Assembly (NCBI RefSeq): GCF_001422405.1
Contig: NZ_LMMV01000005.1
Coordinates: forward strand, 1-64,000
Direction of reading: 5' to 3'
Source: Pseudorhodoferax sp. Leaf267
GTDB taxonomy: Bacteria > Pseudomonadota > Gammaproteobacteria > Burkholderiales > Burkholderiaceae_C
Length of the DNA: 64,000 bases
The position numbers and the translations under genes are program-made. The notes under the pieces are model-generated. The model saw only the letters and a program-made list of their open reading frames with translations, ran no database searches and had not been told where the DNA came from. This document shows, piece after piece, positions 1 to 64,000 of this stretch (positions within the stretch are counted from its first letter, which is position 1; every line of letters begins with the position of its first letter).

Positions 1-285
1 TTGGCTTGCAGCAAGGCCTGGATCGACATCCGATCAGCTGCTGTGACGTGCGAGTAGTGAGTTCCCATTTGGGCGGCACCTTACAGGTTGCGCCGTGTCG
101 CACTTCAAACTTGAGGCCACCTAGCTGCGAGCCGCAGGCCGTGGCATGCTCGCACCGTCATCTGCCATGCAGGTCGACAGATGTAACGGGCGCCGCTTTC
201 GCCGGAATTTTTAATGACCATGCAAAGCCACAAGAAGAGAAGAAAGGTGATGTCTTTCAAATACTTACGCGCCTGCGCGCCACTT

Positions 286-344
286 TGTTATGGCGCACGC
301 GCCGTGATGGGGAGCAGTTCGTTGCGCTCCATAACACGTTAGCC
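286..344 (+). other. Integron recombination site, attI-like or degenerate attC
   Basis: An inverted repeat (TGTTATGGCGCA at the left, TGCGCTCCATAACA at the right) is followed by the core GTTAGCC at 338-344, just before the first cassette ORF at 355. A GGGGAGCAG motif lies inside. The layout (GTTATGG, then GGAGCAG, then a GTTAGCC crossover box) resembles an attI site more than the four attC sites downstream, because no RYYYAAC box precedes it. No integrase gene is visible in bases 1-285, so attI identity is an inference. The rest of 1-285 holds nothing I can assign. Confidence 0.4.
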
Positions 345-354
345 ATCAGATCCA

Positions 355-750
355 ATGATTGAGCAGACCGAAGCGATGCAAGTCCTGGTTGACGCATGCC
401 CGTCATTTCAGGGGTTGTGGCGTGCTCACACTGACGACTACGGGACTGATCTCCCGTACGTGGCAGCGGGCGAGTTCGCGCGCCATTTGCTCAACCTCTA
501 CCAATCGGGAGACTCAGCGGCCCTCGTAGCGGCAGGCGCTGCCATTGACCGCCTACACAATGAAGGCACATCAGCCGCTCAGGAGTTCGCAACCGTTGGT
601 GTGCTCGAAGCTATCCAAAACGTTTGGGGCCACTCCGCGACAAACCCCGATGCGTTTCTTCCTTACCTCGGTCCATCCTCGAGGCACTGGTGGCAAAGCC
701 TCAACAAATTCTGGTCTGGCGAAACAACTCATGTGGGCGCCGATGGCTAA
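355..750 (+). CDS. Cassette-borne hypothetical protein, DUF7674-like
   Basis: A 131-residue soluble protein with no signal peptide or membrane segment. The pattern (VDACPSF near the start, a central FARHL helix, ATVGVLEAIQN, then LGPSSRHWW and LNKFW at the end) resembles the small DUF7674 family often seen in polymorphic-toxin immunity contexts; the family call is from memory. It begins 11 bases after the GTTAGCC core, and its TAA stop at 748-750 lies inside the GGCTAAC box of the next attC, as is usual for integron cassettes. Function is unknown. Confidence 0.7.
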   Translation: MIEQTEAMQVLVDACPSFQGLWRAHTDDYGTDLPYVAAGEFARHLLNLYQSGDSAALVAAGAAIDRLHNEGTSAAQEFATVGVLEAIQNVWGHSATNPDAFLPYLGPSSRHWWQSLNKFWSGETTHVGADG

Positions 751-801
751 CTGGTCAACCAAGGCGGACGCCTTCGGCGCCGCTTGTTTTCAGCGTTATG
801 C
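745..801 (+). repeat. attC site of integron cassette 1
   Basis: Outer boxes GGCTAAC (745-751) and GTTATGC (795-801) enclose a 43-nt imperfect palindrome whose centre is GGCGGACGCCTTCGGCGCC. Size, box sequences and position immediately after an ORF match integron attC sites. The upstream ORF's stop codon is inside the first box. Confidence 0.82.
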
Positions 802-813
802 AAGAGGATCGCG

Positions 814-1104
814 ATGATTGAGCAGTTCATTGCCATGACTCATCGAGTTATTGAAGAGGAGGGCTTCGAGGACTATTTGCCCACGCTGTTGCGGCCTCAA
901 CGCAAGGACGTTCGGGTTCTTGACGGCATTCCGGAGGGAGACGACATTGAAAGCCAAGCAAAGGATTGGGCCGAGTGCTCTGTCGATGAAGATGAAGATG
1001 AAGATTTCATATTGGCCTTTAAGGCAGACGCCAGCCACTTCAAGGTGGTCGCTCGGGTGAACGGCATCAATTCGGAGACGGTTTGCGATGTCAATATTGC
1101 ATAA
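814..1104 (+). CDS. Cassette-borne acidic hypothetical protein
   Basis: A 96-residue acidic soluble protein starting MIEQFIAMTHRV, with a run of alternating Asp and Glu residues near position 60. The ATG at 814 follows AGAGGATC; an in-frame ATG at 784 would fall inside the preceding attC, so the later start is preferred. The TAA stop (1102-1104) is inside the next attC box GCATAAC. I do not recognise the family. A negatively charged small protein in a cassette array could be an antitoxin or immunity protein, but nothing in the sequence proves this. Confidence 0.6.
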   Translation: MIEQFIAMTHRVIEEEGFEDYLPTLLRPQRKDVRVLDGIPEGDDIESQAKDWAECSVDEDEDEDFILAFKADASHFKVVARVNGINSETVCDVNIA

Positions 1105-1156
1105 CAGGCCGCTGCATCCGACCGCCTGCGGCGCCGGCTGAGCGGCGGCGTTATGC
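1099..1156 (+). repeat. attC site of integron cassette 2
   Basis: The outer boxes are a perfect inverted pair, GCATAAC (1099-1105) and GTTATGC (1150-1156). Inner arms CCGCTGC and GCGGCGGC flank a GC-rich centre. This is the best-preserved attC in the window. Confidence 0.86.
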
Positions 1157-1455
1157 GTCCTGAGATCGAACGTCTGTTGCAGCTCGGTCCGCTGCCTGCT
1201 GAATCCGAGGCCTCGATCGAGCACTTGCGTCAGCTTGAGGAAGCGCTCCACTCCGTCGCCAAGCCGGTGTCAGATGAAGAGGCCCGCGCGCTGGTCAAAC
1301 TCTTTGGGCCGGACAACTGCTTCGGCTTAGCGTGGTCTTTTCTCCATTTGATTGAGTCCGCATCAGGCTGGCCATTGGTGGATTGCTTGGCGAGCTCGGA
1401 CAACGACTGGGTGGCGTCCCTGAGAGATCGCGCAATTCGTGGAGGAGTGTTGTGA
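1153..1455 (+). CDS. Cassette-borne hypothetical protein
   Basis: A 100-residue soluble, helix-rich protein: MRPEIERLLQLG, then LPAESEASIEHLRQLEEAL, then LFGPDNCFGLAWSFLHLIES and a charged C-terminus. The ATG at 1153 lies within the GTTATGC crossover box, so the start codon depends on the recombination junction. Family not recognised. The short helical ORF is typical of cassette genes of unknown function. The next attC begins 25 bases after the stop. Confidence 0.6.
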   Translation: MRPEIERLLQLGPLPAESEASIEHLRQLEEALHSVAKPVSDEEARALVKLFGPDNCFGLAWSFLHLIESASGWPLVDCLASSDNDWVASLRDRAIRGGVL

Positions 1456-1480
1456 TCCTTTGTACTGGATGCGTCGCAAC

Positions 1481-1537
1481 GCATAACCTTTCGCTGCAGC
1501 GGACGGCTTCGCCGCCCGCTGAGCTCGCACCTTAGCC
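1481..1537 (+). repeat. attC site of integron cassette 3
   Basis: First box GCATAAC (1481-1487), second box CTTAGCC (1531-1537), separated by 43 nt with GGACGGCTTCGCCGCCCGC at the centre. The second box carries a C in place of the invariant G of GTTRRRY and may be recombination-impaired. The following TTAGCCATCAGAT resembles the sequence after the 338-344 core. Confidence 0.75.
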
Positions 1538-1542
1538 ATCAG

Positions 1543-2100
1543 ATGCAAACGCTTCCTTTCGCGACCGAGTGGCGCGCTAGCTTCGGCGATGCATTGCCCG
1601 CAGGCTTCCTCTGTCGAGCGGCATTGGCAGATCGGTGGCTTCGTGTTCATATCCTTCCAGAATCGAAGCGATATGCGGAGACGGATGCCGAGCGTGTTGA
1701 ACTTCTCCATCGCCAGAATGTCGCCGCGAGCTACGTCCTAGGCGATGACGCCGATTGTCAATTGCTCGTCACTCGCTTCGGCGAGAACCAAGCGTGGTCA
1801 TTTGAAGCATTGCCGCTGAGTGGCAGAACGCCGGTGCATGTCTTGTCTGCAGGAGATGAGGGTGACGAGCTTCAGTTCTTCGGTCTGCCAGTTAAGTGGC
1901 ACAAGGCCGCCTTCAACGATCTTCTCCTTGCCGTCGCAGACGATAGAACTGGACCTGTACTGTTCGCAGATGTTCAACGAAGCCGCATCTATGCTCCCTA
2001 CGACGGAGGCGCTGACCTGTTTTTCCCCAACCCCGAAGCGGCGAAGTTGGCCCGAGCGCACTTTCAGGGTTGGCTATCGGGCAGGGAGGATGGGCTGTGA
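1543..2100 (+). CDS. Cassette-borne protein, DUF3885-like
   Basis: A 185-residue soluble protein. Features seen: FGDALPAGF near the start, RVHILPESKRYAETDAE around residue 33, and the C-terminal APYDGGADLFFP followed by ARAHFQGWLSGR. The arrangement of PESKRYAE early and PYDGGAD late resembles the small DUF3885 family, often found beside polymorphic toxins or in integrons. Function is unknown. It starts six bases after the preceding attC core and ends seven bases before the next attC, a complete cassette of standard layout. Confidence 0.7.
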   Translation: MQTLPFATEWRASFGDALPAGFLCRAALADRWLRVHILPESKRYAETDAERVELLHRQNVAASYVLGDDADCQLLVTRFGENQAWSFEALPLSGRTPVHVLSAGDEGDELQFFGLPVKWHKAAFNDLLLAVADDRTGPVLFADVQRSRIYAPYDGGADLFFPNPEAAKLARAHFQGWLSGREDGL

Positions 2101-2107
2101 AGCTGAT

Positions 2108-2164
2108 GGCTAACTGGTCGTTCGTGTGGGACGGCTTCGCCGCCCCACAACTTCAACGTTGAGC
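2108..2164 (+). repeat. attC site of integron cassette 4
   Basis: Boxes GGCTAAC (2108-2114) and GTTGAGC (2158-2164) enclose a 43-nt imperfect palindrome centred on GGGACGGCTTCGCCGCCCC. This is the last recognisable attC; none follows the next two ORFs. Confidence 0.82.
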
Positions 2165-2167
2165 AGC

Positions 2168-2356
2168 ATGAAGACGAGTCCACAGTTCATCGTCTATTTG
2201 GTCGGAGTCGCGTTGCTTGGCTTTTTCTACGAGCCTGTTAAATCAGCGCTTGGCGGCCAGTGGTTATTTGTCGGCTGCGTTCTTGCCTACCTCGTCGCAC
2301 TTCGACTGCTCGGAACACTGATCGCCAAACGGAAGCATGGGCGCGCGCATGAGTGA
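2168..2356 (+). CDS. Small two-helix membrane protein (cassette)
   Basis: A 62-residue protein with two hydrophobic segments (about residues 7-20 and 28-50) and a basic tail (KRKHGRAHE). It starts four bases after an attC core. The stop overlaps the next ORF's start region by 8 nt (next ATG at 2349), so this cassette carried two coupled genes. Possible roles such as a membrane antitoxin or holin-like protein cannot be distinguished. An earlier in-frame start at 2126 lies inside attC and is rejected. Confidence 0.55.
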   Translation: MKTSPQFIVYLVGVALLGFFYEPVKSALGGQWLFVGCVLAYLVALRLLGTLIAKRKHGRAHE

Positions 2357-2678
2357 AGCCGTCTTGTCATTGCTCATTCGGCGGTCGCTCCACCTTGGTG
2401 TTGCGGACACCGCGATGCTGAACTGGCACGATGCTCAACCATTTGCTGCAGCGGACGTTGAACTCATGAAAGTGTTCGGCTATCCCGCAGGCGCGCCTCT
2501 TGACGACGAGGGTTTGGTCGGATTCACGGAGGTGCCACTCCAGGCAAACGCGCAGACTCGTGTCGATCACTTTTCCCCTTTGCTGCTGAAGAGCCGACTG
2601 TCGTCATGGGAAGCTATTTCGACTCACGAGGGGAATATGTCCCAAATGACCTGCCCCCTTCCAGCCGTACCAGCGTAA
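2349..2678 (+). CDS. Hypothetical protein truncated by an IS end
   Basis: MSEAVLSLLIRRSLHLGVAD begins an ORF overlapping the previous gene by 8 nt. About 100 residues appear native; the last codons (from about 2647, reading MTCPLPAVPA) derive from the terminal sequence of the IS3-family remnant. The original 3' end and the cassette's attC are therefore lost. I do not recognise the protein; it is probably non-functional in this form. Confidence 0.45.
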   Translation: MSEAVLSLLIRRSLHLGVADTAMLNWHDAQPFAAADVELMKVFGYPAGAPLDDEGLVGFTEVPLQANAQTRVDHFSPLLLKSRLSSWEAISTHEGNMSQMTCPLPAVPA

Positions 2679-2850
2679 TGGCAGCGAAGTCCGTCAACTT
2701 GGAGAATGACGGACATGAGAAAGAGCAGATTTACGGAGGAGCAGATCATCGGTTTCATCAAGCAGGCCGAAGCCGGTGTGCCGATCAAGGATCTATGCCG
2801 CAAAGGCGGCTTCAGCGACGCGACCTTCTACAAATGGCGCGCCAATCGTG
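2647..2850 (+). mobile_element. Truncated IS3-family insertion sequence (left end only)
   Basis: The left end starts TGACCTGCCCCC at 2647, a terminus type seen in IS3-family elements, followed by a short leader and the start of an OrfA transposase. Homology stops near 2850, so only about 200 bp remain. No OrfB, right end or target duplication is present. The element separates the cassette array from ordinary chromosomal genes and has erased the cassette boundary. Confidence 0.65.
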
Positions 2851-2873
2851 TTCACGCCTGGCCCCTTCATTGA
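2706..2873 (+). pseudogene. Transposase OrfA fragment, IS3 family
   Basis: It encodes MTDMRKSRFTEEQIIGFIKQ then AEAGVPIKDLCRKGGFSDAT and FYKWRA, the N-terminal helix-turn-helix of IS3/IS407-type OrfA (normally close to 88 residues). After KWRA (about 2846) the frame runs into unrelated codons and stops at 2871, giving 55 residues. The DNA-binding half is present but the C-terminal leucine-zipper part and OrfB are missing, so the element cannot move by itself. Confidence 0.75.
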
Positions 2874-2895
2874 GCGAACATCGCAAGAGCAACCC

Positions 2896-3540
2896 ATGTC
2901 GAACGCGAACCCGACCGCCAACATGGTGCAGCCCTCCTGGCATCGGTGTTGGTCGGCTCTCGGTGCGCAAGGCGACGGCCTTGCGCTCATGCAAAAGCTG
3001 CTCGACGCCTATGCGGAGCCCCAGCGCAAGTACCACACGGTCCAGCATCTGTCCGAATGCCTGACGCTGATGGGCCAGCACCTTCACCTGGCGATCGAGC
3101 CCGGCGAGGTGGAGATGGCGCTGTGGTTTCACGATGCCATCTACCACGTGCAGGCCCGCGACAACGAGTTGAGGAGTGCCGAGTGGGCCGCGGCGCAATT
3201 GCGTGCGGCCGGGGTCGTCGAGCAGCGCATCGCGCACATCACGCAGCACATCCTGGCGACCCGGCACTCGGCCTTGCCGCAAGGCCCCGACCAGATGCTG
3301 CTGGTCGACATCGACCTGTCCATCCTGGGCGCGCCACGGCCGCGCTTCGACGCGTACGAGCGGCAGGTCCGCGAGGAATACGCCTGGGTGCCCGAGGCGC
3401 TGTTTCGCCGCAAACGGCAGCAGGTCCTCGCCGAGTTCCTGGCGCGCAGCCCCATCTACAACACGCCTGCGCTGCGCGCGGCGCGGGAAGACCAGGCCCG
3501 AGACAACCTGGCGCATTCGCTCCAGCAGCTGAAGTTCTGA
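2896..3540 (+). CDS. HD-superfamily metal-dependent phosphohydrolase
   Basis: A 214-residue cytosolic protein of the COG4339 type. The metal-binding HD signature is visible: H47 in KYHTVQHL, H79-D80 in LWFHDAIYH, and a downstream Asp in VDIDLSILG. Substrate is unknown; HD hydrolases act on phosphate esters or nucleotides. The ATG at 2896 (MSNANPT) is preferred because the longer frame back to 2776 reads through the IS remnant. It is the first ordinary chromosomal gene after the integron/IS segment and has its own codon usage, typical of the rest of the window. Confidence 0.75.
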   Translation: MSNANPTANMVQPSWHRCWSALGAQGDGLALMQKLLDAYAEPQRKYHTVQHLSECLTLMGQHLHLAIEPGEVEMALWFHDAIYHVQARDNELRSAEWAAAQLRAAGVVEQRIAHITQHILATRHSALPQGPDQMLLVDIDLSILGAPRPRFDAYERQVREEYAWVPEALFRRKRQQVLAEFLARSPIYNTPALRAAREDQARDNLAHSLQQLKF

Positions 3541-3574
3541 CGGTTCCCAGCAGGCCGGTTGCGTTGCGCCGCCA

Positions 3575-4183
3575 TCACCCCAGAGCCGCCGCCACCAGCC
3601 CGGCGGCCAACACCAGCATCGTCACCCCCAAGGCCGCATCCAGCCACTGCCAGGCCCTGGGCCTGGCAAATACCGGCGCCAGCCACCGCGCACCGAACCC
3701 CAGCGCCGTGAACCACCCTGCACTGGCGACCGCCGCGCCCGCCACGAACGCGGCGCGGGCCAGCGGGGCATGCTGCGCGCCCACCGTGCCGACCAGCAGG
3801 ACGGTGTCCAGGTACACATGCGGGTTCAGCAGCGTGAACGCGACCGCCTGCGCCATCACGGCCGCCCGGCCCGGGGGTGCGGACATCGCAGCCTGCAATG
3901 TGGACGGGCGCCGGCTGCGCCACAGCGCGCGCAGGCCGTAGCCGGCCAGGAACACGGCACCCACCGCGGCCAGGGCGCGGGCCAGCATCGGCTGCGCGCC
4001 GAGCACGCCGGCCAGGCCATAGACGCCGGCGGCCACCAGCACCGCGTCGGCCAGCGCGCACCACAGCACGACCGGCAGCACATGCGCGCGCTGCAGGCCC
4101 TGGCGCAGCACGAAGGCGTTTTGGGCGCCGATGGCGACGATCAAGGTGAGGCTGAGCGCGAAGCCCTGGAGAAATGCAGACAT
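3575..4183 (-). CDS. argO: LysE/ArgO-family amino-acid exporter
   Basis: A 202-residue inner-membrane protein with about six predicted membrane helices. It carries the LysE-family N-terminal motif (IVAIGAQNAFVLRQG, residues about 15-29) and the conserved NPHVYLDTVLLVG segment. It likely exports arginine, lysine or related basic amino acids. The start ATG (4183) lies 84 nt from the divergent ArgP-like regulator, the standard arrangement for LysE/LysG and ArgO/ArgP pairs, so the regulator probably activates it when intracellular amino acid is high. Substrate is inferred from family and context. Confidence 0.88.
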   Translation of the reverse strand: MSAFLQGFALSLTLIVAIGAQNAFVLRQGLQRAHVLPVVLWCALADAVLVAAGVYGLAGVLGAQPMLARALAAVGAVFLAGYGLRALWRSRRPSTLQAAMSAPPGRAAVMAQAVAFTLLNPHVYLDTVLLVGTVGAQHAPLARAAFVAGAAVASAGWFTALGFGARWLAPVFARPRAWQWLDAALGVTMLVLAAGLVAAALG

Positions 4184-4267
4184 GGCGCCAGCATGCCGAT
4201 CGCCTGGCTGCGCGGCCAGCGCAAACTTCTAAACTCGATGCAGTTCTGCTTCATCGGGAGATTGACC

Positions 4268-5158
4268 ATGCTCGACTACGCCGCCCTGTCTGCGCTGGCC
4301 GCCGTGGTGCGCGAGGGCAGCTTCGAGCGCGCGGCGCAGGCGCTGCATGTGACGCCGTCGGCGGTGTCGCAGCGCGTGCGGCTGCTGGAGGAGCGCGTGG
4401 GCTGCGCGCTGGTCGTGCGTGGGCAGCCATGCACGGCCACTGAGGTGGGCCAGGGGCTGTGCCGCCACCTGGCCCAGGTGCGGCTCATGGAGCATGACCT
4501 GCAGGGCGTGCTGCCCGTGGCGGCAGGGCCGTCGGCCGAGCGCGCGCGGCTGCCCGTGGCCGTGAATGCGGACAGCCTGGCGAGCTGGTTCGCGCCCGCG
4601 GTGGCGCAGCATGCCGCACAGGCGCCCGTGCTGCTGGACGTGACCGTGGACGACCAGGACCACACGGCCGAGCGGCTGCGCAGCGGCGCCGTGCTGGCCG
4701 CCGTGACGGCGCTGGCCAAGCCGGCGCCGGGCTGCAACAGCCAGGCGCTGGGGGCGCTGCGCTATGTGGCCGCGGCCAGCCCGGCGTTCATGGCACGGTA
4801 CTTCGCCGATGGCGTGAGTGCGCGCACGCTGGCGCATGCGCCCAGCCTGCTGTTCGACCGCAAGGACCAGCTGCAGGCGCGCTGGGTGCGCCGCCAGTGT
4901 CGGCGCGCCGTGGCGCTGCCCTGCCATGTGCTGCCGTCGTCGCAGGGCTTCGTGGAGGCGGGCCTGGCCGGCATGGGCTGGGGCATGCAGCCGCTGCTGC
5001 TGGTGCAGCCGCTGCTGGCGAGTGGGCGGTTGGTGGAGCTGGTGCCGGGCGCGGGGCTGGATGTGCCGCTGTATTGGCAGCATGCGCGGGCGGCTTCGTC
5101 GTTGCTGGATGGGCTGGGGCGGGCGGTGGTGGCGGCTGCGCGGGGGGCGCTTGCATGA
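4268..5158 (+). CDS. argP: LysR-family regulator, ArgP/LysG-like
   Basis: A 296-residue transcription factor. An N-terminal winged HTH (MLDYAALSALAAVVREGSFE, then AAQALHVTPSAVSQRVRLLE) is followed by a periplasmic-binding-protein-fold effector domain. It is of ArgP/IciA/LysG type and is divergent from the exporter gene, which it presumably controls. The reading frame is open upstream to 3770, but the ATG at 4268 gives the standard ArgP length and follows GGGAGATTGACC. The intergenic 84 bp must hold both promoters and the operator. Confidence 0.85.
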   Translation: MLDYAALSALAAVVREGSFERAAQALHVTPSAVSQRVRLLEERVGCALVVRGQPCTATEVGQGLCRHLAQVRLMEHDLQGVLPVAAGPSAERARLPVAVNADSLASWFAPAVAQHAAQAPVLLDVTVDDQDHTAERLRSGAVLAAVTALAKPAPGCNSQALGALRYVAAASPAFMARYFADGVSARTLAHAPSLLFDRKDQLQARWVRRQCRRAVALPCHVLPSSQGFVEAGLAGMGWGMQPLLLVQPLLASGRLVELVPGAGLDVPLYWQHARAASSLLDGLGRAVVAAARGALA

Positions 5159-5186
5159 CGTCCGCTCAGCTGGTTCAGGCCGCAGC

Positions 5187-5223
5187 CCCTCACCCCAACC
5201 CTCTCCCCAGAGGGGCGAGGGAG
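5187..5223. repeat. Palindromic intergenic repeat / bidirectional terminator
   Basis: CCCCTCACCCCAACCCTC followed by TCCCCAGAGGGGCGAGGGAG forms a hairpin (CCTCTCCCC-AG-AGGGGCGAGG). This C/G-rich unit is a familiar dispersed intergenic repeat in GC-rich proteobacteria. It sits between two convergent genes, argP and the M16 gene, where it could also end transcription from either side. Confidence 0.6.
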
Positions 5224-5259
5224 TAAGTCAGCCGCTCTCCGGAGCAGCGAGGGAGCCCG

Positions 5260-6600
5260 TCAACCGCCGCTGGCGCCCACCACCACCGTCACCATGCGCT
5301 CGGGCTGCAGCTTGCGGGCGAACGCGGCGCGCACCTGGTCGACGGTGACGGCTTGCACGCGCTGGGTCCAGGTGTCCAGGTAGTCCAGCGGCAGGTTGTT
5401 CCAGGCGATGTTGGCCACGTTGTCGAGCAGCTTGCGGTTGCTGTCGATGCGCAGCGCAAAGCCGCCGACCAGGTTGTCCTTGGCGGCCTTGAGCTCGTCG
5501 GCGGTGGGGCCTTCGGCGACGAAGCGCGCCAGGGTCTCGCGCGCAACCGAGATGGCCTGCTGCGCCTGGCTGGCCTTGGTCTGCAGGCCGACCGTGAACG
5601 CGCCGGCGTGCAGGCCCGGCGCGAAGTAGCTGTAGACGCTGTAGGTCAGGCCGCGCTTTTCGCGCACTTCGTTGGTCAGGCGCGAGACGAAGCCGCCGCC
5701 GCCCAGGATGTAGTTGCCCACCGTCAGCGCGAAGAAGTCGGGGTCGTCGCGCTTGTAGCCGGGCTGGCCGATCAGCACCTGGGCCTGGGCGGCCTCGAAC
5801 GGCACGATGCGCTCGGTGGCCTGCGTGAGCGCGGGCACTTCGGGCACGGTGGGCAGCGGCGCGCAGGCGGTCTGCGGCAGGCGCGCCAGCAGGGTCTGCA
5901 CCAGCGCGTCGGCCTGCGCGCGCGTGACGGCGCCGACCACGCTGACCTTGGCGCGGCAGGGCAGGATGGCGCCCGTGTACAGCGCGCGCATGTCGGCGAC
6001 CGAGATGGCCGACAGGGTCTGCTCGGTCATCTCCTGGCCATAGGGGTGGCCGCTGTAGACGGCCTGCGCGAAAGTGCGGCCGGCAATGGTGGCGGGCCGC
6101 GTGTTGGCCTCCTTGAGCGATGCGGCGATGCGCTCGCGGTCGCGCTGCCAGACAGGCTCGGCAAAGGCCGGCTCGCCGAGCTGGCGGGCTGCGAACTGCG
6201 CGGCCTTGGGCAAGAGGTCGGGGTAGGTCAGCGAGCGCAGCGAGAAGCTCATGCGGTCGCTGCCGGCGCTGGCGCCGAAGGATGCGCCGAGGTCGGCCCA
6301 GGCTTCGGAGACGGCGTTCTCGTCCAGGGCTGGATCCGATCCCCTGGCCAAGACACCCTTGCCGCTCTGCCCCGCCGTCACGGCGGCCAGCCCGGCCTGG
6401 GCTGCCGGGTCGCGCCGGCTGCCGGCGTCGAAGTCGATCTGCACGTCGACCATGGGGATGGCCGGGCTCTCGACCAGGTAGACCTGGGCGCCGCTGGGCT
6501 GCGTCCAGCGCTGCAGGGGGATGGCGGCGGCGGCCAGGCCGCTGGCGCACAGCACGGTGGCGGCGAGCAACACGCGCGCCGAAGGCATCAAGGGATTCAT
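5260..6600 (-). CDS. M16-family peptidase-like subunit, no zinc motif
   Basis: A 446-residue exported protein with an N-terminal signal sequence (MNPLMPSARVLLAATVLCAS). The M16 fold is clear, but the HxxEH zinc motif is absent. The helper-subunit Arg/Tyr region is kept (RLTNEVREKRGLTYSVYSYF, about residues 335-354). In two-subunit M16 enzymes such as mitochondrial processing peptidase, one chain carries zinc and the partner supplies Arg/Tyr. The start at ATG 6600 fits the signal peptide; the frame is open to 6888 but that extension overlaps the upstream gene. It lies 32 nt downstream of the zinc-bearing partner, in one operon. Confidence 0.85.
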   Translation of the reverse strand: MNPLMPSARVLLAATVLCASGLAAAAIPLQRWTQPSGAQVYLVESPAIPMVDVQIDFDAGSRRDPAAQAGLAAVTAGQSGKGVLARGSDPALDENAVSEAWADLGASFGASAGSDRMSFSLRSLTYPDLLPKAAQFAARQLGEPAFAEPVWQRDRERIAASLKEANTRPATIAGRTFAQAVYSGHPYGQEMTEQTLSAISVADMRALYTGAILPCRAKVSVVGAVTRAQADALVQTLLARLPQTACAPLPTVPEVPALTQATERIVPFEAAQAQVLIGQPGYKRDDPDFFALTVGNYILGGGGFVSRLTNEVREKRGLTYSVYSYFAPGLHAGAFTVGLQTKASQAQQAISVARETLARFVAEGPTADELKAAKDNLVGGFALRIDSNRKLLDNVANIAWNNLPLDYLDTWTQRVQAVTVDQVRAAFARKLQPERMVTVVVGASGG

Positions 6601-6632
6601 GGCGATGGGGTCTCGTGCGGGGTCGTACGGGT

Positions 6633-8048
6633 TCAGTGGCGCAGGCCGGCCGGTGCGGCCTTCTTGCGCTGCGGGTCCACGGGCTGCGGGCGCAGCACGC
6701 CGACCGTCAACTGGTCGTCGCCGAAGTAGCGCGCGGCCACCGCCTGCACCTGGGCCGCGCTCACGTTGCGCAGGCGCGCGATGAGCTGGTCCGACAGGTC
6801 CAGCGGGAAGCCGTCGACCCACTGGCTGCCCAGCTCGCGCGCCTGGTTGAACACCGAGTCGAGCTTGTAGACCTCGCTGGCCACCCACTGCGTCTTCACG
6901 CGGTTGAGCTCGGCCTCGCTGACGCCTTCACGCGCGACCTTGGCCACCTGCTCGCGCAGCGCGGCCTCCAGCTGGTCGGTGGTCTTGCCGGGGGCCGGCA
7001 CGCCATCGAGCATGAACAGCTGCGGGCCGCGACCCATGAGGCCGTTGCTGGCGCCTGCGCTGTCGGCCACGCGGTCGACGCCCTGCGTCAGCGCGCGCTC
7101 CAGCCGCGCGCCGGGGTAGCCGTCCAGCACGGCCGACAGCACGGTGAGCGCCAGCGCGTCGTCGCTGTTGTCGAGTTGCTCCAGCTTGGGCACCTTGAAG
7201 GCCATCGCCAGGTAGGACTGCTCGGCCGGGGCCTTGAAGTCCATGCGCCGGATGCCGGCCTGGGCCGGCTCGGTGCGCGGCTTGCGCACGGGCACGGGGC
7301 GCGCAGCGATGGCACCGTAGGTGCGCTCGGCCAGCCGCCGCACCTGGGCCACGTCCACGTCGCCCGCGATGACGACGGCGGCGTTGGCCGGCACATACCA
7401 GCGCTGGTAGAACGCGCGCACGTCCTGCGGCGTCATGGCGTCCAGGTCGCTCATCCAGCCGACGATGGGCCGGCGGTAGGGCGAGGCCACGAAGGTGATG
7501 GCGCTCATCGCCTCGTACAACTGCGCGCGCGGCGCGTCGTCGGTGCGCAGGCGGCGCTCTTCCTTCACCACCTCCAGCTCGCGCTTGAACTCGTCGTCGG
7601 GCCACTGGTTGTGGGCGAAGCGGTCGGACTCGAGCCGCATCACGTCCTCCAGCTTGTCGGCCGGAATCTGCTGGTAGTAGCCCGTGTAGTCGCGGCCCGT
7701 GAACGCGTTCTCGCGCCCACCGAGCGCGGCCACGCGGCGCGAGAACTCGCCGGGCTTCACCTTGGCCGAGCCCTTGAACATCATGTGCTCGACCACATGC
7801 GCGACGCCGCTCGTGCCGTCGACCTCGTCCATGCTGCCCACGCGCAGCCAGACCATGTGGGCCACCGTGGGCGCGCGCCGGTCGGGCTTCACGATCAGCG
7901 TCATGCCGTTGGCCAGCTGGAACTGCTGGGCCTGGTTCGCAGCCTTGGCAGCGCCCGGGGCATCGGTGGCCAGGGGCTGGGGCGCAGGCTGCGCGTGCAG
8001 CCCGGCCACGAGCATGGCCGTGCCACACAAGGAAAGAAGTCGTTTCAT
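6633..8048 (-). CDS. M16-family zinc metallopeptidase, catalytic subunit
   Basis: A 471-residue periplasmic or secreted peptidase with a signal peptide (MKRLLSLCGTAMLVAGLHAQ). It has the inverted zinc motif H84-V-V-E87-H88 and the downstream Glu in VVKEERR (E163/E164), about 76 residues later. The Arg/Tyr region typical of the other half is not evident, so it presumably pairs with the product of the next gene to form the active heterodimer. The natural substrate is unknown. The start codon is only 29 bp from the divergent ftsY start. Confidence 0.88.
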   Translation of the reverse strand: MKRLLSLCGTAMLVAGLHAQPAPQPLATDAPGAAKAANQAQQFQLANGMTLIVKPDRRAPTVAHMVWLRVGSMDEVDGTSGVAHVVEHMMFKGSAKVKPGEFSRRVAALGGRENAFTGRDYTGYYQQIPADKLEDVMRLESDRFAHNQWPDDEFKRELEVVKEERRLRTDDAPRAQLYEAMSAITFVASPYRRPIVGWMSDLDAMTPQDVRAFYQRWYVPANAAVVIAGDVDVAQVRRLAERTYGAIAARPVPVRKPRTEPAQAGIRRMDFKAPAEQSYLAMAFKVPKLEQLDNSDDALALTVLSAVLDGYPGARLERALTQGVDRVADSAGASNGLMGRGPQLFMLDGVPAPGKTTDQLEAALREQVAKVAREGVSEAELNRVKTQWVASEVYKLDSVFNQARELGSQWVDGFPLDLSDQLIARLRNVSAAQVQAVAARYFGDDQLTVGVLRPQPVDPQRKKAAPAGLRH

Positions 8049-8077
8049 AGAATGATCCGATTCTAAGAACGCCCCAA

Positions 8078-9259
8078 ATGTTCAGTTTTTTCAAGAAAAA
8101 GCCAACAACTCCCGCTGAAGCCGTGCCCGCGGACACACCGGTCGACATCCCGCTGGCGGATGAACCACCGGCGCCGGCCGAGCGCGGCGGTGCGTTCGGC
8201 TGGCTGCGCAAGCCCTTCGGCGGCAAGCCCGAAGTGGACCCGGCGTTCGCCCCCACCGAGCCGTTCGAATGGCGGCCCGAAGACCTGGCCCAGGTCGAGG
8301 CCGAGCCTGAGCCCGAGCCGCTGCTTCCCGACCTGGTGATCGCGCCCGAGTCGCCCGCCGTGCGCAAGGGCTGGATGGACCGGCTCAAGCTGGGCCTGCG
8401 CAAGACCGGCTCGTCGATCACCACCGTGTTCACGGGCACGAAGATCGACGAGGCGCTGTACGAGCAGCTCGAAGAAGCCCTGCTCATGGCCGACACCGGC
8501 GTGAAGGCCACCACCCAGCTGCTGAACGACCTGCGCCGCCGCGTGAAGGAGGCGCGCGCGACCGACCCCGCGGCCGTCAAGGGCCTGCTGGTCGAGGCCA
8601 TCGCCGACCTGCTGCGCCCGCTGGAGAAGGCCCTGGTCGTCGGCGAACGGCAGCCCACCGTGATCATGGTGACGGGCGTCAACGGCGCCGGCAAGACGAC
8701 CTCCATCGGCAAGCTCACGCGGCACCTGGCCTCGCACAAGGCCTCGGTGCTGCTGGCCGCGGCCGACACTTTCCGCGCCGCGGCGCGCGAGCAGCTGGCC
8801 GTCTGGGCCGACCGCAACTACGTGGAGATCGTGAGCCAGGAAGGCGGCGACCCGGCGGCCGTGGCCTTCGACGCCGTGAACGCGGGCCGCGCGCGGCGCA
8901 AGGACGTGGTGCTGGTGGACACCGCGGGCCGGCTCCCCACGCAGCTGCACCTGATGGAAGAGCTCAAGAAGATCCGCCGCGTGGTGGCCAAGGCCGATGC
9001 CACGGCCCCGCACGAGGTGCTGCTCGTGATCGACGGCAACACCGGCCAGAACGCGCTGGCCCAGGTCAAGGCCTTCGACGACGCCATCGAGCTCACCGGC
9101 CTCATCGTCACCAAGCTGGACGGCACGGCCAAGGGCGGTGTGCTGGCCGCCATCGCGCAGGAGCGGCCGATCCCGGTCTACTTCATCGGCGTGGGCGAGA
9201 AGCTGGAGGACCTGGAAACCTTCGACGCGCGCGAGTTCGCGCAGGCGCTGCTGAGCTGA
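8078..9259 (+). CDS. ftsY: Signal recognition particle receptor FtsY
   Basis: A 393-residue SRP-family GTPase. An acidic, proline-rich A domain (residues about 1-100) precedes the helical N domain and the G domain, with GVNGAGKTT (P-loop), DTFRAAAREQL, DTAGRLPTQ and TKLDGTAKGG. It docks Ffh-ribosome complexes at the inner membrane for co-translational insertion. Length and acidic A domain fit the proteobacterial form. The divergent M16 operon starts 29 bp away, so the two promoters must overlap each other or lie partly within coding sequence. Confidence 0.97.
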   Translation: MFSFFKKKPTTPAEAVPADTPVDIPLADEPPAPAERGGAFGWLRKPFGGKPEVDPAFAPTEPFEWRPEDLAQVEAEPEPEPLLPDLVIAPESPAVRKGWMDRLKLGLRKTGSSITTVFTGTKIDEALYEQLEEALLMADTGVKATTQLLNDLRRRVKEARATDPAAVKGLLVEAIADLLRPLEKALVVGERQPTVIMVTGVNGAGKTTSIGKLTRHLASHKASVLLAAADTFRAAAREQLAVWADRNYVEIVSQEGGDPAAVAFDAVNAGRARRKDVVLVDTAGRLPTQLHLMEELKKIRRVVAKADATAPHEVLLVIDGNTGQNALAQVKAFDDAIELTGLIVTKLDGTAKGGVLAAIAQERPIPVYFIGVGEKLEDLETFDAREFAQALLS

Positions 9260-9266
9260 GCACCCC

Positions 9267-9309
9267 ACGGATTTCCGTCCGTTCCAGGCGCATGCGAACG
9301 GGAATCCGC
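9267..9309 (+). promoter_or_regulatory. Tandem activator sites upstream of binding-protein gene
   Basis: Two palindromes, ACGGATTTCCGT (9267-9278) and ACGGGAATCCGC (9298-9309), fit ACGG-N4-CCGY and lie 31 bp centre to centre, about three helical turns. They end 56 bp upstream of a -24/-12 promoter. The same paired motif occurs at two other promoters flanking the two-component operon. The core CGG-N4-CCG matches the AauR site TTCGG-N4-CCGAA as I recall it for Pseudomonas. Binding is inferred. Confidence 0.7.
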
Positions 9310-9365
9310 CAGCCGCCGCCGGCTGTGCAGGAACGATTCCCCGGTGGCGCACTCCAAGAGCTGCG

Positions 9366-9381
9366 TGGCATGCAACCTGCT
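9366..9381 (+). promoter_or_regulatory. Sigma-54 (-24/-12) promoter
   Basis: TGGCATGCAACCTGCT has GG and GC separated by exactly 10 nt and matches TGGCAC-N5-TTGCW at all but two positions. It lies about 82 nt before the start codon of the binding-protein gene, and its paired activator sites are upstream at 9267-9309. Confidence 0.72.
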
Positions 9382-9463
9382 GTTACGTGTGCGTCTGCGG
9401 TCGGGATCCCCCCGCGCCGCGGGTGCGGGGTCTTCCCACGAGCTATCCGATAGGAGTTATTGA

Positions 9464-10360
9464 ATGAACAAGCACATCCTCGCCATCGTCTGCGCCGCAG
9501 TGGCGGCCGGCAGCGCCTATGCGCAGAGCAACGACACGCTGGCGAAGATCAAGTCGAGTGGTGCCATCAGCCTGGGCGTGCGCGACTCGTCCGGCCTGTC
9601 GTACACCCTGGGCAACGGCAAGTACGTGGGCTTTCACACCGAGATGGGCGAACGCATCATCGCGGACCTGGGCAAGGCCGCGGGCAAGGAACTGAAGATC
9701 ACCTACTCGCCCGTGACCTCGCAGAACCGCATCCCGCTCGTGCAGAACGGCACGGTCGACCTGGAATGCGGCTCCACCACGAACAACTCGGCACGTGCGC
9801 GCGACGTGGCCTTCGCCGTCACGACCTACGTGGAGGAAGTGCGCATCCTGACCAAGAGCAACTCGGGCATCCAGGGTGTGAAGGACCTGAACGGCAAGAC
9901 CGTGGCCGTGACGACCGGCACGACCTCCGTGCAGACGCTGCGCAAGAGCGAGCGCGGCACCGACATCGATTTCAAGACGGTGATGGGCAAGGACCACGCC
10001 GACAGCTTCCTGCTGCTCGAATCGGGCCGCGCCGACGCCTTCGTGATGGACGGCTCCATCCTCGCGGCCAATGCCTCGAAGTCGCGCAATGCATCGGACT
10101 ACAAGATGGTCGGCGAGGTGCTGTCGGTTGAGCCCATCGCCTGCATGCTGCGCAAGGGTGACGACGCCTTCAAGAAGGCCGTGGACGACAGCATCAAGCG
10201 CCAGATCGCCGATGGCTCGCTGGCCAAGCTCTACGACAAGTGGTTCATGCAGCCCACGCCGCCGACCAACACCAAGGTCGGCCTGCCGCTGTCCGAGGCC
10301 ACCAAGGCCGCCTGGGCGAACCCGAACGACAAGCCGATGGAAGAGTACGCGGTCAAGTGA
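9464..10360 (+). CDS. gltI: Glutamate/aspartate-type ABC transporter binding protein
   Basis: A 298-residue periplasmic family-3 solute-binding protein. It has a signal peptide (cleavage near AAGSAYAQ-S) and the GltI-type blocks GVRDSSGL, YSPVTSQNRIPLVQNGTVD, LECGSTTNNSARARDVAF and MGKDHADSFLLLESGRADAF. It probably captures acidic amino acids for an ABC importer, but no permease or ATPase gene lies nearby, so it must use one encoded elsewhere. The RBS AGGAG is at 9452-9456. The upstream sigma-54 promoter and activator sites suggest control by the response regulator at 12894-14237. A strong terminator follows. Confidence 0.88.
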   Translation: MNKHILAIVCAAVAAGSAYAQSNDTLAKIKSSGAISLGVRDSSGLSYTLGNGKYVGFHTEMGERIIADLGKAAGKELKITYSPVTSQNRIPLVQNGTVDLECGSTTNNSARARDVAFAVTTYVEEVRILTKSNSGIQGVKDLNGKTVAVTTGTTSVQTLRKSERGTDIDFKTVMGKDHADSFLLLESGRADAFVMDGSILAANASKSRNASDYKMVGEVLSVEPIACMLRKGDDAFKKAVDDSIKRQIADGSLAKLYDKWFMQPTPPTNTKVGLPLSEATKAAWANPNDKPMEEYAVK

Positions 10361-10381
10361 TCGCGCAGCGTTGAAAGGCAC

Positions 10382-10409
10382 AAGGCCGTCCCTCGGGACG
10401 GCCTTTCTT
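10382..10409 (+). terminator. Rho-independent terminator after binding-protein gene
   Basis: AAGGCCGTCC-CTCG-GGACGGCCTT is a perfect 10-bp stem with a 4-nt loop, followed by TCTTCTT, 21 bases after the stop codon. Confidence 0.88.
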
Positions 10410-10432
10410 CTTGCGTGTGCCGCCTGGCGGCT

Positions 10433-10873
10433 TTACTGCGCCGTCACCTTGTAGCGGATGGCAGCCGGGGCGCCGCCGGCGAGATCGCCCTCCTTCACGC
10501 CCCGGAATGCGTTCTCGGCATCGGCACCGGCCTTGGCTGCCGCGGTGACCTGGGCCACCATGGACTGCAGCGCCGTGGCGTCGGCCGCAGTCAGCAGCAC
10601 CTCATAGCGCGCATCGCTGGCCAGGCTGTTGACCGAATTGCCGCCGTTCAGGCCCCGAAGCTGGTAGGCACCTGCCGGCAGCCCCGCGGTCTTCATCTGC
10701 ACGATGGCACGGCCCGCGGCATGGACCGCACTGGTCCGGCCATAGGCGCCGTTGCTGTGGCCGCCAGGAGCCTGGAACTCGACCAGCACGCGACCGGTCT
10801 GCTGCGCGGCCACCGGCGCGGATGCCAGGCTGAACGCTGCGAGGCACAGCAGGGAAGCAATGGTTTTCTTCAT
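10433..10873 (-). CDS. Secreted protein resembling a free-standing M20 lid domain
   Basis: A 146-residue protein with a signal peptide (MKKTIASLLCLAAFSLASAP, cleavage near AAQ). The mature part reads FQAPGGHSNGAYGRTSAVHA, a GRAI helix, then LNGGNSVNSLASDARYEVLL and a helix. This order (GGHSxGxxGxxxAxHAxxRxI, GGxSVNxxxxxAxxxVxL) is that of the dimerisation or lid domain of M20 peptidases, but no catalytic domain is attached. The RBS GAAGGAG precedes ATG 10873. It lies 17 nt downstream of a complete M20 peptidase gene, so the two are co-transcribed. Role as partner, inhibitor or binding protein is unknown. Confidence 0.7.
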   Translation of the reverse strand: MKKTIASLLCLAAFSLASAPVAAQQTGRVLVEFQAPGGHSNGAYGRTSAVHAAGRAIVQMKTAGLPAGAYQLRGLNGGNSVNSLASDARYEVLLTAADATALQSMVAQVTAAAKAGADAENAFRGVKEGDLAGGAPAAIRYKVTAQ

Positions 10874-10890
10874 GGAATGGACTCCTTCGA

Positions 10891-12615
10891 TTACTTGACT
10901 TCGGCCGTGCGCTTGCCGATGGCTGGCGCGGCAGGTGCCACCACGGTGCCGTCGGCGGCGGTGAAGCCGGACGCGATCAGCGCGGCGCTCATGACACGCT
11001 GCATGCGCAGCACTTCCTTGGCCGATTCGCCAGGGATGCCCCATTCCCAGAACGCGTGGCCGCCGCCGCCGGTGGCAGACGTGCCGATGTTCAGGTTGAT
11101 GGTGGGCACGCCGATGGCGGCCGGCACGTTGTCGTTCAGGCTGCTCGCGGCGGTGGACACCTCCTTGAGCTGGTCGACGCCGACGGTTTCGGCGGACTGC
11201 CAGGCGGCCTGGATCGACACGTCGGACAGGTCGGTGCGCTCATGCGGTGGGCGGTCGCCGAACCAGGTCAGCTGCAGCTGGACGGCCTGCGCCGAGTTGT
11301 CGGCCACGCTGAAGCGCGCGTTCTCCTCGGTCACGCCGGCCTGGAACAGGGGCTCGATGCGCGCGCGGATCTCGTTGAGCGGCGCGATGCGCGGCGAGCG
11401 CATGTCGACCTGGATGGTGCAGCTGGGCACGACGTTGCTGCCGGCCACGGGGTCTTCGCAGCTGGCCACGCCCACGGTGTAGGTGGTCTTCAGGGCCGTC
11501 TTGTCGGTGTCCCAGGGCGTCTTGATGTCCGCGATCTTGGCGATCGACGCTGCAGCCGCTTCCACCGCGTTCGGCGTGTTGGGGCCAGGGGCCGTGGGCG
11601 CCGTGTACTTCATCTCGAAGCGGTAGCTGCCGATGAAGTTGATGGTGCCGCTGCCGCCGTCGATGCCGAAGTTCGTCACGAAATTCAGCGGGTTGGTGCC
11701 CGTGCCCAGGTTCTGGTCGTAGCCGTAGAGCTGCTTCATGCCGGCCAGGTTGCCCTTGCCCTCTTCGCCCGCCGTGCCGCAGAACCACATGTCGTAGACC
11801 GGCTTGACGTTGTACTTCTTCATGGCCTTGGCGATGTTCAGCACGCCCGAGACGTTGCCCATGGCGTCGCCATAGCCGGGCACGTAGATGCGCACGGCGC
11901 CGCCGGCCATGGCGGCCTCGGCGTTGGCGTAGTACTGGCGTGCCTTGATGTAGTTGGCGTCCTGCACCACGCGGCCGGTGCCGTCGAACGCCAGCTCGTC
12001 GGCAATGGCGGCAAGTTGGGCCGGTGTCTCCACGATCGGCTGGGCGATGGGCTGCAGCTTGACCGGCTCGTACAGGTAGGTCAGCTTCTCGGGGTTCACC
12101 GTGTCGATGTGGCCCTCGACCAGCACCTTGGGATATTGGCCGCGGTAGGACTGGGCGCCCGGCGAGCTGGAGTACGTGCCCTTGATCTCGGCGCAGATGT
12201 TGTAGACGGGCAGGCCATCGACCAGTTGCACGTCCGACCCGGCCAGCGTGCCGTCGTCGCGCGTCTTGATCTCGCTGGGCAGGAAGCCCCATTCCTGGAC
12301 CATGCGGCGCTTGATCTCGAGCGCGCGGTTGTATTCCTCACGCGACGGCGATGCGATGCGCACCAGCTCCATGTGCTGGTTGAACCGTGCCTGCGTGTCC
12401 GTGGGCGTCTTCCACTCCGCCACGATGGCCTGGATGGTGGCGTCGGTGGCCAGCTTCTGCGCAGCGGACTGCACGGCCGGCGAGATGGTGGGCACGTTGG
12501 GGTTGGTCTGGGGCGGTGGCGCCACTGGCGTGTCGTCGTCGCTGCTGCCGCCGCAACCTGCGATGACAAGGGCCACCGAACAAGCGACCGCACTCAAGTT
12601 GAATCTGTTCGTCAT
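10891..12615 (-). CDS. M20-family metallopeptidase lipoprotein
   Basis: A 574-residue exported lipoprotein. A lipobox (VIAGC, Cys21) is followed by a low-complexity linker. Metal and catalytic residues visible are H169-x-D171 (EGHIDTVN), the bridging Asp in GYGDAMGNVSG (D250), and E284-E285 (GTAGEEGKGN). A lid domain follows around residues 320-460. It is a di-zinc amino- or carboxypeptidase, presumably anchored to a membrane facing the periplasm, releasing amino acids from peptides. A sigma-54 promoter and paired activator sites lie upstream, placing it in the same regulon as the amino-acid binding proteins. The start at 12615 (MTNRF) is chosen from the signal sequence. Confidence 0.85.
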   Translation of the reverse strand: MTNRFNLSAVACSVALVIAGCGGSSDDDTPVAPPPQTNPNVPTISPAVQSAAQKLATDATIQAIVAEWKTPTDTQARFNQHMELVRIASPSREEYNRALEIKRRMVQEWGFLPSEIKTRDDGTLAGSDVQLVDGLPVYNICAEIKGTYSSSPGAQSYRGQYPKVLVEGHIDTVNPEKLTYLYEPVKLQPIAQPIVETPAQLAAIADELAFDGTGRVVQDANYIKARQYYANAEAAMAGGAVRIYVPGYGDAMGNVSGVLNIAKAMKKYNVKPVYDMWFCGTAGEEGKGNLAGMKQLYGYDQNLGTGTNPLNFVTNFGIDGGSGTINFIGSYRFEMKYTAPTAPGPNTPNAVEAAAASIAKIADIKTPWDTDKTALKTTYTVGVASCEDPVAGSNVVPSCTIQVDMRSPRIAPLNEIRARIEPLFQAGVTEENARFSVADNSAQAVQLQLTWFGDRPPHERTDLSDVSIQAAWQSAETVGVDQLKEVSTAASSLNDNVPAAIGVPTINLNIGTSATGGGGHAFWEWGIPGESAKEVLRMQRVMSAALIASGFTAADGTVVAPAAPAIGKRTAEVK

Positions 12616-12729
12616 GAAGACCTTCCGGATGAAGTCCGTGATGCATGGGAAATGCCGGCACGGGCCACATGTGCGCGCCCTGCCGGCAACTGAAGTCGTT
12701 CGCGTGACTGCGCGATGACAGAGGCACTC

Positions 12730-12745
12730 AGCAATGCATGTGCCA
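12730..12745 (-). promoter_or_regulatory. Sigma-54 promoter for the M20 peptidase operon
   Basis: On the minus strand the sequence is TGGCACATGCATTGCT, matching TGGCAC-N5-TTGCW exactly. It lies 114 nt before the ATG of the peptidase gene, with activator palindromes upstream at 12845-12878. Confidence 0.8.
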
Positions 12746-12844
12746 CACGCAGGTCGCTTACAACTCAAGCGAAAAAGTCATGCAATTCAAGGCCCTTGGG
12801 TCAACGCACGTGTTGCATTCGCCAAAGCGTGCCTTTCGCCACAA

Positions 12845-12878
12845 ACGGAAATCCGTTCGCGCCGCAACGGCTTCCCGT
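12845..12878. promoter_or_regulatory. Tandem activator sites for the M20 peptidase promoter
   Basis: ACGGAAATCCGT (12845-12856, a perfect palindrome apart from the centre) and ACGGCTTCCCGT (12867-12878) are 22 bp centre to centre, about two helical turns. They lie about 100 bp upstream of the -24 element on the minus strand and immediately after the response-regulator stop codon. Confidence 0.7.
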
Positions 12879-12893
12879 CGCGGCCCGCGCGGG

Positions 12894-14233
<1,340 letters not shown>

Positions 14234-14237
<4 letters not shown>

Positions 14238-16087
14238 GCGGGGGTGCGCTCCGGGGCTTCGGCCGGCAGCGCCAGCCGGAAGCTGGTGCCGCCTCCGACG
14301 CGGTCTGCGGCCTGGATGTCGCCGCCGAACCCGCGCACGATGTCGCGCGAGATGACGAGCCCCAGGCCCAGGCCGGCGCCGGGCGCCTTGGTGGTGAAGA
14401 AAGGTTCGAACAGTTGCGCGCGCGCTGCCGTGGACAGGCCGCTGCCGTTGTCCTCGACGCAGATCCAGGTCCAGCGCGGGCCGCCCTCGTCCTTGAAGAA
14501 GGAGCCGGCGCGCAGCGTGAGGCAGGGCGCCGGCGTGGACACCATGGCGTCCAGCGCGTTGCCGATCAGGTTGATGAGCACCTGCTCGAGCCGGTTCGCG
14601 TCGCACCAGGCCCAGACCTCCGCCGGCGCGCAGCCGTTGACCACCTGCACCTTCTGCTGGCGCACGCGCAGGCCATACAGGAACAGCGCGTTGCTGAAAG
14701 TCTGGCCGACGTCGACCGCCGCGTGCGTGGCCTCGGACTTGCGCGCGAAGGCCTTGAGCGGCTGGATGATCTTGCCCATCTGGTCGGTCAGCCGCGCGAT
14801 GATCGTGAGGTTGCCGGCCAGCGGGTCCATCTGGCCGCGGCGCAGGAACTCCTCGGCATTGCCCGACAGCGTGCGCAGCGCGCCCAGCGGCTGCGTGAGC
14901 TCGTGCGTAATGCCGGCGGCCAGCTGGCCGATCACGGCCATCTTGGCGGCCTGCACGAGTTCGCTCTGCGTGGCGCGCAAGGTCTGCTCGGCCTGCTCGC
15001 GCTCGCCGACCTCGCGCATGAGGCGCAGGTTCGCGGCGGTCAGGTCCTGCGTGCGCGCGCGCACCTTGGATTCGAGCTCGGCGTTGGCGGCCTCCAGCAG
15101 CCGCCGCGATTCGGCGCGCTGGCGCTGGATGCGCCGGCCCTGCGCCAGGAACAGCGCCAGCAGCACCAGGAAGGACGCCGCCACGGCAGACATGGTGGCG
15201 CCCAGCAGCGCGCCGGAGCGCACGTCCTTCAGGTCCAGGAACAGCATCACGCGCCAGTCCATGCCGTCCAGCGGGCGCGTGAGGATCAGCTGGTTGCCGA
15301 TGCGCTGGCTGTCTTCCTGCGCGAGCTCGGGCACCAGCGGGAACTGCGGGATCTGCATGTCGTTGTACAGGCGGGTCAGCTGCAGGTCCACGCGCCGGTC
15401 CACCGAGAGCGGCGCCAGCGAGGTGTAGCGCCATTCGCTGCGCGAGGAGTCGATCACGATGCGGTTGGCATCGGCCAGCAGGGCCGGCGCGCCCACCATC
15501 TCCCAGGTCTGGGCGATCGGGTCCAGGCTGATCTTGATGGCCGCCACGCCGACCACGTTGGCGCCGTCGCGGATCGGGTGCGAGACGAAGTAGCCCGGGA
15601 TGCTGCCGTCCACGCCGATCGCGAAATGCCGGCCCACGCGGCCGGACAGCGCCTCCAGGAAGTAGGGCCGGAACGACACGTCGTTGCCCAGCAGGCTGTC
15701 GTCCGGGTGGCTCTCGTTGCTGGACGCCACGACCACGCCGCGGTCGTTCAGCGTGAAGGCCGCCAGGCTGCCCACGTGCGCGTTCAGCCGGCGCAGGTAG
15801 AAGTTCGCCGCGGCCACGCGCGCCGGGCTGTCGGGCTCGCGCAGCAGCGACAGGATCTCGCGGTTGAGCTGGATCGTGGCCGGCACGTGCTCGGAGCGCT
15901 TGATCATGCCCTCCACGGCCGAGGCGAACAGGTCCAGCCGGTGGTTGGCGTCGGCCTGCAAGGCGGCCTGGCCGCGGCGTTCGCCCTCGTCGTAGGCGTA
16001 GACCGCGCAGCCCAGCACCAGCGCCAGCGCGGCCAGGGTGGCCAGCACGCGGCGGTACAGGCGAAGGCGCGGTGTGCGGTCGGCCAT
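14234..16087 (-). CDS. Sensor histidine kinase, DctB/AauS-like
   Basis: A membrane kinase of about 617 residues. TM1 is near 13-33, a double-Cache periplasmic sensor spans about 40-290, and TM2 lies near 294-316. A coiled coil (325-380) leads to the HisKA domain with H395 in ITHELTQPLG, then the HATPase domain (NLIGNALDA, EDNGSGL, GLGLGLVISRD). DctB-type sensors detect dicarboxylates, AauS-type acidic amino acids; amino acids fit the neighbouring genes better. The ATG at 16087 is adjacent to a GTG at 16090, and either could start translation. It is 25-28 nt downstream of a binding-protein gene and overlaps the regulator by 4 nt. Confidence 0.92.
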
Positions 16088-16115
16088 CACGCGCGCGCTG
16101 CGGGCGGCATGCGCA

Positions 16116-17000
16116 TCAGTCCACGGGCCGGTCGTTCGGCGCGCGGTACAGCTCGCGCAGCGCCTCGGAGGCCGGCCAGTTCAGGTTCAGCCCGCGCGGC
16201 GGGATGGGCCGCTCGAACCATTTGCTGTAGATGCGCAGTGCCTCGCCGGAGCGCATGATCTCGCGCAGCGCGTCGTCCACGATGCGTTTGAACTGCCGGT
16301 CGCCGCTGCGCATCATGCAGCCGTAGACCTCGGAGGACATGGGCGTGCCGACCACCACCCAGCGCTCGGGCTCCTGCGCCTTGGCGCGCTCGCCGTACAG
16401 CAGGGCGTCGTCCATCATGAAAGCGTCGACGCGGCCGCTTTCGAGCAGCGCGAACGACTCGCCGTGGTCCTTGGCGACCACGATGGTGAACTTGCGGTCG
16501 ATGCCCTCGTTGAAGGTGCGCAACAGGCGTTCGGACGTGGTGGCCCCGGTCACCGCCACGCGCTTGCCGCGCAGGTCGGGGAAGTCGTGGATGCCGGCGT
16601 CGCGCGCGGCCATCAGCCGCGTGCCGATCTTGAAGATGGAGACCGAGAACGCGACCTGGCGCGCCCGCTCGGCGTTGTGCGTGGTCGAGGCGCATTCGAT
16701 GTCGACGGCGCCGTTCTGCACCAGGGCCAGCCGGTTCTGCGGCGTGACGGGCACGAGCTTGATGGTCAGCGCCGGCAGCTGCAGGTCGCGCTTGACCGCG
16801 TCGAGCACGCGCAGCATGAGCTCGTGCGAATAGCCGACCACCTGGCGCCGGCTGTCGTAGTAGGAGAACGGCACCGAGGACTCGCGGTGGCCCAGGTTGA
16901 TGGTGCCGGTGTCGGCGATGCGCTTGAGCGTGTCGATGGGCTGGGCGCCGGCCGCAGCGGCCCAGCAGAGCAAGGTGGTGGCGATCAGGGAACGCAGCAT
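16116..17000 (-). CDS. Amino-acid binding protein encoded with the sensor kinase
   Basis: A 294-residue periplasmic family-3 solute-binding protein. The signal peptide is MLRSLIATTLLCWAAAAGAQ. Blocks HRESSVPFSYYDS, VPVTPQNRLALVQNGAVDIE, CASTTHNAERARQVAF and AKDHGESFALLESGRVDAF match the GltI-like paralogues at 9464 and 18004. It is the first gene of an operon with the kinase and regulator, so it may deliver ligand to the sensor rather than, or in addition to, an importer. The start at 17000 is chosen from the signal sequence. A sigma-54 promoter lies 49 nt upstream, which implies autoregulation. Confidence 0.85.
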   Translation of the reverse strand: MLRSLIATTLLCWAAAAGAQPIDTLKRIADTGTINLGHRESSVPFSYYDSRRQVVGYSHELMLRVLDAVKRDLQLPALTIKLVPVTPQNRLALVQNGAVDIECASTTHNAERARQVAFSVSIFKIGTRLMAARDAGIHDFPDLRGKRVAVTGATTSERLLRTFNEGIDRKFTIVVAKDHGESFALLESGRVDAFMMDDALLYGERAKAQEPERWVVVGTPMSSEVYGCMMRSGDRQFKRIVDDALREIMRSGEALRIYSKWFERPIPPRGLNLNWPASEALRELYRAPNDRPVD

Positions 17001-17048
17001 GGCAAGGCGCCGCAACGAGGAAACGGCCGGTGCAAAGGCGCTGGTGAC

Positions 17049-17064
17049 AGCACGCACCGTGCCA
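17049..17064 (-). promoter_or_regulatory. Sigma-54 promoter of the binding protein-kinase-regulator operon
   Basis: The minus strand reads TGGCACGGTGCGTGCT. The -24 half is perfect (TGGCACG) and the -12 half, GTGCT, keeps the GC at the required 10-nt spacing. It is 49 nt before the start codon. Confidence 0.7.
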
Positions 17065-17141
17065 GCCGCCCGCTGCGCCATGGCCGGTGGCCGCGCCTGT
17101 GGCGGCGCGGCCCGCGCACGGCTGCGTGGCGCGTGCGGGAG

Positions 17142-17183
17142 ACGGTTTTCCGCGCCGCGGCGCCTGGGCCAGCCGGAAATCCG
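17142..17183. promoter_or_regulatory. Tandem activator sites for the sensor operon promoter
   Basis: ACGGTTTTCCGC (17142-17153) and CCGGAAATCCGT (17173-17184, core CGGAAATCCG at 17174-17183) are 31 bp centre to centre, the same spacing as at 9267-9309. They lie about 78-110 bp upstream of the -24 element, as expected for an autoregulated enhancer-binding protein. Confidence 0.65.
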
Positions 17184-17193
17184 TGTCACGCCG

Positions 17194-17961
17194 TCACGGC
17201 CGGGCCGCCGCTGCGGCATCGGGCTGCGTGTCGCAGCTGCCCGTGAACAGCAGCTTGCCGTTGTCGCGCACCAGGCGCACGGTGCGCTTGCCGCGGTCCA
17301 GGCGCCACTGGGCGCCGGCGCCGAAGACGACTTCGTGGTTCACCAGGAAGCCCGAGCTGAGCCACTGCCCGTTGACGGCGACCGCGTTCTCGGAAGGGCT
17401 GTAGCGCACCTGCACGCGGCGCGCGGGCTTGCCGGAGTCGGGCCGCATGTCGCAGTACAGGCTGGCACTGTCGGCCGGGCCGCCGTTGCGCACCAGCTCC
17501 TGCGCGATATGCGCGGCGCGGCCCGGGGCGGCGCTGGCTGCGCACGTGAAGTCGGCCACGAAGGCCGTGCCGTCCATCACGTGCACGTCGCCGAACGTGA
17601 GCTGCGTCACGTCGAGCCGGCCGCTGCGGCGCGGCGGCTGCACGAAGGGGGTGTTCTCTTCCAGACGGCCCGAGGGCATGAAGGACGACAGGATGGCGAT
17701 GCGCCGCGGCGTGCGGCAGTCCACCACGTAGTTGGCATAGCCCACCATGGGGCTGGGCTTGCGCGCGTGGACCAGGAAGTAGGTGCCGGCCACGTGGTCG
17801 CGACCCACCACGTCCAGCGAGATCGCGTCCACGCCCACGAGCATCTCGTCGATGCGCTGCACGAGGTGGAAGGGTTGCTGGGGCGTGGCCGGCTGGGCGA
17901 TGGCCACGCCCGGCAAACCGGTGCAAAGAAAAGGGATGGAGCAGAGGAAACGGGGGAGCAT
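17194..17961 (-). CDS. Secreted protein of unknown function
   Basis: A 255-residue protein with a signal peptide (cleavage near GVAIAQ-P). The mature part is beta-rich with several Cys residues (VVDCRTPRR, ADFTCAAS, LYCDMRPD, GSCDTQPD) that could form disulphides. The YxxYVVDCRTxR pattern vaguely recalls adhesin-E-like domains, but I do not recognise the family. It starts 42 nt after the binding-protein gene at 18004 on the same strand, so the two are probably co-transcribed. The C-terminal coding end abuts the 17142-17184 activator sites. Confidence 0.6.
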   Translation of the reverse strand: MLPRFLCSIPFLCTGLPGVAIAQPATPQQPFHLVQRIDEMLVGVDAISLDVVGRDHVAGTYFLVHARKPSPMVGYANYVVDCRTPRRIAILSSFMPSGRLEENTPFVQPPRRSGRLDVTQLTFGDVHVMDGTAFVADFTCAASAAPGRAAHIAQELVRNGGPADSASLYCDMRPDSGKPARRVQVRYSPSENAVAVNGQWLSSGFLVNHEVVFGAGAQWRLDRGKRTVRLVRDNGKLLFTGSCDTQPDAAAAARP

Positions 17962-18003
17962 GGGTATTGCGCCGCACGCCGCCCCCGGGTTGCAGGGGGC
18001 GCG

Positions 18004-18888
18004 CTACATGGCCGGCTTGTCGCTGAACGCCGTGAGATTGTCGCGCAGCTGCTGGCTCATGGGCAGATTCAGGTTGATGCCCTTGGGCGGGATGGGCGAG
18101 ACGAACCACTTGGTGTAGAGCCGCTCGAACGCGCCGGACTTCATCGCGTCGGTGATCACGCCGTCCACCAGCGCCTTGAAGGCCGGGTCGTTCTTGCGCA
18201 GCATGCAGGCATAGGGCTCGACCTGCAGCGCATCGGCCACGACCTCCAGGCTGGCCGGGTCCTTGGAGTTGGCCATCAGGCCGAACAGCAGGATGTCGTC
18301 CATGGCGAACGCGACGGCGCGGTCGCTCTGCACCAGCAGCAGCGAGTCGTCATGGTCCTTGCCGAGCACCAGGTTCATGGCCAGGTTGTTGTCCTGGCTG
18401 TACTTGCGGATGACCTGGGCGTTGGTCGTGCCGGTGGTGCTGGCCACGGGCTTGCCGGCCAGGTCGGCGTAGTTCTTGATGTTGGAGGACTTCTTCACGA
18501 GCAGCCGCGTGCCGGTGTAGAAGTGGTTGATGGCGAAGTCCACGTCCTTGCCGCGCGCGGTGTTGTTGGTGGTGGAGCCGCACTCCAGGTCGATGGTGCC
18601 GTTCTGCAGCAGCGGAATGCGGTTCTGCGAGGTCACGGCCATGGTGCCGACCTCCAGGCCGGGCTTGCCCACCTTCTTCTTGACGGCCTCGACGATGGCG
18701 TCGGTCAGGTCCACCGCGAAACCCACCGCCTTGGTCGAGCCGGCCAGGTAGCTGAACGGCACGGACGATTCCCGGTAGGCCACGGTGATCTTGTTGCTGT
18801 CGGCGACTTTCTTCAGCGTGTCGGCCTGGGCGGCGGACAACAGCGCGCAGCCGAGCGCCAGGGTGGTCAGGCGGGCGAGAGGGTGCAT
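18004..18888 (-). CDS. Amino-acid ABC transporter binding protein (paralogue)
   Basis: A 294-residue periplasmic family-3 binding protein. The signal peptide is MHPLARLTTLALGCALLSAA, and the GltI-like blocks are YRESSVPFSYLAGS, MAVTSQNRIPLLQNGTIDLE, CGSTTNNTARGKDVDF and LGKDHDDSLLLVQSDRAVAF. This is the third such protein within 10 kb, with no permease or ATPase gene in the window. ATG 18888 follows AAAGG. It is divergent from the D-amino-acid-dehydrogenase-like gene, with back-to-back sigma-54-like elements between them, so both may respond to the same amino acid. Confidence 0.87.
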   Translation of the reverse strand: MHPLARLTTLALGCALLSAAQADTLKKVADSNKITVAYRESSVPFSYLAGSTKAVGFAVDLTDAIVEAVKKKVGKPGLEVGTMAVTSQNRIPLLQNGTIDLECGSTTNNTARGKDVDFAINHFYTGTRLLVKKSSNIKNYADLAGKPVASTTGTTNAQVIRKYSQDNNLAMNLVLGKDHDDSLLLVQSDRAVAFAMDDILLFGLMANSKDPASLEVVADALQVEPYACMLRKNDPAFKALVDGVITDAMKSGAFERLYTKWFVSPIPPKGINLNLPMSQQLRDNLTAFSDKPAM

Positions 18889-18945
18889 GGGAGCCTTTCG
18901 TAGGGATGGGGCAGGATCAGTGTAGGCACGGGTCCGCGCTTTCCA

Positions 18946-18961
18946 TGCAAGGGATATGCCG
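18946..18961 (-). promoter_or_regulatory. Probable sigma-54 promoter for binding-protein gene
   Basis: The minus strand reads CGGCATATCCCTTGCA. GG and GC are 10 nt apart and TTGCA is intact, but the -24 half is degenerate (CGGCAT). It lies 57 nt before ATG 18888. No clear paired ACGG-N4-CCGY site was found nearby, so this one is weaker. Confidence 0.5.
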
Positions 18962-18968
18962 GAGGCCA

Positions 18969-18984
18969 TGGCATGCGGCTTGCA
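18969..18984 (+). promoter_or_regulatory. Sigma-54 promoter for the FAD oxidoreductase gene
   Basis: TGGCATGCGGCTTGCA matches TGGCAC-N5-TTGCW with a single difference and lies 30 nt before ATG 19015. It is back to back with the minus-strand element, 7 nt away. No paired activator palindrome is apparent within about 150 bp. Confidence 0.6.
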
Positions 18985-19014
18985 CGTAGGCTGCGCAGCG
19001 AACGGGGGTCCAGC

Positions 19015-20226
19015 ATGGAGGTGTGTGTGATGGGTGCGGGCATCGTCGGGCTGGCGAGCGCCTATGCGTTGCGCCAGGCCGGCCATGCGGTCACCGTGGT
19101 CGACCGCGGGCCGGCCGGCAACGGCGCCAGCGGCGGCAATGGCGCGCAACTGAGCTACTCGTACGTGCAGCCGCTGGCCGACCCCAGCATCTGGCGCCAG
19201 CTGCCCCAGCTGCTCATGTCGACCGATTCGCCGCTCAAGCTGCGCCCGCGGCTGGACCCGGCCCAGTGGCGCTGGGGCCTGGCCTTCCTGGCGGCCTGCA
19301 ACGCGAGCACCTCGCGCGCCAGCACGGCGGCCCTGCTCGACCTGGCCGCACGCAGCCGCGAGGCGTTCGACGCCATGCTGCTGCGCGAGCGGCTGGACTG
19401 CGATTTCTCGGCCACGGGCAAGCTCGTGCTCTACCCGACGGCAGAAGCCTTCGCCGCTGCGCGCCGCCAGCTGGCGCTGCAGCGCGCCCTTGGCAGCGCG
19501 GTGCAACACGCCGTGTCGGCTGCCGAGTGCGTGGCGATCGAGCCGGCGCTGGCGCACTACCAGGGCCGGATCGCCGGCGCGATCCACACGCCCAGCGAAT
19601 GCGCGGCCGATTGCCGCAAGACCTGCGACGGCCTGCACCAGGTGCTGCGCGCGCAGGGCGTGCGTTTCGAGCTCGGCACCGAGGTGCGCGGCTTCGTGCA
19701 GCGCGCGGACGCCGTCGTGGCGCTGGTGACCGCGCGCGGCGACCTGCCGGCCGACGCCTTCGTGCTGGCCTTGGGCCCCCAGACGCCGCGCCTGGCGCGC
19801 CAGCTGGGGCTGCGGCTGCCGATCTACCCGCTCAAGGGCTACAGCGTGACGCTGCCCGTGGGCCAGGCCGCCGCGCCGCGCGTGAGCGTGACCGACAGCG
19901 CGCGCAAGACGGTGTTCGCGCGGCTCGGCGACCGGCTGCGCGTGGCCGGCATGGCCGAGCTGGTGGGCGAGGACCTGCGCATCGCACCCGAGCGCATCGC
20001 GACGCTGCTGGCCTCCACCGAGGCCTTGTTCCCAGGCTGCGCCGCCGTGCCGGACCCGCGGCCCTGGGCCGGGCTGCGGCCGGCCACGCCGACCGGCCTG
20101 CCCATCGTCGGGCGCCAGCCGGGCGGGCCGTCCAACCTGTGGGTCAACAGCGGCCATGGGGCGCTGGGCTTCACGCTGGCCTTCGGCACGGCGGTGCAGT
20201 TGTGCGAGGACCTCGGCAAAGGGTAA
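19015..20226 (+). CDS. FAD-dependent D-amino-acid dehydrogenase-like oxidoreductase
   Basis: A 403-residue DAO/DadA-family enzyme. The N-terminal FAD-binding Rossmann motif is GAGIVGLASAYAL, followed by VVDRGPAGNGASGGNGAQLS; the C-terminal block RPATPTGLPIVGRQPG, then NSGHGALGFTLAFGT, is typical of DadA-like enzymes. It probably oxidises D-amino acids to keto acids and passes electrons to the respiratory chain at the inner membrane. The ATG at 19015 puts the dinucleotide motif at the very N-terminus; the upstream in-frame ATG at 18973 falls inside the promoter. Context ties it to amino-acid scavenging. Confidence 0.85.
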   Translation: MEVCVMGAGIVGLASAYALRQAGHAVTVVDRGPAGNGASGGNGAQLSYSYVQPLADPSIWRQLPQLLMSTDSPLKLRPRLDPAQWRWGLAFLAACNASTSRASTAALLDLAARSREAFDAMLLRERLDCDFSATGKLVLYPTAEAFAAARRQLALQRALGSAVQHAVSAAECVAIEPALAHYQGRIAGAIHTPSECAADCRKTCDGLHQVLRAQGVRFELGTEVRGFVQRADAVVALVTARGDLPADAFVLALGPQTPRLARQLGLRLPIYPLKGYSVTLPVGQAAAPRVSVTDSARKTVFARLGDRLRVAGMAELVGEDLRIAPERIATLLASTEALFPGCAAVPDPRPWAGLRPATPTGLPIVGRQPGGPSNLWVNSGHGALGFTLAFGTAVQLCEDLGKG

Positions 20227-20291
20227 GACCCCAGCCGCCGGGCGCGGGCGGCACGTAAGCTGGGCCTCCCCAAAGAAGGAGACCTGCCGCC

Positions 20292-21290
20292 ATGCCGATG
20301 ACCCGTTCGATGTTCGCTGGCGCCCCACGGCGCCAACTGTTGCTGGCCACTGGCCTGGCGCTGGCCACCGGCCTGGCCCCGGCGCTGGCGCAGACCGCGC
20401 CCTGGCCCAGCAAGCCCGTGCGCATCGTCGTCACCTTCCCGCCCGGCGGCGCACCGGACACGCTGGCGCGCGTGCTGGCCGACAAGTGGAGCGCGCTGGG
20501 GCAGCCGGTCACGGTGGACAACAAGCCGGGCGCAGGCGGCAACATTGGCGCCGACATCGTGGCCAAGAGCGCGCCCGACGGCGCCACGCTCGTGCTGGGC
20601 ACGGTGGGCACGCACGCCATCAACCCGGCGCTGTACGCCAAGATGCCCTACGACAACCTCAAGGACTTCACGCCGATCAGCTTCCTGGCCTCCACGCCCA
20701 ACCTGCTGGTGCTGAACAAGGACGTGCCGGCCAACAACGTGAAGGAGCTGGTCGCGCTGGCCAAGAAGACGCCGCTGGCCTTCGGCTCGTCGGGCAGCGG
20801 CACCTCGATCCACCTGTCGGGCGAGCTGTTCAACACGCTGGCCGACGTGAAGATGCAGCACATCCCCTACAAGGGCCGGGCCCAGGCGATCCCCGACCTG
20901 ATGGGCGGGCGCATCGCGATGATCTTCGACAACATGCCCTCGGCGCTGCCGCTCGTGAAGTCGGGCGAGCTCAAGGCGCTGGGCGTGACGAGCGCGCAGC
21001 GTTCGCCGGCCGCCCCCGACATCCCGACCCTGGCCGAGGCGGGCCTGCCCGGCTTCGAGGCGACCTCGTGGTTCGCGCTGCTGGGCCCGGCCGGCCTGCC
21101 GCGCGAGGTGCAGCAGCGCATCAACCAGGAAGTGGCGCGCGTGCTGGCCCTGCCCGATGTGAAGGAGAAGCTGGCCACCTTGGGCCTGGAGCCCAACCCC
21201 GGCACGCCGGAGGCGCTGATGGCGCTGATGCAGAAGGAGACGGACAAGTGGGCCAAGGTGGTCAAGGCGTCGGGGGCGAAGCTGGACTAG
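20292..21290 (+). CDS. Bug/TctC-family tricarboxylate-type binding protein
   Basis: A 332-residue periplasmic protein with a twin-arginine-like signal (RRQLLLATGLALATGLAPAL). Bug-family blocks WPSKPVRIVVTFPPGGAPDT, VDNKPGAGGNIGADIVA, TPISFLASTPNLLVLN and IPTLAEAGLPGFEATSW are all present. These proteins capture carboxylates for tripartite tricarboxylate transporters or act as solo sensors; no TctAB genes are adjacent. Ligand unknown. Its 3' end overlaps the probable GTG start of the LuxR-type gene downstream by 43 nt. Confidence 0.9.
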   Translation: MPMTRSMFAGAPRRQLLLATGLALATGLAPALAQTAPWPSKPVRIVVTFPPGGAPDTLARVLADKWSALGQPVTVDNKPGAGGNIGADIVAKSAPDGATLVLGTVGTHAINPALYAKMPYDNLKDFTPISFLASTPNLLVLNKDVPANNVKELVALAKKTPLAFGSSGSGTSIHLSGELFNTLADVKMQHIPYKGRAQAIPDLMGGRIAMIFDNMPSALPLVKSGELKALGVTSAQRSPAAPDIPTLAEAGLPGFEATSWFALLGPAGLPREVQQRINQEVARVLALPDVKEKLATLGLEPNPGTPEALMALMQKETDKWAKVVKASGAKLD

Positions 21291-21997
21291 AGCCAGGTCG
21301 AGCAAGGCGAATCTCGGCCATTCAGGCGGCCCAACGGCCGTCGCGAATTTTTGAACTGATCGATGACGCGGCGCGTCAAATGGGCTTCGATCACTGCGCC
21401 GTCGTCATGTGTGACGCGTGGCCGGTGACCCGATCGAAGCCCCGGCAATTCAGCAGCCAACCCCTACCGTGGCAATTGCGGTATGCGCAGGCAGGCTATA
21501 TCCACATCGACCCGACCGTTCGGCACGGCCTGCGCAGTGAAGCCCCTGTCGTCTGGTCCGACAAGCTGTTTGCGCAGGTGCTGCAACTACGCCGCGAGGC
21601 ACAGGAAGCCGGCCTGCGCCATGGCTGGACGCAATCCAGCCTGGACTTCGTCGGTGTCGGCAGCATCGTGAGCCTGACGCGGTCGGCCGACCCTCTGACC
21701 GCGAGCGAGCTCCAGCACAAACGCGCGAGCCTGCGCTTCGTGGTCGAAGTGGCGCACATGGCGCTCGGCACCACGCAACCCCAGCCCACGACCAGGCCGC
21801 CCATCGCGCTGACGGACCGAGAGAAAGACGTACTGCGCTGGACGGCCGACGGCAAAACAGCCGACGACATCGCCGCAAGGTTCAAGGTCTCGGCCAACAC
21901 GATCAACTTTCACCTGAAAAATTGCGCCGCCAAGTTGCAGACGAGCAACAAGACATCCATGGTCGTGCGCGCCCTGCTCCTGCATCTGCTCGACTGA
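21248..21997 (+). CDS. LuxR-family regulator with autoinducer-binding domain (solo 1)
   Basis: About 249 residues if translation begins at GTG 21248, which has a strong Shine-Dalgarno (AAGGAG, 21234-21239, 8 nt spacing) inside the preceding gene; the first ATG is at 21380. The shorter form would lose the first helix (RIFELIDDAARQMGFDHCA) of the signal-binding domain. Ligand-pocket residues of acyl-homoserine-lactone receptors are present: W and Y in PWQLRYAQAGYIHIDP, the Asp-Pro, and W in PVVWSD. The C-terminal HTH is LTDREKDVLRWTADGKTADD. No luxI gene is in the window. Confidence 0.82.
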   Translation: MGQGGQGVGGEAGLEPGRARRISAIQAAQRPSRIFELIDDAARQMGFDHCAVVMCDAWPVTRSKPRQFSSQPLPWQLRYAQAGYIHIDPTVRHGLRSEAPVVWSDKLFAQVLQLRREAQEAGLRHGWTQSSLDFVGVGSIVSLTRSADPLTASELQHKRASLRFVVEVAHMALGTTQPQPTTRPPIALTDREKDVLRWTADGKTADDIAARFKVSANTINFHLKNCAAKLQTSNKTSMVVRALLLHLLD

Positions 21998-22163
21998 CCC
22001 TCTGCACGCCACAGCCGTGCCGGCCTGTTGTTTCTGGTAGTTCCGCCGCGGTCATGGCCGCGGTGCAATACCTGCTCACCAACCGCGTCGCCGGTCGGAT
22101 CTCCGCTCACTCGAACCATCTCGCGCCGCTGAATCCAGCCCGGGTGCGCTCTTCCCCGATTCC

Positions 22164-22916
22164 ATGGACCCCGCGCTCACGCAAATCAGCGCCAGCAATG
22201 TGCACGCGCCCCGCACCCAACTTGCCATCGAGACCCTGGCCGCAGCTGCGGCAGAACTCGGTTTCGATGGCTTTGCGGCCGTGGCCTGGATCCCCTGCCC
22301 CGCATCGAAGCCCATACCCTGCGTGATGAGCAATCTGCATGACGATTGGCTCGCACGCTACAGCGGCGAACGCGACGCCGCCACCGATCCTGCGGTGATC
22401 TGGTGCAAGACCCACGGCGCGCCGTTGGTGTGGTCTGAGGAAATTTCAAGCCACCGCCCGATGCTCAAGCACGGGCATCCATTGCAAGGGCCAAGCCATG
22501 GATGGTCCGTGGCCGTGCGGGACGCACTGGGCGTGCCTGGCATGTTCAGCCTTGTGCGAGCGAGCAGGCCGGTTGGCGCGGATGAACTGGCCAACAAGCA
22601 GCTGGCCATGCAGGTGCTGGCCCTCCGCGGCCACCGCATGCTGCTGAGCGACTGGCGCGCGCGTTGGAACACCACGGCCGGTGAGGCACTGACCAGTCGC
22701 GAAGTGGAAGTGCTGCGCTGGGCCGCGGACGGCAAGACGGCCCTGGACACGGCGGCGATCCTGGAGATCGGGCTGTCCACCGTGCGGTTCCACATCAGCA
22801 ACGCCGTGCGCAAGCTCAAGACCGACAACATCGCCGCTGCCGTGTTTCGGGCTTTGGTGCTGGGGTTGCTGCATGGGCTGCCAAACTTGCCCGCGGAAGC
22901 GGACGGCAAGCCGTGA
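22164..22916 (+). CDS. LuxR-family regulator with autoinducer-binding domain (solo 2)
   Basis: A 250-residue paralogue of the previous gene in the same orientation. The signal-binding domain has LGFDGFAAVAW, then WLARYSGERDAATDPAVIW and LVWSEE, and keeps the W, Y, D-P and W positions. The HTH is LTSREVEVLRWAADGKTALD. The 166-bp gap upstream contains a CCGCGG-rich dyad but no lux box I can identify. Two tandem receptors without a synthase suggest sensing of foreign or related signals. They are convergent with the biosynthetic-looking operon at 23-28 kb. Confidence 0.85.
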   Translation: MDPALTQISASNVHAPRTQLAIETLAAAAAELGFDGFAAVAWIPCPASKPIPCVMSNLHDDWLARYSGERDAATDPAVIWCKTHGAPLVWSEEISSHRPMLKHGHPLQGPSHGWSVAVRDALGVPGMFSLVRASRPVGADELANKQLAMQVLALRGHRMLLSDWRARWNTTAGEALTSREVEVLRWAADGKTALDTAAILEIGLSTVRFHISNAVRKLKTDNIAAAVFRALVLGLLHGLPNLPAEADGKP

Positions 22917-23042
22917 CCCTAAGCCACGCGCGGCGCCAGGCGACGTCATGGCTTCGCGACGGACACGATCAGGGAGCGACGGCCTCGCCCGTGACTGCAC
23001 TTGCGGCCTGCGCAGCACGTGCCTCGCTTCACAACTAGCGGA

Positions 23043-23570
23043 CTACTGGCGCTGACTGGCGGCGTCCTGCGCCATCGCCTTGTGCAGTTCCCTGGCTGCG
23101 GCCGCACCGCGTGCCCACAACAAGAGTCCCGCGCCCCACACCACCAGCGGAATGCAAAGCAGACCGGCCACCACTTGCTGACCGACCAGCACGGCCTTCA
23201 GTTGTGCCTGGCTACGATCCGCTTGCAACAGATCGCAAAGAACCTTGATGTCGTACGCCGGATAGCCGGTGCGCTGCACCACTGCCGCGCGGTCCTCGCA
23301 AGTCGCCGACGACAGCTGGTGGGTTCGCCCATGGGTGTGCCACCAGTCGGATTGCCGCGCCGTTTGCCCGTCCAACGCATACCAGGTGTCCGTCGCGATC
23401 ACCCGCAGCAGCGGTGGCTGCAGCACCAGCATGTTGACAACATGCACGGCACCCAGCCCGAGCAGCATGCCCGCCAGAATCGCAGCGCCGATCCAACGCG
23501 CGCGCGGCCTGCCCCGCAGTGCCGGCCCGCGCAAGTCGACATGGCGCCCGGCGCGGCCCACCAGGTCCAT
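23043..23570 (-). CDS. Membrane protein of unknown family
   Basis: 175 residues from ATG 23570 (MDLVGRAGRHVDLRGPALRG). Two strong membrane helices, about residues 27-46 (IGAAILAGMLLGLGAVHVVN) and 138-157 (QQVVAGLLCIPLVVWGAGLL), flank an extracytoplasmic loop with several Cys. The frame is open upstream, and coding-like sequence (AAAERIVQWATRHDLD) precedes the ATG as far as the junction with the truncated exporter near 23612, so the native N-terminus may be missing. Family not recognised. Confidence 0.5.
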   Translation of the reverse strand: MDLVGRAGRHVDLRGPALRGRPRARWIGAAILAGMLLGLGAVHVVNMLVLQPPLLRVIATDTWYALDGQTARQSDWWHTHGRTHQLSSATCEDRAAVVQRTGYPAYDIKVLCDLLQADRSQAQLKAVLVGQQVVAGLLCIPLVVWGAGLLLWARGAAAARELHKAMAQDAASQRQ

Positions 23571-23611
23571 GTCCAGATCGTGCCGCGTCGCCCATTGCAC
23601 GATGCGCTCGG

Positions 23612-24076
23612 CCGCAGCTCGGGTAGGGCCACCGCCACGAAACCGGCGATCGACGCCACCCAGAAGAGGGCGGGCGGCCTGTCTTTGGTGAGGATGGTGC
23701 CGAAGATGGCGGTGGACAGGGGCAACGCAGCGAGAACCACCCCCCCATGACCCACCGGTACATGTTTCATGCCGACTGCGGTGAGGATGGGAAAACCGTA
23801 GACCACACCGAGCGACATGAGCAACAGGCGCTTGACCTGGGAGGCATTGGGCAGGGCCGAACGCATCCAGATCAGCACAGGGACGGCTGCCAGCCCGGCC
23901 AGCATCGACCGGAACAGGCCAATCTGAATGGCGCTGAGATGGCTCGCCAGCAACTTGGCGCACGGCAGGGTAAGTGCGAAGGCCGCGACGGAAATGACGC
24001 CGAGGACGTATGCCTCCAGTTCGACCGAGGAGGCTGTTCGCTGAGACGAATGTGTCACGTAGCTCGTTTGGGTCAT
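23612..24076 (-). pseudogene. Truncated EamA/DMT-family exporter
   Basis: The first 155 residues of a drug/metabolite transporter: MTQTSYVTHSSQRTASSVEL and then membrane helices (LGVISVAAFALTLPCAKLLA, FRSMLAGLAAVPVLIW, GVVLAALPLSTAIFGTILT). A full EamA transporter is about 300 residues with two repeats; here the second repeat is gone. After VAVALPELRP the sequence joins out of frame the coding-like DNA of the membrane gene downstream. It is the last member of the operon with the oxygenase, desaturase and SDR, and would have exported the product. Confidence 0.65.
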
Positions 24077-24135
24077 GGCTTGCTTCTTCAAGAGGTGGTA
24101 TCGACAGGCATCTGCACTCCAGCGCGGGGAAGGGC

Positions 24136-24759
24136 TCAGATCTGCTTGTGGTCGGTGTTTGCCCGGGACAGCGGCGACTTGCTGAGGAAGAACACCAGGG
24201 AGGTGCGGTTGCCGCCTCGAACGGTGCGCACACCGTGCGGGATCTCGCAACGATTGACCAGGAAGTCCGCGTAACCGGTGCGGACCTCTTCTTCTTTTCC
24301 GTTGAACTCGACGAAGAACTCGCCGCCTTCGAAGTCCTCGCCGAACTGGAGTACACAGGAGTACCGGTAGTCGAGGTTGCTGTAGGTGTCGATATGCTTG
24401 CCGATGAAACTGCCGTTGCGCAGGACATTGACTTGGCAGCGTCGGATGTAGAAGTCGCCCCCCATCATGGCCGATAGCAGCGCGCGGCAACGTCCCGAGT
24501 TGAGGCGGTCGACCACATCCTTACCCAGAGGGGCGTTGCGGTAGACCGGTGTCTGTTCTTTCTTGTCCTCCATGAAGCGCCCCACATCGAGGTTATTCTG
24601 TTCGCCGACATCGCCCACCCGGATCAGTTCCTTGGGCACCTTTTCGCAGGCTCGATGCAGAAACTGCAGGTCTTCCGAACTGAAGAGCTGGCGTCCGTCG
24701 ACAAGGGCAAACGCCTTGTTCTCGATGTCGTTCTTGGCGCTAAGGAAAATGTCTTTCAT
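24136..24759 (-). CDS. 2-oxoglutarate/Fe(II)-dependent oxygenase (prolyl-4-hydroxylase-like)
   Basis: A 207-residue cytosolic enzyme. Iron ligands are H122-x-D124 (KHIDTYSNLDY) and H175 (IPHGVRTV), and the 2-oxoglutarate-binding Arg is R185 (GGNRTSLVFFLS). The FEGGEFFVE strand is typical of the P4H-type jelly roll. It hydroxylates or otherwise oxidises an unknown substrate. It starts 12 nt after the desaturase stop, in a compact five-gene operon. The lack of a signal peptide and the metabolic neighbours suggest a small-molecule rather than a collagen-like protein substrate. Confidence 0.85.
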   Translation of the reverse strand: MKDIFLSAKNDIENKAFALVDGRQLFSSEDLQFLHRACEKVPKELIRVGDVGEQNNLDVGRFMEDKKEQTPVYRNAPLGKDVVDRLNSGRCRALLSAMMGGDFYIRRCQVNVLRNGSFIGKHIDTYSNLDYRYSCVLQFGEDFEGGEFFVEFNGKEEEVRTGYADFLVNRCEIPHGVRTVRGGNRTSLVFFLSKSPLSRANTDHKQI

Positions 24760-24771
24760 GGTGTGTGACAG

Positions 24772-25943
24772 TCAAGTTGAAACAGTGGAGGAGAAACGGA
24801 ATGGCGTGGAATCACCGCGGCAGAGGTGGTCCCTTAGCACGCGCAAGCTCGCGAGAAAGCCCCACACCTCGCAGCTCGGTCCGAAACGGCCCGGCTCCCC
24901 CTCGCAGGTGCGCCGTAGATCGGCGATGGTGTGATACGGAGCCAGAGGAAGCCGATGGTGGTAGTCGTGGTTGGGCAGATCCTGCGGATAGACGTAGAGC
25001 CTGACCGGGAGATCGAACACCACCAGCGAGAGCCACCAGTGCAACCAGCCCGCAAAGCCGCCCCGAGGCAGCGGTCGGCCCTGGAACCTCCCCAGGTGAG
25101 CCTTCCATAAGCGACCGGGGTGCCAGCATCGTTCAGCCTTGGAGAGAACCACAGGTGTTCGGTGATGAGCTGCAACCACAGGGAATGCCTCAACAGCACC
25201 AAAACGGGCAGCCAGAACAGGATCAGCAGGCGATCCAACCAGTCGAACTGCGCCGCCAGCGCGGTGGTCCCCACCAGAAACGCCACGCGGTACGCCTTCT
25301 CAGGCCATGCAGGCTGCACCACACTGGCGAGCCAGGCGTCCCTCAACTGGTGCCACACGAAGGCGGGCGCAAACGGGCGGAACCAAACCCGCCACCAGAA
25401 GGAACGCTCAGCCATTCCTGGCCGCAATCCGTTCTCTTCAATGAACAGCTGGTCGGGATCGTCCGGGGAACACAGGACTCGCATGTGGTGGTGGGTGCTG
25501 ACGTGGCTGTTGCTATAGGCGTCCCATCCTTGATACAGGAAAGGTGTGCTGAAAGCCGCAGTAGCGGCACGGCGCGCCCAGCGCCGGTCGGGCATGGCGG
25601 CGCCATGGGTCATGTAGTGGAACGACGCTTGAAGAGTGCGTCCGCGATTGACCACGACCAACCAGCAAAACACCACGCCGGCCACCGCCAGCGCCAATGA
25701 TCCGCTCGCCAATGCCCGATCACCTATCCAGAGTGCCGCCACGATGAGTTGCCAGCTGCCAACCAGGTGCCACAGCGTTCGGGAGGCGGAGAGCGGGCGC
25801 ATCGCCTGGTCCAGCTCATGCGCCGCCAGCAACCGGCCCTTGCCGGTGACCCAGGTCCAGAACACCTGCCAGGGCAGCTGGTCATACTCCTGACGGACGT
25901 TGTATCGCAGCCCGTGGGCCGTGTAGAGCACTGCCGCGGTCAT
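24772..25943 (-). pseudogene. Membrane fatty-acid-desaturase-like enzyme, frameshifted
   Basis: The N-terminal frame (MTAAVLYTAHGLRYNVRQEY) has the first two His boxes, H109-YMT-H113 and H147 in HVSTHHH, plus hydrophobic segments. The third box (NHDYHHRLP) is only in another frame. The frames meet near 25090-25096 at YGRLTWG; expected continuation RFQGRPLPRGG appears after one base is restored in the C run 25090-25093. Corrected length is about 390 residues. The defect is either a real mutation or a homopolymer sequencing error. It would be a di-iron desaturase or hydroxylase in the operon, 2 nt after the upstream stop. Confidence 0.8.
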
Positions 25944-25945
25944 GT

Positions 25946-27136
25946 TCAATACACCCGCTTGAGATAGAGCACGGGGATGCGCTGATACAGCCAGTAGAAG
26001 GGCATCATGCGGTTGTGATCGCCCCCGACGACCAGTGCATTGCGGTAGGTAGCGTGAAAAAGCTGGCCCATGGCCGCGTATTCGGCGCACTGGCGTAGCA
26101 ACACATCGGCCAACTGGTCGCGGGTTCTCCCCACATGCCAGGCGTGGTAGAGCGGCATGCGCGTGTCCAGAATGCTGGAGAGGTCGACACGGGTCGGCAT
26201 CAAGGCCGCGAAGTCGTCCCCGCGCAGCGACTGGTAGGCCGACCCGACCAATGCATTCCAGGCGGCCTCACCACCCGCCAGCTCGGCAATGAACACCGAG
26301 GCGGCCGGGCGCCCGAGGGCACGCAGAATGCGTTCCTGGCTGCGCGCGAGCTTCTGTCGGAAGGATTCGCGGGTCTCCTTCACACGTCCGACGGTGGCAT
26401 CGTCAAGACCTTCGAAATCACCCGCCGCGATCACGATCCGGGACCGAATGCCGTGACGGGACAGTAGATCCTGCAGATGCGGCAGCACGCCCACCACACG
26501 CCCAGCCACCAGGCCCACGCCATCGCGCAGCTCGTCGAAGGTGTAGCGGAATCCACCCGTCACCGTTTCGTAGCCATAGTCTGGACACACCGGGGATATC
26601 AGCGTGATCTGCTCGCCGGCAAGGCCCTTGAGCAGCAATTCCGCCACGACTGCGATGTAATCGTCGTCCGGAAGGTAGAAGGACAGGTCATTGAGCAGAC
26701 GCTCGAAATCGCGCACCAAGCTGAGCGGCATGCCGCGAAGCGACGGGTAGCGCACTAGCAGCTTAGGAGTGATCGAGGTGTCGCCACGGACACTGCAGGT
26801 CAGCAGGGTTAGCAGGGAAGGTCGGGCGAAATTGATGTAAGGCTTGTCGAACAGCACCTGCGGCTTGCCCTGGGCTTCGGCGAATTGCCAGTCGAAGTCG
26901 CCTTCGAAATGGGTTTTGATCGAACGATAGAACGACAGGTATTTGGGCTGCCCCGCTGGTGCCGTGCCGCCATGGCGGCGAAACAGATCGACGATGCGAG
27001 GCATGGCGGCCTGCAAGCCGAGGTGCTCAACCAGCACGCTGGGCGGCTCGAAGCCGAATGCAATGGGCGCCAGGACCGACTTGCTGATCAGTCTGTCCGT
27101 CAGCTTGCCATGGCGCGCAAAAGTGCTCAGCGTCAT
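25946..27136 (-). CDS. Protein of unknown family in a biosynthetic-type operon
   Basis: A 396-residue soluble protein without signal or membrane segments. Landmarks: FDKPYINFARPSLLTLLTCS (near 95), GEQITLISPVCPDYGYETVT (about 174), IRSRIVIAAGDFEGLDDATV (about 230), and the C-terminal NALVVGGDHNRMMPFYWLYQ. The alternation of strands and helices around residues 170-245 suggests a Rossmann-like fold. The layout is faintly reminiscent of isonitrile synthases (PvcA/DIT1), whose partners include 2-oxoglutarate oxygenases, but key motifs are not matched and I do not assign it. It starts 7 nt after the SDR gene and is probably the committed enzyme. Confidence 0.7.
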   Translation of the reverse strand: MTLSTFARHGKLTDRLISKSVLAPIAFGFEPPSVLVEHLGLQAAMPRIVDLFRRHGGTAPAGQPKYLSFYRSIKTHFEGDFDWQFAEAQGKPQVLFDKPYINFARPSLLTLLTCSVRGDTSITPKLLVRYPSLRGMPLSLVRDFERLLNDLSFYLPDDDYIAVVAELLLKGLAGEQITLISPVCPDYGYETVTGGFRYTFDELRDGVGLVAGRVVGVLPHLQDLLSRHGIRSRIVIAAGDFEGLDDATVGRVKETRESFRQKLARSQERILRALGRPAASVFIAELAGGEAAWNALVGSAYQSLRGDDFAALMPTRVDLSSILDTRMPLYHAWHVGRTRDQLADVLLRQCAEYAAMGQLFHATYRNALVVGGDHNRMMPFYWLYQRIPVLYLKRVY

Positions 27137-27143
27137 GGCGAAC

Positions 27144-27893
27144 TCAGCGAAACGACATGGCCTGACCGGCAGGCACTAGCTCAATGGCATTGACGTTGGC
27201 ATGCGTGGGTTGTTCCAGCGCCCAGCAGATCGCCTCGGCAACGTCGTCAGCCCCAAGGGTGGGCACCGCGTTCCCAGCCGGAGCCGTTGCAGGGCCAGAA
27301 ACGCCAGTGCGCACCGATTGGAATTCCGTCTCCACGCGTCCTGGCGCCACGTTGGTCACCCGGACGCCTTGGGACGCCAACTCAGGCCTCAGACTGGCAC
27401 CGAAATGCGCCACGAAGGCTTTGGTGGCGGCATAGACATGGCCGCTGACATACGGGTGGTGCGCACCGATGGACGTCACGTTTACGATGTGTCCACGGGC
27501 GCTGGCCTTGAGCGATGGCAGCAGGACCGAAGTGTTGTGGAGCACACCCATGCAGTTGGTCATGACCATGGTGCGCATGGCGCTTTCCGCAAGCGTGTCG
27601 AAGTTATCGGTGCCCAGCATCAGCCCTGCGTTGTTGATCAGGGTGTCCACCGGTGTGAAAGCCGGTGGCAGGTCTTGGTAGACCTGCTGAACCTGATCAA
27701 TGTCCTGCACGTCACAGGCTGCCACGTGTAGGGCGCCCTCCGGCAATCCTTCCAGCAGCCTTTTCAGTCTTTCCAGGCGGCGGCCCAGCGCCACCACCCG
27801 GTGACCCCGAGCCACCAGTTTGGCCACACAGGCCCGTCCGATTCCGGACGTAGCGCCGGTCACCCAGACAATGCGCGATGCGCTTACCGACAT
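27144..27893 (-). CDS. Short-chain dehydrogenase/reductase (YdfG-like)
   Basis: A 249-residue SDR. NAD(P)-binding TGATSGIG (12-19), NNAG, and the catalytic S...YxxxK (VNVTSIGAHHPYVSGHVYAA, then TKAF). The Y-A-A-T-K context and length resemble YdfG-type NADP-dependent 3-hydroxy-acid or serine dehydrogenases. It is the first gene of the minus-strand operon; the 184-bp gap to the divergent MocR-type gene must contain the operon promoter. Substrate unknown, probably an intermediate of the cluster. Confidence 0.85.
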   Translation of the reverse strand: MSVSASRIVWVTGATSGIGRACVAKLVARGHRVVALGRRLERLKRLLEGLPEGALHVAACDVQDIDQVQQVYQDLPPAFTPVDTLINNAGLMLGTDNFDTLAESAMRTMVMTNCMGVLHNTSVLLPSLKASARGHIVNVTSIGAHHPYVSGHVYAATKAFVAHFGASLRPELASQGVRVTNVAPGRVETEFQSVRTGVSGPATAPAGNAVPTLGADDVAEAICWALEQPTHANVNAIELVPAGQAMSFR

Positions 27894-28077
27894 GTTTTTT
27901 TCTTCCTCAGATAGCAGATTCCGTGCGACTGCGACTGCATCAACCGCCATACCTGGGCCGACGAATCTCAGTGCGGGCCGGATAATAGGAGCGCAGCAGG
28001 CGCACGAACTGAACAGTGACGAGATCCGTTTCCGAACTGTTGTGGCGCCCGAGCAGAACAGTTGGCAGAGGGAAAGT

Positions 28078-28582
28078 GTGATCAGCATCGACAAGGACAG
28101 CCGCGATGCGTTGTCCGATCAGATATGCGATGGGCTGCTCAAGCTCATCGGTTCGCGGCTTCAGGCGCGCGACCAATTGCCGTCCGTGCGTCAGCTGGCC
28201 TTGCAGTCTGGCGTGAGTGTCTGGACGGTCAACGAGGCCTACCATCGGCTGGTTGCACGAGGGGTGATCACGTCTCGGCCGGGGCTAGGTTACTTCGTCG
28301 CTCCAACGACATCGGTGCAGCGCGAATCCAATGTCGCGGGAACCCCGTACCCCAAGGTGCGACCGGTCAACTCGGTCAGTTTCGTGCGCAACTCTATGGA
28401 CCCGGCAACCCACGCTGTGCCAGTGGGCACCGGCTTTTTCCCCAGGGCATGGATGGAACACGCGATCCCCAGTGCGGTGATGGGCAAGGTGCTCAAAGAC
28501 CCCGTGATGTCAATGCCCGCTCCTGCACAGGGTCTGCTGGAACTGCGAAAGCAGCTCAGCACCAAGCTGGCACAGGCGGGCA
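28078..28582 (+). pseudogene. GntR/MocR-type regulator, 3' end lost
   Basis: Starting at GTG 28078 after AGAGGGA, the GntR-type winged HTH is complete (DALSDQICDGLLKLIG, then LPSVRQLALQSGVSVWTVNE and AYHRLVARGVITSRPGLGYF). Residues about 95-165 resemble the start of a MocR aminotransferase-like domain (MDPATHAVPVGTGFFPRAWM, LLELRKQLS). Near 28582 the homology stops and antisense Rhs sequence begins, so the PLP domain (normally about 350 residues) is missing. The DNA-binding domain could still be made. It was probably the local regulator of the divergent SDR operon. Confidence 0.7.
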
Positions 28583-29117
28583 GCGTAGGGTTGCCCACGG
28601 CGTCGAAGGTCAGCGTGTTGGTGATGTTCAGCTTGCCCGTGCCGGCGTCGGCCACCACCGTCTGCGGCACGTACTTGTTGGCCGCGTTGTAGCTGGTGGT
28701 GGAAAGCACCGTGTTGCTGGCGCTGGTCTTCTGGCTGACCGAGGTCTGCAGGTAGAAGGCCGGGAAGCCGGCGGCCGTGTAGGCGGTGTAGCCGTAGGTG
28801 GTGACGGGTTGCACGCCGGCGGCGTCTGCCGGGCTGGTGATCGCCAGGGGCAGGCCCTGGGCGGTGTAGGTGTAGCTGGTGACCTTGGCGCGCGCATCGG
28901 TGGACGTGGCGACCTTGTTGAAGGCGTTCTCGTAGGTGAAGCTTTGCGTCAGCGTGGCCAGACCGCAGCCGGGTTTGGCCACCTGGCGGATGGTCTTAAC
29001 GTTGTGCGTGCAGCGCTGCTGGGCGGCGCAGGGCGCGTCGTCGTAGTCGTATTCGACCGAGTTGCCCTCGGGCAGCACCGTCTTAGTCAGGCGCGTCTGG
29101 CCGTCGTAGGTATTGGT
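28583..29117 (-). pseudogene. Rhs/YD-repeat protein fragment
   Basis: On the minus strand it encodes LTNTYDGQTRLTKTVLPEGN, SVEYDYDDA, TYENAFNKVATSTDARAKVT and NTLTFDAVGNPT, classic YD repeats of Rhs toxins and RHS shell proteins. No start, secretion region or toxin tip is present, and both ends are abrupt. It is a piece of a much larger gene (usually over 1000 codons) dropped in by recombination. The right end joins the sequence upstream of the esterase gene. Confidence 0.8.
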
Positions 29118-29200
29118 CAGGCGAGGTCGAACCGAACGAGGCGGAGTGAAGCTAGATTGAAGCGAAGGCCTAACATCGGTGCTTTTTGCACCAGGCCACC

Positions 29201-29875
29201 ATGACCGCCCTGCTCGACACCATCCAGATCGAATCCGCCCCCTCGCCCACCGCCGCCGTCATCTGGCTGCACGGCCTGGGCGCCAGCGGCGACGACTTCG
29301 CCGCCATCGTGCCCGAGCTGGACCTGACGGGCTGCCAGCCGATCCGCTTCGTGTTCCCGCATGCGCCGGTGATGCCGGTCACCATCAACAACGGCTATGC
29401 GATGCCGGCCTGGTACGACATCTTCGCGCCCGACCTGGTGCGGCGCGAGGATGCGACCGGCATCGCCGCGTCGGCCCGGGCCATCACCGCGCTGATCGAC
29501 GCCCAGGTGGCGCAGGGCATCGCGCCGGCCAACATCGTGCTGGCCGGCTTCTCGCAGGGCTGCGCGATGACGCTGCACACGGGGCTGCGCCATCCGCAGC
29601 GGCTGGCCGGGCTGATGGCGCTGTCGGGCTACCTGCCGCTGGCCGGCACGCTGGCGACCGAACGGCACCCGGCGAACTTCGCCACGCCGATCTTCATGGC
29701 GCACGGCACGGCCGACCCGGTGGTCGTGCTGGCGCGCGCCGAGGCCTCCTGCCAGGCGCTGCTGGCGCTGAACTACCCCGTCCAGTGGCATACCTACCCG
29801 ATGCCGCACAGCGTGCATCCGCAGGAGATCGCGGACATCTCGCGCTTCCTGCAGCAGGTGCTGCCGGCGGCCTGA
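29201..29875 (+). CDS. Carboxylesterase/phospholipase-type alpha/beta hydrolase
   Basis: A 224-residue cytosolic esterase. Nucleophile elbow GFSQG, catalytic Asp in HGTADPVV and His in MPHSVHPQE; the N-terminal WLHGLGASGDDF forms the oxyanion region. It belongs to the family of small-ester and thioester hydrolases (Est/YpfH, acyl-protein-thioesterase-like). ATG 29201 (MTALLDT) is preferred over a TTG at 29186. It is convergent with selD: its stop is adjacent to the selD stop, with no spacer, so 3' regions overlap in function. Confidence 0.9.
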   Translation: MTALLDTIQIESAPSPTAAVIWLHGLGASGDDFAAIVPELDLTGCQPIRFVFPHAPVMPVTINNGYAMPAWYDIFAPDLVRREDATGIAASARAITALIDAQVAQGIAPANIVLAGFSQGCAMTLHTGLRHPQRLAGLMALSGYLPLAGTLATERHPANFATPIFMAHGTADPVVVLARAEASCQALLALNYPVQWHTYPMPHSVHPQEIADISRFLQQVLPAA

Positions 29876-30940
29876 TCAGGCGCGGACGGTCAGGCGCGGG
29901 CCGGCTGCCCAGGGCTGGACTTCGCCGATGTCGGCGGCTGCGTCGAAGCCCTGGGCGCGGAACAGCGCCAGCACCTCGGCCACGGCCTCGGGCGCGCAGG
30001 CCACCAGCAGGCCGCCGCTGGTCTGCGGGTCGCTGAGCAGGGCCTGCTCGGCTGGCGGCAGGTCGCTGGCCACCTCGGCGCCGTAGCCCTGCCAGTTGCG
30101 GCCGGACGCACCGGTCACGCAGCCCTGGGCGATCCAGTCGCGCACACCGGGCAGCACAGGCACCCGCGACCAGTCCAGCGCCACCTGGCAGCCGGCGCCG
30201 CGCGCCATCTCCAGGGCGTGGCCGGCCAGGCCGAAGCCGGTCACGTCGGTGAGCGCATGCACACCGGGCAGGGCCGCCAGGGCCGGGCCGGGGGTGTTGA
30301 GCCGGGTGGTGGTGGCGATCATCCGGGCGTAGCCGGCGGCGTCGAGCTGTTCCTTCTTGAACGCGGCTGACAGCACGCCCACGCCCAGCGGCTTGCCCAG
30401 CACCAGGCGGTCGCCGGGCCGGGCGTCGGCGTTGCGCCGCACGCGGTCCGGGTGCACCAGGCCCAGCGCGACCAGGCCGTAGATGGGTTCGACCGAGTCG
30501 ATGGTGTGGCCGCCGGCGATCGGGATGCCGGCCGCCTGGCAGACCGACTGCCCGCCCTCCAGGATGCGGCCGATGGTGGCCGTGGACAACACGTTCACCG
30601 GCATGCCGACGATGGCCAGCGCCAGGATGGGCGTGCCGCCCATGGCGTAGACGTCGGAGATGGCGTTGGTGGCGGCGATGCGGCCGAAGTCGTACGGGTC
30701 GTCGACGATGGGCATGAAGAAGTCGGTCGTCGCGATCAACGCCTGCTGGTCGTTGAGGCGGTAGACGGCCGCGTCGTCGGCCGTCTCGATGCCGACCAGC
30801 AGCTGCGGCGGCACGGGCAGGCCGCCCTGGCGCTGCAGGATTTCGGTCAGCACGCCCGGCGCGATCTTGCAGCCGCAGCCACCGCCGTGCGACAGGGAGG
30901 TGAGGCGCGGCTCGGCAGCGGGCTTCTCATAGACGTTCAT
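29876..30940 (-). CDS. selD: Selenide, water dikinase
   Basis: A 354-residue SelD. The N-terminal SLSHGGGCGCKI carries the catalytic Cys22 (with Cys24) and K25; Gly/Asp-rich ATP-binding segments ADDAAVYRLND, TTDFFMPIVDDPYDFGRIAA and GHTIDSVEPIYG follow. It makes selenophosphate from selenide and ATP for selenocysteine and/or selenouridine synthesis. The catalytic residue is Cys rather than Sec. No selA, selB or mnmH gene is adjacent. The frame is open to 30973 but ATG 30940 (MNVYEK) fits the family. Confidence 0.95.
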   Translation of the reverse strand: MNVYEKPAAEPRLTSLSHGGGCGCKIAPGVLTEILQRQGGLPVPPQLLVGIETADDAAVYRLNDQQALIATTDFFMPIVDDPYDFGRIAATNAISDVYAMGGTPILALAIVGMPVNVLSTATIGRILEGGQSVCQAAGIPIAGGHTIDSVEPIYGLVALGLVHPDRVRRNADARPGDRLVLGKPLGVGVLSAAFKKEQLDAAGYARMIATTTRLNTPGPALAALPGVHALTDVTGFGLAGHALEMARGAGCQVALDWSRVPVLPGVRDWIAQGCVTGASGRNWQGYGAEVASDLPPAEQALLSDPQTSGGLLVACAPEAVAEVLALFRAQGFDAAADIGEVQPWAAGPRLTVRA

Positions 30941-31108
30941 GGTGGGGCGCAGGCGGGTGGATCGGGCTTGCATTTTGGGCCAGTGCCACGATGTGCTTGT
31001 CAGGGAAACCTTTTGCCCGCTTCGTACTCGAATTCCTGGTCAGATCGGTGCAGTTCCTGCCGCATATTCCGGGTAAACCCTGGGGTCTTTGTGGTGACTG
31101 CGCCGGTC

Positions 31109-31135
31109 TTAGCACTCTCCTATCGAGAGTGCTAG
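31109..31135 (+). promoter_or_regulatory. CIRCE operator (HrcA site) upstream of rpoH
   Basis: TTAGCACTC (31109-31117), 9-nt spacer, GAGTGCTAG (31127-31135). This matches the CIRCE consensus TTAGCACTC-N9-GAGTGCTAA at 17 of 18 positions. It lies 29 bp before the rpoH start codon, so HrcA bound here would block rpoH transcription. Confidence 0.92.
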
Positions 31136-31164
31136 TATGACGCCTCAGAAGGAAGGAATCTGGT

Positions 31165-32106
31165 ATGACTATTCAAACTGGAACCATGTCCACCGCACTC
31201 GCCGCAACGAATCCGTGGTCCCTGGTTCCCTCGCTGGGCAACCTGGACGCGTACATCTCGGCGGCCAACCGCATGCCCATGCTCACGCTTGAACAGGAGC
31301 AGGAGTACGCGCGCAAGCTGCGCGATGACAACGACGTCGAGTCCGCCGGGAAGCTGGTGCTGTCGCACCTGCGGCTGGTCGTCTCCGTCGCGCGCCAATA
31401 CCTGGGTTACGGCCTGCCGCATGGCGACCTGATCCAGGAAGGCAACGTGGGCCTGATGAAGGCCGTCAAGCGTTTCGACCCCGACCAGGGCGTGCGTCTG
31501 GTCAGCTACGCCCTGCACTGGATCAAGGCGGAGATGCATGAGTACATCTTGAAGAACTGGCGCATGGTCAAGGTGGCGACCACCAAGGCGCAGCGCAAGC
31601 TGTTTTTCAACCTGCGCTCGATGAAGCAGGGCTTCAAGTCCGATGCCGCCGCGGCCGATGGCGCGACGCACCGCGACACGCTCAGCAAGGGCGAGATCGA
31701 CTCCATGGCCGAGCAGCTCAATGTGAAGCGCGAGGACGTGATCGAGATGGAAGCGCGCCTGTCGGGCGGCGACGTGATGCTGGACCCGGGCCCGTCCGAC
31801 GACGGGGAGGACAGCTACGGCCCGATCGCCTACCTGGCCGACGCCAAGCAGGAACCGACCGCGCTGCTCGAAGCGCGCCAGCGCGACAGCCTGGCCAGCG
31901 ATGGCATCAGCACGGCCCTGGCCGAGCTGGACCCGCGCAGCCGGCGCATCGTGGAAGAGCGCTGGCTGAAGGTGAACGACGACGGCTCGGGCGGCATGAC
32001 GCTGCACGAACTGGCGGCGGACTACGGCGTCAGCGCCGAACGCATCCGCCAGATCGAGTCGGCCGCCATGAAGAAGATGAAAAAGGCGCTGGCATACTAC
32101 GCCTGA
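31165..32106 (+). CDS. rpoH: Heat-shock sigma factor sigma-32
   Basis: A 313-residue alternative sigma factor. Region 2 contains LVLSHLRLVVSVARQYLGYG and GDLIQEGNVGLMKAVKRFD, the RpoH-specific box reads KAQRKLFFNLRSMK, and the region 4 HTH is LHELAADYGVSAERIRQIES. It directs RNA polymerase to chaperone and protease promoters. Strong RBS (GGAAGGA) 7 nt before ATG 31165; an internal ATG at 31186 is less likely. The CIRCE site upstream adds HrcA repression to the usual post-transcriptional control. A hairpin follows the stop. Confidence 0.96.
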   Translation: MTIQTGTMSTALAATNPWSLVPSLGNLDAYISAANRMPMLTLEQEQEYARKLRDDNDVESAGKLVLSHLRLVVSVARQYLGYGLPHGDLIQEGNVGLMKAVKRFDPDQGVRLVSYALHWIKAEMHEYILKNWRMVKVATTKAQRKLFFNLRSMKQGFKSDAAAADGATHRDTLSKGEIDSMAEQLNVKREDVIEMEARLSGGDVMLDPGPSDDGEDSYGPIAYLADAKQEPTALLEARQRDSLASDGISTALAELDPRSRRIVEERWLKVNDDGSGGMTLHELAADYGVSAERIRQIESAAMKKMKKALAYYA

Positions 32107-32134
32107 CGCTCCGGCCCTCTTCTTCCTCCTGACC

Positions 32135-32163
32135 ACGCCAGCGCCCGACAGCGCTGGCGTTGT
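32135..32163 (+). terminator. Terminator hairpin after rpoH
   Basis: ACGCCAGCGC-CCGACA-GCGCTGGCGT is a perfect 10-bp stem with a 6-nt loop; only TGT follows, so the U-tract is weak. Confidence 0.7.
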
Positions 32164-32206
32164 CACGTGTGGGGCCGCTTCCCTCCATTCGACCGAAAGC
32201 GACCCC

Positions 32207-33196
32207 ATGCCCCAGTTCCTGCCGCGCCGCGTCTGCCTGGCGGCCACCTTGGCCACCGCCGCACTGCTGTCCCTGCCCGCGGCCCTGGCCCAGGCGCCCA
32301 GCTGGCCCACCAGGCCCGTCAGGATCCTCGTTGGCTTCCCGGGCGGCTCCTCACCCGACCTGGTGGCCAGGGCCCTGGCCGAGCCGCTGTCCCAGGCGCT
32401 CGGCCAGCCCGTGGTCGTGGAGACCAAGCTCGGCGCGGGCGGCAACATCGCCGCCGACCAGGTGGCCAAGAGCACGGACGGACACACCCTCGGCGTGATG
32501 ATCAACGGCAACCTGACCATTGCCAAGCTGCTCAACCCCAAGACGCCTTACGACCCGGCCCGCGACCTCGTGCCGGTGAGCCTGGTCGGCACGGCGCCGC
32601 TGGTGCTGGCCGCGCGTGCGGACCTGCCGGGCAATTCCATCGCCGAATTCTTCGCGGCGGCGCGCGCAGGCGGCGACCAGTGGAACTACGGCACGCCGGG
32701 CGTCGGCACGGTGGGCCACATCGGCATGGAGCTGCTCAAGGCCCGCAGCGGCATTGCGCCCGTGCATGTGCCGTACCCGGGCAACCCGCAGGTGATCACG
32801 GCGATGGTGGGCGGCCAGCTGAACCTGTCGCTGCTGCCACCCGCGCTGGCCATGGCCCAGGTGCGTGCCGGAAAGCTCAAGGCCATCGGCGTGACCTCGG
32901 CCGGACGCAGCCCGCTGGTGCCTGAGCTGCCCAGCCTGGCCGAGGGCGGCATTCCAGGTTTCCAGCTGGAGATCTGGACCGCGGTCGCGGCGCCGGCATC
33001 CATGCCTGCGGCCACCGTGGCGCGTCTGTCGGCACTGGTCAGCGAGATCGTGCGCACGCCAGACATGCGCGCGCGCCTGTTCCAGCAAGGCTGGCAGGTG
33101 GCCGGCACCTCGTCGGAAGGCCTGGCCAACCGCATGAAGTCCGATACTGCGTTGCTCGGCGGCGTGATCCTGATGCAGGGCATCAAGGCCGACTGA
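32207..33196 (+). CDS. Bug/TctC-family carboxylate-binding protein
   Basis: A 329-residue periplasmic binding protein. Signal peptide MPQFLPRRVCLAATLATAAL with cleavage near LPAALAQ; family blocks SWPTRPVRILVGFPGGSSPD, LGAGGNIAADQVAKS, AIGVTSAGRSPLVPELPSLA and EGGIPGFQLEIWT. Such solitary proteins usually serve a tripartite tricarboxylate transporter encoded elsewhere or a sensor kinase. Ligand cannot be read from the sequence. The beta-helix gene follows 43 nt later on the same strand and may be co-transcribed. Confidence 0.9.
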   Translation: MPQFLPRRVCLAATLATAALLSLPAALAQAPSWPTRPVRILVGFPGGSSPDLVARALAEPLSQALGQPVVVETKLGAGGNIAADQVAKSTDGHTLGVMINGNLTIAKLLNPKTPYDPARDLVPVSLVGTAPLVLAARADLPGNSIAEFFAAARAGGDQWNYGTPGVGTVGHIGMELLKARSGIAPVHVPYPGNPQVITAMVGGQLNLSLLPPALAMAQVRAGKLKAIGVTSAGRSPLVPELPSLAEGGIPGFQLEIWTAVAAPASMPAATVARLSALVSEIVRTPDMRARLFQQGWQVAGTSSEGLANRMKSDTALLGGVILMQGIKAD

Positions 33197-33239
33197 ACAA
33201 CCGGCCCGCTCGGCCGAGCCCCCAGCAACAGGAGCACCG

Positions 33240-34739
33240 ATGCCGCGTACCAAGCGCCCTGCCAAGAGCACCCGCCACAAGCTGCTGAAGGCTGCGGCCT
33301 GGGGCCTGCCCATCCTGGCGCTGGCCGGCATGGGCGCCGCCTGGCTGGCCTACCGCAGCCTGGACCGCATGCCGGGCGAATTGCTGCGCCATGCGGAGCA
33401 GCGCCTGTATGGCCACACCAAGCTCGAGACCGTGGGCCTGCCGCTGATCGCGATGCTGCGCGCGCGGGTCGAGCGCGAGGTACCGCCGGGCCTGCCGGCG
33501 CTGGGCAAGGGCGTGCAGGTGCGCCCGCTGCCGCCCGTGCGTTACAAGGACGGCAACCCGCTGGAAAGCGAGCTGCTGGACGTGCCCTCGGTGGCCCCGA
33601 CCGTGCAGGTGTCCACGTTCGAGGAACTGCAAAAGGCCATGCAGGCGGCGCGCCCTGGCGATGTCGTCGAGCTGCAGCCCGGCCGCTACGCGATGCGCGG
33701 CCGGCTGTCCACCGCCAACGCGGGCCGCGCCGACAACCCGATCACCGTGCGCGCCGCAATGCCGGGCACGGCCGAGATCCTGTCCACGACGGTGGAGGGC
33801 TTCTTCGTCAACCAGCCGTACTGGATCTTCGAGAACCTGACGATCCGCGGCGTGTGCGACAACGACGGCAATTGCGAGCACGCCTTCCACGTGGTCGGCG
33901 CGGCCAAGGGCACCGTCATCCGCAACAACCGCATCAGCGACTTCAATGCGCACCTGAAGGTCAACGGCGACGGCGGCCGCTTCCCGGACGACGGCCTGCT
34001 GCAGTTCAACACGCTGGACAACAGCCGCCCGCGCCGCACGGGCCAGCCCGTGACCCCGTTCGACCTGGTGGCCGCGTCGCGCTGGGTGGTTGCCGACAAT
34101 CTGGTCGCCAACTTCGTCAAGGCCGGCAGCAACGGCATCTCGTACGGTGTCTTCATGAAAGGCGGTGGCAGCCAGGGCCGCATCGAGCGCAACCTGGTGA
34201 TCTGCAGCCTGACCGATATCTCCGCGCGGGGCGACCGCCCGGGCACGGGCGCGCGCGTCGGCATCTCGCTGGGCGGCGGCACGACCGGCGGGCCCTACTG
34301 CCGCACGCCGCAGTGCATGACCGAGCACTACCAGGGCATCGTCGCCAACAACGTGGTGGCCCACTGCAACGACGCGGGCATCGACGTGAACCGCTCCGAG
34401 CAGAGCGTGGTGGCGCACAACACGCTGATCAACACGGGCTGGATCGACGTGCGCAACAGCCCGGCCTCGGCCGTCGTCTACGGCAACTGGCTCGAGGGCC
34501 GCGTGCGCACGCGCGGCGGCGGCTGGGTCGAGGACGCCGGCAATGAGACGCGCGCCCTGGCCGGCTTCACGGCGGCGCCCGATGCGCTGGCGCTGGGCTG
34601 GACGAGCCAGCCACCCACCATCGCGCCAGCGCGTGCGGTGACCAGGGATTTCTGCGGGCGCCCGCGCGGTGCCGCATCGCCGCCTGGCGCCATCGGCACC
34701 GAAGGCGTGCCCTGCGCGCAGGGCGCGCGCGCACGCTGA
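33240..34739 (+). CDS. Right-handed parallel beta-helix protein (polysaccharide-lyase-like)
   Basis: 499 residues. A single N-terminal membrane anchor (about 20-37, GLPILALAGMGAAWLAYR) is followed by an extracytoplasmic domain. VSTFEELQKAMQAARPGDVV, then ELQPGRY and the stacked turns IFENLTIRG, VIRNNRISDFN, VADNLVANF, IERNLVICSL, IVANNVVAHC and VVAHNTLINT are the rungs of a right-handed beta-helix, in the style of chondroitinase-B/alginate-lyase (PL6) proteins. Catalytic residues cannot be assigned. It could degrade or bind extracellular polysaccharide. C-terminal 60 residues are disordered. Confidence 0.8.
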   Translation: MPRTKRPAKSTRHKLLKAAAWGLPILALAGMGAAWLAYRSLDRMPGELLRHAEQRLYGHTKLETVGLPLIAMLRARVEREVPPGLPALGKGVQVRPLPPVRYKDGNPLESELLDVPSVAPTVQVSTFEELQKAMQAARPGDVVELQPGRYAMRGRLSTANAGRADNPITVRAAMPGTAEILSTTVEGFFVNQPYWIFENLTIRGVCDNDGNCEHAFHVVGAAKGTVIRNNRISDFNAHLKVNGDGGRFPDDGLLQFNTLDNSRPRRTGQPVTPFDLVAASRWVVADNLVANFVKAGSNGISYGVFMKGGGSQGRIERNLVICSLTDISARGDRPGTGARVGISLGGGTTGGPYCRTPQCMTEHYQGIVANNVVAHCNDAGIDVNRSEQSVVAHNTLINTGWIDVRNSPASAVVYGNWLEGRVRTRGGGWVEDAGNETRALAGFTAAPDALALGWTSQPPTIAPARAVTRDFCGRPRGAASPPGAIGTEGVPCAQGARAR

Positions 34740-34749
34740 ACGCGCGGCC

Positions 34750-35340
34750 TCAGCCGGCCTGCTTGAGCAGCTGGCGCACGTCCGCCGTCAGCGCCTCGGC
34801 ACCGGAGCCGTAGCGCGCGTACAGCCGCAGCCGGCCCTGCGTGTCGTAGACGTAGCTACCGGCCGAATGGTCCATGGTGTAGCTGGTCGGGGTCTTGCCT
34901 TCGACCTTCTTGTAGTAGACCTTGAAGTCCTTGGCCAGCGCGGCCAGGCCCTCGGGCGAGGTGCGCAGCGCCAGGAAGCTGGGGTCGAAATTGGCCATGT
35001 AGGCCTTGAGCACCTCGGGCGTATCGCGCTCCGGGTCGACCGTGACGAACAGGCCCTGCAGCTTGTCGCCGTCCGCGCCCAGCGCTTCCTTGACCTGGGC
35101 CAGCTCGGCCATCGAGGTCGGGCAGACGTCCGGGCATTGCGCAAAGCCGAAGAAGACGACGACCACTTTGCCCTTGAAGTCCTTCAGACTGCGCGCCTGG
35201 CCGTTGTGGTCGGTCAGCTGGAAGTCCTTGGCGTAGTCGGCCCCGGTGATGTCGACGGCGGCGAAGCTGGGCTTGGTGTCGGTACAGGCCGCCAGCCAGG
35301 CGCCAGCGCCCAGGAGCAGCAGGGTGCGTCGTTGCAGCAT
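34750..35340 (-). CDS. SCO1/SenC copper chaperone for cytochrome oxidase
   Basis: A 196-residue lipoprotein-type protein (LAAC, Cys19) with a thioredoxin fold. Copper ligands are C69 and C73 (CPDVCP) and H158 (MDHSAG). It delivers copper to the Cu-A site of subunit II and keeps its cysteines reduced, at the outer face of the inner membrane. It is the last gene of the ctaA-ctaB-SCO1 operon, starting 3 nt after the ctaB stop codon. Confidence 0.95.
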   Translation of the reverse strand: MLQRRTLLLLGAGAWLAACTDTKPSFAAVDITGADYAKDFQLTDHNGQARSLKDFKGKVVVVFFGFAQCPDVCPTSMAELAQVKEALGADGDKLQGLFVTVDPERDTPEVLKAYMANFDPSFLALRTSPEGLAALAKDFKVYYKKVEGKTPTSYTMDHSAGSYVYDTQGRLRLYARYGSGAEALTADVRQLLKQAG

Positions 35341-35343
35341 GGT

Positions 35344-36252
35344 CTAGAAGAGGTAGTGGTCCACGAGCAGCGCGGCGAACAGCGCGCTCAGGTGGACCAG
35401 GGAGAACCGGAAGGTCTTGCGCGCCAGCGCGTCGGAGTACGACCGCCACAGCGCGAAGGCGTAGCCGCAAAAGCCCAGGCTCAGCACCATGGCCGCAACC
35501 AGGTAGAGCCATGAGCTCATGCCGTAGACGAAGGGCAGCAAGCAGGCCGCGAACAGGATCAGCGTGTAGAGCAACACCTGCAGCCGCGTGAATTCGTTGC
35601 CATGGGTGACGGGCAGCATCGGCAGGCCGGACTTGCGGTAGTCCTCCACGCGGTACAGCGCCAGCGCCCAGAAATGCGGCGGCGTCCACAGGAAGATGAT
35701 CAGGAACAGAATCAACGCCTCGGGCCCGACGTCGCCCGTCATGGCCGCCCAGCCCAGCACCGGTGGCATGGCACCGGAGGCACCGCCGATCACGATGTTC
35801 TGCGGCGTCAGCGGCTTGAGGATCACGGTGTAGACCACGGCATAGCCGACAAAGGTGGCGAAAGTCAGCCACATCGTCAGCGTGTTGACCGTGAAGTACA
35901 GCAGCGCGGAGCCGACGGCACACAGCACCACGGAGAACAGCAGTGTCTGGCCGTCGCCGAGTTCGTTCTTGGCCGTGGGGCGCCAGGCCGTGCGCTTCAT
36001 GCGCGCGTCGATGCCCTTCTCGACCAGGCAATTGAACGCAGCGGCGGCCCCGGCCACGAGCCAGATGCCCAGGCTGGCCAGCGCCATGCGTTGCAGCTCG
36101 GCCCCGTTGGGCAGGCCCGGCACCGCCAGCACCATGCCGATCACCGCACAGAACACGATGAGCTGCACGACCCGCGGCTTGGTCAACGAATAGAACTGGC
36201 GCAGTTTCGACATCGAGGGCGATGCAAGGGGGGTGGAATCGACGGCGCTCAT
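35344..36252 (-). CDS. ctaB: Protoheme IX farnesyltransferase (heme O synthase)
   Basis: 302 residues, UbiA-family prenyltransferase with about eight membrane helices. Asp-rich prenyl-diphosphate motif [20 protein letters not shown], and [17 protein letters not shown]. It converts heme B to heme O for the aa3 oxidase. ATG 36252 ([12 protein letters not shown]) overlaps the ctaA stop by 4 nt, so translation is coupled to heme A synthase. The longer open frame extending upstream is antisense-like noise. Confidence 0.96.
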
Positions 36253-37409
36253 CGGAAAGCCCTGGCCGCTGGCAAGGCGCGCGGCGCAGCCTGCGAGGTG
36301 GAAGCGCGCGTGGCGCAGAGCAGCCAGGTCAGCACCACGACCAGGCCCGCTGCGCCACCGGTGTGGGACACGGCGGCGGCCAGCGGCCAGTCGAGCACGA
36401 CGTTGGACAGGCCGGTGCCGAACTGCCAGGCTGCCAACGCCGCGAGCCAGCGCGCGGGCCGGTGCAGGCCGGGCACGCGCCACAGCCGCCAAGCCAGCAG
36501 CGCCAGCGCGGCCAGCACCGCGTAGGCCGCGAGGCGGTGGGTGTAATGGATGGCGGTCAGGGCGGAGAACTGGATGTGGCTGCCGTCGGACAGGCGGCCC
36601 AGCGGGCGCCAGATCTGGAACGCCTGCGAGAAGTCCATGTCCGGCCACCAGCTGCGCTGGCACATCGGGAAATCGGTGCAGGCCAGCACGGCGTAATTGG
36701 TGCTGACCCAGCCGCCCAGTGCGATCTGCAGCAGCGTGAGCGCAGCCGTCGCCGCCATCAGGTTGCGCACGCCGGACGGCAGCTCGGTGACGATCAGCGT
36801 GCCCCCCGCCCGGCCGTCGCGCACGACCTGGGCACACAGCAGAGCGAGCAGCCCCAGGCCACCGAGCAGGTGCAGCACGACGATCACAGGGAAGAGCTTC
36901 AGGGTCACGGTCCAGGCGCCGAAGGCACCTTGCAGGCAGACCCAGGCCAATGTCAGCGTCGGCCACCACGGGTTGTTGGCCGCGTCCCGCGGGCCGCGCC
37001 GCCGCGCCGCCCAGGCGACGGCGGTCATGGTCAGGATCAGCACGCCGACGGCGGTGGCCAGGTAGCGGTGGACCATCTCGATCCAGGCCTTGGTGTGGGT
37101 CACGGGGCCGGTCGGCATCGCGGTCTGGGCCGCAGAGATTTCGGCGCGCGCGCCGATCGGGCTCGCATTGCCGTAGCAGCCCGGCCAGTCAGGGCAGCCC
37201 AGGCCGGAATCGGTCAGGCGCGTGAAGGCGCCGAACAGCACGAGATCGAAGGTCAGGAACAGCGTCAGCGCGGTCAAGGCCTGGCGGCGGCGCTGCGGCG
37301 AGGCCTGGCGATTGCGCAGCCAGACCCAGGCCAGCGGGCCGAGCGCGATCACCACACCCAGCAGCATCATGCGGGCGATGGGCGTCCAGTCGTAGGAGGC
37401 GATGTCCAT
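36249..37409 (-). CDS. ctaA: Heme A synthase
   Basis: 386 residues with about eight membrane helices. Four helix-borne His ligands are visible in [29 protein letters not shown] and SHTGGAAG, and conserved Cys in [11 protein letters not shown] and ACTDFPMC. It oxidises the C8 methyl of heme O to a formyl group, giving heme A. It is coupled to ctaB by an ATGA overlap. Internal Met at codon 14 is an alternative start, but the upstream ATG 37409 gives the usual N-terminus. Confidence 0.95.
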
Positions 37410-37442
37410 GTCAGTGCGGCCCGGCCACCCGAAGGCATTGGC

Positions 37443-37459
37443 GCGCCCCCTCGGGGCGC
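37443..37459. repeat. Short GC hairpin between ctaA and the SCO-like gene
   Basis: GCGCCCC-CTC-GGGGCGC, a 7-bp stem in the 86-bp spacer. It could attenuate transcription between the two genes or be a dispersed repeat. No U-tract follows on the coding strand. Confidence 0.4.
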
Positions 37460-37495
37460 AGCGATACGCGAAGCGATGAGCGTGAGGGCTTCATG

Positions 37496-38224
37496 TCAAC
37501 GCCCTGCGTTGTCCCACGAGGCCGAAGCGCGCAGCAGGCGGTCGATGTCGCGCTTGGCCTTGGCCGCACCGGCAGCATCCAGGTGCGCAGGCAGACGCAT
37601 CATCCAGTTGCCCATGGGATCGACGACATACAAATGGTCGGGCAACGCCTGACCTGCTGCCGGGGCCAGCCACTGCGCCAGTTGCGCCTCGTCCACGCGC
37701 AGCACGGTCGCATCCTTGAGGGCCGGGCGCAATGCCGCGGCCACCGGTGCCTGGCCGGTGACCAGCCAGACCCAGTCCACGCGGTCCTTCTCCTTGCCCA
37801 GGGTCTCGCGCAGCTGGCGCTGCAGGTACAGGTTGCGCTCGCATGCAGCGTTGCACGTGGCGTCGCCCACGCTGACCAGCAGCCACTGGCCCTTGAGCGT
37901 GCGCAAGTTGGCCGGCTTGCCCTGCAGGTCGACGGCGGCCAGGTCCGGCAAGGGCCGTTGCGGCTGGACCAGCTCGCCAAACACGCGGCGCCCCTCGGGC
38001 CGGACCACGTAGTAGGTGAAGTAGGACGCCACCACCGGCGCGGCGCAGACCAGCACCACGAGCAGCATCTTGAAGCGGCCGGAGCGGGTGCGGCGCGTGG
38101 ACGCGTCCACGGCCTCGGCCGGGGTGGGCAGCGAGTGCACGGTCAGGCCCAGCGGCTGGTCGCTACTGGCCACGGAGGGCGCGCCGCGCAGCGGATGGGC
38201 GTCGGACAAATTGGAACCAGACAT
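37496..38224 (-). CDS. Membrane-anchored thioredoxin-fold, SCO-like protein of the oxidase locus
   Basis: 242 residues. One membrane helix (about 52-70, KMLLVVLVCAAPVVASYFTY) anchors a periplasmic domain resembling a SCO/thioredoxin fold: LPDLAAVDLQGKPANLRTLK, then GQWLLVSVGDATCNAACERN with a C-x3-C pair and DHLYVVDPMGNWMMRL. It is found in the same place in many betaproteobacterial oxidase loci and is presumed to help assembly. The start at 38224 overlaps the 3' end of surf1 by 62 nt. Exact role unknown. Confidence 0.75.
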   Translation of the reverse strand: MSGSNLSDAHPLRGAPSVASSDQPLGLTVHSLPTPAEAVDASTRRTRSGRFKMLLVVLVCAAPVVASYFTYYVVRPEGRRVFGELVQPQRPLPDLAAVDLQGKPANLRTLKGQWLLVSVGDATCNAACERNLYLQRQLRETLGKEKDRVDWVWLVTGQAPVAAALRPALKDATVLRVDEAQLAQWLAPAAGQALPDHLYVVDPMGNWMMRLPAHLDAAGAAKAKRDIDRLLRASASWDNAGR

Positions 38225-38930
38225 AAAGACCCGTGAGCAGGGCAGCGAGCCCGAACCACTGAAACGCATAGCCGTAGTGCTTGTCGACCCCGGTGTTCGG
38301 GGCCGGCCAGTCGCGCAGCAGGCCGGCGGCATCGTCGCCCGTCTGCTGGACCGACAGCGGCTGCAGCGGCAGGCCCGTCTCGTCGGCAAATGCGCGGAGT
38401 TCCAGATTTTGCCGGATCAGGCCCTTGTCCTCGCCTGCGAACTCGTAAAGCCTTGAAGGCGGTGGGACGACCCGGCCCTCGATCTCGACGATGCCCGGCG
38501 GCGTGGCCACGGGCTGCAGTGCATTGCGTTCGACGAAGTTGCGCTGGATCCAGCCGCGCTGCACGAGCACGACCGCGGCGCTGTGTTCCAGCGCCAGCGG
38601 CGTCACGACGAAAAAGCCGGGCTGGCCTCGCATCTGACGGTTGTCCAGGTACACCGTACGTTCGTTGATCCACAGGCCGCGCAGGCGCACGGTGCGGTGC
38701 AGCAGCGCCGCAGTGTCCGTGGCCGTGAGCAGGTCGCGCGCACCCAGCGCGGGCAGCCGGCCCTGCGCATCGATGGCCGCCTGCAGGGCTTCCTTTTCCG
38801 CCGCGCGCGACAGCTGCCAGCGGCCCAGCGACACCGTCAGTGCAATGCCCAGCAGGGCGGCCACGGTCACCAGCCAGAAGCGCACGCCGAAGGTGCGCGC
38901 AGGATAATTCGACGATGAACTACTTCGCAC
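38163..38930 (-). CDS. SURF1-family oxidase assembly protein
   Basis: 255 residues if GTG 38930 is used. Two membrane helices (about 18-36 and the C-terminal GYAFQWFGLAALLTGLYVWF) flank a periplasmic domain with LGRWQLSRAAEKEAL, VRLRGLWINERTVYLDNRQM, GFFVVTPL and VQRGWIQRN, all typical of SURF1. It helps insert heme A into subunit I. The 5' end overlaps the divergent DUF2909 gene if GTG 38930 is used; an in-frame GTG at 38885 would avoid that. The 3' end overlaps the next gene by 62 nt. Confidence 0.9.
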   Translation of the reverse strand: MRSSSSSNYPARTFGVRFWLVTVAALLGIALTVSLGRWQLSRAAEKEALQAAIDAQGRLPALGARDLLTATDTAALLHRTVRLRGLWINERTVYLDNRQMRGQPGFFVVTPLALEHSAAVVLVQRGWIQRNFVERNALQPVATPPGIVEIEGRVVPPPSRLYEFAGEDKGLIRQNLELRAFADETGLPLQPLSVQQTGDDAAGLLRDWPAPNTGVDKHYGYAFQWFGLAALLTGLYVWFQFVRRPSAARRALRGQ

Positions 38931-39148
38931 CGCTCGCCTTCGTGGCCATCATCGGCAGCCTGGGCGCTGCCCTGTATTTCATGTTGCGCGGCGGCAGCAC
39001 GACCGACGCGGACGGCAAGCCCAGGCCCAACCACATGGTGCGCGCGCTGGCGCTGCGCGTCGCGCTGTCCATCCTGCTGTTCGTGTGCATCCTGATCGGC
39101 TGGAAGCTGGGATACCTGCACCCCACCGGCATTCCGGCCGGAAAGTAA
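38915..39148 (+). CDS. DUF2909 small twin-transmembrane protein
   Basis: 77 residues with two helices (about 4-22 LAFVAIIGSLGAALYFMLRG and 45-66 LRVALSILLFVCILIGWKLG). The DUF2909 family of small membrane proteins sits beside cytochrome oxidase genes in betaproteobacteria; its function is unknown. It is the only + strand gene within the locus, divergent from surf1. A terminator begins directly at its stop codon. Confidence 0.85.
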   Translation: MNYFAPLAFVAIIGSLGAALYFMLRGGSTTDADGKPRPNHMVRALALRVALSILLFVCILIGWKLGYLHPTGIPAGK

Positions 39149-39169
39149 AAAGGCCGCTGCGCGGCCTTT
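39149..39169. terminator. Bidirectional terminator between DUF2909 and ctaE
   Basis: AAAGGCCGC-TGC-GCGGCCTTT, a perfect 9-bp stem with A-tract on one side and T-tract on the other, located between convergent genes. Confidence 0.88.
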
Positions 39170-39191
39170 GTGGAGCGGGAGCGCGGGAGAC

Positions 39192-40073
39192 TCAAAGCCA
39201 GTACACCAGCACGTAAAGGCCCAGCCAGACCACGTCCACGAAGTGCCAGTACCAGGCCGCGCCCTCGAAGCCGAAGTGGCGCTCCTTCGTGAAGTGGCCC
39301 TTCATGAGCCGCAGCGTGATGAACAGCAGCATCAGCATGCCGACGAACACGTGGAAGCCGTGGAAGCCGGTCAGCATGAAGAAGGTGGAGCCGTAGGGGC
39401 CCGAGCTCATCTTCAGGTTCAGGTCGCGGTAGGCATGCACGTATTCATAGCCCTGCACGAACAGGAAGACGATGCCCAGGACCACGGTGGCCCACATCCA
39501 GGTGATGGTCTTGGCACGGTTGCCATGCTGCAGCGCGTGGTGGGCGATCGTGAGCGTAACGCCGGAGGTCAGCAGCAGCGCGGTGTTGATGGTCGGCAGC
39601 CAGAACGGCGTCATGGCCTGGAAGGGCTCGACGATGTTGGCCGGCGAGCCCGTCACGCCCGCAGCCATGCTCGGCCAGACCGCCTTGAAATCAGGCCACA
39701 GCAGTGCGTTGTCCAGGCTGCCCAGCGTGGGCACCGAATGCGCGCGCATCCACCACAGGGCCGTGAAGAACGCGCCGAAGAACATCACCTCCGAGAAGAT
39801 GAACCAGCTCATGCTCCAGCGGTAGGACAGGTCGATCTTGCGGCTGTACATGCCGCCCTCGCTTTCGGCCACGGCGTCGCGGAACCACTGGTACAGCACG
39901 ACCCACCAGAACAGCATGCCGAAGGCCAGCGACCATTTGCCCCAGTCGTGGCCGTTGATCCACTGGCCGGCGCCCAGGATCACGAAGAACAGGCCGATCG
40001 CAGCCATGACCGGATGGCGCGAGGGCCCGGGGACGAAGTAGTACGGCGTGGTTCCGTGGGTCGTTGAACTCAT
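39192..40073 (-). CDS. ctaE: Cytochrome c oxidase subunit III
   Basis: 293 residues, seven-helix subunit III. Conserved segments WFIFSEVMFFGAFFTALWW, SSGPYGSTFFMLTGFHGFHV and FEGAAWYWHFVDVVWLGLYV. It stabilises the catalytic core and protects it from turnover inactivation. Last gene of the ctaC-ctaD-ctaG-ctaE cluster, 38 nt after the DUF2970 gene. Confidence 0.97.
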   Translation of the reverse strand: MSSTTHGTTPYYFVPGPSRHPVMAAIGLFFVILGAGQWINGHDWGKWSLAFGMLFWWVVLYQWFRDAVAESEGGMYSRKIDLSYRWSMSWFIFSEVMFFGAFFTALWWMRAHSVPTLGSLDNALLWPDFKAVWPSMAAGVTGSPANIVEPFQAMTPFWLPTINTALLLTSGVTLTIAHHALQHGNRAKTITWMWATVVLGIVFLFVQGYEYVHAYRDLNLKMSSGPYGSTFFMLTGFHGFHVFVGMLMLLFITLRLMKGHFTKERHFGFEGAAWYWHFVDVVWLGLYVLVYWL

Positions 40074-40111
40074 TTCAGCTCCTGCTTTCTTTCACTCTTT
40101 TTGTCCGGGCG

Positions 40112-40306
40112 TTACGCCACCACCCAGTTGACCAATGCGATCAGCGCCAATACCAGCACCACAACGGCGAGCAGGCCCGCCACCACCAGGTGCATGGGCG
40201 TGATGCGTGCCATGTCCTCATCCCAGCCGCTGCGCTTGCGCACGCCGAAGAACGACCAGGCGACCGCCACCAGGGTGCGCCAGAACGAAGGCTGCGGCGC
40301 GGCCAT
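40112..40306 (-). CDS. DUF2970 small membrane protein
   Basis: 64 residues with one C-terminal membrane helix (MHLVVAGLLAVVVLVLALIA). The N-terminal SFWRTLVAVAWSFFGVRKRS is typical of DUF2970 proteins encoded between ctaG and ctaE in betaproteobacteria. The start codon shares one base with the ctaG stop (TGATG), so it is translationally coupled. Function is unknown, probably in oxidase assembly or stability. Confidence 0.8.
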   Translation of the reverse strand: MAAPQPSFWRTLVAVAWSFFGVRKRSGWDEDMARITPMHLVVAGLLAVVVLVLALIALVNWVVA

Positions 40307-40908
40307 CACGAGCGGTGCTCCTGCACGCTGGCACCGGCGCTCGGCGCCTGCGGCGCTGGCGGCGTTTTGCCGCCGACTTCGAAGAAGGTGTACGACAAGG
40401 TGATCGTCGTCACATCCTTGGACAGCTTGGGGTCGATGATGAAGGCCACCGGCCATTCCTTCTTCTCGCCCGCGTCCAGCGTGTACTGCGTGAAACAGAA
40501 GCATTCGAGCTTGTTGAAATGCGCGGCGGCCTGGCGCGGCGCATAGCTCGGGATGGCCTGTGCTGCCATGCGCCGGTTCTGCACGTTCTGGAACTCATAC
40601 ATGACCGTCGCCATCTCGCCAGGATGCACCTGCATCGATCGCATGGCCGGCTTGAACTCCCAGGGACCGCGCGAATTCGCGTCGAACTCGACCGTGATCG
40701 TGCGGCTTCGGTCCACCTGCGTGTTGGCGGGCGTCGCATTGGACGACAAGCCCGGCACCTGACGCTCGCTCAGCGACAGGATGTTGATGCCCGTCATCTC
40801 GCAGATGGCGTTGTAGATCGGCACCAGTGCGTAGCCGAACGCGAACATGCCGGCCGTCACCACGGCCAGCTTGCCCACCATCCGGATGTTCGCGCGCTGG
40901 ATGCTCAT
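40306..40908 (-). CDS. ctaG: Cytochrome c oxidase assembly protein CtaG (Cox11)
   Basis: 200 residues. An N-terminal membrane helix (about 11-32) anchors a periplasmic immunoglobulin-like domain that delivers copper to the Cu-B site of subunit I. The copper motif C136-F-C138-F (ECFCFTQYTL) and VDRSRTITVEFDANSRG are visible. It follows the 39-residue assembly gene by 13 nt and overlaps DUF2970. Confidence 0.96.
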   Translation of the reverse strand: MSIQRANIRMVGKLAVVTAGMFAFGYALVPIYNAICEMTGINILSLSERQVPGLSSNATPANTQVDRSRTITVEFDANSRGPWEFKPAMRSMQVHPGEMATVMYEFQNVQNRRMAAQAIPSYAPRQAAAHFNKLECFCFTQYTLDAGEKKEWPVAFIIDPKLSKDVTTITLSYTFFEVGGKTPPAPQAPSAGASVQEHRS

Positions 40909-40921
40909 GCAGTTGCCGGGC

Positions 40922-41041
40922 CTAGTGGCTGGCCAGCAGCGTCATCTTGACCATGAAGCCGACGAAAAAGGCCAGTGCCACCGACAGCAGGATCAGGCCC
41001 ATGCGCAGGTTCTGCTTCTTCTTCTCGGGCGTCATGGCCAT
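40922..41041 (-). CDS. Cytochrome oxidase small assembly protein
   Basis: 39 residues: a basic N-terminus (MAMTPEKKKQN) and one membrane helix (MGLILLSVALAFFVGFMVKM). Its position between ctaD and ctaG, size and sequence match the small assembly protein annotated in betaproteobacterial oxidase loci. It starts 5 nt after the ctaD stop codon. Confidence 0.8.
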   Translation of the reverse strand: MAMTPEKKKQNLRMGLILLSVALAFFVGFMVKMTLLASH

Positions 41042-41046
41042 GTCGA

Positions 41047-42672
41047 TCAGCCCACCACGCGCGTGGCGGTGGCGTCCAGCTTGGGCGGGTTCTCGAAGGT
41101 GTGGAAGGGCGCCGGCGACGGCACTTCCCATTCCAGGCCCTCGGCCGCTTCCCAGGGCTTTTGCGGCGCCTTCTCGCCCTTGCCCAGCATGCAGGGCAGC
41201 ACGATGAACAGGAAGAAGTAGACCTGGGCGATGCCGAAGAAGAACGCGCCCACGGTGGCCACCGCGTTGAAGTCCGCGAACTGCATCGGGTAGTCGGCAT
41301 AGCGGCGCGGCATGCCGGCCAGGCCCAGGAAGTGCATCGGGAAGAAGGTCACGTTGAACGCGATCAGCGACCACCAGAAGTGCACCTTGCCGCGCGTTTC
41401 GTTGTACATGACGCCCGTCCACTTGGGCAGCCAGTAGTAGACGCCGGCAAACATGGCGTACAGCGAGCCGGCCACCAGCACGTAGTGGAAGTGGGCCACC
41501 ACGTAGTAGGTGTCCTGCAGCTGGATGTCGATCGGCGCCATGGCCAGGATCAGGCCGGTGAAGCCACCCATGGTGAACACGAAGATGAAGCCGACCGCGA
41601 ACAGCATGGGCGTCTCGAAGGTCATCGAGCCCTGCCACATCGTTGCGATCCAGTTGAAGATCTTCACGGCCGTGGGCACGGCAATCAGCATGGTGGCGTA
41701 CATGAAGAACAGCTGGCCGGTGACGGGCATGCCGGTCGTGAACATGTGGTGCGCCCAGACGATGAACGACAGGATCGCGATCGACGAGGTGGCATACACC
41801 ATGGAGGCGTAGCCGAACAGCTTCTTGCGCGCGAAGGCCGGCACGATCTGGCTCACGATGCCGAAGGCCGGCAAGATCATGATGTAGACCTCGGGGTGTC
41901 CGAAGAACCAGAAGATGTGCTGGTACATCACCGGGTCGCCGCCGCCGGCGGGGTTGAAGAAGCTGGTGCCGAAGTGGCGATCCGTCAGCGTCATGGTGAT
42001 GGCGCCGGCCAGCACGGGCATCACGGCGATCAGCAGGTAGGCCGTGATGAGCCAGGTCCAGCAGAACATCGGCATCTTCATCAGCGTCATGCCAGGCGCG
42101 CGCATGTTGAGGATGGTGACGATGATGTTGATCGAGCCCATGATGGACGAGGCGCCCAGGATGTGCATGGCGAAGATGCCGGCGTCCATCGAAGGGCCCA
42201 TCTGCAGCGTGAGCGGGGCATAGAGCGTCCAACCGGCCGCCGGTGCGCCGCCAGGCATGAAGAACGAGCCGACCAGCATCAGCGCGGCCGGGATCATCAG
42301 CCAGAAGCTGAAGTTGTTCATGCGCGCGAACGCCATGTCGGAGGCGCCGATCTGCAGCGGGATCATCCAGTTCGCGAAGCCCACGAAGCCCGGCATGATG
42401 GCGCCGAACACCATGATCAGCCCGTGCATGGTGGTCAGCGAGTTGAACAGCTCGGGGTTGACCAGCTGCAGGCCGGGCTGGAACAGCTCGGCGCGGATCA
42501 ACAGGGCCAGCACGCCGCCCACCATCAGCATGGTGAACGAGAACAGCAGGTACAGCGTGCCGATGTCCTTGTGGTTGGTGGCATACACCCACCGCCGCCA
42601 GCCCGTGGGGGCGTGGTGGTCATGGTGATCGTCGTGGGCGTGGTCGTCGTGGGGGTGGAGAACTGCACTCAT
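41047..42672 (-). CDS. ctaD: Cytochrome c oxidase subunit I (aa3-type)
   Basis: 541 residues with 12 membrane helices. The Cu-B/active-site segment [17 protein letters not shown] contains the His-Tyr pair; [12 protein letters not shown] and [10 protein letters not shown] carry the remaining Cu-B and heme ligands. It binds heme a, heme a3 and Cu-B and reduces oxygen to water while pumping protons. The N-terminal His/Asp-rich stretch (about 6-22) is a metal-binding-like extension of unknown significance. It follows ctaC by 33 nt. Confidence 0.98.
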
Positions 42673-42705
42673 CTTGCTTGCCTTGTGATGACGTTGGGCC
42701 GCCGC

Positions 42706-43893
42706 TTACTTGCCGCGCTGGGCCAGCACTTCGGCCGGTTGCACGAGTTGCCCGGTCTTGTTGGACCAGTTGTTCTTGGTATAGCTGGCGACCGCAGCCA
42801 GGTCGGTGTCACTGAGTTGCTTCCAGGACGGCATCGCGCCGTTGTTGGCACCATTCAACAGGATGGCGATCTGCTTGGTGTGGTCGGTGTCGAGCACGAT
42901 GGCAGAGCCGTCCAGCGGCTTGATCGGGCCGGCACCCTTGCCGTTGGCCTGGTGGCAGGCGGCGCAGTTGGCGGCATAGACGCGCTCGCCGCGCTTGGTG
43001 ATGTCCTCCAGCGTCCAGACCTTGGTCGGGTCGTCGAGCTTGGCGGCCATCTTCTTGCGCTCCGCATCGACCCAGGCCGTGTAGTCCTCGGCGGAAACGA
43101 CCTTCACGTGGATGGGCATGTAGGCGTGTTCCTTGCCGCACAGCTCGGCGCACTGGCCGTAGTAGCTGCCGATCTTCTCGGCGCGGAACCAGGTGTCGCG
43201 CACGAAGCCGGGGATCGCGTCCTGCTTGATGCCGAACGCCGGCACCATGAAGGCATGAATCACGTCGTTGGCCGTCGTGATGATGCGGACCTTCTTGTTG
43301 ACGGGCACGACCAGCGCATTGTCGACCTTGAGCAAGTAGTCATCGACGGCCTGGTCCTTGGCGGGGCCACCGGCGTTGGACATGGCGCGGTGCGAACTGT
43401 CCAGCGTGGACACGAAGCCGATGCCCTCGCCTTCGCCCTTGATGTAGTCGTAGCCCCACTTCCACTGCATGCCCGTGGCCTTGATGGTCAGGTCGGCGTT
43501 GCTGGTGTCCTTCATCGCGACGACCACCTTGGTGGCTGGCAGGGCCATCAGGATCACGATGACGAAGGGAACGATGGTCCAGATGATTTCCACCGTGACC
43601 GACTCATGGAAGTTCGCCGCCTTGTAGCCCTGCGACTTGCGGTGCTTCCAGATGGAATAGAACATCACGCCGAACACCGCCACGAAGATCACGGTGCAGA
43701 CGATCAGCATAAACCAGTGCAGCCACTGCTGCTCTTCGGCGATCTTGGTGACAGCGGGGCCGAGGTTGAGCTGGCGCACGGCCGGGCCACCCGGCAGATC
43801 GTTGACCGCATGGGCGGCCGTGGCAGCCCACGCACCGGTTGCGACAACTGCGCGGGACAGCAGGGAAGTCAGCTTGTTCCAGATCATTTTCAT
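42706..43893 (-). CDS. ctaC: Cytochrome c oxidase subunit II fused to cytochrome c
   Basis: 395 residues. A signal or first helix, two membrane helices (about 48-75 and 92-112), then the cupredoxin domain with the Cu-A motif GQCAELCGKEHAYMPIHVKV, then a C-terminal cytochrome c domain with CAACHQANGKG (heme c) and a Met ligand near AMPSWKQL. The fused heme makes this a caa3-like subunit II that takes electrons directly from periplasmic carriers. First structural gene of the oxidase operon. Confidence 0.97.
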   Translation of the reverse strand: MKMIWNKLTSLLSRAVVATGAWAATAAHAVNDLPGGPAVRQLNLGPAVTKIAEEQQWLHWFMLIVCTVIFVAVFGVMFYSIWKHRKSQGYKAANFHESVTVEIIWTIVPFVIVILMALPATKVVVAMKDTSNADLTIKATGMQWKWGYDYIKGEGEGIGFVSTLDSSHRAMSNAGGPAKDQAVDDYLLKVDNALVVPVNKKVRIITTANDVIHAFMVPAFGIKQDAIPGFVRDTWFRAEKIGSYYGQCAELCGKEHAYMPIHVKVVSAEDYTAWVDAERKKMAAKLDDPTKVWTLEDITKRGERVYAANCAACHQANGKGAGPIKPLDGSAIVLDTDHTKQIAILLNGANNGAMPSWKQLSDTDLAAVASYTKNNWSNKTGQLVQPAEVLAQRGK

Positions 43894-43929
43894 CGTCTTT
43901 ACTTCTTCAACCTCAATGAACCACCCTGC

Positions 43930-44406
43930 TCAGGCCCCACGCAGCGCCATCCTGATCTCGCGCGCCAGCGCCGGCCGCAGATCGGGCCGCACATAGCGGC
44001 CCACCTCGACGCTGCGGCCCTGGCCCGAAACCTCGATCAGCGAATGATCGCTGGTCTTGGGCTCGATGCGGACCCACTCCCTGCGGAACTCGGCCCGCTC
44101 CAGACGGCCCGCGTTCTCGAGCTCGACGACCAGACGACCGTCCTGCAACGAGATGCGCTCGCCATCGGTCGCGTGGCGGGAATACACCAGGAAGGCAATT
44201 CCGACGACCAGCACTTCCAACCACGCGAACGGCAGGATCAACTTGGCACCCTGCAACCAGAAAAACGTCCCGATGCCCAGAGACACCACGCAGATCGACG
44301 CGTACAACCAGCCCAGTTGGGCCGGCGTGACGGAACAGTTGCGCTTCAGGAACCAGTGGATGTTCTGGCCTGACACAGTGGCGAAGCGATAAACCAGATT
44401 CGTCAC
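43930..44406 (-). CDS. DUF2244 membrane protein
   Basis: About 158 residues. Two membrane helices (about 32-50 and 59-76) are followed by a beta-rich cytosolic domain (ERISLQDGRLVVELENAGRL, REWVRIEP). It matches DUF2244, a family regularly located upstream of ctaC. The start is uncertain: GTG 44406 or TTG 44412. It precedes ctaC by 36 nt and is probably co-transcribed. Function unknown. Confidence 0.82.
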   Translation of the reverse strand: MTNLVYRFATVSGQNIHWFLKRNCSVTPAQLGWLYASICVVSLGIGTFFWLQGAKLILPFAWLEVLVVGIAFLVYSRHATDGERISLQDGRLVVELENAGRLERAEFRREWVRIEPKTSDHSLIEVSGQGRSVEVGRYVRPDLRPALAREIRMALRGA

Positions 44407-44572
44407 GGACAACGGCTCAAGAAAAGCGGCAAGCTTCGACGGGCCGAGGCCCGCGAAACCACCTGATCAATGCATGGGGGAAGACCCGGGTGTTTCAGAA
44501 ACCCTTCATTGTAGCCCGGGATTCCGTGCGATTTGCCCAGCAAAGCCGGGGCGAAAAGGGCTGCGCGCGCCC

Positions 44573-45478
44573 TCATCCGCCGGGTGTCCCGCCCTGCTGC
44601 AGCATGCTGCGCATGTCCTGCAGCGAGACCGCGGATTCGGCCGCCATGCGCGGGCGCGGCGCGGGCTTGAAGGCATGTCCGTACACGATCTCGAAAGTCA
44701 GGGTGAGCCGCCCCTGCTCGTCCGCGTCGGCCAGTTCGCGCGCCAGCTCGGCTTCCAGCCGCTGGCGCCAGTGCCGGCCGCGCAATCCGGCGAAGCGCTG
44801 CGGATGCAGGTTGCGGCCCAGCTCGCGCAGGTCCTGCAGCAGCCGGTCGGGCGACGCATAGGTCAGGCGGATGCGCTCCATGTCCATGATGGGTTCGGCG
44901 AAGCCGGCGTGCACCAGCATGTCGCCCCAATCGTGCATGTCGGTGAAGGCGTGGCCCGGCGGTGGCCAGCCCATCGCGGCGTAGACACGGCGCAGCTCCT
45001 GCAGAGTGTCCGGCCCCAGGCACGAGAACATCAAAAAGCCGTCCACAGCGAGAGAACGGCTCCAGTCGCCGATCAGCGCCTGCGGGTCGGCCATCTGGTG
45101 CAGCAGCATGTTGGACCAGGCCATGTCGATGCCGCCGGCCGGCGGCGGGCCGGCATGCTGGAGCGCGGCACTCCAGCGCTTGGGGTTCCACCAGGCGTCG
45201 GTCTGCGCCGCGATGGCCTGTTCGGCCAGGGCTGGCGACGACTCGACGATGTAGCAGGCGGCCTGCGGGTAGCGCTTGCGCAGCGCGGCATGCGCCTGCA
45301 TGCCACCACGCAGTGGCGACCAGTCGGCCCAGGACGTGGGCTGGCGCGTGATCCACTGCAGCCGCTCCATCATGCGGCGCGCCACCTCCTCGTGCAGCCA
45401 GGGCGCAGTCTGCGTGGCCTGCTGCGCCCAGCGGGCGGCGGCAACGGGGTCGATGGTGGGGGGGCGCTGGCTGCTCAT
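44573..45478 (-). CDS. SAM-dependent methyltransferase, BioC-like
   Basis: 301 residues. The methyltransferase-11-type core is spread over residues about 60-160 (YIVESSPALAEQAI, GGIDMAWSNMLLHQMADPQA, DGFLMFSCLGPDTLQELRRV), a pattern shared with BioC, which methylates malonyl-ACP for biotin synthesis. The expected GCGTG SAM loop is poorly conserved here, so activity is less certain. ATG 45478 (MSSQRPPT); 26 bp separate it from the divergent comF-like gene. Confidence 0.7.
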   Translation of the reverse strand: MSSQRPPTIDPVAAARWAQQATQTAPWLHEEVARRMMERLQWITRQPTSWADWSPLRGGMQAHAALRKRYPQAACYIVESSPALAEQAIAAQTDAWWNPKRWSAALQHAGPPPAGGIDMAWSNMLLHQMADPQALIGDWSRSLAVDGFLMFSCLGPDTLQELRRVYAAMGWPPPGHAFTDMHDWGDMLVHAGFAEPIMDMERIRLTYASPDRLLQDLRELGRNLHPQRFAGLRGRHWRQRLEAELARELADADEQGRLTLTFEIVYGHAFKPAPRPRMAAESAVSLQDMRSMLQQGGTPGG

Positions 45479-45504
45479 GGGGCGCTGGCGAGTATATTGA
45501 CCCG

Positions 45505-46194
45505 ATGCTCGCGCGCCTGCTTGCAGCCCTGCCCAGCCAGTGCGCGGTCTGCCGCCGCTGGCAGGGCCAGCCGCTGTGCGAGGGCTGCGTCCAGCGCTTC
45601 GCGCAACCGGAACCACGCTGCAACACCTGCGCGCTACCCATCACGGGCGGCGCCGCGCAATGCGGCGAATGCCTGCGCCACCCGCCGCCCCTGGACGCCT
45701 GCATCTGCGCCGTGGCGTATGCCTACCCGTGGTCCGACTGCATCGCGCGCTACAAATTCCGGCAACAGCCGGGCTGGGCCGCGGCATTGGCCGAGCTGCT
45801 GCGCCACGCGCCCTGGGTCGAGCCCGCGCTGGAATGCGCCGATCTCGTGCTGCCGATGCCGCTGTCGCCGCAGCGCCTGCGTGAGCGCGGCTTCAACCAG
45901 GCCCTGGAGATCGCGCGCCGGCTCGCACCTGCAAAAACCGATGCGCGGCTGCTGCTGCGCATCCGCGACACAACACCGCAGCTGTCGCTCAGTGCCGCCG
46001 AACGGGCGCGCAACGTGCGAGGGGCGTTCGCACTCGAGCCGCTGCGGGCGCACCGGCTGCGCGGTCTCGATGTCGTGCTGGTCGACGACGTGATGACCAG
46101 CGGAGCCTCGTTGTTCGCGGCCGCGCGAACCCTGCGCGAGGGCGGGGCCGCACGCGTGACGGCGGTGGTGCTGGCCCGCACGGCCAAAACCTGA
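45505..46194 (+). CDS. comF: ComF-family phosphoribosyltransferase-like protein
   Basis: 229 residues. An N-terminal zinc ribbon (CAVCRRWQGQPLCEGC, then CNTCALPI and CGEC) is followed by a type-I phosphoribosyltransferase domain with VVLVDDVMTSGAS (PRPP loop). ComF proteins are linked to DNA uptake/competence and single-strand DNA handling. The divergent start of the methyltransferase gene is only 26 bp away; TATATT near 45495 may be a -10 for one side. Confidence 0.9.
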   Translation: MLARLLAALPSQCAVCRRWQGQPLCEGCVQRFAQPEPRCNTCALPITGGAAQCGECLRHPPPLDACICAVAYAYPWSDCIARYKFRQQPGWAAALAELLRHAPWVEPALECADLVLPMPLSPQRLRERGFNQALEIARRLAPAKTDARLLLRIRDTTPQLSLSAAERARNVRGAFALEPLRAHRLRGLDVVLVDDVMTSGASLFAAARTLREGGAARVTAVVLARTAKT

Positions 46195-46209
46195 GCCGAC
46201 AATCGCGCG

Positions 46210-46680
46210 ATGTTCCACATCGTCCTCGTCGCGCCCGAAATCCCGCCCAACACGGGCAATGTCATCCGCCTGGCCGCCAACACCGGCTGCACGCTGCACC
46301 TGGTCGAGCCACTGGGTTTTTCGATGGACGACAAGCACATGCGCCGCGCCGGGCTGGACTACCACGAGTACGCCGAATTGCGCCGCCATGCCGATTGGGC
46401 CAGCCTCGTCGCCACCGAGCAGCCCAGCCCGCAGCGCATGTTCGCCATGACCACACGCGGCTCGCGCCCTGCGCATGAGGTGGCCTTTGCACCTGGCGAC
46501 TGGCTGGTGTTCGGCTCGGAAACCAGCGGACTGCCGCCCGCATTGCGCGACGGCTTCCCGCTCGAGCAGCGCCTGCGGCTGCCCATGCGCGCCGGCCAGC
46601 GCAGCCTGAATCTGTCGAACGCCGTGGCCGTGACGGTCTTCGAAGCCTGGCGCCAGTGCGGCTTCGCCGGCGCCGGCTAA
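46210..46680 (+). CDS. trmL: tRNA (cytidine/uridine-34-2'-O)-methyltransferase
   Basis: 156 residues, SPOUT-class trefoil-knot enzyme. Motifs NTGNVIRLAANTG (about 17-29), VFGSETSGLP and RLPMRAGQRSLNLSNAVAVT match TrmL. It methylates the ribose of wobble-position C34/U34 in leucine tRNAs. It follows comF by 15 nt and overlaps the convergent MaoC gene at the stop codons. Confidence 0.95.
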   Translation: MFHIVLVAPEIPPNTGNVIRLAANTGCTLHLVEPLGFSMDDKHMRRAGLDYHEYAELRRHADWASLVATEQPSPQRMFAMTTRGSRPAHEVAFAPGDWLVFGSETSGLPPALRDGFPLEQRLRLPMRAGQRSLNLSNAVAVTVFEAWRQCGFAGAG

Positions 46681-47129
46681 AAGCGCCGCACCAGCGACTC
46701 GGCTACGCAGGCCGGCTTGGCCTGGCCTTCGATCTCCACCGTCACTTCCCAGGTCTGCTGCACACCGTCGCCCGCCACGGGCTCGCTGGACAGCAGTTTC
46801 AAATGCCCGCGCAGCCGGCTGCCCACCGGCACCGGGTTGATGAAACGCACCTTGTTCAGCCCGTAGTTCACACCCATGCGCGTCTGCTCCACCTTCACCG
46901 CGCTGGCGAAGAACAGCGGGAGCAGCGACAGCGTGAGGTAGCCGTGCGCGATCGGCGCTCCGAAGGGCCCGGCCTTGGCGCGCTCTGGGTCGACATGGAT
47001 CCACTGGTGGTCGCCCGTGGCCTCGGCGAACAGGTTCACCTGCTGCTGCGTGATGGTGGTCCACTCGCTGACCGCGATGTCCTGGCCCACCAGGGCCGTC
47101 AACTCGCCCAGGGTCTGGAAAGTCCTCAT
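46677..47129 (-). CDS. MaoC-family enoyl-CoA hydratase
   Basis: 150 residues, hot-dog fold. The hydratase-2 motif ATGDHQWIHVDPERA supplies the catalytic Asp46 and His51; GAPIAHGYLTLSLLP follows. It adds water to (R)-specific enoyl-CoA or a related thioester. Convergent with trmL (4-nt overlap) and 23 nt downstream of the ParA-like gene on the same strand. Confidence 0.9.
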   Translation of the reverse strand: MRTFQTLGELTALVGQDIAVSEWTTITQQQVNLFAEATGDHQWIHVDPERAKAGPFGAPIAHGYLTLSLLPLFFASAVKVEQTRMGVNYGLNKVRFINPVPVGSRLRGHLKLLSSEPVAGDGVQQTWEVTVEIEGQAKPACVAESLVRRF

Positions 47130-47152
47130 GTGTCTCGTCTCTTTCTTCGGTT

Positions 47153-47773
47153 TCAGGGGTTGTCCAGCCAATGGCACAGGGCGCGCCATTGCTCCAGATC
47201 TTTCTCGACGCGTGCAGGCGCCACGTCGAACAGCGTCAGCCCGCGTGCGGCCAGGTGCACGTAGTTCTGCGTGTTGCGCAGCTCGCCCAGCACCGGCAAG
47301 CTCAGGCTGGAGATGTAGTCGCGCAGCTTGTCGGCAGCCAGCGTGCGCGCATCCACGCGCATGCCGACCAGGCCGATGCGGAGCTTGTCGGCATGGCGGC
47401 GCTCGGCCAGCTTGTCCAGGAAATCGCGCGTGGCGAAGATGTCGAACACGCTGGGCTGCAGCGGCACGACCACCTGGTCGGCCAGCTTCATGAGCTCGTT
47501 GAACCGCTTGCCATGCAGGCCGCCCGGCGTGTCGATCACCACATGCGTCGTGCCCCTGGGCGGCCGTGCGATCTGGTCGGTGCCGATCTCCCAGGTGCGG
47601 ATAGGCCGCGCCGCGGCGGGCCGCAGGCCCAGCCACAGCGCCGAGGACTGCTGGCGGTCTGCATCGCCCAGCATCACGGCATGGCCTTGCGATGCGAAGT
47701 AACCCGCGATGTTGGTGGCCAGCGTCGACTTTCCGACACCGCCCTTGGGATTGGCAACGACCACGACCGGCAT
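47153..47773 (-). CDS. ParA-family ATPase
   Basis: 206 residues. Deviant Walker A (PKGGVGKST, residues 9-17), Walker A' (LGDADRQQSS) and Walker B (HVVIDTPGG). It belongs to the short, plasmid-type ParA/MinD class without an N-terminal HTH. No parB or parS-like repeat lies beside it, so it may position another cellular cargo. ATG 47773 is preferred (MPVVVVANPKGG). Confidence 0.88.
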   Translation of the reverse strand: MPVVVVANPKGGVGKSTLATNIAGYFASQGHAVMLGDADRQQSSALWLGLRPAAARPIRTWEIGTDQIARPPRGTTHVVIDTPGGLHGKRFNELMKLADQVVVPLQPSVFDIFATRDFLDKLAERRHADKLRIGLVGMRVDARTLAADKLRDYISSLSLPVLGELRNTQNYVHLAARGLTLFDVAPARVEKDLEQWRALCHWLDNP

Positions 47774-47820
47774 GCATGCTCCTCTCGCCACTGGCGCTGG
47801 CTTTGCGCTATGTTAGCGAG

Positions 47821-48444
47821 ATGCCCGCAGCTCAGAATTTCGACAACAGGCCCGGCATCTACCTGATCGCAGCCCACCCCGCATGGCGGCAGTCGCGTGT
47901 GAACCAGCGCCTGCTGGCCGGCGCGCGCGCCCTGGCGCGGCCGGGGCTGGACATCCAGGACCTGTACGCCAGCTATCCCGACTACAGCATCGACGTGCAG
48001 GCCGAGCAGGCCCGCGCCGAGGCGGCCCGCCTCATCGTGCTGATGCACCCGATCCAGTGGTATTCCATGCCCGCGCTGCAGAAGCTTTGGCTGGACGAGG
48101 TGCTGACCTACGGCTGGGCCTACGGCGCGGCATCGGCCGAAGCCGGCTCGCGCGAACAGGCGCCGGCCGGCACGCCAGGCACCGCGCTGCGCGGCAAGGC
48201 GCTGTGGCTGGTGGCCACCACGGGTGGGGCGGAAGACTCCTACAGCACCGGCAGCTACAACCGCCACCCCTTCGAAGCCTTCCTGCCGCCCTACCGGCAG
48301 ACCGCCGCGCTGTGCGGCATGGACTTCTTGCCGCCGCTGGTGCTGCACGGCGCACACAGCGCCGGCGTGAAGGAGGTGGACGCCCATGTGCAGCGCTTCT
48401 GTGACCTGCTGCAGCGCTACCCCGAGTGGACCGGAGCGGCCTGA
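47821..48444 (+). CDS. KefF-like NAD(P)H oxidoreductase (flavodoxin fold)
   Basis: 207 residues. Flavodoxin-like quinone reductase with IAAHPAWRQSRVNQRL (phosphate loop), MHPIQWYSMPALQKLWLDEV and TTGGAEDSYSTGSYNRHP. In KefFC systems the oxidoreductase stimulates the K+/H+ antiporter and detoxifies quinones. ATG 47821; it is 3 nt upstream of the kefC-like gene and clearly in the same operon. Confidence 0.88.
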   Translation: MPAAQNFDNRPGIYLIAAHPAWRQSRVNQRLLAGARALARPGLDIQDLYASYPDYSIDVQAEQARAEAARLIVLMHPIQWYSMPALQKLWLDEVLTYGWAYGAASAEAGSREQAPAGTPGTALRGKALWLVATTGGAEDSYSTGSYNRHPFEAFLPPYRQTAALCGMDFLPPLVLHGAHSAGVKEVDAHVQRFCDLLQRYPEWTGAA

Positions 48445-48447
48445 CCC

Positions 48448-50262
48448 ATGGACCACGCACCCACCTGGCTGGTCAACAGCTTCATCTATCTGTCGGCCGC
48501 CGTCGTCGTGGTGCCGCTGTCGCGCGCGCTCGGCCTGGGCGCCATCATCGGCTACCTGGTGGCCGGCATGGCCATCGGCCCCTGGGGTCTTGCCTTGGTG
48601 CCCAACGTGCAGGACGTGCTGCACTTTGCCGAATTCGGCGTGGTGCTGATGCTGTTCCTGGTCGGCCTGGAGCTGGAGCCCAAGCGGCTGTGGAGCCTGC
48701 GCCGGCCCATTTTCGGCGGCGGTTCGGCCCAGGTGCTGGCCTGCGCGCTGGCCATCTTCGGCGTGGCGCTGGCCTGCGGCGTGGGCTGGCGCATCGCGCT
48801 GGTGGCGGCGCTGGGCCTGTCGCTGTCGTCCACGGCGATCGCGCTGCAGGTGCTGGCCGAGCGCAACCTCATGGGCACACGCAGCGGCCAGGCCGGCTTT
48901 TCCATCCTGCTGTTCCAGGACGTGGCCGCCATCCCCATCCTGGCGCTGCTGCCCGTGTTGGGCGTGGCCACGGCCGATGTCGACAGCACCCACCCGGCGC
49001 TGGAGGCGGCCAAGACCGTGGCCGTGATCGCCGGCATCGTGCTGGGCGGCCGGCTGCTGGTGCGCCCGCTGCTGCGCTGGATCGCGCGCAGCCGCACGCC
49101 CGAGATCTTCACCGCCACCGCCCTGCTGCTGGTGGTGGGCATCGCGTTCCTCATGCACCAGGTCGGCCTGTCGATGGCGCTGGGCGCCTTCCTGGCCGGC
49201 GTGCTGCTGGCCGAGAGCGAATACCGCCGCGAGCTGGAGACCGACATCGAGCCCTTCAAGGGCCTGCTGCTGGGCCTGTTCTTCATCGCGGTCGGCATGA
49301 GCATCGACTTCGGCGTGCTGATCAAGTCCCCCGGCACCATGGCGCTGATCGTCCTGGGCTTCCTCACGCTCAAGCTGGTCGTGATCTACGCGCTGGCGAC
49401 CGCCATGCGCATGCCGATCCAGGAGCGGCCGGTGTTCACGCTGCTGCTGGCGCAGGGCGGCGAGTTCGCATTCGTGGTGTTCCAGGCTGGCACCAGCGCG
49501 CGCGTGCTGCCGGCCGACATGGCCTCGCTGCTGACGGGCGCCGTGGCCTTGTCGATGCTGCTGAGCCCGCTGCTGCTGGTGTTGGTGGACCGCTACCTGC
49601 TGCCGCGCTTCAACCGCGGCACGGCCGCCCAACCGGCCACCATCTCCGAGCCGCAGGAGGCGCCGGTCATCATCGCGGGCTTTGGCCGCTACGGGCAGAT
49701 CGTGGGCCGCGCGCTGTTCGCCCAGGGCCTGCAGTGCACGGTGCTGGAGCATGACGCCGACCTGATCGAGGCCATCCGCCCGCTGGGCTTTCGCGTGTTC
49801 TACGGCGACGCCACGCGGCTGGATGTGCTGCGCGTGGCCGGCGCCGCGCACGCGCGCGTGCTGGTGGTGGCGGTGGACGACAAGGAGCAGAACCTGCGGG
49901 TGGTCGACCTGGCGCGCGAGCATTTCCCGCACCTGCAGATCGTGGCCCGCGCGCGCGACGTGCCGCACTGGAACGCCCTGCGCGAACGCGGCGTGCATCG
50001 CGTGGAGCGCGAGCTGTTCGAGTCCAGCCTGCGCAGTGCGCGCAGCGTGCTGGAGGTGCTGGGCCTGCCGCCGCACGAGGCGCGTCATGAGCTCATGCGC
50101 TTTCGGCGCCACAACCTCGCGCTGTTCGAGCGCATGCACCCGCACTTCAAGGACCGGGCGACCGCCCTGGCGCTGGCGCGCCAGGGCCGGCAAGAGCTGG
50201 AGCAACAACTGGCACGCGAGCGCGAGGAACGCAACGATCAACGCTCGCGCTGGGGCGATTGA
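48448..50262 (+). CDS. Glutathione-regulated K+/H+ antiporter KefC-type
   Basis: 604 residues. An N-terminal CPA2 antiporter domain of about 12-13 helices (GYLVAGMAIGPWG, LLMLFLVGLELEPKRLW, GLSLSSTAIALQVL, LFQDVAAIPIL) is followed by a TrkA-N Rossmann domain (IIAGFGRYGQIVGRAL, about 407-422; YGDATRLDVLR) that binds nucleotide and glutathione adducts. Released during electrophile stress to lower cytoplasmic pH. The partner reductase gene is immediately upstream. Confidence 0.92.
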   Translation: MDHAPTWLVNSFIYLSAAVVVVPLSRALGLGAIIGYLVAGMAIGPWGLALVPNVQDVLHFAEFGVVLMLFLVGLELEPKRLWSLRRPIFGGGSAQVLACALAIFGVALACGVGWRIALVAALGLSLSSTAIALQVLAERNLMGTRSGQAGFSILLFQDVAAIPILALLPVLGVATADVDSTHPALEAAKTVAVIAGIVLGGRLLVRPLLRWIARSRTPEIFTATALLLVVGIAFLMHQVGLSMALGAFLAGVLLAESEYRRELETDIEPFKGLLLGLFFIAVGMSIDFGVLIKSPGTMALIVLGFLTLKLVVIYALATAMRMPIQERPVFTLLLAQGGEFAFVVFQAGTSARVLPADMASLLTGAVALSMLLSPLLLVLVDRYLLPRFNRGTAAQPATISEPQEAPVIIAGFGRYGQIVGRALFAQGLQCTVLEHDADLIEAIRPLGFRVFYGDATRLDVLRVAGAAHARVLVVAVDDKEQNLRVVDLAREHFPHLQIVARARDVPHWNALRERGVHRVERELFESSLRSARSVLEVLGLPPHEARHELMRFRRHNLALFERMHPHFKDRATALALARQGRQELEQQLAREREERNDQRSRWGD

Positions 50263-50265
50263 GCC

Positions 50266-51021
50266 TCAGCGCAGCCCGTCCCACAGCAGCTTGCAGCCTG
50301 TCAGCAGCATGCCGATGTTGATGAGGCGGTAGAACAGCACCGGCGAGATGCGCCGTGCAATCCGCACGCCGGCCCACACGCCCAGCGGCGCGAACGGCAG
50401 CAGCAGCATCGAGGTGGCCAGGTTGCGCGCATCGAACAGCCCCAGCCAGGCCTAAGGCACCCACTTGGCCAGGTTGATGCAGAAGAAGAACACCGCCAGC
50501 GTGGCAGCGAACTGTATCGGTGGCAGCTTGAGCGGAATCACATAGGCATTGAGCGGCGGCCCGCCCGTGTGCGAGACGAAGCTCGTGAAGCCCGACAGCG
50601 TGGCCAGCACGCCGCCGGCCCAGCGCGGTGGCGGCGGGCTGTCGGCACGCGGCGCAAGCAACCAGCGCTGCGCGAGAAAAGCCAGTGTGAACACGCCCAC
50701 CAGCGTGGCCACCGTGCGGGTGTCCAGCACGCGGAACAGCAGCGTGCCGACCAGCGTGCCCAGCAGGCCGAACGGGATCAGCAGCTTGAGCAGCGGCTTG
50801 TCCACCTCGCGCCGGTAGGCTGCCACGCTCACGATGTCGATCAGCAGCATGGCCGGCATCAGCAGCGCGGCGGACTGCGGCACCGGCGTGACCAGCGCCA
50901 TGAGCGGCACGGCCAGCGCGCCCAGGCCGGCGCCGAAGCCGCTCTTGGACAGACCCATCAGCAGCACGGCGGGAATGGCCGTGGCGTAGAAGGGCCAGCC
51001 GGTGATGAGGTTCCAGTCCAT
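50266..51021 (-). pseudogene. TauE/SafE-family permease with in-frame stop
   Basis: The 252-codon frame from ATG 51021 encodes MDWNLITGWPFYATAIPAVL, GLSKSGFGAGLGALAVPLMA and HTGGPPLNAYVIPLKL, a TauE/SafE permease of sulphur compounds or organic acids. A TAG at 50452-50454 (codon 190) interrupts it inside NLAKWVP-stop-AWLGLFD. After the stop the frame resumes with family-like sequence (RRISPVLFYRLINIGMLLTG) to TGA at 50266. The stop stands where Tyr is expected. The gene is recently inactivated or the base is an error. Convergent with kefC. Confidence 0.85.
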
Positions 51022-51201
51022 GGGCAAGTTCTGGCGGATAGCTGCGTGGAGAGGTTGCAGGCAGGCGCTCAGGACGTCGCATCGCGCAGGCCTGCTGTCG
51101 AAGGCGCGGCAGTGTAGGCCACGGCCCGTCGCACCTTGGCGCGACTGTGGCGATGGCAGCGCGCTCAAGCTGGCGCCGCAGGCGCCGATAACCCGAAGAC
51201 G

Positions 51202-51783
51202 ATGCGCACCCTGTTGATCCCTTGCCTGGCCGGCCTCTCGCTGGCTGCCGCCTGCCAAGGCGCCGCCGCGGCCGAATGGACCCTGCTGCCCCACCCCGCC
51301 TCCAGCGGCTACACGCTCTACACCGACCCGGCAGCCGGCCAGCCCAGGCACAACAAGTACGTGGGCTATGTGTTGGGCAATGCCATGCAGGCCTGGTTTG
51401 TGACGGACTACGCCACGCCGCACCGCTGGACGATCTTCCAGGTGCTGTCGAGCAAGGAGCTGCTGGAGTTCGACTGCAAGCGCGGCAGCGTGCGCATGCT
51501 GGTGCGGCGCTATTACGACAGCCCGATGGCGCAGGGCCGCATCGTCGCCAGCGAGCCCGAAGCCACGGGCTTCACACGCGTGGTGCCGGGCGACCCGGAG
51601 GAGACGATGTTCCAGTCGGCCTGCGCGCGCATGCAGGCGCTGCACCATCCGCCGACCGCCCCGCCGCCCGCCGCCACGCCGGTTGCGCAGGCGCCCGTGA
51701 TGGCCCCGCTGGATGTGCCGGCGGCGCAGGGTGTGGTCGTGCAGCCGGTCGAGATGCCGGCCGCCGCCCCCGCACAGCCCTGA
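51202..51783 (+). CDS. Secreted surface-adhesin-E-like protein
   Basis: 193 residues: signal peptide (MRTLLIPCLAGLSLAAACQG, cleavage near AAAAE) then a beta-rich domain with WTLLPHP, YTLYTDP, VWF-like AWFVTDYATPHRW and a Cys pair (EFDCKRG, FQSACARM), in the manner of the adhesin-E (PF16747) family. The C-terminal 45 residues are Pro/Ala-rich and disordered. Function unknown; location probably periplasmic or surface. Stop is 3 nt before the convergent M20 gene. Confidence 0.7.
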   Translation: MRTLLIPCLAGLSLAAACQGAAAAEWTLLPHPASSGYTLYTDPAAGQPRHNKYVGYVLGNAMQAWFVTDYATPHRWTIFQVLSSKELLEFDCKRGSVRMLVRRYYDSPMAQGRIVASEPEATGFTRVVPGDPEETMFQSACARMQALHHPPTAPPPAATPVAQAPVMAPLDVPAAQGVVVQPVEMPAAAPAQP

Positions 51784-51786
51784 GCG

Positions 51787-53106
51787 CTACTTCAGCGCCA
51801 GCGCGGTCAGCACCGCCACGCTCATGGCCTGCACGCCGGTCTTGATGGAGGGCTCGGGCGCAGGCGCGAAGAACGGCGAATGGTTGAAGGCCAACGGCTT
51901 GCCGCCCGGCTTCATCGCAGCCGCCACGTCCTCGGGCGCGGACACGCCGACGAAGAACATCATGCCGGGCACGCCCGCGTTCAGGAACTCAGAGAAGTCC
52001 TCGCTGGCCGTGATCGGCGGGACCTGCACCACCTGCGCACCGCCCATCACGGCCTGGATGGCGGCCGTGGTGCGGTTCACCACCGCAGCGTCGTTGACGA
52101 TGGCTGCGCCGCCCGGCACCAGCGCCACATCGGGCTCCGGCGCGCCGCCCATCATGGCCGCGGCCTGCGCCGTGCGGCGGATGCCGGCCAGCAGCTTCTC
52201 GCGCACCTCGGGCTTGTAGGAGCGGATAGTGCCGCGCAGCACCACCTGGTCCGGAATGATGTTGCCCACCGTGCCGCCCTGGATCGCGCCGACCGTCACC
52301 ACGCCGAACTCGGCCGGGTCCTTCTCGCGGCTGACCACGGTCTGCACGTCGGTGATGAAGCGCGCGGCGATCGTGATGGGGTCGATGGTCTTGTCGGGCG
52401 CCGAGCCGTGGCCGCCGCGGCCCTTGAAGGTGATCTCCAGCCCGTCCGAGTTCGAACTCGTCGGCCCGGCGCGCACGCCGACGAAGCCATAGGGCGAAGG
52501 AGAAGTGTGCAGCGCGAAGGCCTGGTCGGGCTTGCCGAACCGCTTGAACAGGCCGTCGTCCAGCATGGACTTGGCACCGGTCACGGTCTCCTCGGCCGGC
52601 TGGGCGACGAACATCAGCGTGCCCTTCCACTGGTCCTTCAGCGCCAGCAGCGTGCGCGCCGTGCCGACCCAGCTGGCCATGTGGATGTCATGCCCGCAGC
52701 TGTGCGCGACGAAGGTCTCGCGGCCCGCGTACTGGGTCTTGGCCTTGCTTGCATAGGGTAGGCCGGTCTTCTCTTCCATGGGCAGCGCGTCGAGCTCGGT
52801 GCGCACCATCACGGTGGGGCCGGCGCCGTTCTTGTAGATCGCCACGATGCCGGTCTTGCCGATCTTCTCGGTCACCTCGAAGCCCAGCTTGCGCATCTCC
52901 TCGGCCAGCCTGGCGGCCGTGCGCACTTCCTGGTAGGCCATCTCCGGGTTGGCGTGCAGATCCTTGTACAAGGCGTCCAGCGACGCATACATGCCATTGA
53001 CGAGCGGCGGCACCTGGGCGTGCAGCGCGGGCGCCTGGGCCGAGGCGCTGGCGGCGATGGCCAGCAGTGCGGCCGCCACGAGAAGGCGGATGGATGTGTG
53101 TGTCAT
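51787..53106 (-). CDS. M20 amidohydrolase (hippurate-hydrolase-like), exported
   Basis: 439 residues with a signal peptide (MTHTSIRLLVAAALLAIAAS). M20D-type motifs: RTELDALPMEEKTGLPY, HSCGHDIHMASWVG (metal ligands), AQPAEETVTGA (catalytic Glu pair) and the lid GRGGHGSAPDKTIDP. It cleaves N-acyl amino acids such as hippurate. Ten nt after the thiolase stop codon, so co-transcribed with pcaIJF, which would process aromatic acids released by it. Confidence 0.88.
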   Translation of the reverse strand: MTHTSIRLLVAAALLAIAASASAQAPALHAQVPPLVNGMYASLDALYKDLHANPEMAYQEVRTAARLAEEMRKLGFEVTEKIGKTGIVAIYKNGAGPTVMVRTELDALPMEEKTGLPYASKAKTQYAGRETFVAHSCGHDIHMASWVGTARTLLALKDQWKGTLMFVAQPAEETVTGAKSMLDDGLFKRFGKPDQAFALHTSPSPYGFVGVRAGPTSSNSDGLEITFKGRGGHGSAPDKTIDPITIAARFITDVQTVVSREKDPAEFGVVTVGAIQGGTVGNIIPDQVVLRGTIRSYKPEVREKLLAGIRRTAQAAAMMGGAPEPDVALVPGGAAIVNDAAVVNRTTAAIQAVMGGAQVVQVPPITASEDFSEFLNAGVPGMMFFVGVSAPEDVAAAMKPGGKPLAFNHSPFFAPAPEPSIKTGVQAMSVAVLTALALK

Positions 53107-53116
53107 GGTGAGGTCC

Positions 53117-54322
<1,206 letters not shown>

Positions 54323-54341
54323 GGGGTCTCCTTGCAGGGGT

Positions 54342-54992
54342 TCAGGCAGACAGGCGCCGGATGGGCAGGCCCACCAGGCGTTCGAGTTCTTCATGGGCCA
54401 GGCCCTCGACCGCGTCGACGAGTTCCAGGCCCTGCGGCGTGCAGGCGAAGGTGGCCAGGTCGGTGTAGATGCGCTTGACGCAGGCGATGCCGGTCAGCGG
54501 GTAGCTGCAGCGCTCCACGATCTTGCTCGCGCCCTGCTTGGTCAGCAGGTCCATCATGACCCAGGTCTGCCGCGCGCCGATGGCCAGGTCCATGGCGCCG
54601 CCCACGGCCGGAATCGCGCCGGGTTCGCCCGTGCTCCAGTTCGCCAGGTCGCCCGTGGCGCTGACCTGGAACGCGCCCAGCACGCAGATGTCCAGGTGGC
54701 CGCCGCGCATCATGGCGAAGCTGTCGGCATGGTGGAAGTAGGCGCCGCCGGGCAGCAGCGTGACGGGCTGCTTGCCGGCGTTGATGAGGTCGTAGTCTTC
54801 CTCGCCCTCGGCCGGCGCCGGGCCCATGCCCAGGATGCCGTTCTCGCTGTGCAGGATCACCTCGCGCCCGGCGGGCAGGTGGTTGGCCACGGCGGTCGGC
54901 TGGCCGATGCCCAGGTTCACGATGGCGCCGTCGAAGATGTCCTGCGCCACACGCGCGGCCAATTCGTTCTTGCTGCGTCGCTGGTAGTTCAT
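54342..54992 (-). CDS. pcaJ: 3-oxoacid CoA-transferase subunit B
   Basis: 216 residues. Catalytic Glu50 lies in HSENGILGMGP; LGIGQPTAVANHLP is the glycine loop. It forms a heterodimer with subunit A and transfers CoA from succinyl-CoA to 3-oxoadipate. The start overlaps the subunit A stop by 4 nt. Confidence 0.93.
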   Translation of the reverse strand: MNYQRRSKNELAARVAQDIFDGAIVNLGIGQPTAVANHLPAGREVILHSENGILGMGPAPAEGEEDYDLINAGKQPVTLLPGGAYFHHADSFAMMRGGHLDICVLGAFQVSATGDLANWSTGEPGAIPAVGGAMDLAIGARQTWVMMDLLTKQGASKIVERCSYPLTGIACVKRIYTDLATFACTPQGLELVDAVEGLAHEELERLVGLPIRRLSA

Positions 54993-55681
54993 CGTGCACC
55001 TCCGGCCTGCGTGGCCACGCGCGGGATTTTGACGATGTGCTGCACGAAGATGCCGGGCGTGACCACGGTCTCCGGGTCCAGCGCGCCGAGTTCGACGATC
55101 TCGTGCACCGTGGCCACGGTGGTCGTCGCGGCCATGGCCATCACGGGGCCGAAATTGCGTGCGGCCTTGCGATAGGTGAGATTGCCCCAGCGGTCGCCGC
55201 GCTCCGCGCGGATCAGCGCCACATCGCCATGGATCGGCATCTCCAGCACATAGGGCTTGCCGTTGATCACACGCGTCTCCTTGCCCTCGGCCAGCTCGGT
55301 GCCATAGCCCGTGGGTGAGAAGAAGGCGCCGATGCCGGCGCCGGCCGCGCGGATGCGCTCGGCCAGGTTGCCCTGGGGCACCAGTTCCAGCTCGACCTGG
55401 CCGCTGCGGTACAGGCCGTCGAACACCTGGCTGTCGGCCTGGCGCGGAAAGCTGCAGATCACCTTGCGCACGCGGCCGGCCTTCAGCAGCGCGGCCAGGC
55501 CGGCTTCGCCGTTGCCGGCGTTGTTGTTGACGATGGTGAGGTCGCGCGCGCCCTGCGCGATCAGGCCGTCGATGAGCTCGCCCGGAATGCCGGCCGTGCC
55601 GAAGCCGCCGATCAGCACGGTGGCGCCGTCGCGCACGTCGGCCAGGGCGTCGGCAATCGACGCAGAGATTTTGTCGATCAT
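54989..55681 (-). CDS. pcaI: 3-oxoacid CoA-transferase subunit A
   Basis: 230 residues from ATG 55681 (MIDKISASIADALADVRDGA). GGFGTAGIPGELIDGL and VNNNAGNGEAGLAALLKAGR are the SCOT-A signatures. First gene of the pcaI-pcaJ-pcaF-M20 operon. Succinyl-CoA:3-ketoacid transferase (ScoA) is the alternative name if the thiolase has a different substrate. No pcaR gene is adjacent. Confidence 0.92.
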   Translation of the reverse strand: MIDKISASIADALADVRDGATVLIGGFGTAGIPGELIDGLIAQGARDLTIVNNNAGNGEAGLAALLKAGRVRKVICSFPRQADSQVFDGLYRSGQVELELVPQGNLAERIRAAGAGIGAFFSPTGYGTELAEGKETRVINGKPYVLEMPIHGDVALIRAERGDRWGNLTYRKAARNFGPVMAMAATTTVATVHEIVELGALDPETVVTPGIFVQHIVKIPRVATQAGGAR

Positions 55682-55800
55682 GGTTCTTTGGTTGGAGGTG
55701 GACCCCGTTGGTACCACGGAACGCGGCAATCCCCTCTAGGAAATGCCCCCGGCGCAGCGGGCCGTTACAGCGGCGCGAGGGGCCGTGCTAGGCTTGCACG

Positions 55801-56241
55801 ATGTTCAATCCGTCGCAAGCCGACGTGCGCCGATTCTTCTGCGGCGCACATGCCAAAGCCCTCGCCGGCCAGCCCATGGAGGCCATCGAGACACTGGCCA
55901 GCCAGTGGATCGCCGAGCACCCCGAGTACCACGCCGACCTGGCCGATGTCGAGGCAGCGCTGGTGCGCGTCTACGACGGCCAGGACGGCACGCAGAACCC
56001 GTTCCTGCACCTGTCCATGCACTTGTCGATCAGCGAGCAATGCTCGATCGACCAGCCGCGCGGGATCCGCCAGGCCGTTGAATTGCTGGAGCGCCGGCGC
56101 CAGTCCCTGCACGACGCGCACCACGAGGTGATGGAGTGCCTGGGCAAGATGATGTGGGAGGCCCAGCGCGCCGGGCGGCCGCCGGACGGGCAGGCCTACA
56201 TCGATTGCGTGCAGCGGCGCGCCACGCAGGACCGGACATAA
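55801..56241 (+). CDS. DUF1841 family protein
   Basis: 146 residues, cytosolic, helix-rich: MFNPSQADVRRFFCGAHAKA, IAEHPEYHADL, NPFLHLSMHLSISEQCSIDQ, PRGIRQA and a C-terminal GxMMWEAQRAG. It matches the DUF1841 family of betaproteobacteria; function unknown. Monocistronic, followed by a good terminator. Confidence 0.88.
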   Translation: MFNPSQADVRRFFCGAHAKALAGQPMEAIETLASQWIAEHPEYHADLADVEAALVRVYDGQDGTQNPFLHLSMHLSISEQCSIDQPRGIRQAVELLERRRQSLHDAHHEVMECLGKMMWEAQRAGRPPDGQAYIDCVQRRATQDRT

Positions 56242-56243
56242 CA

Positions 56244-56264
56244 AAGCCCGCACGCGGCGGGCTT
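56244..56264. terminator. Terminator between DUF1841 gene and cytochrome c4
   Basis: AAGCCCGC-ACGCG-GCGGGCTT, 8-bp stem, between convergent genes; T residues follow on one strand and A residues on the other. Confidence 0.85.
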
Positions 56265-56283
56265 GGTCGGGAGCGGATCACGC

Positions 56284-56961
56284 TCAACGGAAGCGGCTCT
56301 CCGGCACGGTCTTCAAATCGCCGTCCAGGCTTTGCAGGTAGCTGGCGATCGCCTTCAATTCCGCATTCGAGAACTGCTTGGCGATCGGGCCCATCACGCC
56401 GTTGGCGCGGCCGACCAGGCCTGTCGTGCCCTCGACCTTGTACGACTTGAGCGCGACGAACAGGTAGTCCGCATGCTGGCCGGCGATCTTGGGGTAGCTT
56501 GGGTCGATGGGCTTGGCGAAGTTGACGCCGTGGCATGACACGCAGGCGCCCTTTTGCAGGAGCGCGGCCACCATTTCGTTGGGCTGCTTGGACGGCTGCT
56601 CGGGCACCGTGGCGCCCTGCACCGCGCCGTCTGCCGCGTAGTAGGCCGCGACATCGGCGATGTCCTGATCGGTCAGCGACTCGGCAATGCCGCGCATGGA
56701 AGGGTGCTTGCGTGCGCCGGTCTTGTACGCGTTGAGCGCGGAGCTGATGTAGGCCGCGCCCTGGCCCGAGATCTTCGGCACCTTGTGCACTTCGGGGAAC
56801 GCGGTCTGGTAGCCGGCGATGCCGTGGCAGCCGATGCACATGTCGACCTTGGCGTGTCCTGCCTTGGCATTGCCCTTGACCTCCTGGGCCATCGCACCAG
56901 TGGAAAAGGCCGTCACCGACGCGACAGCAAACGCAAACACCGTGGTCATTAAGTTATTCAT
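56284..56961 (-). CDS. Diheme cytochrome c4-type protein
   Basis: 225 residues with a signal peptide (MNNLMTTVFAFAVASVTAFS, cleavage near AMAQ). Two heme motifs, C42-IG-CH46 and C140-VS-CH144, one in each half, are the hallmark of cytochrome c4. It carries electrons in the periplasm, probably to the aa3 oxidase encoded in this window. Divergent from the MoxR gene. Confidence 0.93.
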   Translation of the reverse strand: MNNLMTTVFAFAVASVTAFSTGAMAQEVKGNAKAGHAKVDMCIGCHGIAGYQTAFPEVHKVPKISGQGAAYISSALNAYKTGARKHPSMRGIAESLTDQDIADVAAYYAADGAVQGATVPEQPSKQPNEMVAALLQKGACVSCHGVNFAKPIDPSYPKIAGQHADYLFVALKSYKVEGTTGLVGRANGVMGPIAKQFSNAELKAIASYLQSLDGDLKTVPESRFR

Positions 56962-57050
56962 TTTGCGCGCACAATCTCAAGGAAATCAGGCCGGAACCAG
57001 CCTTCGAGTATATCCGGCGCATGCTCAAAACCCCCCTTCCAGCACACTCC

Positions 57051-57893
57051 ATGAAATTCCAAGGCTCCAACAACTACGTTGCCACACAGGACCTGATGCT
57101 CGCGGTGAACGCGGCCGCGACGTTGAAGCGTCCGCTGCTGGTCAAGGGCGAGCCCGGCACCGGCAAGACGATGCTGGCCGAAGAGGTTGCAGCCGCCCTG
57201 GAACTGCCACTGCTGCAGTGGCACATCAAGTCCACGACCAAGGCGCAGCAGGGCCTGTATGAATATGACGCCGTGAGCCGGCTGCGCGATTCGCAACTGG
57301 GCGACGAGAAGGTCAAGGACATCCATAACTACATCGTCAAAGGGGTGCTGTGGCAGGCCTTCACGGCCGACGCACCCGTGGCGCTGTTGATCGACGAGAT
57401 CGACAAGGCCGACATCGAGTTCCCGAACGACCTGCTGCGCGAACTCGACCGCATGGAGTTCTACTGCTACGAGACGCGCGAACTGATCCGCGCCAAGCAC
57501 CGGCCGCTGGTGTTCATCACGTCCAACAACGAGAAGGAACTGCCCGACGCCTTTCTGCGCCGCTGCTTCTTCCACTACATCAAGTTCCCCGACGCGGCGA
57601 CGATGCAGCTGATCGTGGACGTGCACTTCCCCGGCCTCAAGAAGGAGCTCCTGACGGCGGCCATGAAGACGTTCTACGATGTGCGCAACCTGCCCGGCCT
57701 GAAGAAGAAGCCCTCGACTTCCGAGCTGCTGGACTGGCTCAAGCTGCTGGTGGCCGAGGACATCTCGGCCGAAGCCCTGCAGAGCAAGGACGACAAGGTC
57801 GCCGTGCCACCGCTCGTTGGCGCCTTGCTCAAGAACGAGCAGGACGTGACGCTGTTCGAGAAGCTGGTGTTCATGCAGCGCCACAACCGCTGA
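57051..57893 (+). CDS. MoxR-family AAA+ ATPase
   Basis: 280 residues from ATG 57051 (MKFQGSNNYVATQDLMLAVN). Walker A GEPGTGKT (33-40), Walker B ALLIDEIDKAD, sensor-1 VFITSNNEKELPDAFLRRCF. MoxR ATPases work with a VWA protein on metal insertion or protein maturation; the VWA partner is two genes downstream. An earlier in-frame ATG at 57021 is less likely. Confidence 0.93.
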   Translation: MKFQGSNNYVATQDLMLAVNAAATLKRPLLVKGEPGTGKTMLAEEVAAALELPLLQWHIKSTTKAQQGLYEYDAVSRLRDSQLGDEKVKDIHNYIVKGVLWQAFTADAPVALLIDEIDKADIEFPNDLLRELDRMEFYCYETRELIRAKHRPLVFITSNNEKELPDAFLRRCFFHYIKFPDAATMQLIVDVHFPGLKKELLTAAMKTFYDVRNLPGLKKKPSTSELLDWLKLLVAEDISAEALQSKDDKVAVPPLVGALLKNEQDVTLFEKLVFMQRHNR

Positions 57894-57939
57894 AGGTCTT
57901 CACGCCCATTGCACCATCATTACCAGCAGGAGAGTTGCC

Positions 57940-58542
57940 GTGGCCCGCTTCATCGACTCCGTGACCCTGGCCGGCCGCAAGATCGCGCTGCTGGAGCCCA
58001 TGCGGCTCGAACACGCGGACGAACTGCTGGAGGCCGCGCGCGACGGTGAGCTCTGGGAGCTCTGGTACACGAGCGTCGGCGGCGGGGCCGGCATCACCGA
58101 CTACGTGGAGTCCGCCCTCAGGATGCGCGACGAGCACGGCGCACTGCCGTTCACCGTGCGCCGCCAGGAAGACGGCAAGGTCGTCGGCTCCACGCGCTTT
58201 TTCAACGTGGACGAGAAGAACCGGCGCCTGGAGATCGGCCACACCTGGTACAGCCAGAGCATGCAGCGCACGGCGCTGAACACCGAGTGCAAGCTGGTGC
58301 TGCTCGAGCATGCGTTCGAGAAGCTCAACTGCATCGCGGTGGAGTTCCGCACCCACTGGTTCAACTTCGACAGCCGCGCCGCCATCGCCCGGCTGGGCGC
58401 TAAGCAGGACGGCGTGCTGCGCAACCACCAGATCATGCCGAACGGCACGCTGCGCGACACCGTCGTGTTCAGCATCATCCAGAGCGAATGGCCCACCGTG
58501 AAGGCCCACCTGCGCTGGCAGCTCAAGAAGCCCCGCGCCTGA
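57940..58542 (+). CDS. GNAT-family N-acetyltransferase
   Basis: 200 residues from GTG 57940 (AGGAGAG precedes). RimJ/RimL-type GNAT fold: LLEPMRLEHADELLEAA, VGSTRFFNVDEKNRRLEIGH, TWYSQSMQRTALNTECKLVL and NRAAIARLGAKQDG-like segments (FDSRAAIARLGAKQDGVLRN). It acetylates an amine, perhaps a protein N-terminus or small molecule. It sits between the MoxR and VWA genes, 46 and 15 nt away. Confidence 0.85.
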   Translation: MARFIDSVTLAGRKIALLEPMRLEHADELLEAARDGELWELWYTSVGGGAGITDYVESALRMRDEHGALPFTVRRQEDGKVVGSTRFFNVDEKNRRLEIGHTWYSQSMQRTALNTECKLVLLEHAFEKLNCIAVEFRTHWFNFDSRAAIARLGAKQDGVLRNHQIMPNGTLRDTVVFSIIQSEWPTVKAHLRWQLKKPRA

Positions 58543-58557
58543 ACCGAGGACGCCACC

Positions 58558-59751
58558 ATGCTGATCGACTTCTTCTACACCTTGCGTTCGGCCAAGCTGC
58601 CGGTGTCGGTCAAGGAATACCTGATGCTGCTGGACGCCATCAAGCAGGGCGTGGTGGGCCCGGCCAGCGAGGATGGCGGCTATGCGATCGACGACTTCTA
58701 TTACCTGAGCCGCACATCGCTGGTGAAGGACGAGAAGCACTACGACAAGTTCGACCGTGCCTTCGCCGCCTATTTCAAGGGTGTGGAGATGGTGGCCGAC
58801 TTCACCAAGGACATTCCGCTGGAGTGGCTGCGCAAGAACCTGGAACTTGAACTCTCCCCCGAAGAGAAGGCCAAGATCGAGAAGATGGGCTGGGACGAGC
58901 TGATGGAAACGCTGAAAAAGCGCTTCGAGGAGCAGAAAGAACGCCACGAAGGCGGCAGCAAGTGGATCGGCACCGGCGGCACCTCGCCCTTCGGCGCCAA
59001 CGGCTTCAACCCGCAGGGCATCCGCATCGGCCAGGAAAAGGGGCGCAACAAGAGCGCGGTGAAGGTCTGGGACCAGCGCGCCTACAAGGACTACGACGAC
59101 AGCCAGGAGCTGGGCACGCGCAACATCAAGGTGGCGCTGCGCCGGCTGCGCAAGTTCGCGCGCGAGGGCCACGAGGAAGAGCTGGACCTGGACGGCACCA
59201 TCCGCTCCACCGCTGCGAACGCCGGCTGGCTGGACATCAAGATGGTGCCCGAGCGCCACAACAACGTGAAGGTGCTGCTGCTGATGGACGTGGGCGGCAC
59301 CATGGACGAGCACATCGCGCGCGTCGAAGAACTGTTCTCGGCCACCAAGACCGAGTTCAAGCACATGGAGTTCTACTACTTCCACAACTGCGTGTACGAC
59401 TTCATGTGGAAGAACAACCGGCGCCGCTTCTCGGAGAAGTTCCCGACCTGGGACATCATCCGCAAGTACAACAAGGACTACAAGCTCATCTTCGTCGGCG
59501 ACGCGACCATGAGCCCCTACGAGATCTTGCAACCTGGCGGCAGCGTGGAATACAACAACGAGGAGCCCGGCGCCGAGTGGCTGCAGCGGCTCACGCACGC
59601 CTTTCCCAAGTTCGCCTGGATCAACCCCGAGCCGCAGGGCGTGTGGCAGTACCGGCAAAGCATCAGCGTCGTGCAGCAGCTCATGAGCAACCGCATGTAC
59701 CCCTTGACTTTGAAAGGGCTCGAGGACGCAATGCGACTGCTGTCAAAATGA
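58558..59751 (+). CDS. VWA-domain protein (CoxE-like), MoxR partner
   Basis: 397 residues. A helical N-terminal half (MLIDFFYTLRSAKLPVSVKE, then YLMLLDAI) and a linker of Gly-rich sequence precede the von Willebrand A domain with a MIDAS site LLLMDVGGTMDEHI (DxGGT, degenerate from DxSxS), VGDATMSPYEIL and AWINPEPQGVW. Likely the substrate-side partner of the MoxR ATPase in maturation of an unidentified complex. Confidence 0.9.
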   Translation: MLIDFFYTLRSAKLPVSVKEYLMLLDAIKQGVVGPASEDGGYAIDDFYYLSRTSLVKDEKHYDKFDRAFAAYFKGVEMVADFTKDIPLEWLRKNLELELSPEEKAKIEKMGWDELMETLKKRFEEQKERHEGGSKWIGTGGTSPFGANGFNPQGIRIGQEKGRNKSAVKVWDQRAYKDYDDSQELGTRNIKVALRRLRKFAREGHEEELDLDGTIRSTAANAGWLDIKMVPERHNNVKVLLLMDVGGTMDEHIARVEELFSATKTEFKHMEFYYFHNCVYDFMWKNNRRRFSEKFPTWDIIRKYNKDYKLIFVGDATMSPYEILQPGGSVEYNNEEPGAEWLQRLTHAFPKFAWINPEPQGVWQYRQSISVVQQLMSNRMYPLTLKGLEDAMRLLSK

Positions 59752-59755
59752 ATTG

Positions 59756-61705
59756 ATGTCTCCTGCGGTCGCGATGCGTGCGCCGGCCCGTTGGTCGGCG
59801 TTTTTGTTGGTGCTGGTCCTCGTGCTCCCTGGCTGCGGCTTGCTGAAGCGCTCGGACAACGACCCTGCCAAGACGCCTGACGACGGCACCCAGGTCATGA
59901 AGACCGAAGAGGCTGCCAAGGAGGCCAGCGACAAGAAGGAAGGCACCAGCGCCACTGGCCAGCGCGCGGCCTTCACCGTCGAGGTGCGCGGCCCGAATCC
60001 GGCGCGCGAATACCTCGAAACCCATCTCGACCTGCAGCGCTACCGCAAGCTCGACGACCTGGCCGTGCCCGAGCTGTCGCGCCTGATGGCGGCCGCCGAA
60101 CCGAATGCGCGCGGCCTGCTCGGCACGCTGGGCTACTTCACGCCCACGCTCACGCTGGAACTGCAGGACACCCCCGGCGGGCGTGACGCAGACCATGCCA
60201 TCGTGGTCACGGTCGAGCCCGGGCCGCTCACGACCGTTGGCGAGGTGCAGCTGGACTTCGATGGCGCGATCGCCAGCGACAACCCCGACGCCAGCCGCCG
60301 GCGTGCGGCCATGCAGCGCGCGTGGTCGCTCAAGAGCGGCGCGACCTTCACGCAGGCCGACTGGGACGCGGCCAAGACCAATGCCACGCGCACGCTCACG
60401 CAGCGGCGTTACCCGCTGGGCCGCATCGCCGACAGCCGCGCGCAGGTGGACGCCGACCGGAGCATCGCCGACCTGGGCGTGCGCTTCGATTCGGGCGCAG
60501 CCTACCGCTTCGGCCAGCTGCAGATCCGCGGCGCCCAGCGCTACAGCGCCGTGAACGGCGTGCGCATCGCGCAGCTGCCCACGGGCGAGGAATACGACCA
60601 GCAAAAACTGCTGGACACGCAGGCGCGCCTGGCCGCCAGCGGCTTCTACGAGTCCGTGTTCCTGACGCTGGACACCGACGGCACCGACCCGATGAACGTA
60701 CCCGTCATCGCGCAGGTGCGCGAGGCGCCCTACCAGAAGCTGGTCTTCGGTGTGGGCTACACCACCGACAGCGGGCCGCGCGTCAGCATCGACCACATCC
60801 ACAACAAGATCCCGCTGCTGGACTGGCGCGCCGTCTCGCGTCTGTCGCTGGACAGCAAGACGCAGTCCATCGGCACCTCGCTGAGCGGGCTGCTGGACGA
60901 GCGCAGCTGGCGCTGGTTCGGCTCCGGGCTGTTGCAACGTGAGGAGTCCGGCAGCTTCGACGTGACCAGCGCCAGCGTGCGCTACGGCCGCAGCAAGTCC
61001 ACCGACCACATCGACCGCAGCTACTTCGCGCAATACGACTACGCCAAGAGCTCGGGCACCGATGCGCCGCCGCCCGCATCCACCGTCAGCGCGAACTGGG
61101 GCTGGACCGGCCGCTACTTCGACAACAACACCCGCCCGCGCCGCGGCCAGGGCCTGCAGCTCGAAGTGGGCCTGGGCACCACGCTGCTGGGCGGCTACTA
61201 CCCCTACAACCGCACCGTGGCGCGCTGGCTCGGCTTCGTGCCGCTGTACCAGGTGCGCGCCGGTGACGGCCCGGACACGCAGGCCCGCCGCGCGCGGCTG
61301 CAGCTGCGCGCCGAGGGCGGCGCCGTGGTGGCGAACAACGCAGCCCAGATCCCGGCCACGCAGCTGTTCCTGACCGGCGGCGACACGACCGTGCGCGGCT
61401 TCGGCTACCGCAAGATCGGCGCGAGCTACGTCAACGACACCACCGTGGCCGGCCGCTACCTGGCCGTGGGCAGCATGGAGCTGCAGCACCCCGTGGTCTG
61501 GAACGGCGCGCTGACCGAGTTCGAGGCCGTGGCCTTCGTGGATGCCGGCGCCGTGGCCGATCGCGCCAGCGATTTCGAGAACAAGGTCGGCGCCGGTGCC
61601 GGCATGCGCTGGTACAGCCCGGTCGGCCTGGTGCAGGCCGATGTGGCCCACGGCTTCGGCGAAGGCGGCATCAGCGTGCACATCCGACTGGGCTTCACGT
61701 TTTGA
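59756..61705 (+). CDS. tamA: TamA/BamA-family outer membrane assembly protein with lipobox
   Basis: 649 residues. The start MSPAVAMRAPARWSAFLLVL leads to VLPGCG, a lipoprotein signal (Cys about 26). POTRA-like repeats (AYRFGQLQIRGAQRYSAVNG, GEVQLDFDGAIA) precede a 16-strand barrel ending in a phenylalanine (VHIRLGFTF), and LFLTGGDTTVRGFGYRKIG is the signature substrate loop. It pairs with TamB to move autotransporters or phospholipid. It overlaps tamB by 4 nt. Confidence 0.9.
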   Translation: MSPAVAMRAPARWSAFLLVLVLVLPGCGLLKRSDNDPAKTPDDGTQVMKTEEAAKEASDKKEGTSATGQRAAFTVEVRGPNPAREYLETHLDLQRYRKLDDLAVPELSRLMAAAEPNARGLLGTLGYFTPTLTLELQDTPGGRDADHAIVVTVEPGPLTTVGEVQLDFDGAIASDNPDASRRRAAMQRAWSLKSGATFTQADWDAAKTNATRTLTQRRYPLGRIADSRAQVDADRSIADLGVRFDSGAAYRFGQLQIRGAQRYSAVNGVRIAQLPTGEEYDQQKLLDTQARLAASGFYESVFLTLDTDGTDPMNVPVIAQVREAPYQKLVFGVGYTTDSGPRVSIDHIHNKIPLLDWRAVSRLSLDSKTQSIGTSLSGLLDERSWRWFGSGLLQREESGSFDVTSASVRYGRSKSTDHIDRSYFAQYDYAKSSGTDAPPPASTVSANWGWTGRYFDNNTRPRRGQGLQLEVGLGTTLLGGYYPYNRTVARWLGFVPLYQVRAGDGPDTQARRARLQLRAEGGAVVANNAAQIPATQLFLTGGDTTVRGFGYRKIGASYVNDTTVAGRYLAVGSMELQHPVVWNGALTEFEAVAFVDAGAVADRASDFENKVGAGAGMRWYSPVGLVQADVAHGFGEGGISVHIRLGFTF

Positions 61706-64000
61706 CGGACACCACCACCGCTCCGGCCCCAGCCCCGCCGCCGCGCAAGCGCCGCCGCCTGCTGCGCGCGCTGGGCTGGACGGGCGCCGGCCTGGCCACC
61801 GCGATGCTGGCCCTGGGCGGCACGGCCTGGTGGTGGAGCGGCACGCCGCAGTCGCTGGCGACCACGCTGGACTTCGCCTCGCGCTACCTGCCCGCGGGCC
61901 AGAGGCTGCAGACGCGCGAGGTCACAGGGTCGCTGCGCCAAGGCGGGCAATTGGGCTGGCTGCGCTGGCAGAGCCCCGACCTGACCGTGGAGGTCAACGC
62001 CGCGACGCTGCGCTGGCAATTGCGGCCCCTGCTCGACCGCCGCTTGGTGGTCGATCAGCTGCAGGCCAACAAGGTCGTGCTCACGCCCGGCCCGCCGACC
62101 GAAAAGCCGCCGGGCGAGCCGCTGCGCAGCGTGGAACTGCCGATCGACATCGAGCTGCCATTCGACGTGCGCGAGATCGTCTGGGCCGCCGCCACGCCCG
62201 TGACCGTCCACGGACTGGCCGGCCACTACCGCTACGCCGAACACACCCACGGGCTGCGGCTGGACGGCGTGGAAGTGGCCGACGGCCGCTACCAGGGCCA
62301 GCTGAGCCTGCAAGGCGCTGCGCCGATGGCGCTGACGGCAGCGCTGCGCGGCACCGTGACGGCACCGATGGCCGAGGGTGTCGCCCCGCTGGTGGTGCAG
62401 GCCGATGCCGACGTGCAGGGCACGCTGTCCGACCCCGAAGGCCGCCTGGCCGTGAAGGCCCGCGTGGCGCCCGCGGCCGGCAGCGACGACCCCATGCGCG
62501 CGAGCCTGGACGCAGAGATCGCGCCCTGGGCCACCCAGCCCGTCGTGCGCGCGCAGGGCGACTTCACGCGCATCGATGCCGCGCGGTTCTGGCCCACGGC
62601 GCCGCGCACCGATCTGTCGGGCGACGTCGTGGCTGGCCCGCTGCCCGGCGCCACACCGGCTGCGCCCGCCTGGCAGGCCCGCGTGCAGGCGCGCAACGCA
62701 CTGCCCGGCCCCTGGGACCAGCGCAAGCTGCCGCTCGCCAGCGTGGACGCCACGGCCCAGCTGCAGGGCCAGGACTGGACCATCCTGCCCAGCACGCTCG
62801 CGCTGGGCCAGGGCGAGATCCAGGTGCAGGGCCGCTACAGCCCGGCGCCCGCGCCGTGGCAGATCGAAGCCAAGGTGCAGGGCGTGCGGCCCTCTCTGCT
62901 CTACACGGGCCTGGACCCGTCCCCCATCTCGGGCACGGCCACTGCCACGCAGCAGGACAGCACCATCGCTTTCGATGTGGCGTTGAAGGCCGCGCCGGCC
63001 GGGCGCCAGGCCGCAGGCGGCGCGCTGATGGCCGGCCAGCGCGTGGACGAAATTCTGGCCAAGGGCCAATGGCGCGCGCAGACCCTGGACCTGCAGAACC
63101 TGCGCATCGACGCGGGCCCCGCCCGCCTGGCCGGCCAGTTGCGCGCGCAGATCGATGCCAAGGCCGGCGCCGGCCGTCTGGACTTCAGCGCGCCCGGCGC
63201 CACCGCCCGCATCGAAGGCGACATCGCGGCCACGCGCGGCACGGCTACGGCCAACGTGGACCTGCGCGACGCGGCAGCGCTGCAACGCTGGGTCAGCGCC
63301 TTGCCGGGCCTGTCCAACCTGTTCGCCGGCGCCACGGCCGCCGGCGCGGCGCAGCTGGACCTGCGCTGGCAGGGCGGCTGGGCCACGCTGCAGCAGCAGA
63401 TCGACCAGCCCTCGACACCGCTGCCCGGCCTGTCGGTGCAGATGGCCCTGAACGCTCCGCGGCTGGATCTGCAACTGCCGGCAGCGCCACCGGCCGTGGG
63501 CGCCACACCAGCCCCTGCGAACACGCCCACCCGCGTGCAGCTGCGCGGCCTCAAGGTCGACCTGGCCGGCACGCCGGCCAACGCCACGCTGGCCGTCGAT
63601 GGCACCGCCACGCTGGGCACGCAGCAGCTGCAGCTCAGCACGCGCGCCAGCGGCGGCATCGCGGGCCGCGACCAGTGGCGTCTGGCCCTGGCCAGCTTGC
63701 GCGCCACGGCCACGCTGCCCGACCCGGCCAAGCCCAATCCCGACACCTGGAGCCTGCAACTCGATTCGCCGCTGTCGGCCACGGTGCGCAAGACGCCGGC
63801 GCCGGGCTGGCGCGTCGAGGCCACCGGCGCCAGCGCGTCGGTCACCGGCCCCGTGCCCGGTACCGTGCGCCTGCAGTGGCAGCCCCTGCTGTTCGTACAG
63901 ACGGCGGGCAGCACACCGGATGCACCCGCGCGCTACCAGGTGCGCAGCAGCGGCCGGCTGCTGGGCCTGCCCATGGCCTGGGCGCAGGCCATGGCCGCGC
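61702..64000 (+). CDS. tamB: TamB translocation protein, N-terminal part (runs off window)
   Basis: Starts at TTG 61702 (TTGA overlap with the tamA stop); 766 codons are present and the frame is open at the edge. A basic leader (PPRKRRRLLRALGWTGAGLA) and a signal-anchor helix (about 22-43) are followed by a long beta-rich, AsmA/TamB-like repeat region (LRWQLRPLLDRRLVVDQLQA, GVEVADGRYQGQLSLQGAAP). It spans the periplasm between the inner membrane and TamA. An alternative downstream start exists at the internal ATG near 61803. Confidence 0.9.
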   Translation, partial: MTDTTTAPAPAPPPRKRRRLLRALGWTGAGLATAMLALGGTAWWWSGTPQSLATTLDFASRYLPAGQRLQTREVTGSLRQGGQLGWLRWQSPDLTVEVNAATLRWQLRPLLDRRLVVDQLQANKVVLTPGPPTEKPPGEPLRSVELPIDIELPFDVREIVWAAATPVTVHGLAGHYRYAEHTHGLRLDGVEVADGRYQGQLSLQGAAPMALTAALRGTVTAPMAEGVAPLVVQADADVQGTLSDPEGRLAVKARVAPAAGSDDPMRASLDAEIAPWATQPVVRAQGDFTRIDAARFWPTAPRTDLSGDVVAGPLPGATPAAPAWQARVQARNALPGPWDQRKLPLASVDATAQLQGQDWTILPSTLALGQGEIQVQGRYSPAPAPWQIEAKVQGVRPSLLYTGLDPSPISGTATATQQDSTIAFDVALKAAPAGRQAAGGALMAGQRVDEILAKGQWRAQTLDLQNLRIDAGPARLAGQLRAQIDAKAGAGRLDFSAPGATARIEGDIAATRGTATANVDLRDAAALQRWVSALPGLSNLFAGATAAGAAQLDLRWQGGWATLQQQIDQPSTPLPGLSVQMALNAPRLDLQLPAAPPAVGATPAPANTPTRVQLRGLKVDLAGTPANATLAVDGTATLGTQQLQLSTRASGGIAGRDQWRLALASLRATATLPDPAKPNPDTWSLQLDSPLSATVRKTPAPGWRVEATGASASVTGPVPGTVRLQWQPLLFVQTAGSTPDAPARYQVRSSGRLLGLPMAWAQAMAA

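What the first reader, a model, noticed from the sequence alone, without database searches (positions are those of the whole stretch)
9267..17184. Three sigma-54 promoters, each with a tandem ACGG-N4-CCGY pair, mark the regulon of an AauR-like activator
Seen directly: six palindromes (9267, 9298; 12845, 12867; 17142, 17173) occur in pairs with 31, 22 and 31 bp centre spacing, that is 3, 2 and 3 helical turns. Each pair lies upstream of a -24/-12 element (9366-9381, 12745-12730, 17064-17049) before a binding protein, an M20 peptidase operon, and the sensor operon itself. The regulator gene between them encodes the GAFTGA sigma-54 activator. The core CGG-N4-CCG matches the AauR site of Pseudomonas as I recall it. 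The phased pairing, which links a peptidase with a putative lid partner to the same circuit, looks undescribed.
Basis: partly seen in the sequence, partly recalled or inferred. Interest (0 to 1): 0.78.

Follow-up and report, generated by a model that had tools for sequence, protein, structure and literature searches.

The report
Acidic amino-acid sensor switches on peptidases
In this bacterium a sensor-regulator pair related to the glutamate/aspartate sensor of Pseudomonas appears to switch on, through paired DNA sites mostly about three helix turns apart, its own genes, two nutrient-binding proteins and two exported peptide-cutting enzymes; the kind of switch is known, but the peptidase targets and the altered DNA code look new.

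Summary
In detail: six CGG-N4-CCG palindromes in three pairs (31, 22, 31 bp), 56-99 bp from a -24/-12 element, before SBP1, the M20 operon and SBP2-HK-RR. The pair as literally written (ACGG-N4-CCGY) is not enriched in the genome; with an A/T centre it is, and 3 of 7 genomic places lie here. A fourth complete unit lies elsewhere, before an exported M14 carboxypeptidase. Strict pairs upstream of sigma-54 elements in related loci are 31 or 32 bp apart in 22 of 26 cases; simulated DNA gave none. A tree groups the two-component system with P. aeruginosa AauSR (0.995). The P. aeruginosa aatJ promoter has the same geometry and its two motifs are in print, so pairing is not new; 22 bp is the exception. 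What looks new: AauSR-type control of an M20 enzyme plus a free-standing lid, and of an M14 carboxypeptidase with Lys at a specificity position; and an operator whose outer base (A, not Pseudomonas T) tracks one recognition-helix residue. Likely function: scavenging Glu/Asp from peptides. All regulation is inferred from sequence.

The parts
9267..9278 (.). activator site ACGGATTTCCGT, distal site of the SBP1 pair
   Evidence: 31 bp pair
9298..9309 (.). activator site ACGGGAATCCGC, proximal site of the SBP1 pair
9366..9381 (+). -24/-12 element TGGCATGCAACCTGCT
9464..10360 (+). SBP1, GltI/AatJ-type binding protein (family 3)
   Evidence: Pfam PF00497 6e-25; 43% to AatJ
10433..10873 (-). SMALL: exported free-standing M20 lid (dimerisation) domain, second gene of the M20 operon
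   Evidence: PF07687 7.7e-4, 19.8 bits, below its cut-off of 21; PDB 7ljh lid 2.3e-8; AF2 model matches 7ljh best, E 6.2e-8
10891..12618 (-). M20-family metallopeptidase, predicted lipoprotein (by eye), related to PahZ2 poly(Asp) hydrolase; lid His missing
   Evidence: PF01546 2.2e-5, 24.9 bits, cut-off 24.6; 7ljh 2.9e-16; alignment
12730..12745 (-). -24/-12 element TGGCACATGCATTGCT of the M20 operon
12845..12856 (.). activator site ACGGAAATCCGT, proximal site of the M20 pair
12867..12878 (.). activator site ACGGCTTCCCGT, distal site of the M20 pair (22 bp, the exceptional spacing)
12894..14234 (-). response regulator, NtrC-type, GAFTGA, Fis-type HTH with KTTLADK (AauR clade)
   Evidence: PF00158, PF00072; tree
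14234..16090 (-). sensor histidine kinase with dCache-like sensor (AauS clade)
   Evidence: PF02518; PF02743 37.8 bits, below its cut-off of 45; tree
16116..17000 (-). SBP2, AatJ-like binding protein, first gene of the SBP2-HK-RR operon
   Evidence: 54% to P. aeruginosa AatJ; NF008063 358 bits, cut-off 375
17049..17064 (-). -24/-12 element TGGCACGGTGCGTGCT
17142..17153 (.). activator site ACGGTTTTCCGC, proximal site of the SBP2 pair
17173..17184 (.). activator site CCGGAAATCCGT, distal site of the SBP2 pair

Best explanation
This is a divergent AauSR-type acidic amino-acid regulon. The sensor kinase (14234-16090) probably detects a Glu/Asp-type signal in the periplasm, perhaps with SBP2, and phosphorylates the response regulator (12894-14234). 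Regulator dimers bind two palindromes on one DNA face (usually 31-32 bp, about three turns; 22 bp, about two turns, at the M20 promoter here), oligomerise and drive sigma-54 polymerase at four promoters: SBP1, SBP2-HK-RR (positive autoregulation), M20-lid, and the unlinked M14 carboxypeptidase with its neighbour. The exported peptidases would free Glu/Asp from peptides and so feed both uptake and the sensor. Shown by sequence: the sites, spacings, promoters, their recurrence and the relationship to AauSR. Inferred: binding, activation, signal, enzyme specificity and the feedback loop.
For: Sites and promoters. A/T-centred pairs enriched. Fourth unit before M14. Spacing in 26 strict pairs: 31 x12, 32 x10, and 22, 28, 30, 33 once each; none in controls. 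Clade with AauSR 0.995. Same geometry at P. aeruginosa aatJ. SBP2 sites are conserved blocks in 5 genomes. M20 promoter: strict pair plus sigma-54 in 6 of 11 copies, a degenerate pair in a seventh. Strict 30-31 bp pairs in 10 of 22 system-bearing genomes against 9 of 178 others. Outer base tracks the helix residue. M20 nearest PDB: poly(Asp) hydrolase; M14 Lys at the CPT-Thr (MTDW) position in 11 of 11. In P. syringae L-Asp and L-Glu induce the aatJ promoter best and AatJ acts with AauSR (PMC7691447, a review, passages).
Against: No binding, expression or mutant data. Protein identity does not separate the window RR (56%) sharply from own paralogues (52-55%). No aatQMP-type match lies in the window, and the gltI-permease locus on contig C22 has no pair within the stretch read. 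Only one M20 pair has 22 bp. At M14 the pair is clean in own and G200, has one mismatch in G201 and G022, and is degenerate (two mismatches) in G069, G175 and G202. 3 of 14 strict pairs in system-bearing genomes have no sigma-54 element within 20-130 bp, two of them in the own genome.
Confidence: 0.8

Rival explanations
1. The pairs are operators of another sigma-54 activator of the same superfamily, for example one of the related regulators on contigs C3 or C7 of this genome.
For: Those paralogues are 52-55% identical to AauR, nearly as close as the window RR; two more distant (DctD-like, label recalled) loci elsewhere also have CGG-N4-CCG pairs 32-33 bp apart near a sigma-54 element (L179 with one mismatch, L189).
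Against: Outer base tracks the recognition residue of the linked AauR-clade regulator; strict pairs concentrate in genomes with this system; the C3 and C7 stretches read show no such pair.
Confidence: 0.08
2. Only the binding-protein and sensor promoters are true targets; the M20 and M14 pairs are coincidental or decayed.
For: The M20 pair has odd spacing; M14 pairs are degenerate in several relatives.
Against: In each of the seven genomes seen to carry both this system and an M20 of this kind, one M20 copy has a pair plus sigma-54 element (in G183 one site is degenerate, and its second copy has none); copies in G079, G188 and G229 have none. M14 lies beside this system in G022, G078, G183 and beside its paralogue in five genus genomes.
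Confidence: 0.08
3. Chance palindromes in GC-rich DNA or coding constraint.
For: The literal ACGG-N4-CCGY pair is not enriched; a one-mismatch 31 bp scan gives 7 places against 4 control matches per strand.
Confidence: 0.01

Closest known systems
AauSR-aatJQMP of Pseudomonas putida, P. aeruginosa and P. syringae (PMC7962211, PMC7386598, PMC7691447: passages only)
   Same: Kinase plus NtrC-type regulator, AatJ-type binding protein, CGG-N4-CCG core, two sites 32 bp apart and a -24/-12 element about 100 bp on (P. aeruginosa copy); tree support 0.995.
   Different: Outer bases mostly A..T instead of TT..AA; no permease match and no ggt or ansB match in the window; M20-lid and M14 targets; kinase only 37% identical.
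PahZ2 poly(aspartic acid) hydrolase (PDB 7ljh; named)
   Same: Only solved relative found by sequence for M20 (2.9e-16) and for SMALL (2.3e-8).
   Different: 7ljh has the lid GGHS in the same chain; here the large protein lacks it (11 of 11) and the small exported lid carries it (10 of 10).
M14 carboxypeptidases (CPT, CPA, CPO)
   Same: HARE, LNRNY, DLHS and TVEMG motifs in all 11 copies aligned; PF00246 4.8e-39.
   Different: Lys at the position of Thr in MTDW of CPT, suggesting acidic C-termini. That this is the CPA-255 specificity position, and that CPO has Arg there, is recalled, not seen.

Membership tests
AauSR two-component system | Regulator with receiver, AAA+ (GAFTGA) and Fis-type HTH, paired with a membrane kinase | tested here: met
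AauSR two-component system | Groups with P. aeruginosa AauS/AauR apart from more distant paralogues | tested here: met
   concatenated tree of 45 systems, support 0.995, midpoint root, no outgroup fixed beforehand
AauSR two-component system | AatJ-type binding protein next to or under the system | tested here: met
   54% identity, SBP2 just upstream of the kinase
AauSR two-component system | CGG-N4-CCG core, paired, upstream of a sigma-54 promoter | tested here: met
AauSR two-component system, strict Pseudomonas type | Full site TTCGG-N4-CCGAA | tested here: not met
   none of the six window sites has it; outer base A in 48 of 64 half-sites and T in 1 of 64 for Ala-type regulators; so filed as a divergent variant of the clade
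AauSR two-component system, strict Pseudomonas type | Controls the aatQMP permease | tested here: not met
   no AatQ/M/P match in the window; no pair in the C22 permease stretch; other permease genes of the genome were not looked for
AauSR two-component system | Responds to Glu/Asp | not testable with these tools
   needs expression data
PahZ2-type M20 hydrolase | Catalytic and metal-ligand motifs of M20 | tested here: met
   HxD, D251, E285-E286 and H521 invariant in 11 copies, D or E at the further ligand position; that these are the ligands is recalled
PahZ2-type M20 hydrolase | Lid His (GGHS) in the same chain | tested here: not met
   0 of 11 large chains, 10 of 10 small chains

The most novel reading that the evidence does not exclude
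An AauSR-type system in this family of bacteria has become a self-feeding acidic-peptide scavenging circuit: it drives a split M20 enzyme, whose lid His comes from a separate exported subunit, and an M14 carboxypeptidase selective for C-terminal Glu/Asp. Its operator code changed through one recognition-helix residue (His/Phe reads T, Asn reads both, Ala/Ser reads A), and when the second copy of the system was lost from this genome its M14 target was taken over by the remaining copy through re-tuned sites.
Probability: 0.35. Interest if true: 0.75.

Novelty: new variant of a known kind. Interest (0 to 1): 0.55.

Why it matters
It would turn an uptake regulon into a harvest-and-uptake regulon, predict substrates for two exported peptidases, give a natural test of how one residue of a Fis-type helix sets operator choice in sigma-54 activators, and offer a case of a target gene changing hands between paralogous regulators.

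Tried and rejected
Literal motif ACGG-N4-CCGY as genome-wide marker: not enriched. Other own-genome pairs: C6:119572 and C27:125258 overlap open frames and have no sigma-54 element within 20-130 bp; C21:112755 has none within 20-260 bp and is a hairpin-rich stretch also seen in G200, with no Rfam match at its gathering score. A class-wide kinase search (14 of 369 genomes with a match, 13 stretches read) gave more distant systems, DctBD-like by recall, and no AauSR locus; a plasmid search then gave a P. aeruginosa copy. Of 18 GltI-type binding-protein matches in the genome ten were read: three are the window's own; the other seven have no pair, even without regard to promoters; eight weaker ones were not read. 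GluSR of Burkholderia glumae (PMC8281045, passages) is described as repressing cell-division genes; no link found. Literature searches: (listings only, except passages of PMC7962211, PMC7386598, PMC6214572, PMC8281045, PMC7691447, PMC10482368). None of what I saw reports AauR control of peptidases, a split M20 enzyme or a helix code for AauR; the library holds open-licence papers only.

Rows dropped or not given. L175 and L176 overlap L068 and L070 and were left out. One search was given 28 systems plus the own M14 stretch; left out were G051 (regulator C-terminus cut off) and G052, G170, G033, G067, G078b, G183b (no pair seen), and the degenerate M20 promoter of G183. Within no half-sites came from P. 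aeruginosa (second site degenerate) or from the paralogue-2 loci of G202, G175 and G069. The 22 genomes called system-bearing rest on the tree for 19 and on kinase identity alone for G052 (61%), G051 (46%) and G008 (48%); the other 22 of the 44 kinase matches (33-40%) were set aside without a tree.
Full report
WHAT IS THERE. Gene order in the window: ftsY (+), SBP1 (+, 9464-10360), SMALL (-, 10433-10873), M20 (-, 10891-12618), RR (-), HK (-), SBP2 (-, 16116-17000), an exported protein without a family (17194-17961), SBP3 (-, 18007-18888) and a DadA-like oxidoreductase (+). The -12 elements end 83, 112 and 49 bases before the start codons of SBP1, M20 and SBP2. Between the nearer site and the -24 element lie 56, 99 and 77 bases for SBP1, M20 and SBP2 (coordinates).

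CHANCE. The pattern as written is too loose: 3 forward and 2 reverse matches against 8 and 7 for the reversed control. All six sites have two A/T at the centre. With that, 11 rows or 7 distinct places are found in 6.53 Mb against 0 and 1; three are these pairs. With exact 31 bp spacing and no mismatch there are four places: SBP1, SBP2, C1:936791 and C27:125258. Allowing one mismatch adds three, none with a sigma-54 element near; the control then has 4 per strand against 7, so mismatch-tolerant scans of this kind are near noise. In the genus, 5 of 6 genomes have strict 30-32 bp pairs, 13 forward and 13 reverse matches against 1 and 0 control matches.

A FOURTH PROMOTER. C1:936790/936821 (31 bp) has TGGCACAGGAACTGCA 90 bp on and, 120 bases beyond it, a 712-residue exported M14 carboxypeptidase followed by a 605-residue lipoprotein-like protein without a Pfam family. 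In G200 the same gene has a strict 30 bp pair plus sigma-54. In G201 and G022 there is a pair with one mismatch (G022 also has a strict 28 bp pair); in G069, G175 and G202 only pairs with two mismatches, 30 or 31 bp apart, each with a sigma-54-like element about 89 bp on (the G202 element was read off the printed sequence). In G078 and G183 the gene diverges from SBP2 across a shared pair. G218, G132 and three partial homologues have none.

CONSERVATION. The kinase was matched in 44 of 200 family genomes at 1e-60. I took 22 as carrying this system (19 by the tree, 3 by identity). By the scans, 15 of the 22 show a strict pair with 30-33 bp (own also 22) upstream of a sigma-54 element of score 13 or more, and two more (G168, G051) a pair with one mismatch; G052, G170, G033 and G067 show none, the first two on contigs ending near the genes, and G008 was not fetched at length. 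Among named relatives, Azoarcus and Leptothrix have strict 32 bp pairs and Ramlibacter has two with one mismatch. Over 38 loci, 26 strict pairs near sigma-54 elements: 31 bp 12, 32 bp 10, and 22, 28, 30, 33 one each. Under equal use of 48 distances the concentration at 31-32 has P about 5e-27, too small because loci are related. In five genus genomes the SBP2 promoter alignment is invariant at all 11 bases of the first core and 10 of 11 of the second while the spacer differs. A family-wide search for 30-31 bp pairs gave 31 rows, 24 distinct places, in 19 of 200 genomes, with 11 control matches in all: 10 of 22 system-bearing genomes against 9 of 178 others (Fisher 1.5e-6), and a sigma-54 element within 20-130 bp at 11 of 14 against 1 of 10 places (Fisher 0.003).

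THE M20 PROMOTER. Of 11 M20 copies examined (ten, one of G200) six have a strict pair plus sigma-54: own (22 bp), G175, G069, G200, G201, G078 (32 bp each). G183 has one good and one degenerate site 32 bp apart; its second copy and those of G079, G229 and G188 have none. G079 and G188 had no kinase match; G229 was not in that sample. The promoter alignment is rough. It suggests that the own-genome proximal site equals the distal site of G175, that the old proximal site has decayed and that a new site arose 22 bp upstream, keeping the helical face; this is tentative.

WHAT KIND OF SYSTEM. The regulator is 56% and the kinase 37% identical to AauR and AauS of a P. aeruginosa copy on a plasmid record (aatJ, aatQMP, ggt, asparaginase, kinase, regulator; gene names by the published PAO1 genes). 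The own paralogues on C3 and C7 score lower (regulators 454 and 451 bits against 497, kinases 288 and 282 against 335). The concatenated tree of 45 systems puts P. aeruginosa and the window together against the more distant ones with support 0.995 (FastTree, midpoint root). The aatJ promoter of that copy has TTCGGAAAACCGAA, a degenerate TTCGGAAGAGCGGA 32 bp on and TGGCATGCATCCTGCC 101 bp further (the second motif was read off the printed sequence). The published PAO1 text places the AauR sites at 233-278 bp upstream of aatJ and names two motifs (PMC7962211, passages), a span that fits 32 bp. So paired sites belong to the known system; no statement on helical phasing was found in the passages searched. 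In P. syringae the review PMC7691447 (passages) says that AatJ acts with AauSR and that L-Asp and L-Glu induce aatJ best, which fits an operon of SBP2 with the kinase.

THE OPERATOR CODE. In the Fis-type helix the residue after KTTL is Ala in the window. Counting outer bases of half-sites in pairs with at most one mismatch: Ala regulators A 48, G 13, C 2, T 1 of 64; Ser A 13, and T, G, C one each of 16; Asn A 23, T 13, C 6, G 4 of 46; His T 11, G 1 of 12. P. aeruginosa AauR has Phe and TTCGG sites. On the tree Ala/Ser appears in at least three places by topology (the own clade, the G036-G007-G154 clade, Vitreoscilla with G170), and the Vitreoscilla sites are mixed, which weakens the rule. The His set is only three systems. 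Half-sites are not independent; Fisher values are descriptive. Which base the residue touches was not tested.

TWO COPIES, ONE LOST. Five of the six genus genomes have a second copy (P2, about 55% to the window kinase), with the M14 operon within about 10 kb of it; the own genome has only the first copy, and G202 only P2. G201 has the same gene set as the window in the same order, except that its M20-SMALL operon is inverted. That M14 carries A-type sites in the own genome while four P2 genomes have T at some outer positions fits a take-over by copy 1, but G200, which has both copies, also has mostly A-type bases at M14, so this is a suggestion only.

THE ENZYMES. By sequence, 7ljh (PahZ2) is the only solved structure found for M20 (limit E 1) and for SMALL (limit E 5), and the AlphaFold2 model of SMALL (mean pLDDT 81) matches the same entry best, followed by other M20-type enzymes. 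The lid motif GGHS is absent in 11 of 11 large chains and present in 10 of 10 small ones. That lid His and Asn complete the active site of the partner chain in M20 dimers is recalled knowledge. The large chain still has a lid-like segment in its model (mean pLDDT 70). M14 has Lys where CPT has Thr in MTDW in 11 of 11; that this position sets specificity (CPA Ile255, CPB Asp255, CPO Arg) is recalled; the paper searched for it did not show it. CPO prefers acidic residues (PMC6214572, passages).

MECHANISM. Signal Glu/Asp or a peptide product, phosphorelay, two dimers on one face, sigma-54 activation, export of peptidases, release of Glu/Asp, binding by SBP1 and SBP2, further signal. Only the DNA anatomy, the relationships and the recurrence are shown.

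Noticed in passing
window 10433-12618: M20 peptidase and small exported lid look like a split M20 enzyme: lid His lost in the large chain (11 of 11), kept in the small one (10 of 10).
   Followed up: partly
window 18969-18984: A good -24/-12 element (TGGCATGCGGCTTGCA) 30 bases before the DadA-like oxidoreductase at 19015, without a site pair of this type.
   Followed up: no
window 9464-18888: Three GltI/AatJ-type binding proteins but no AatQ/M/P-type match at 1e-5 anywhere in the 64 kb.
   Followed up: partly
window 17194-17961: Exported protein (by eye) without Pfam or NCBIfam match between SBP3 and SBP2, also present at that place in G201.
   Followed up: no
L085:6600-6810 and L106:1400-1560: Hairpin-rich stretch alike in the own genome and G200, in the own genome near a gene that looks by eye like a mobile-element methylase; no Rfam match at gathering score.
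   Followed up: partly
L189 and L179: Two more distant systems also have CGG-N4-CCG pairs 32-33 bp apart near a sigma-54 element (L179 with one mismatch), so the geometry may be common to this activator branch.
   Followed up: no
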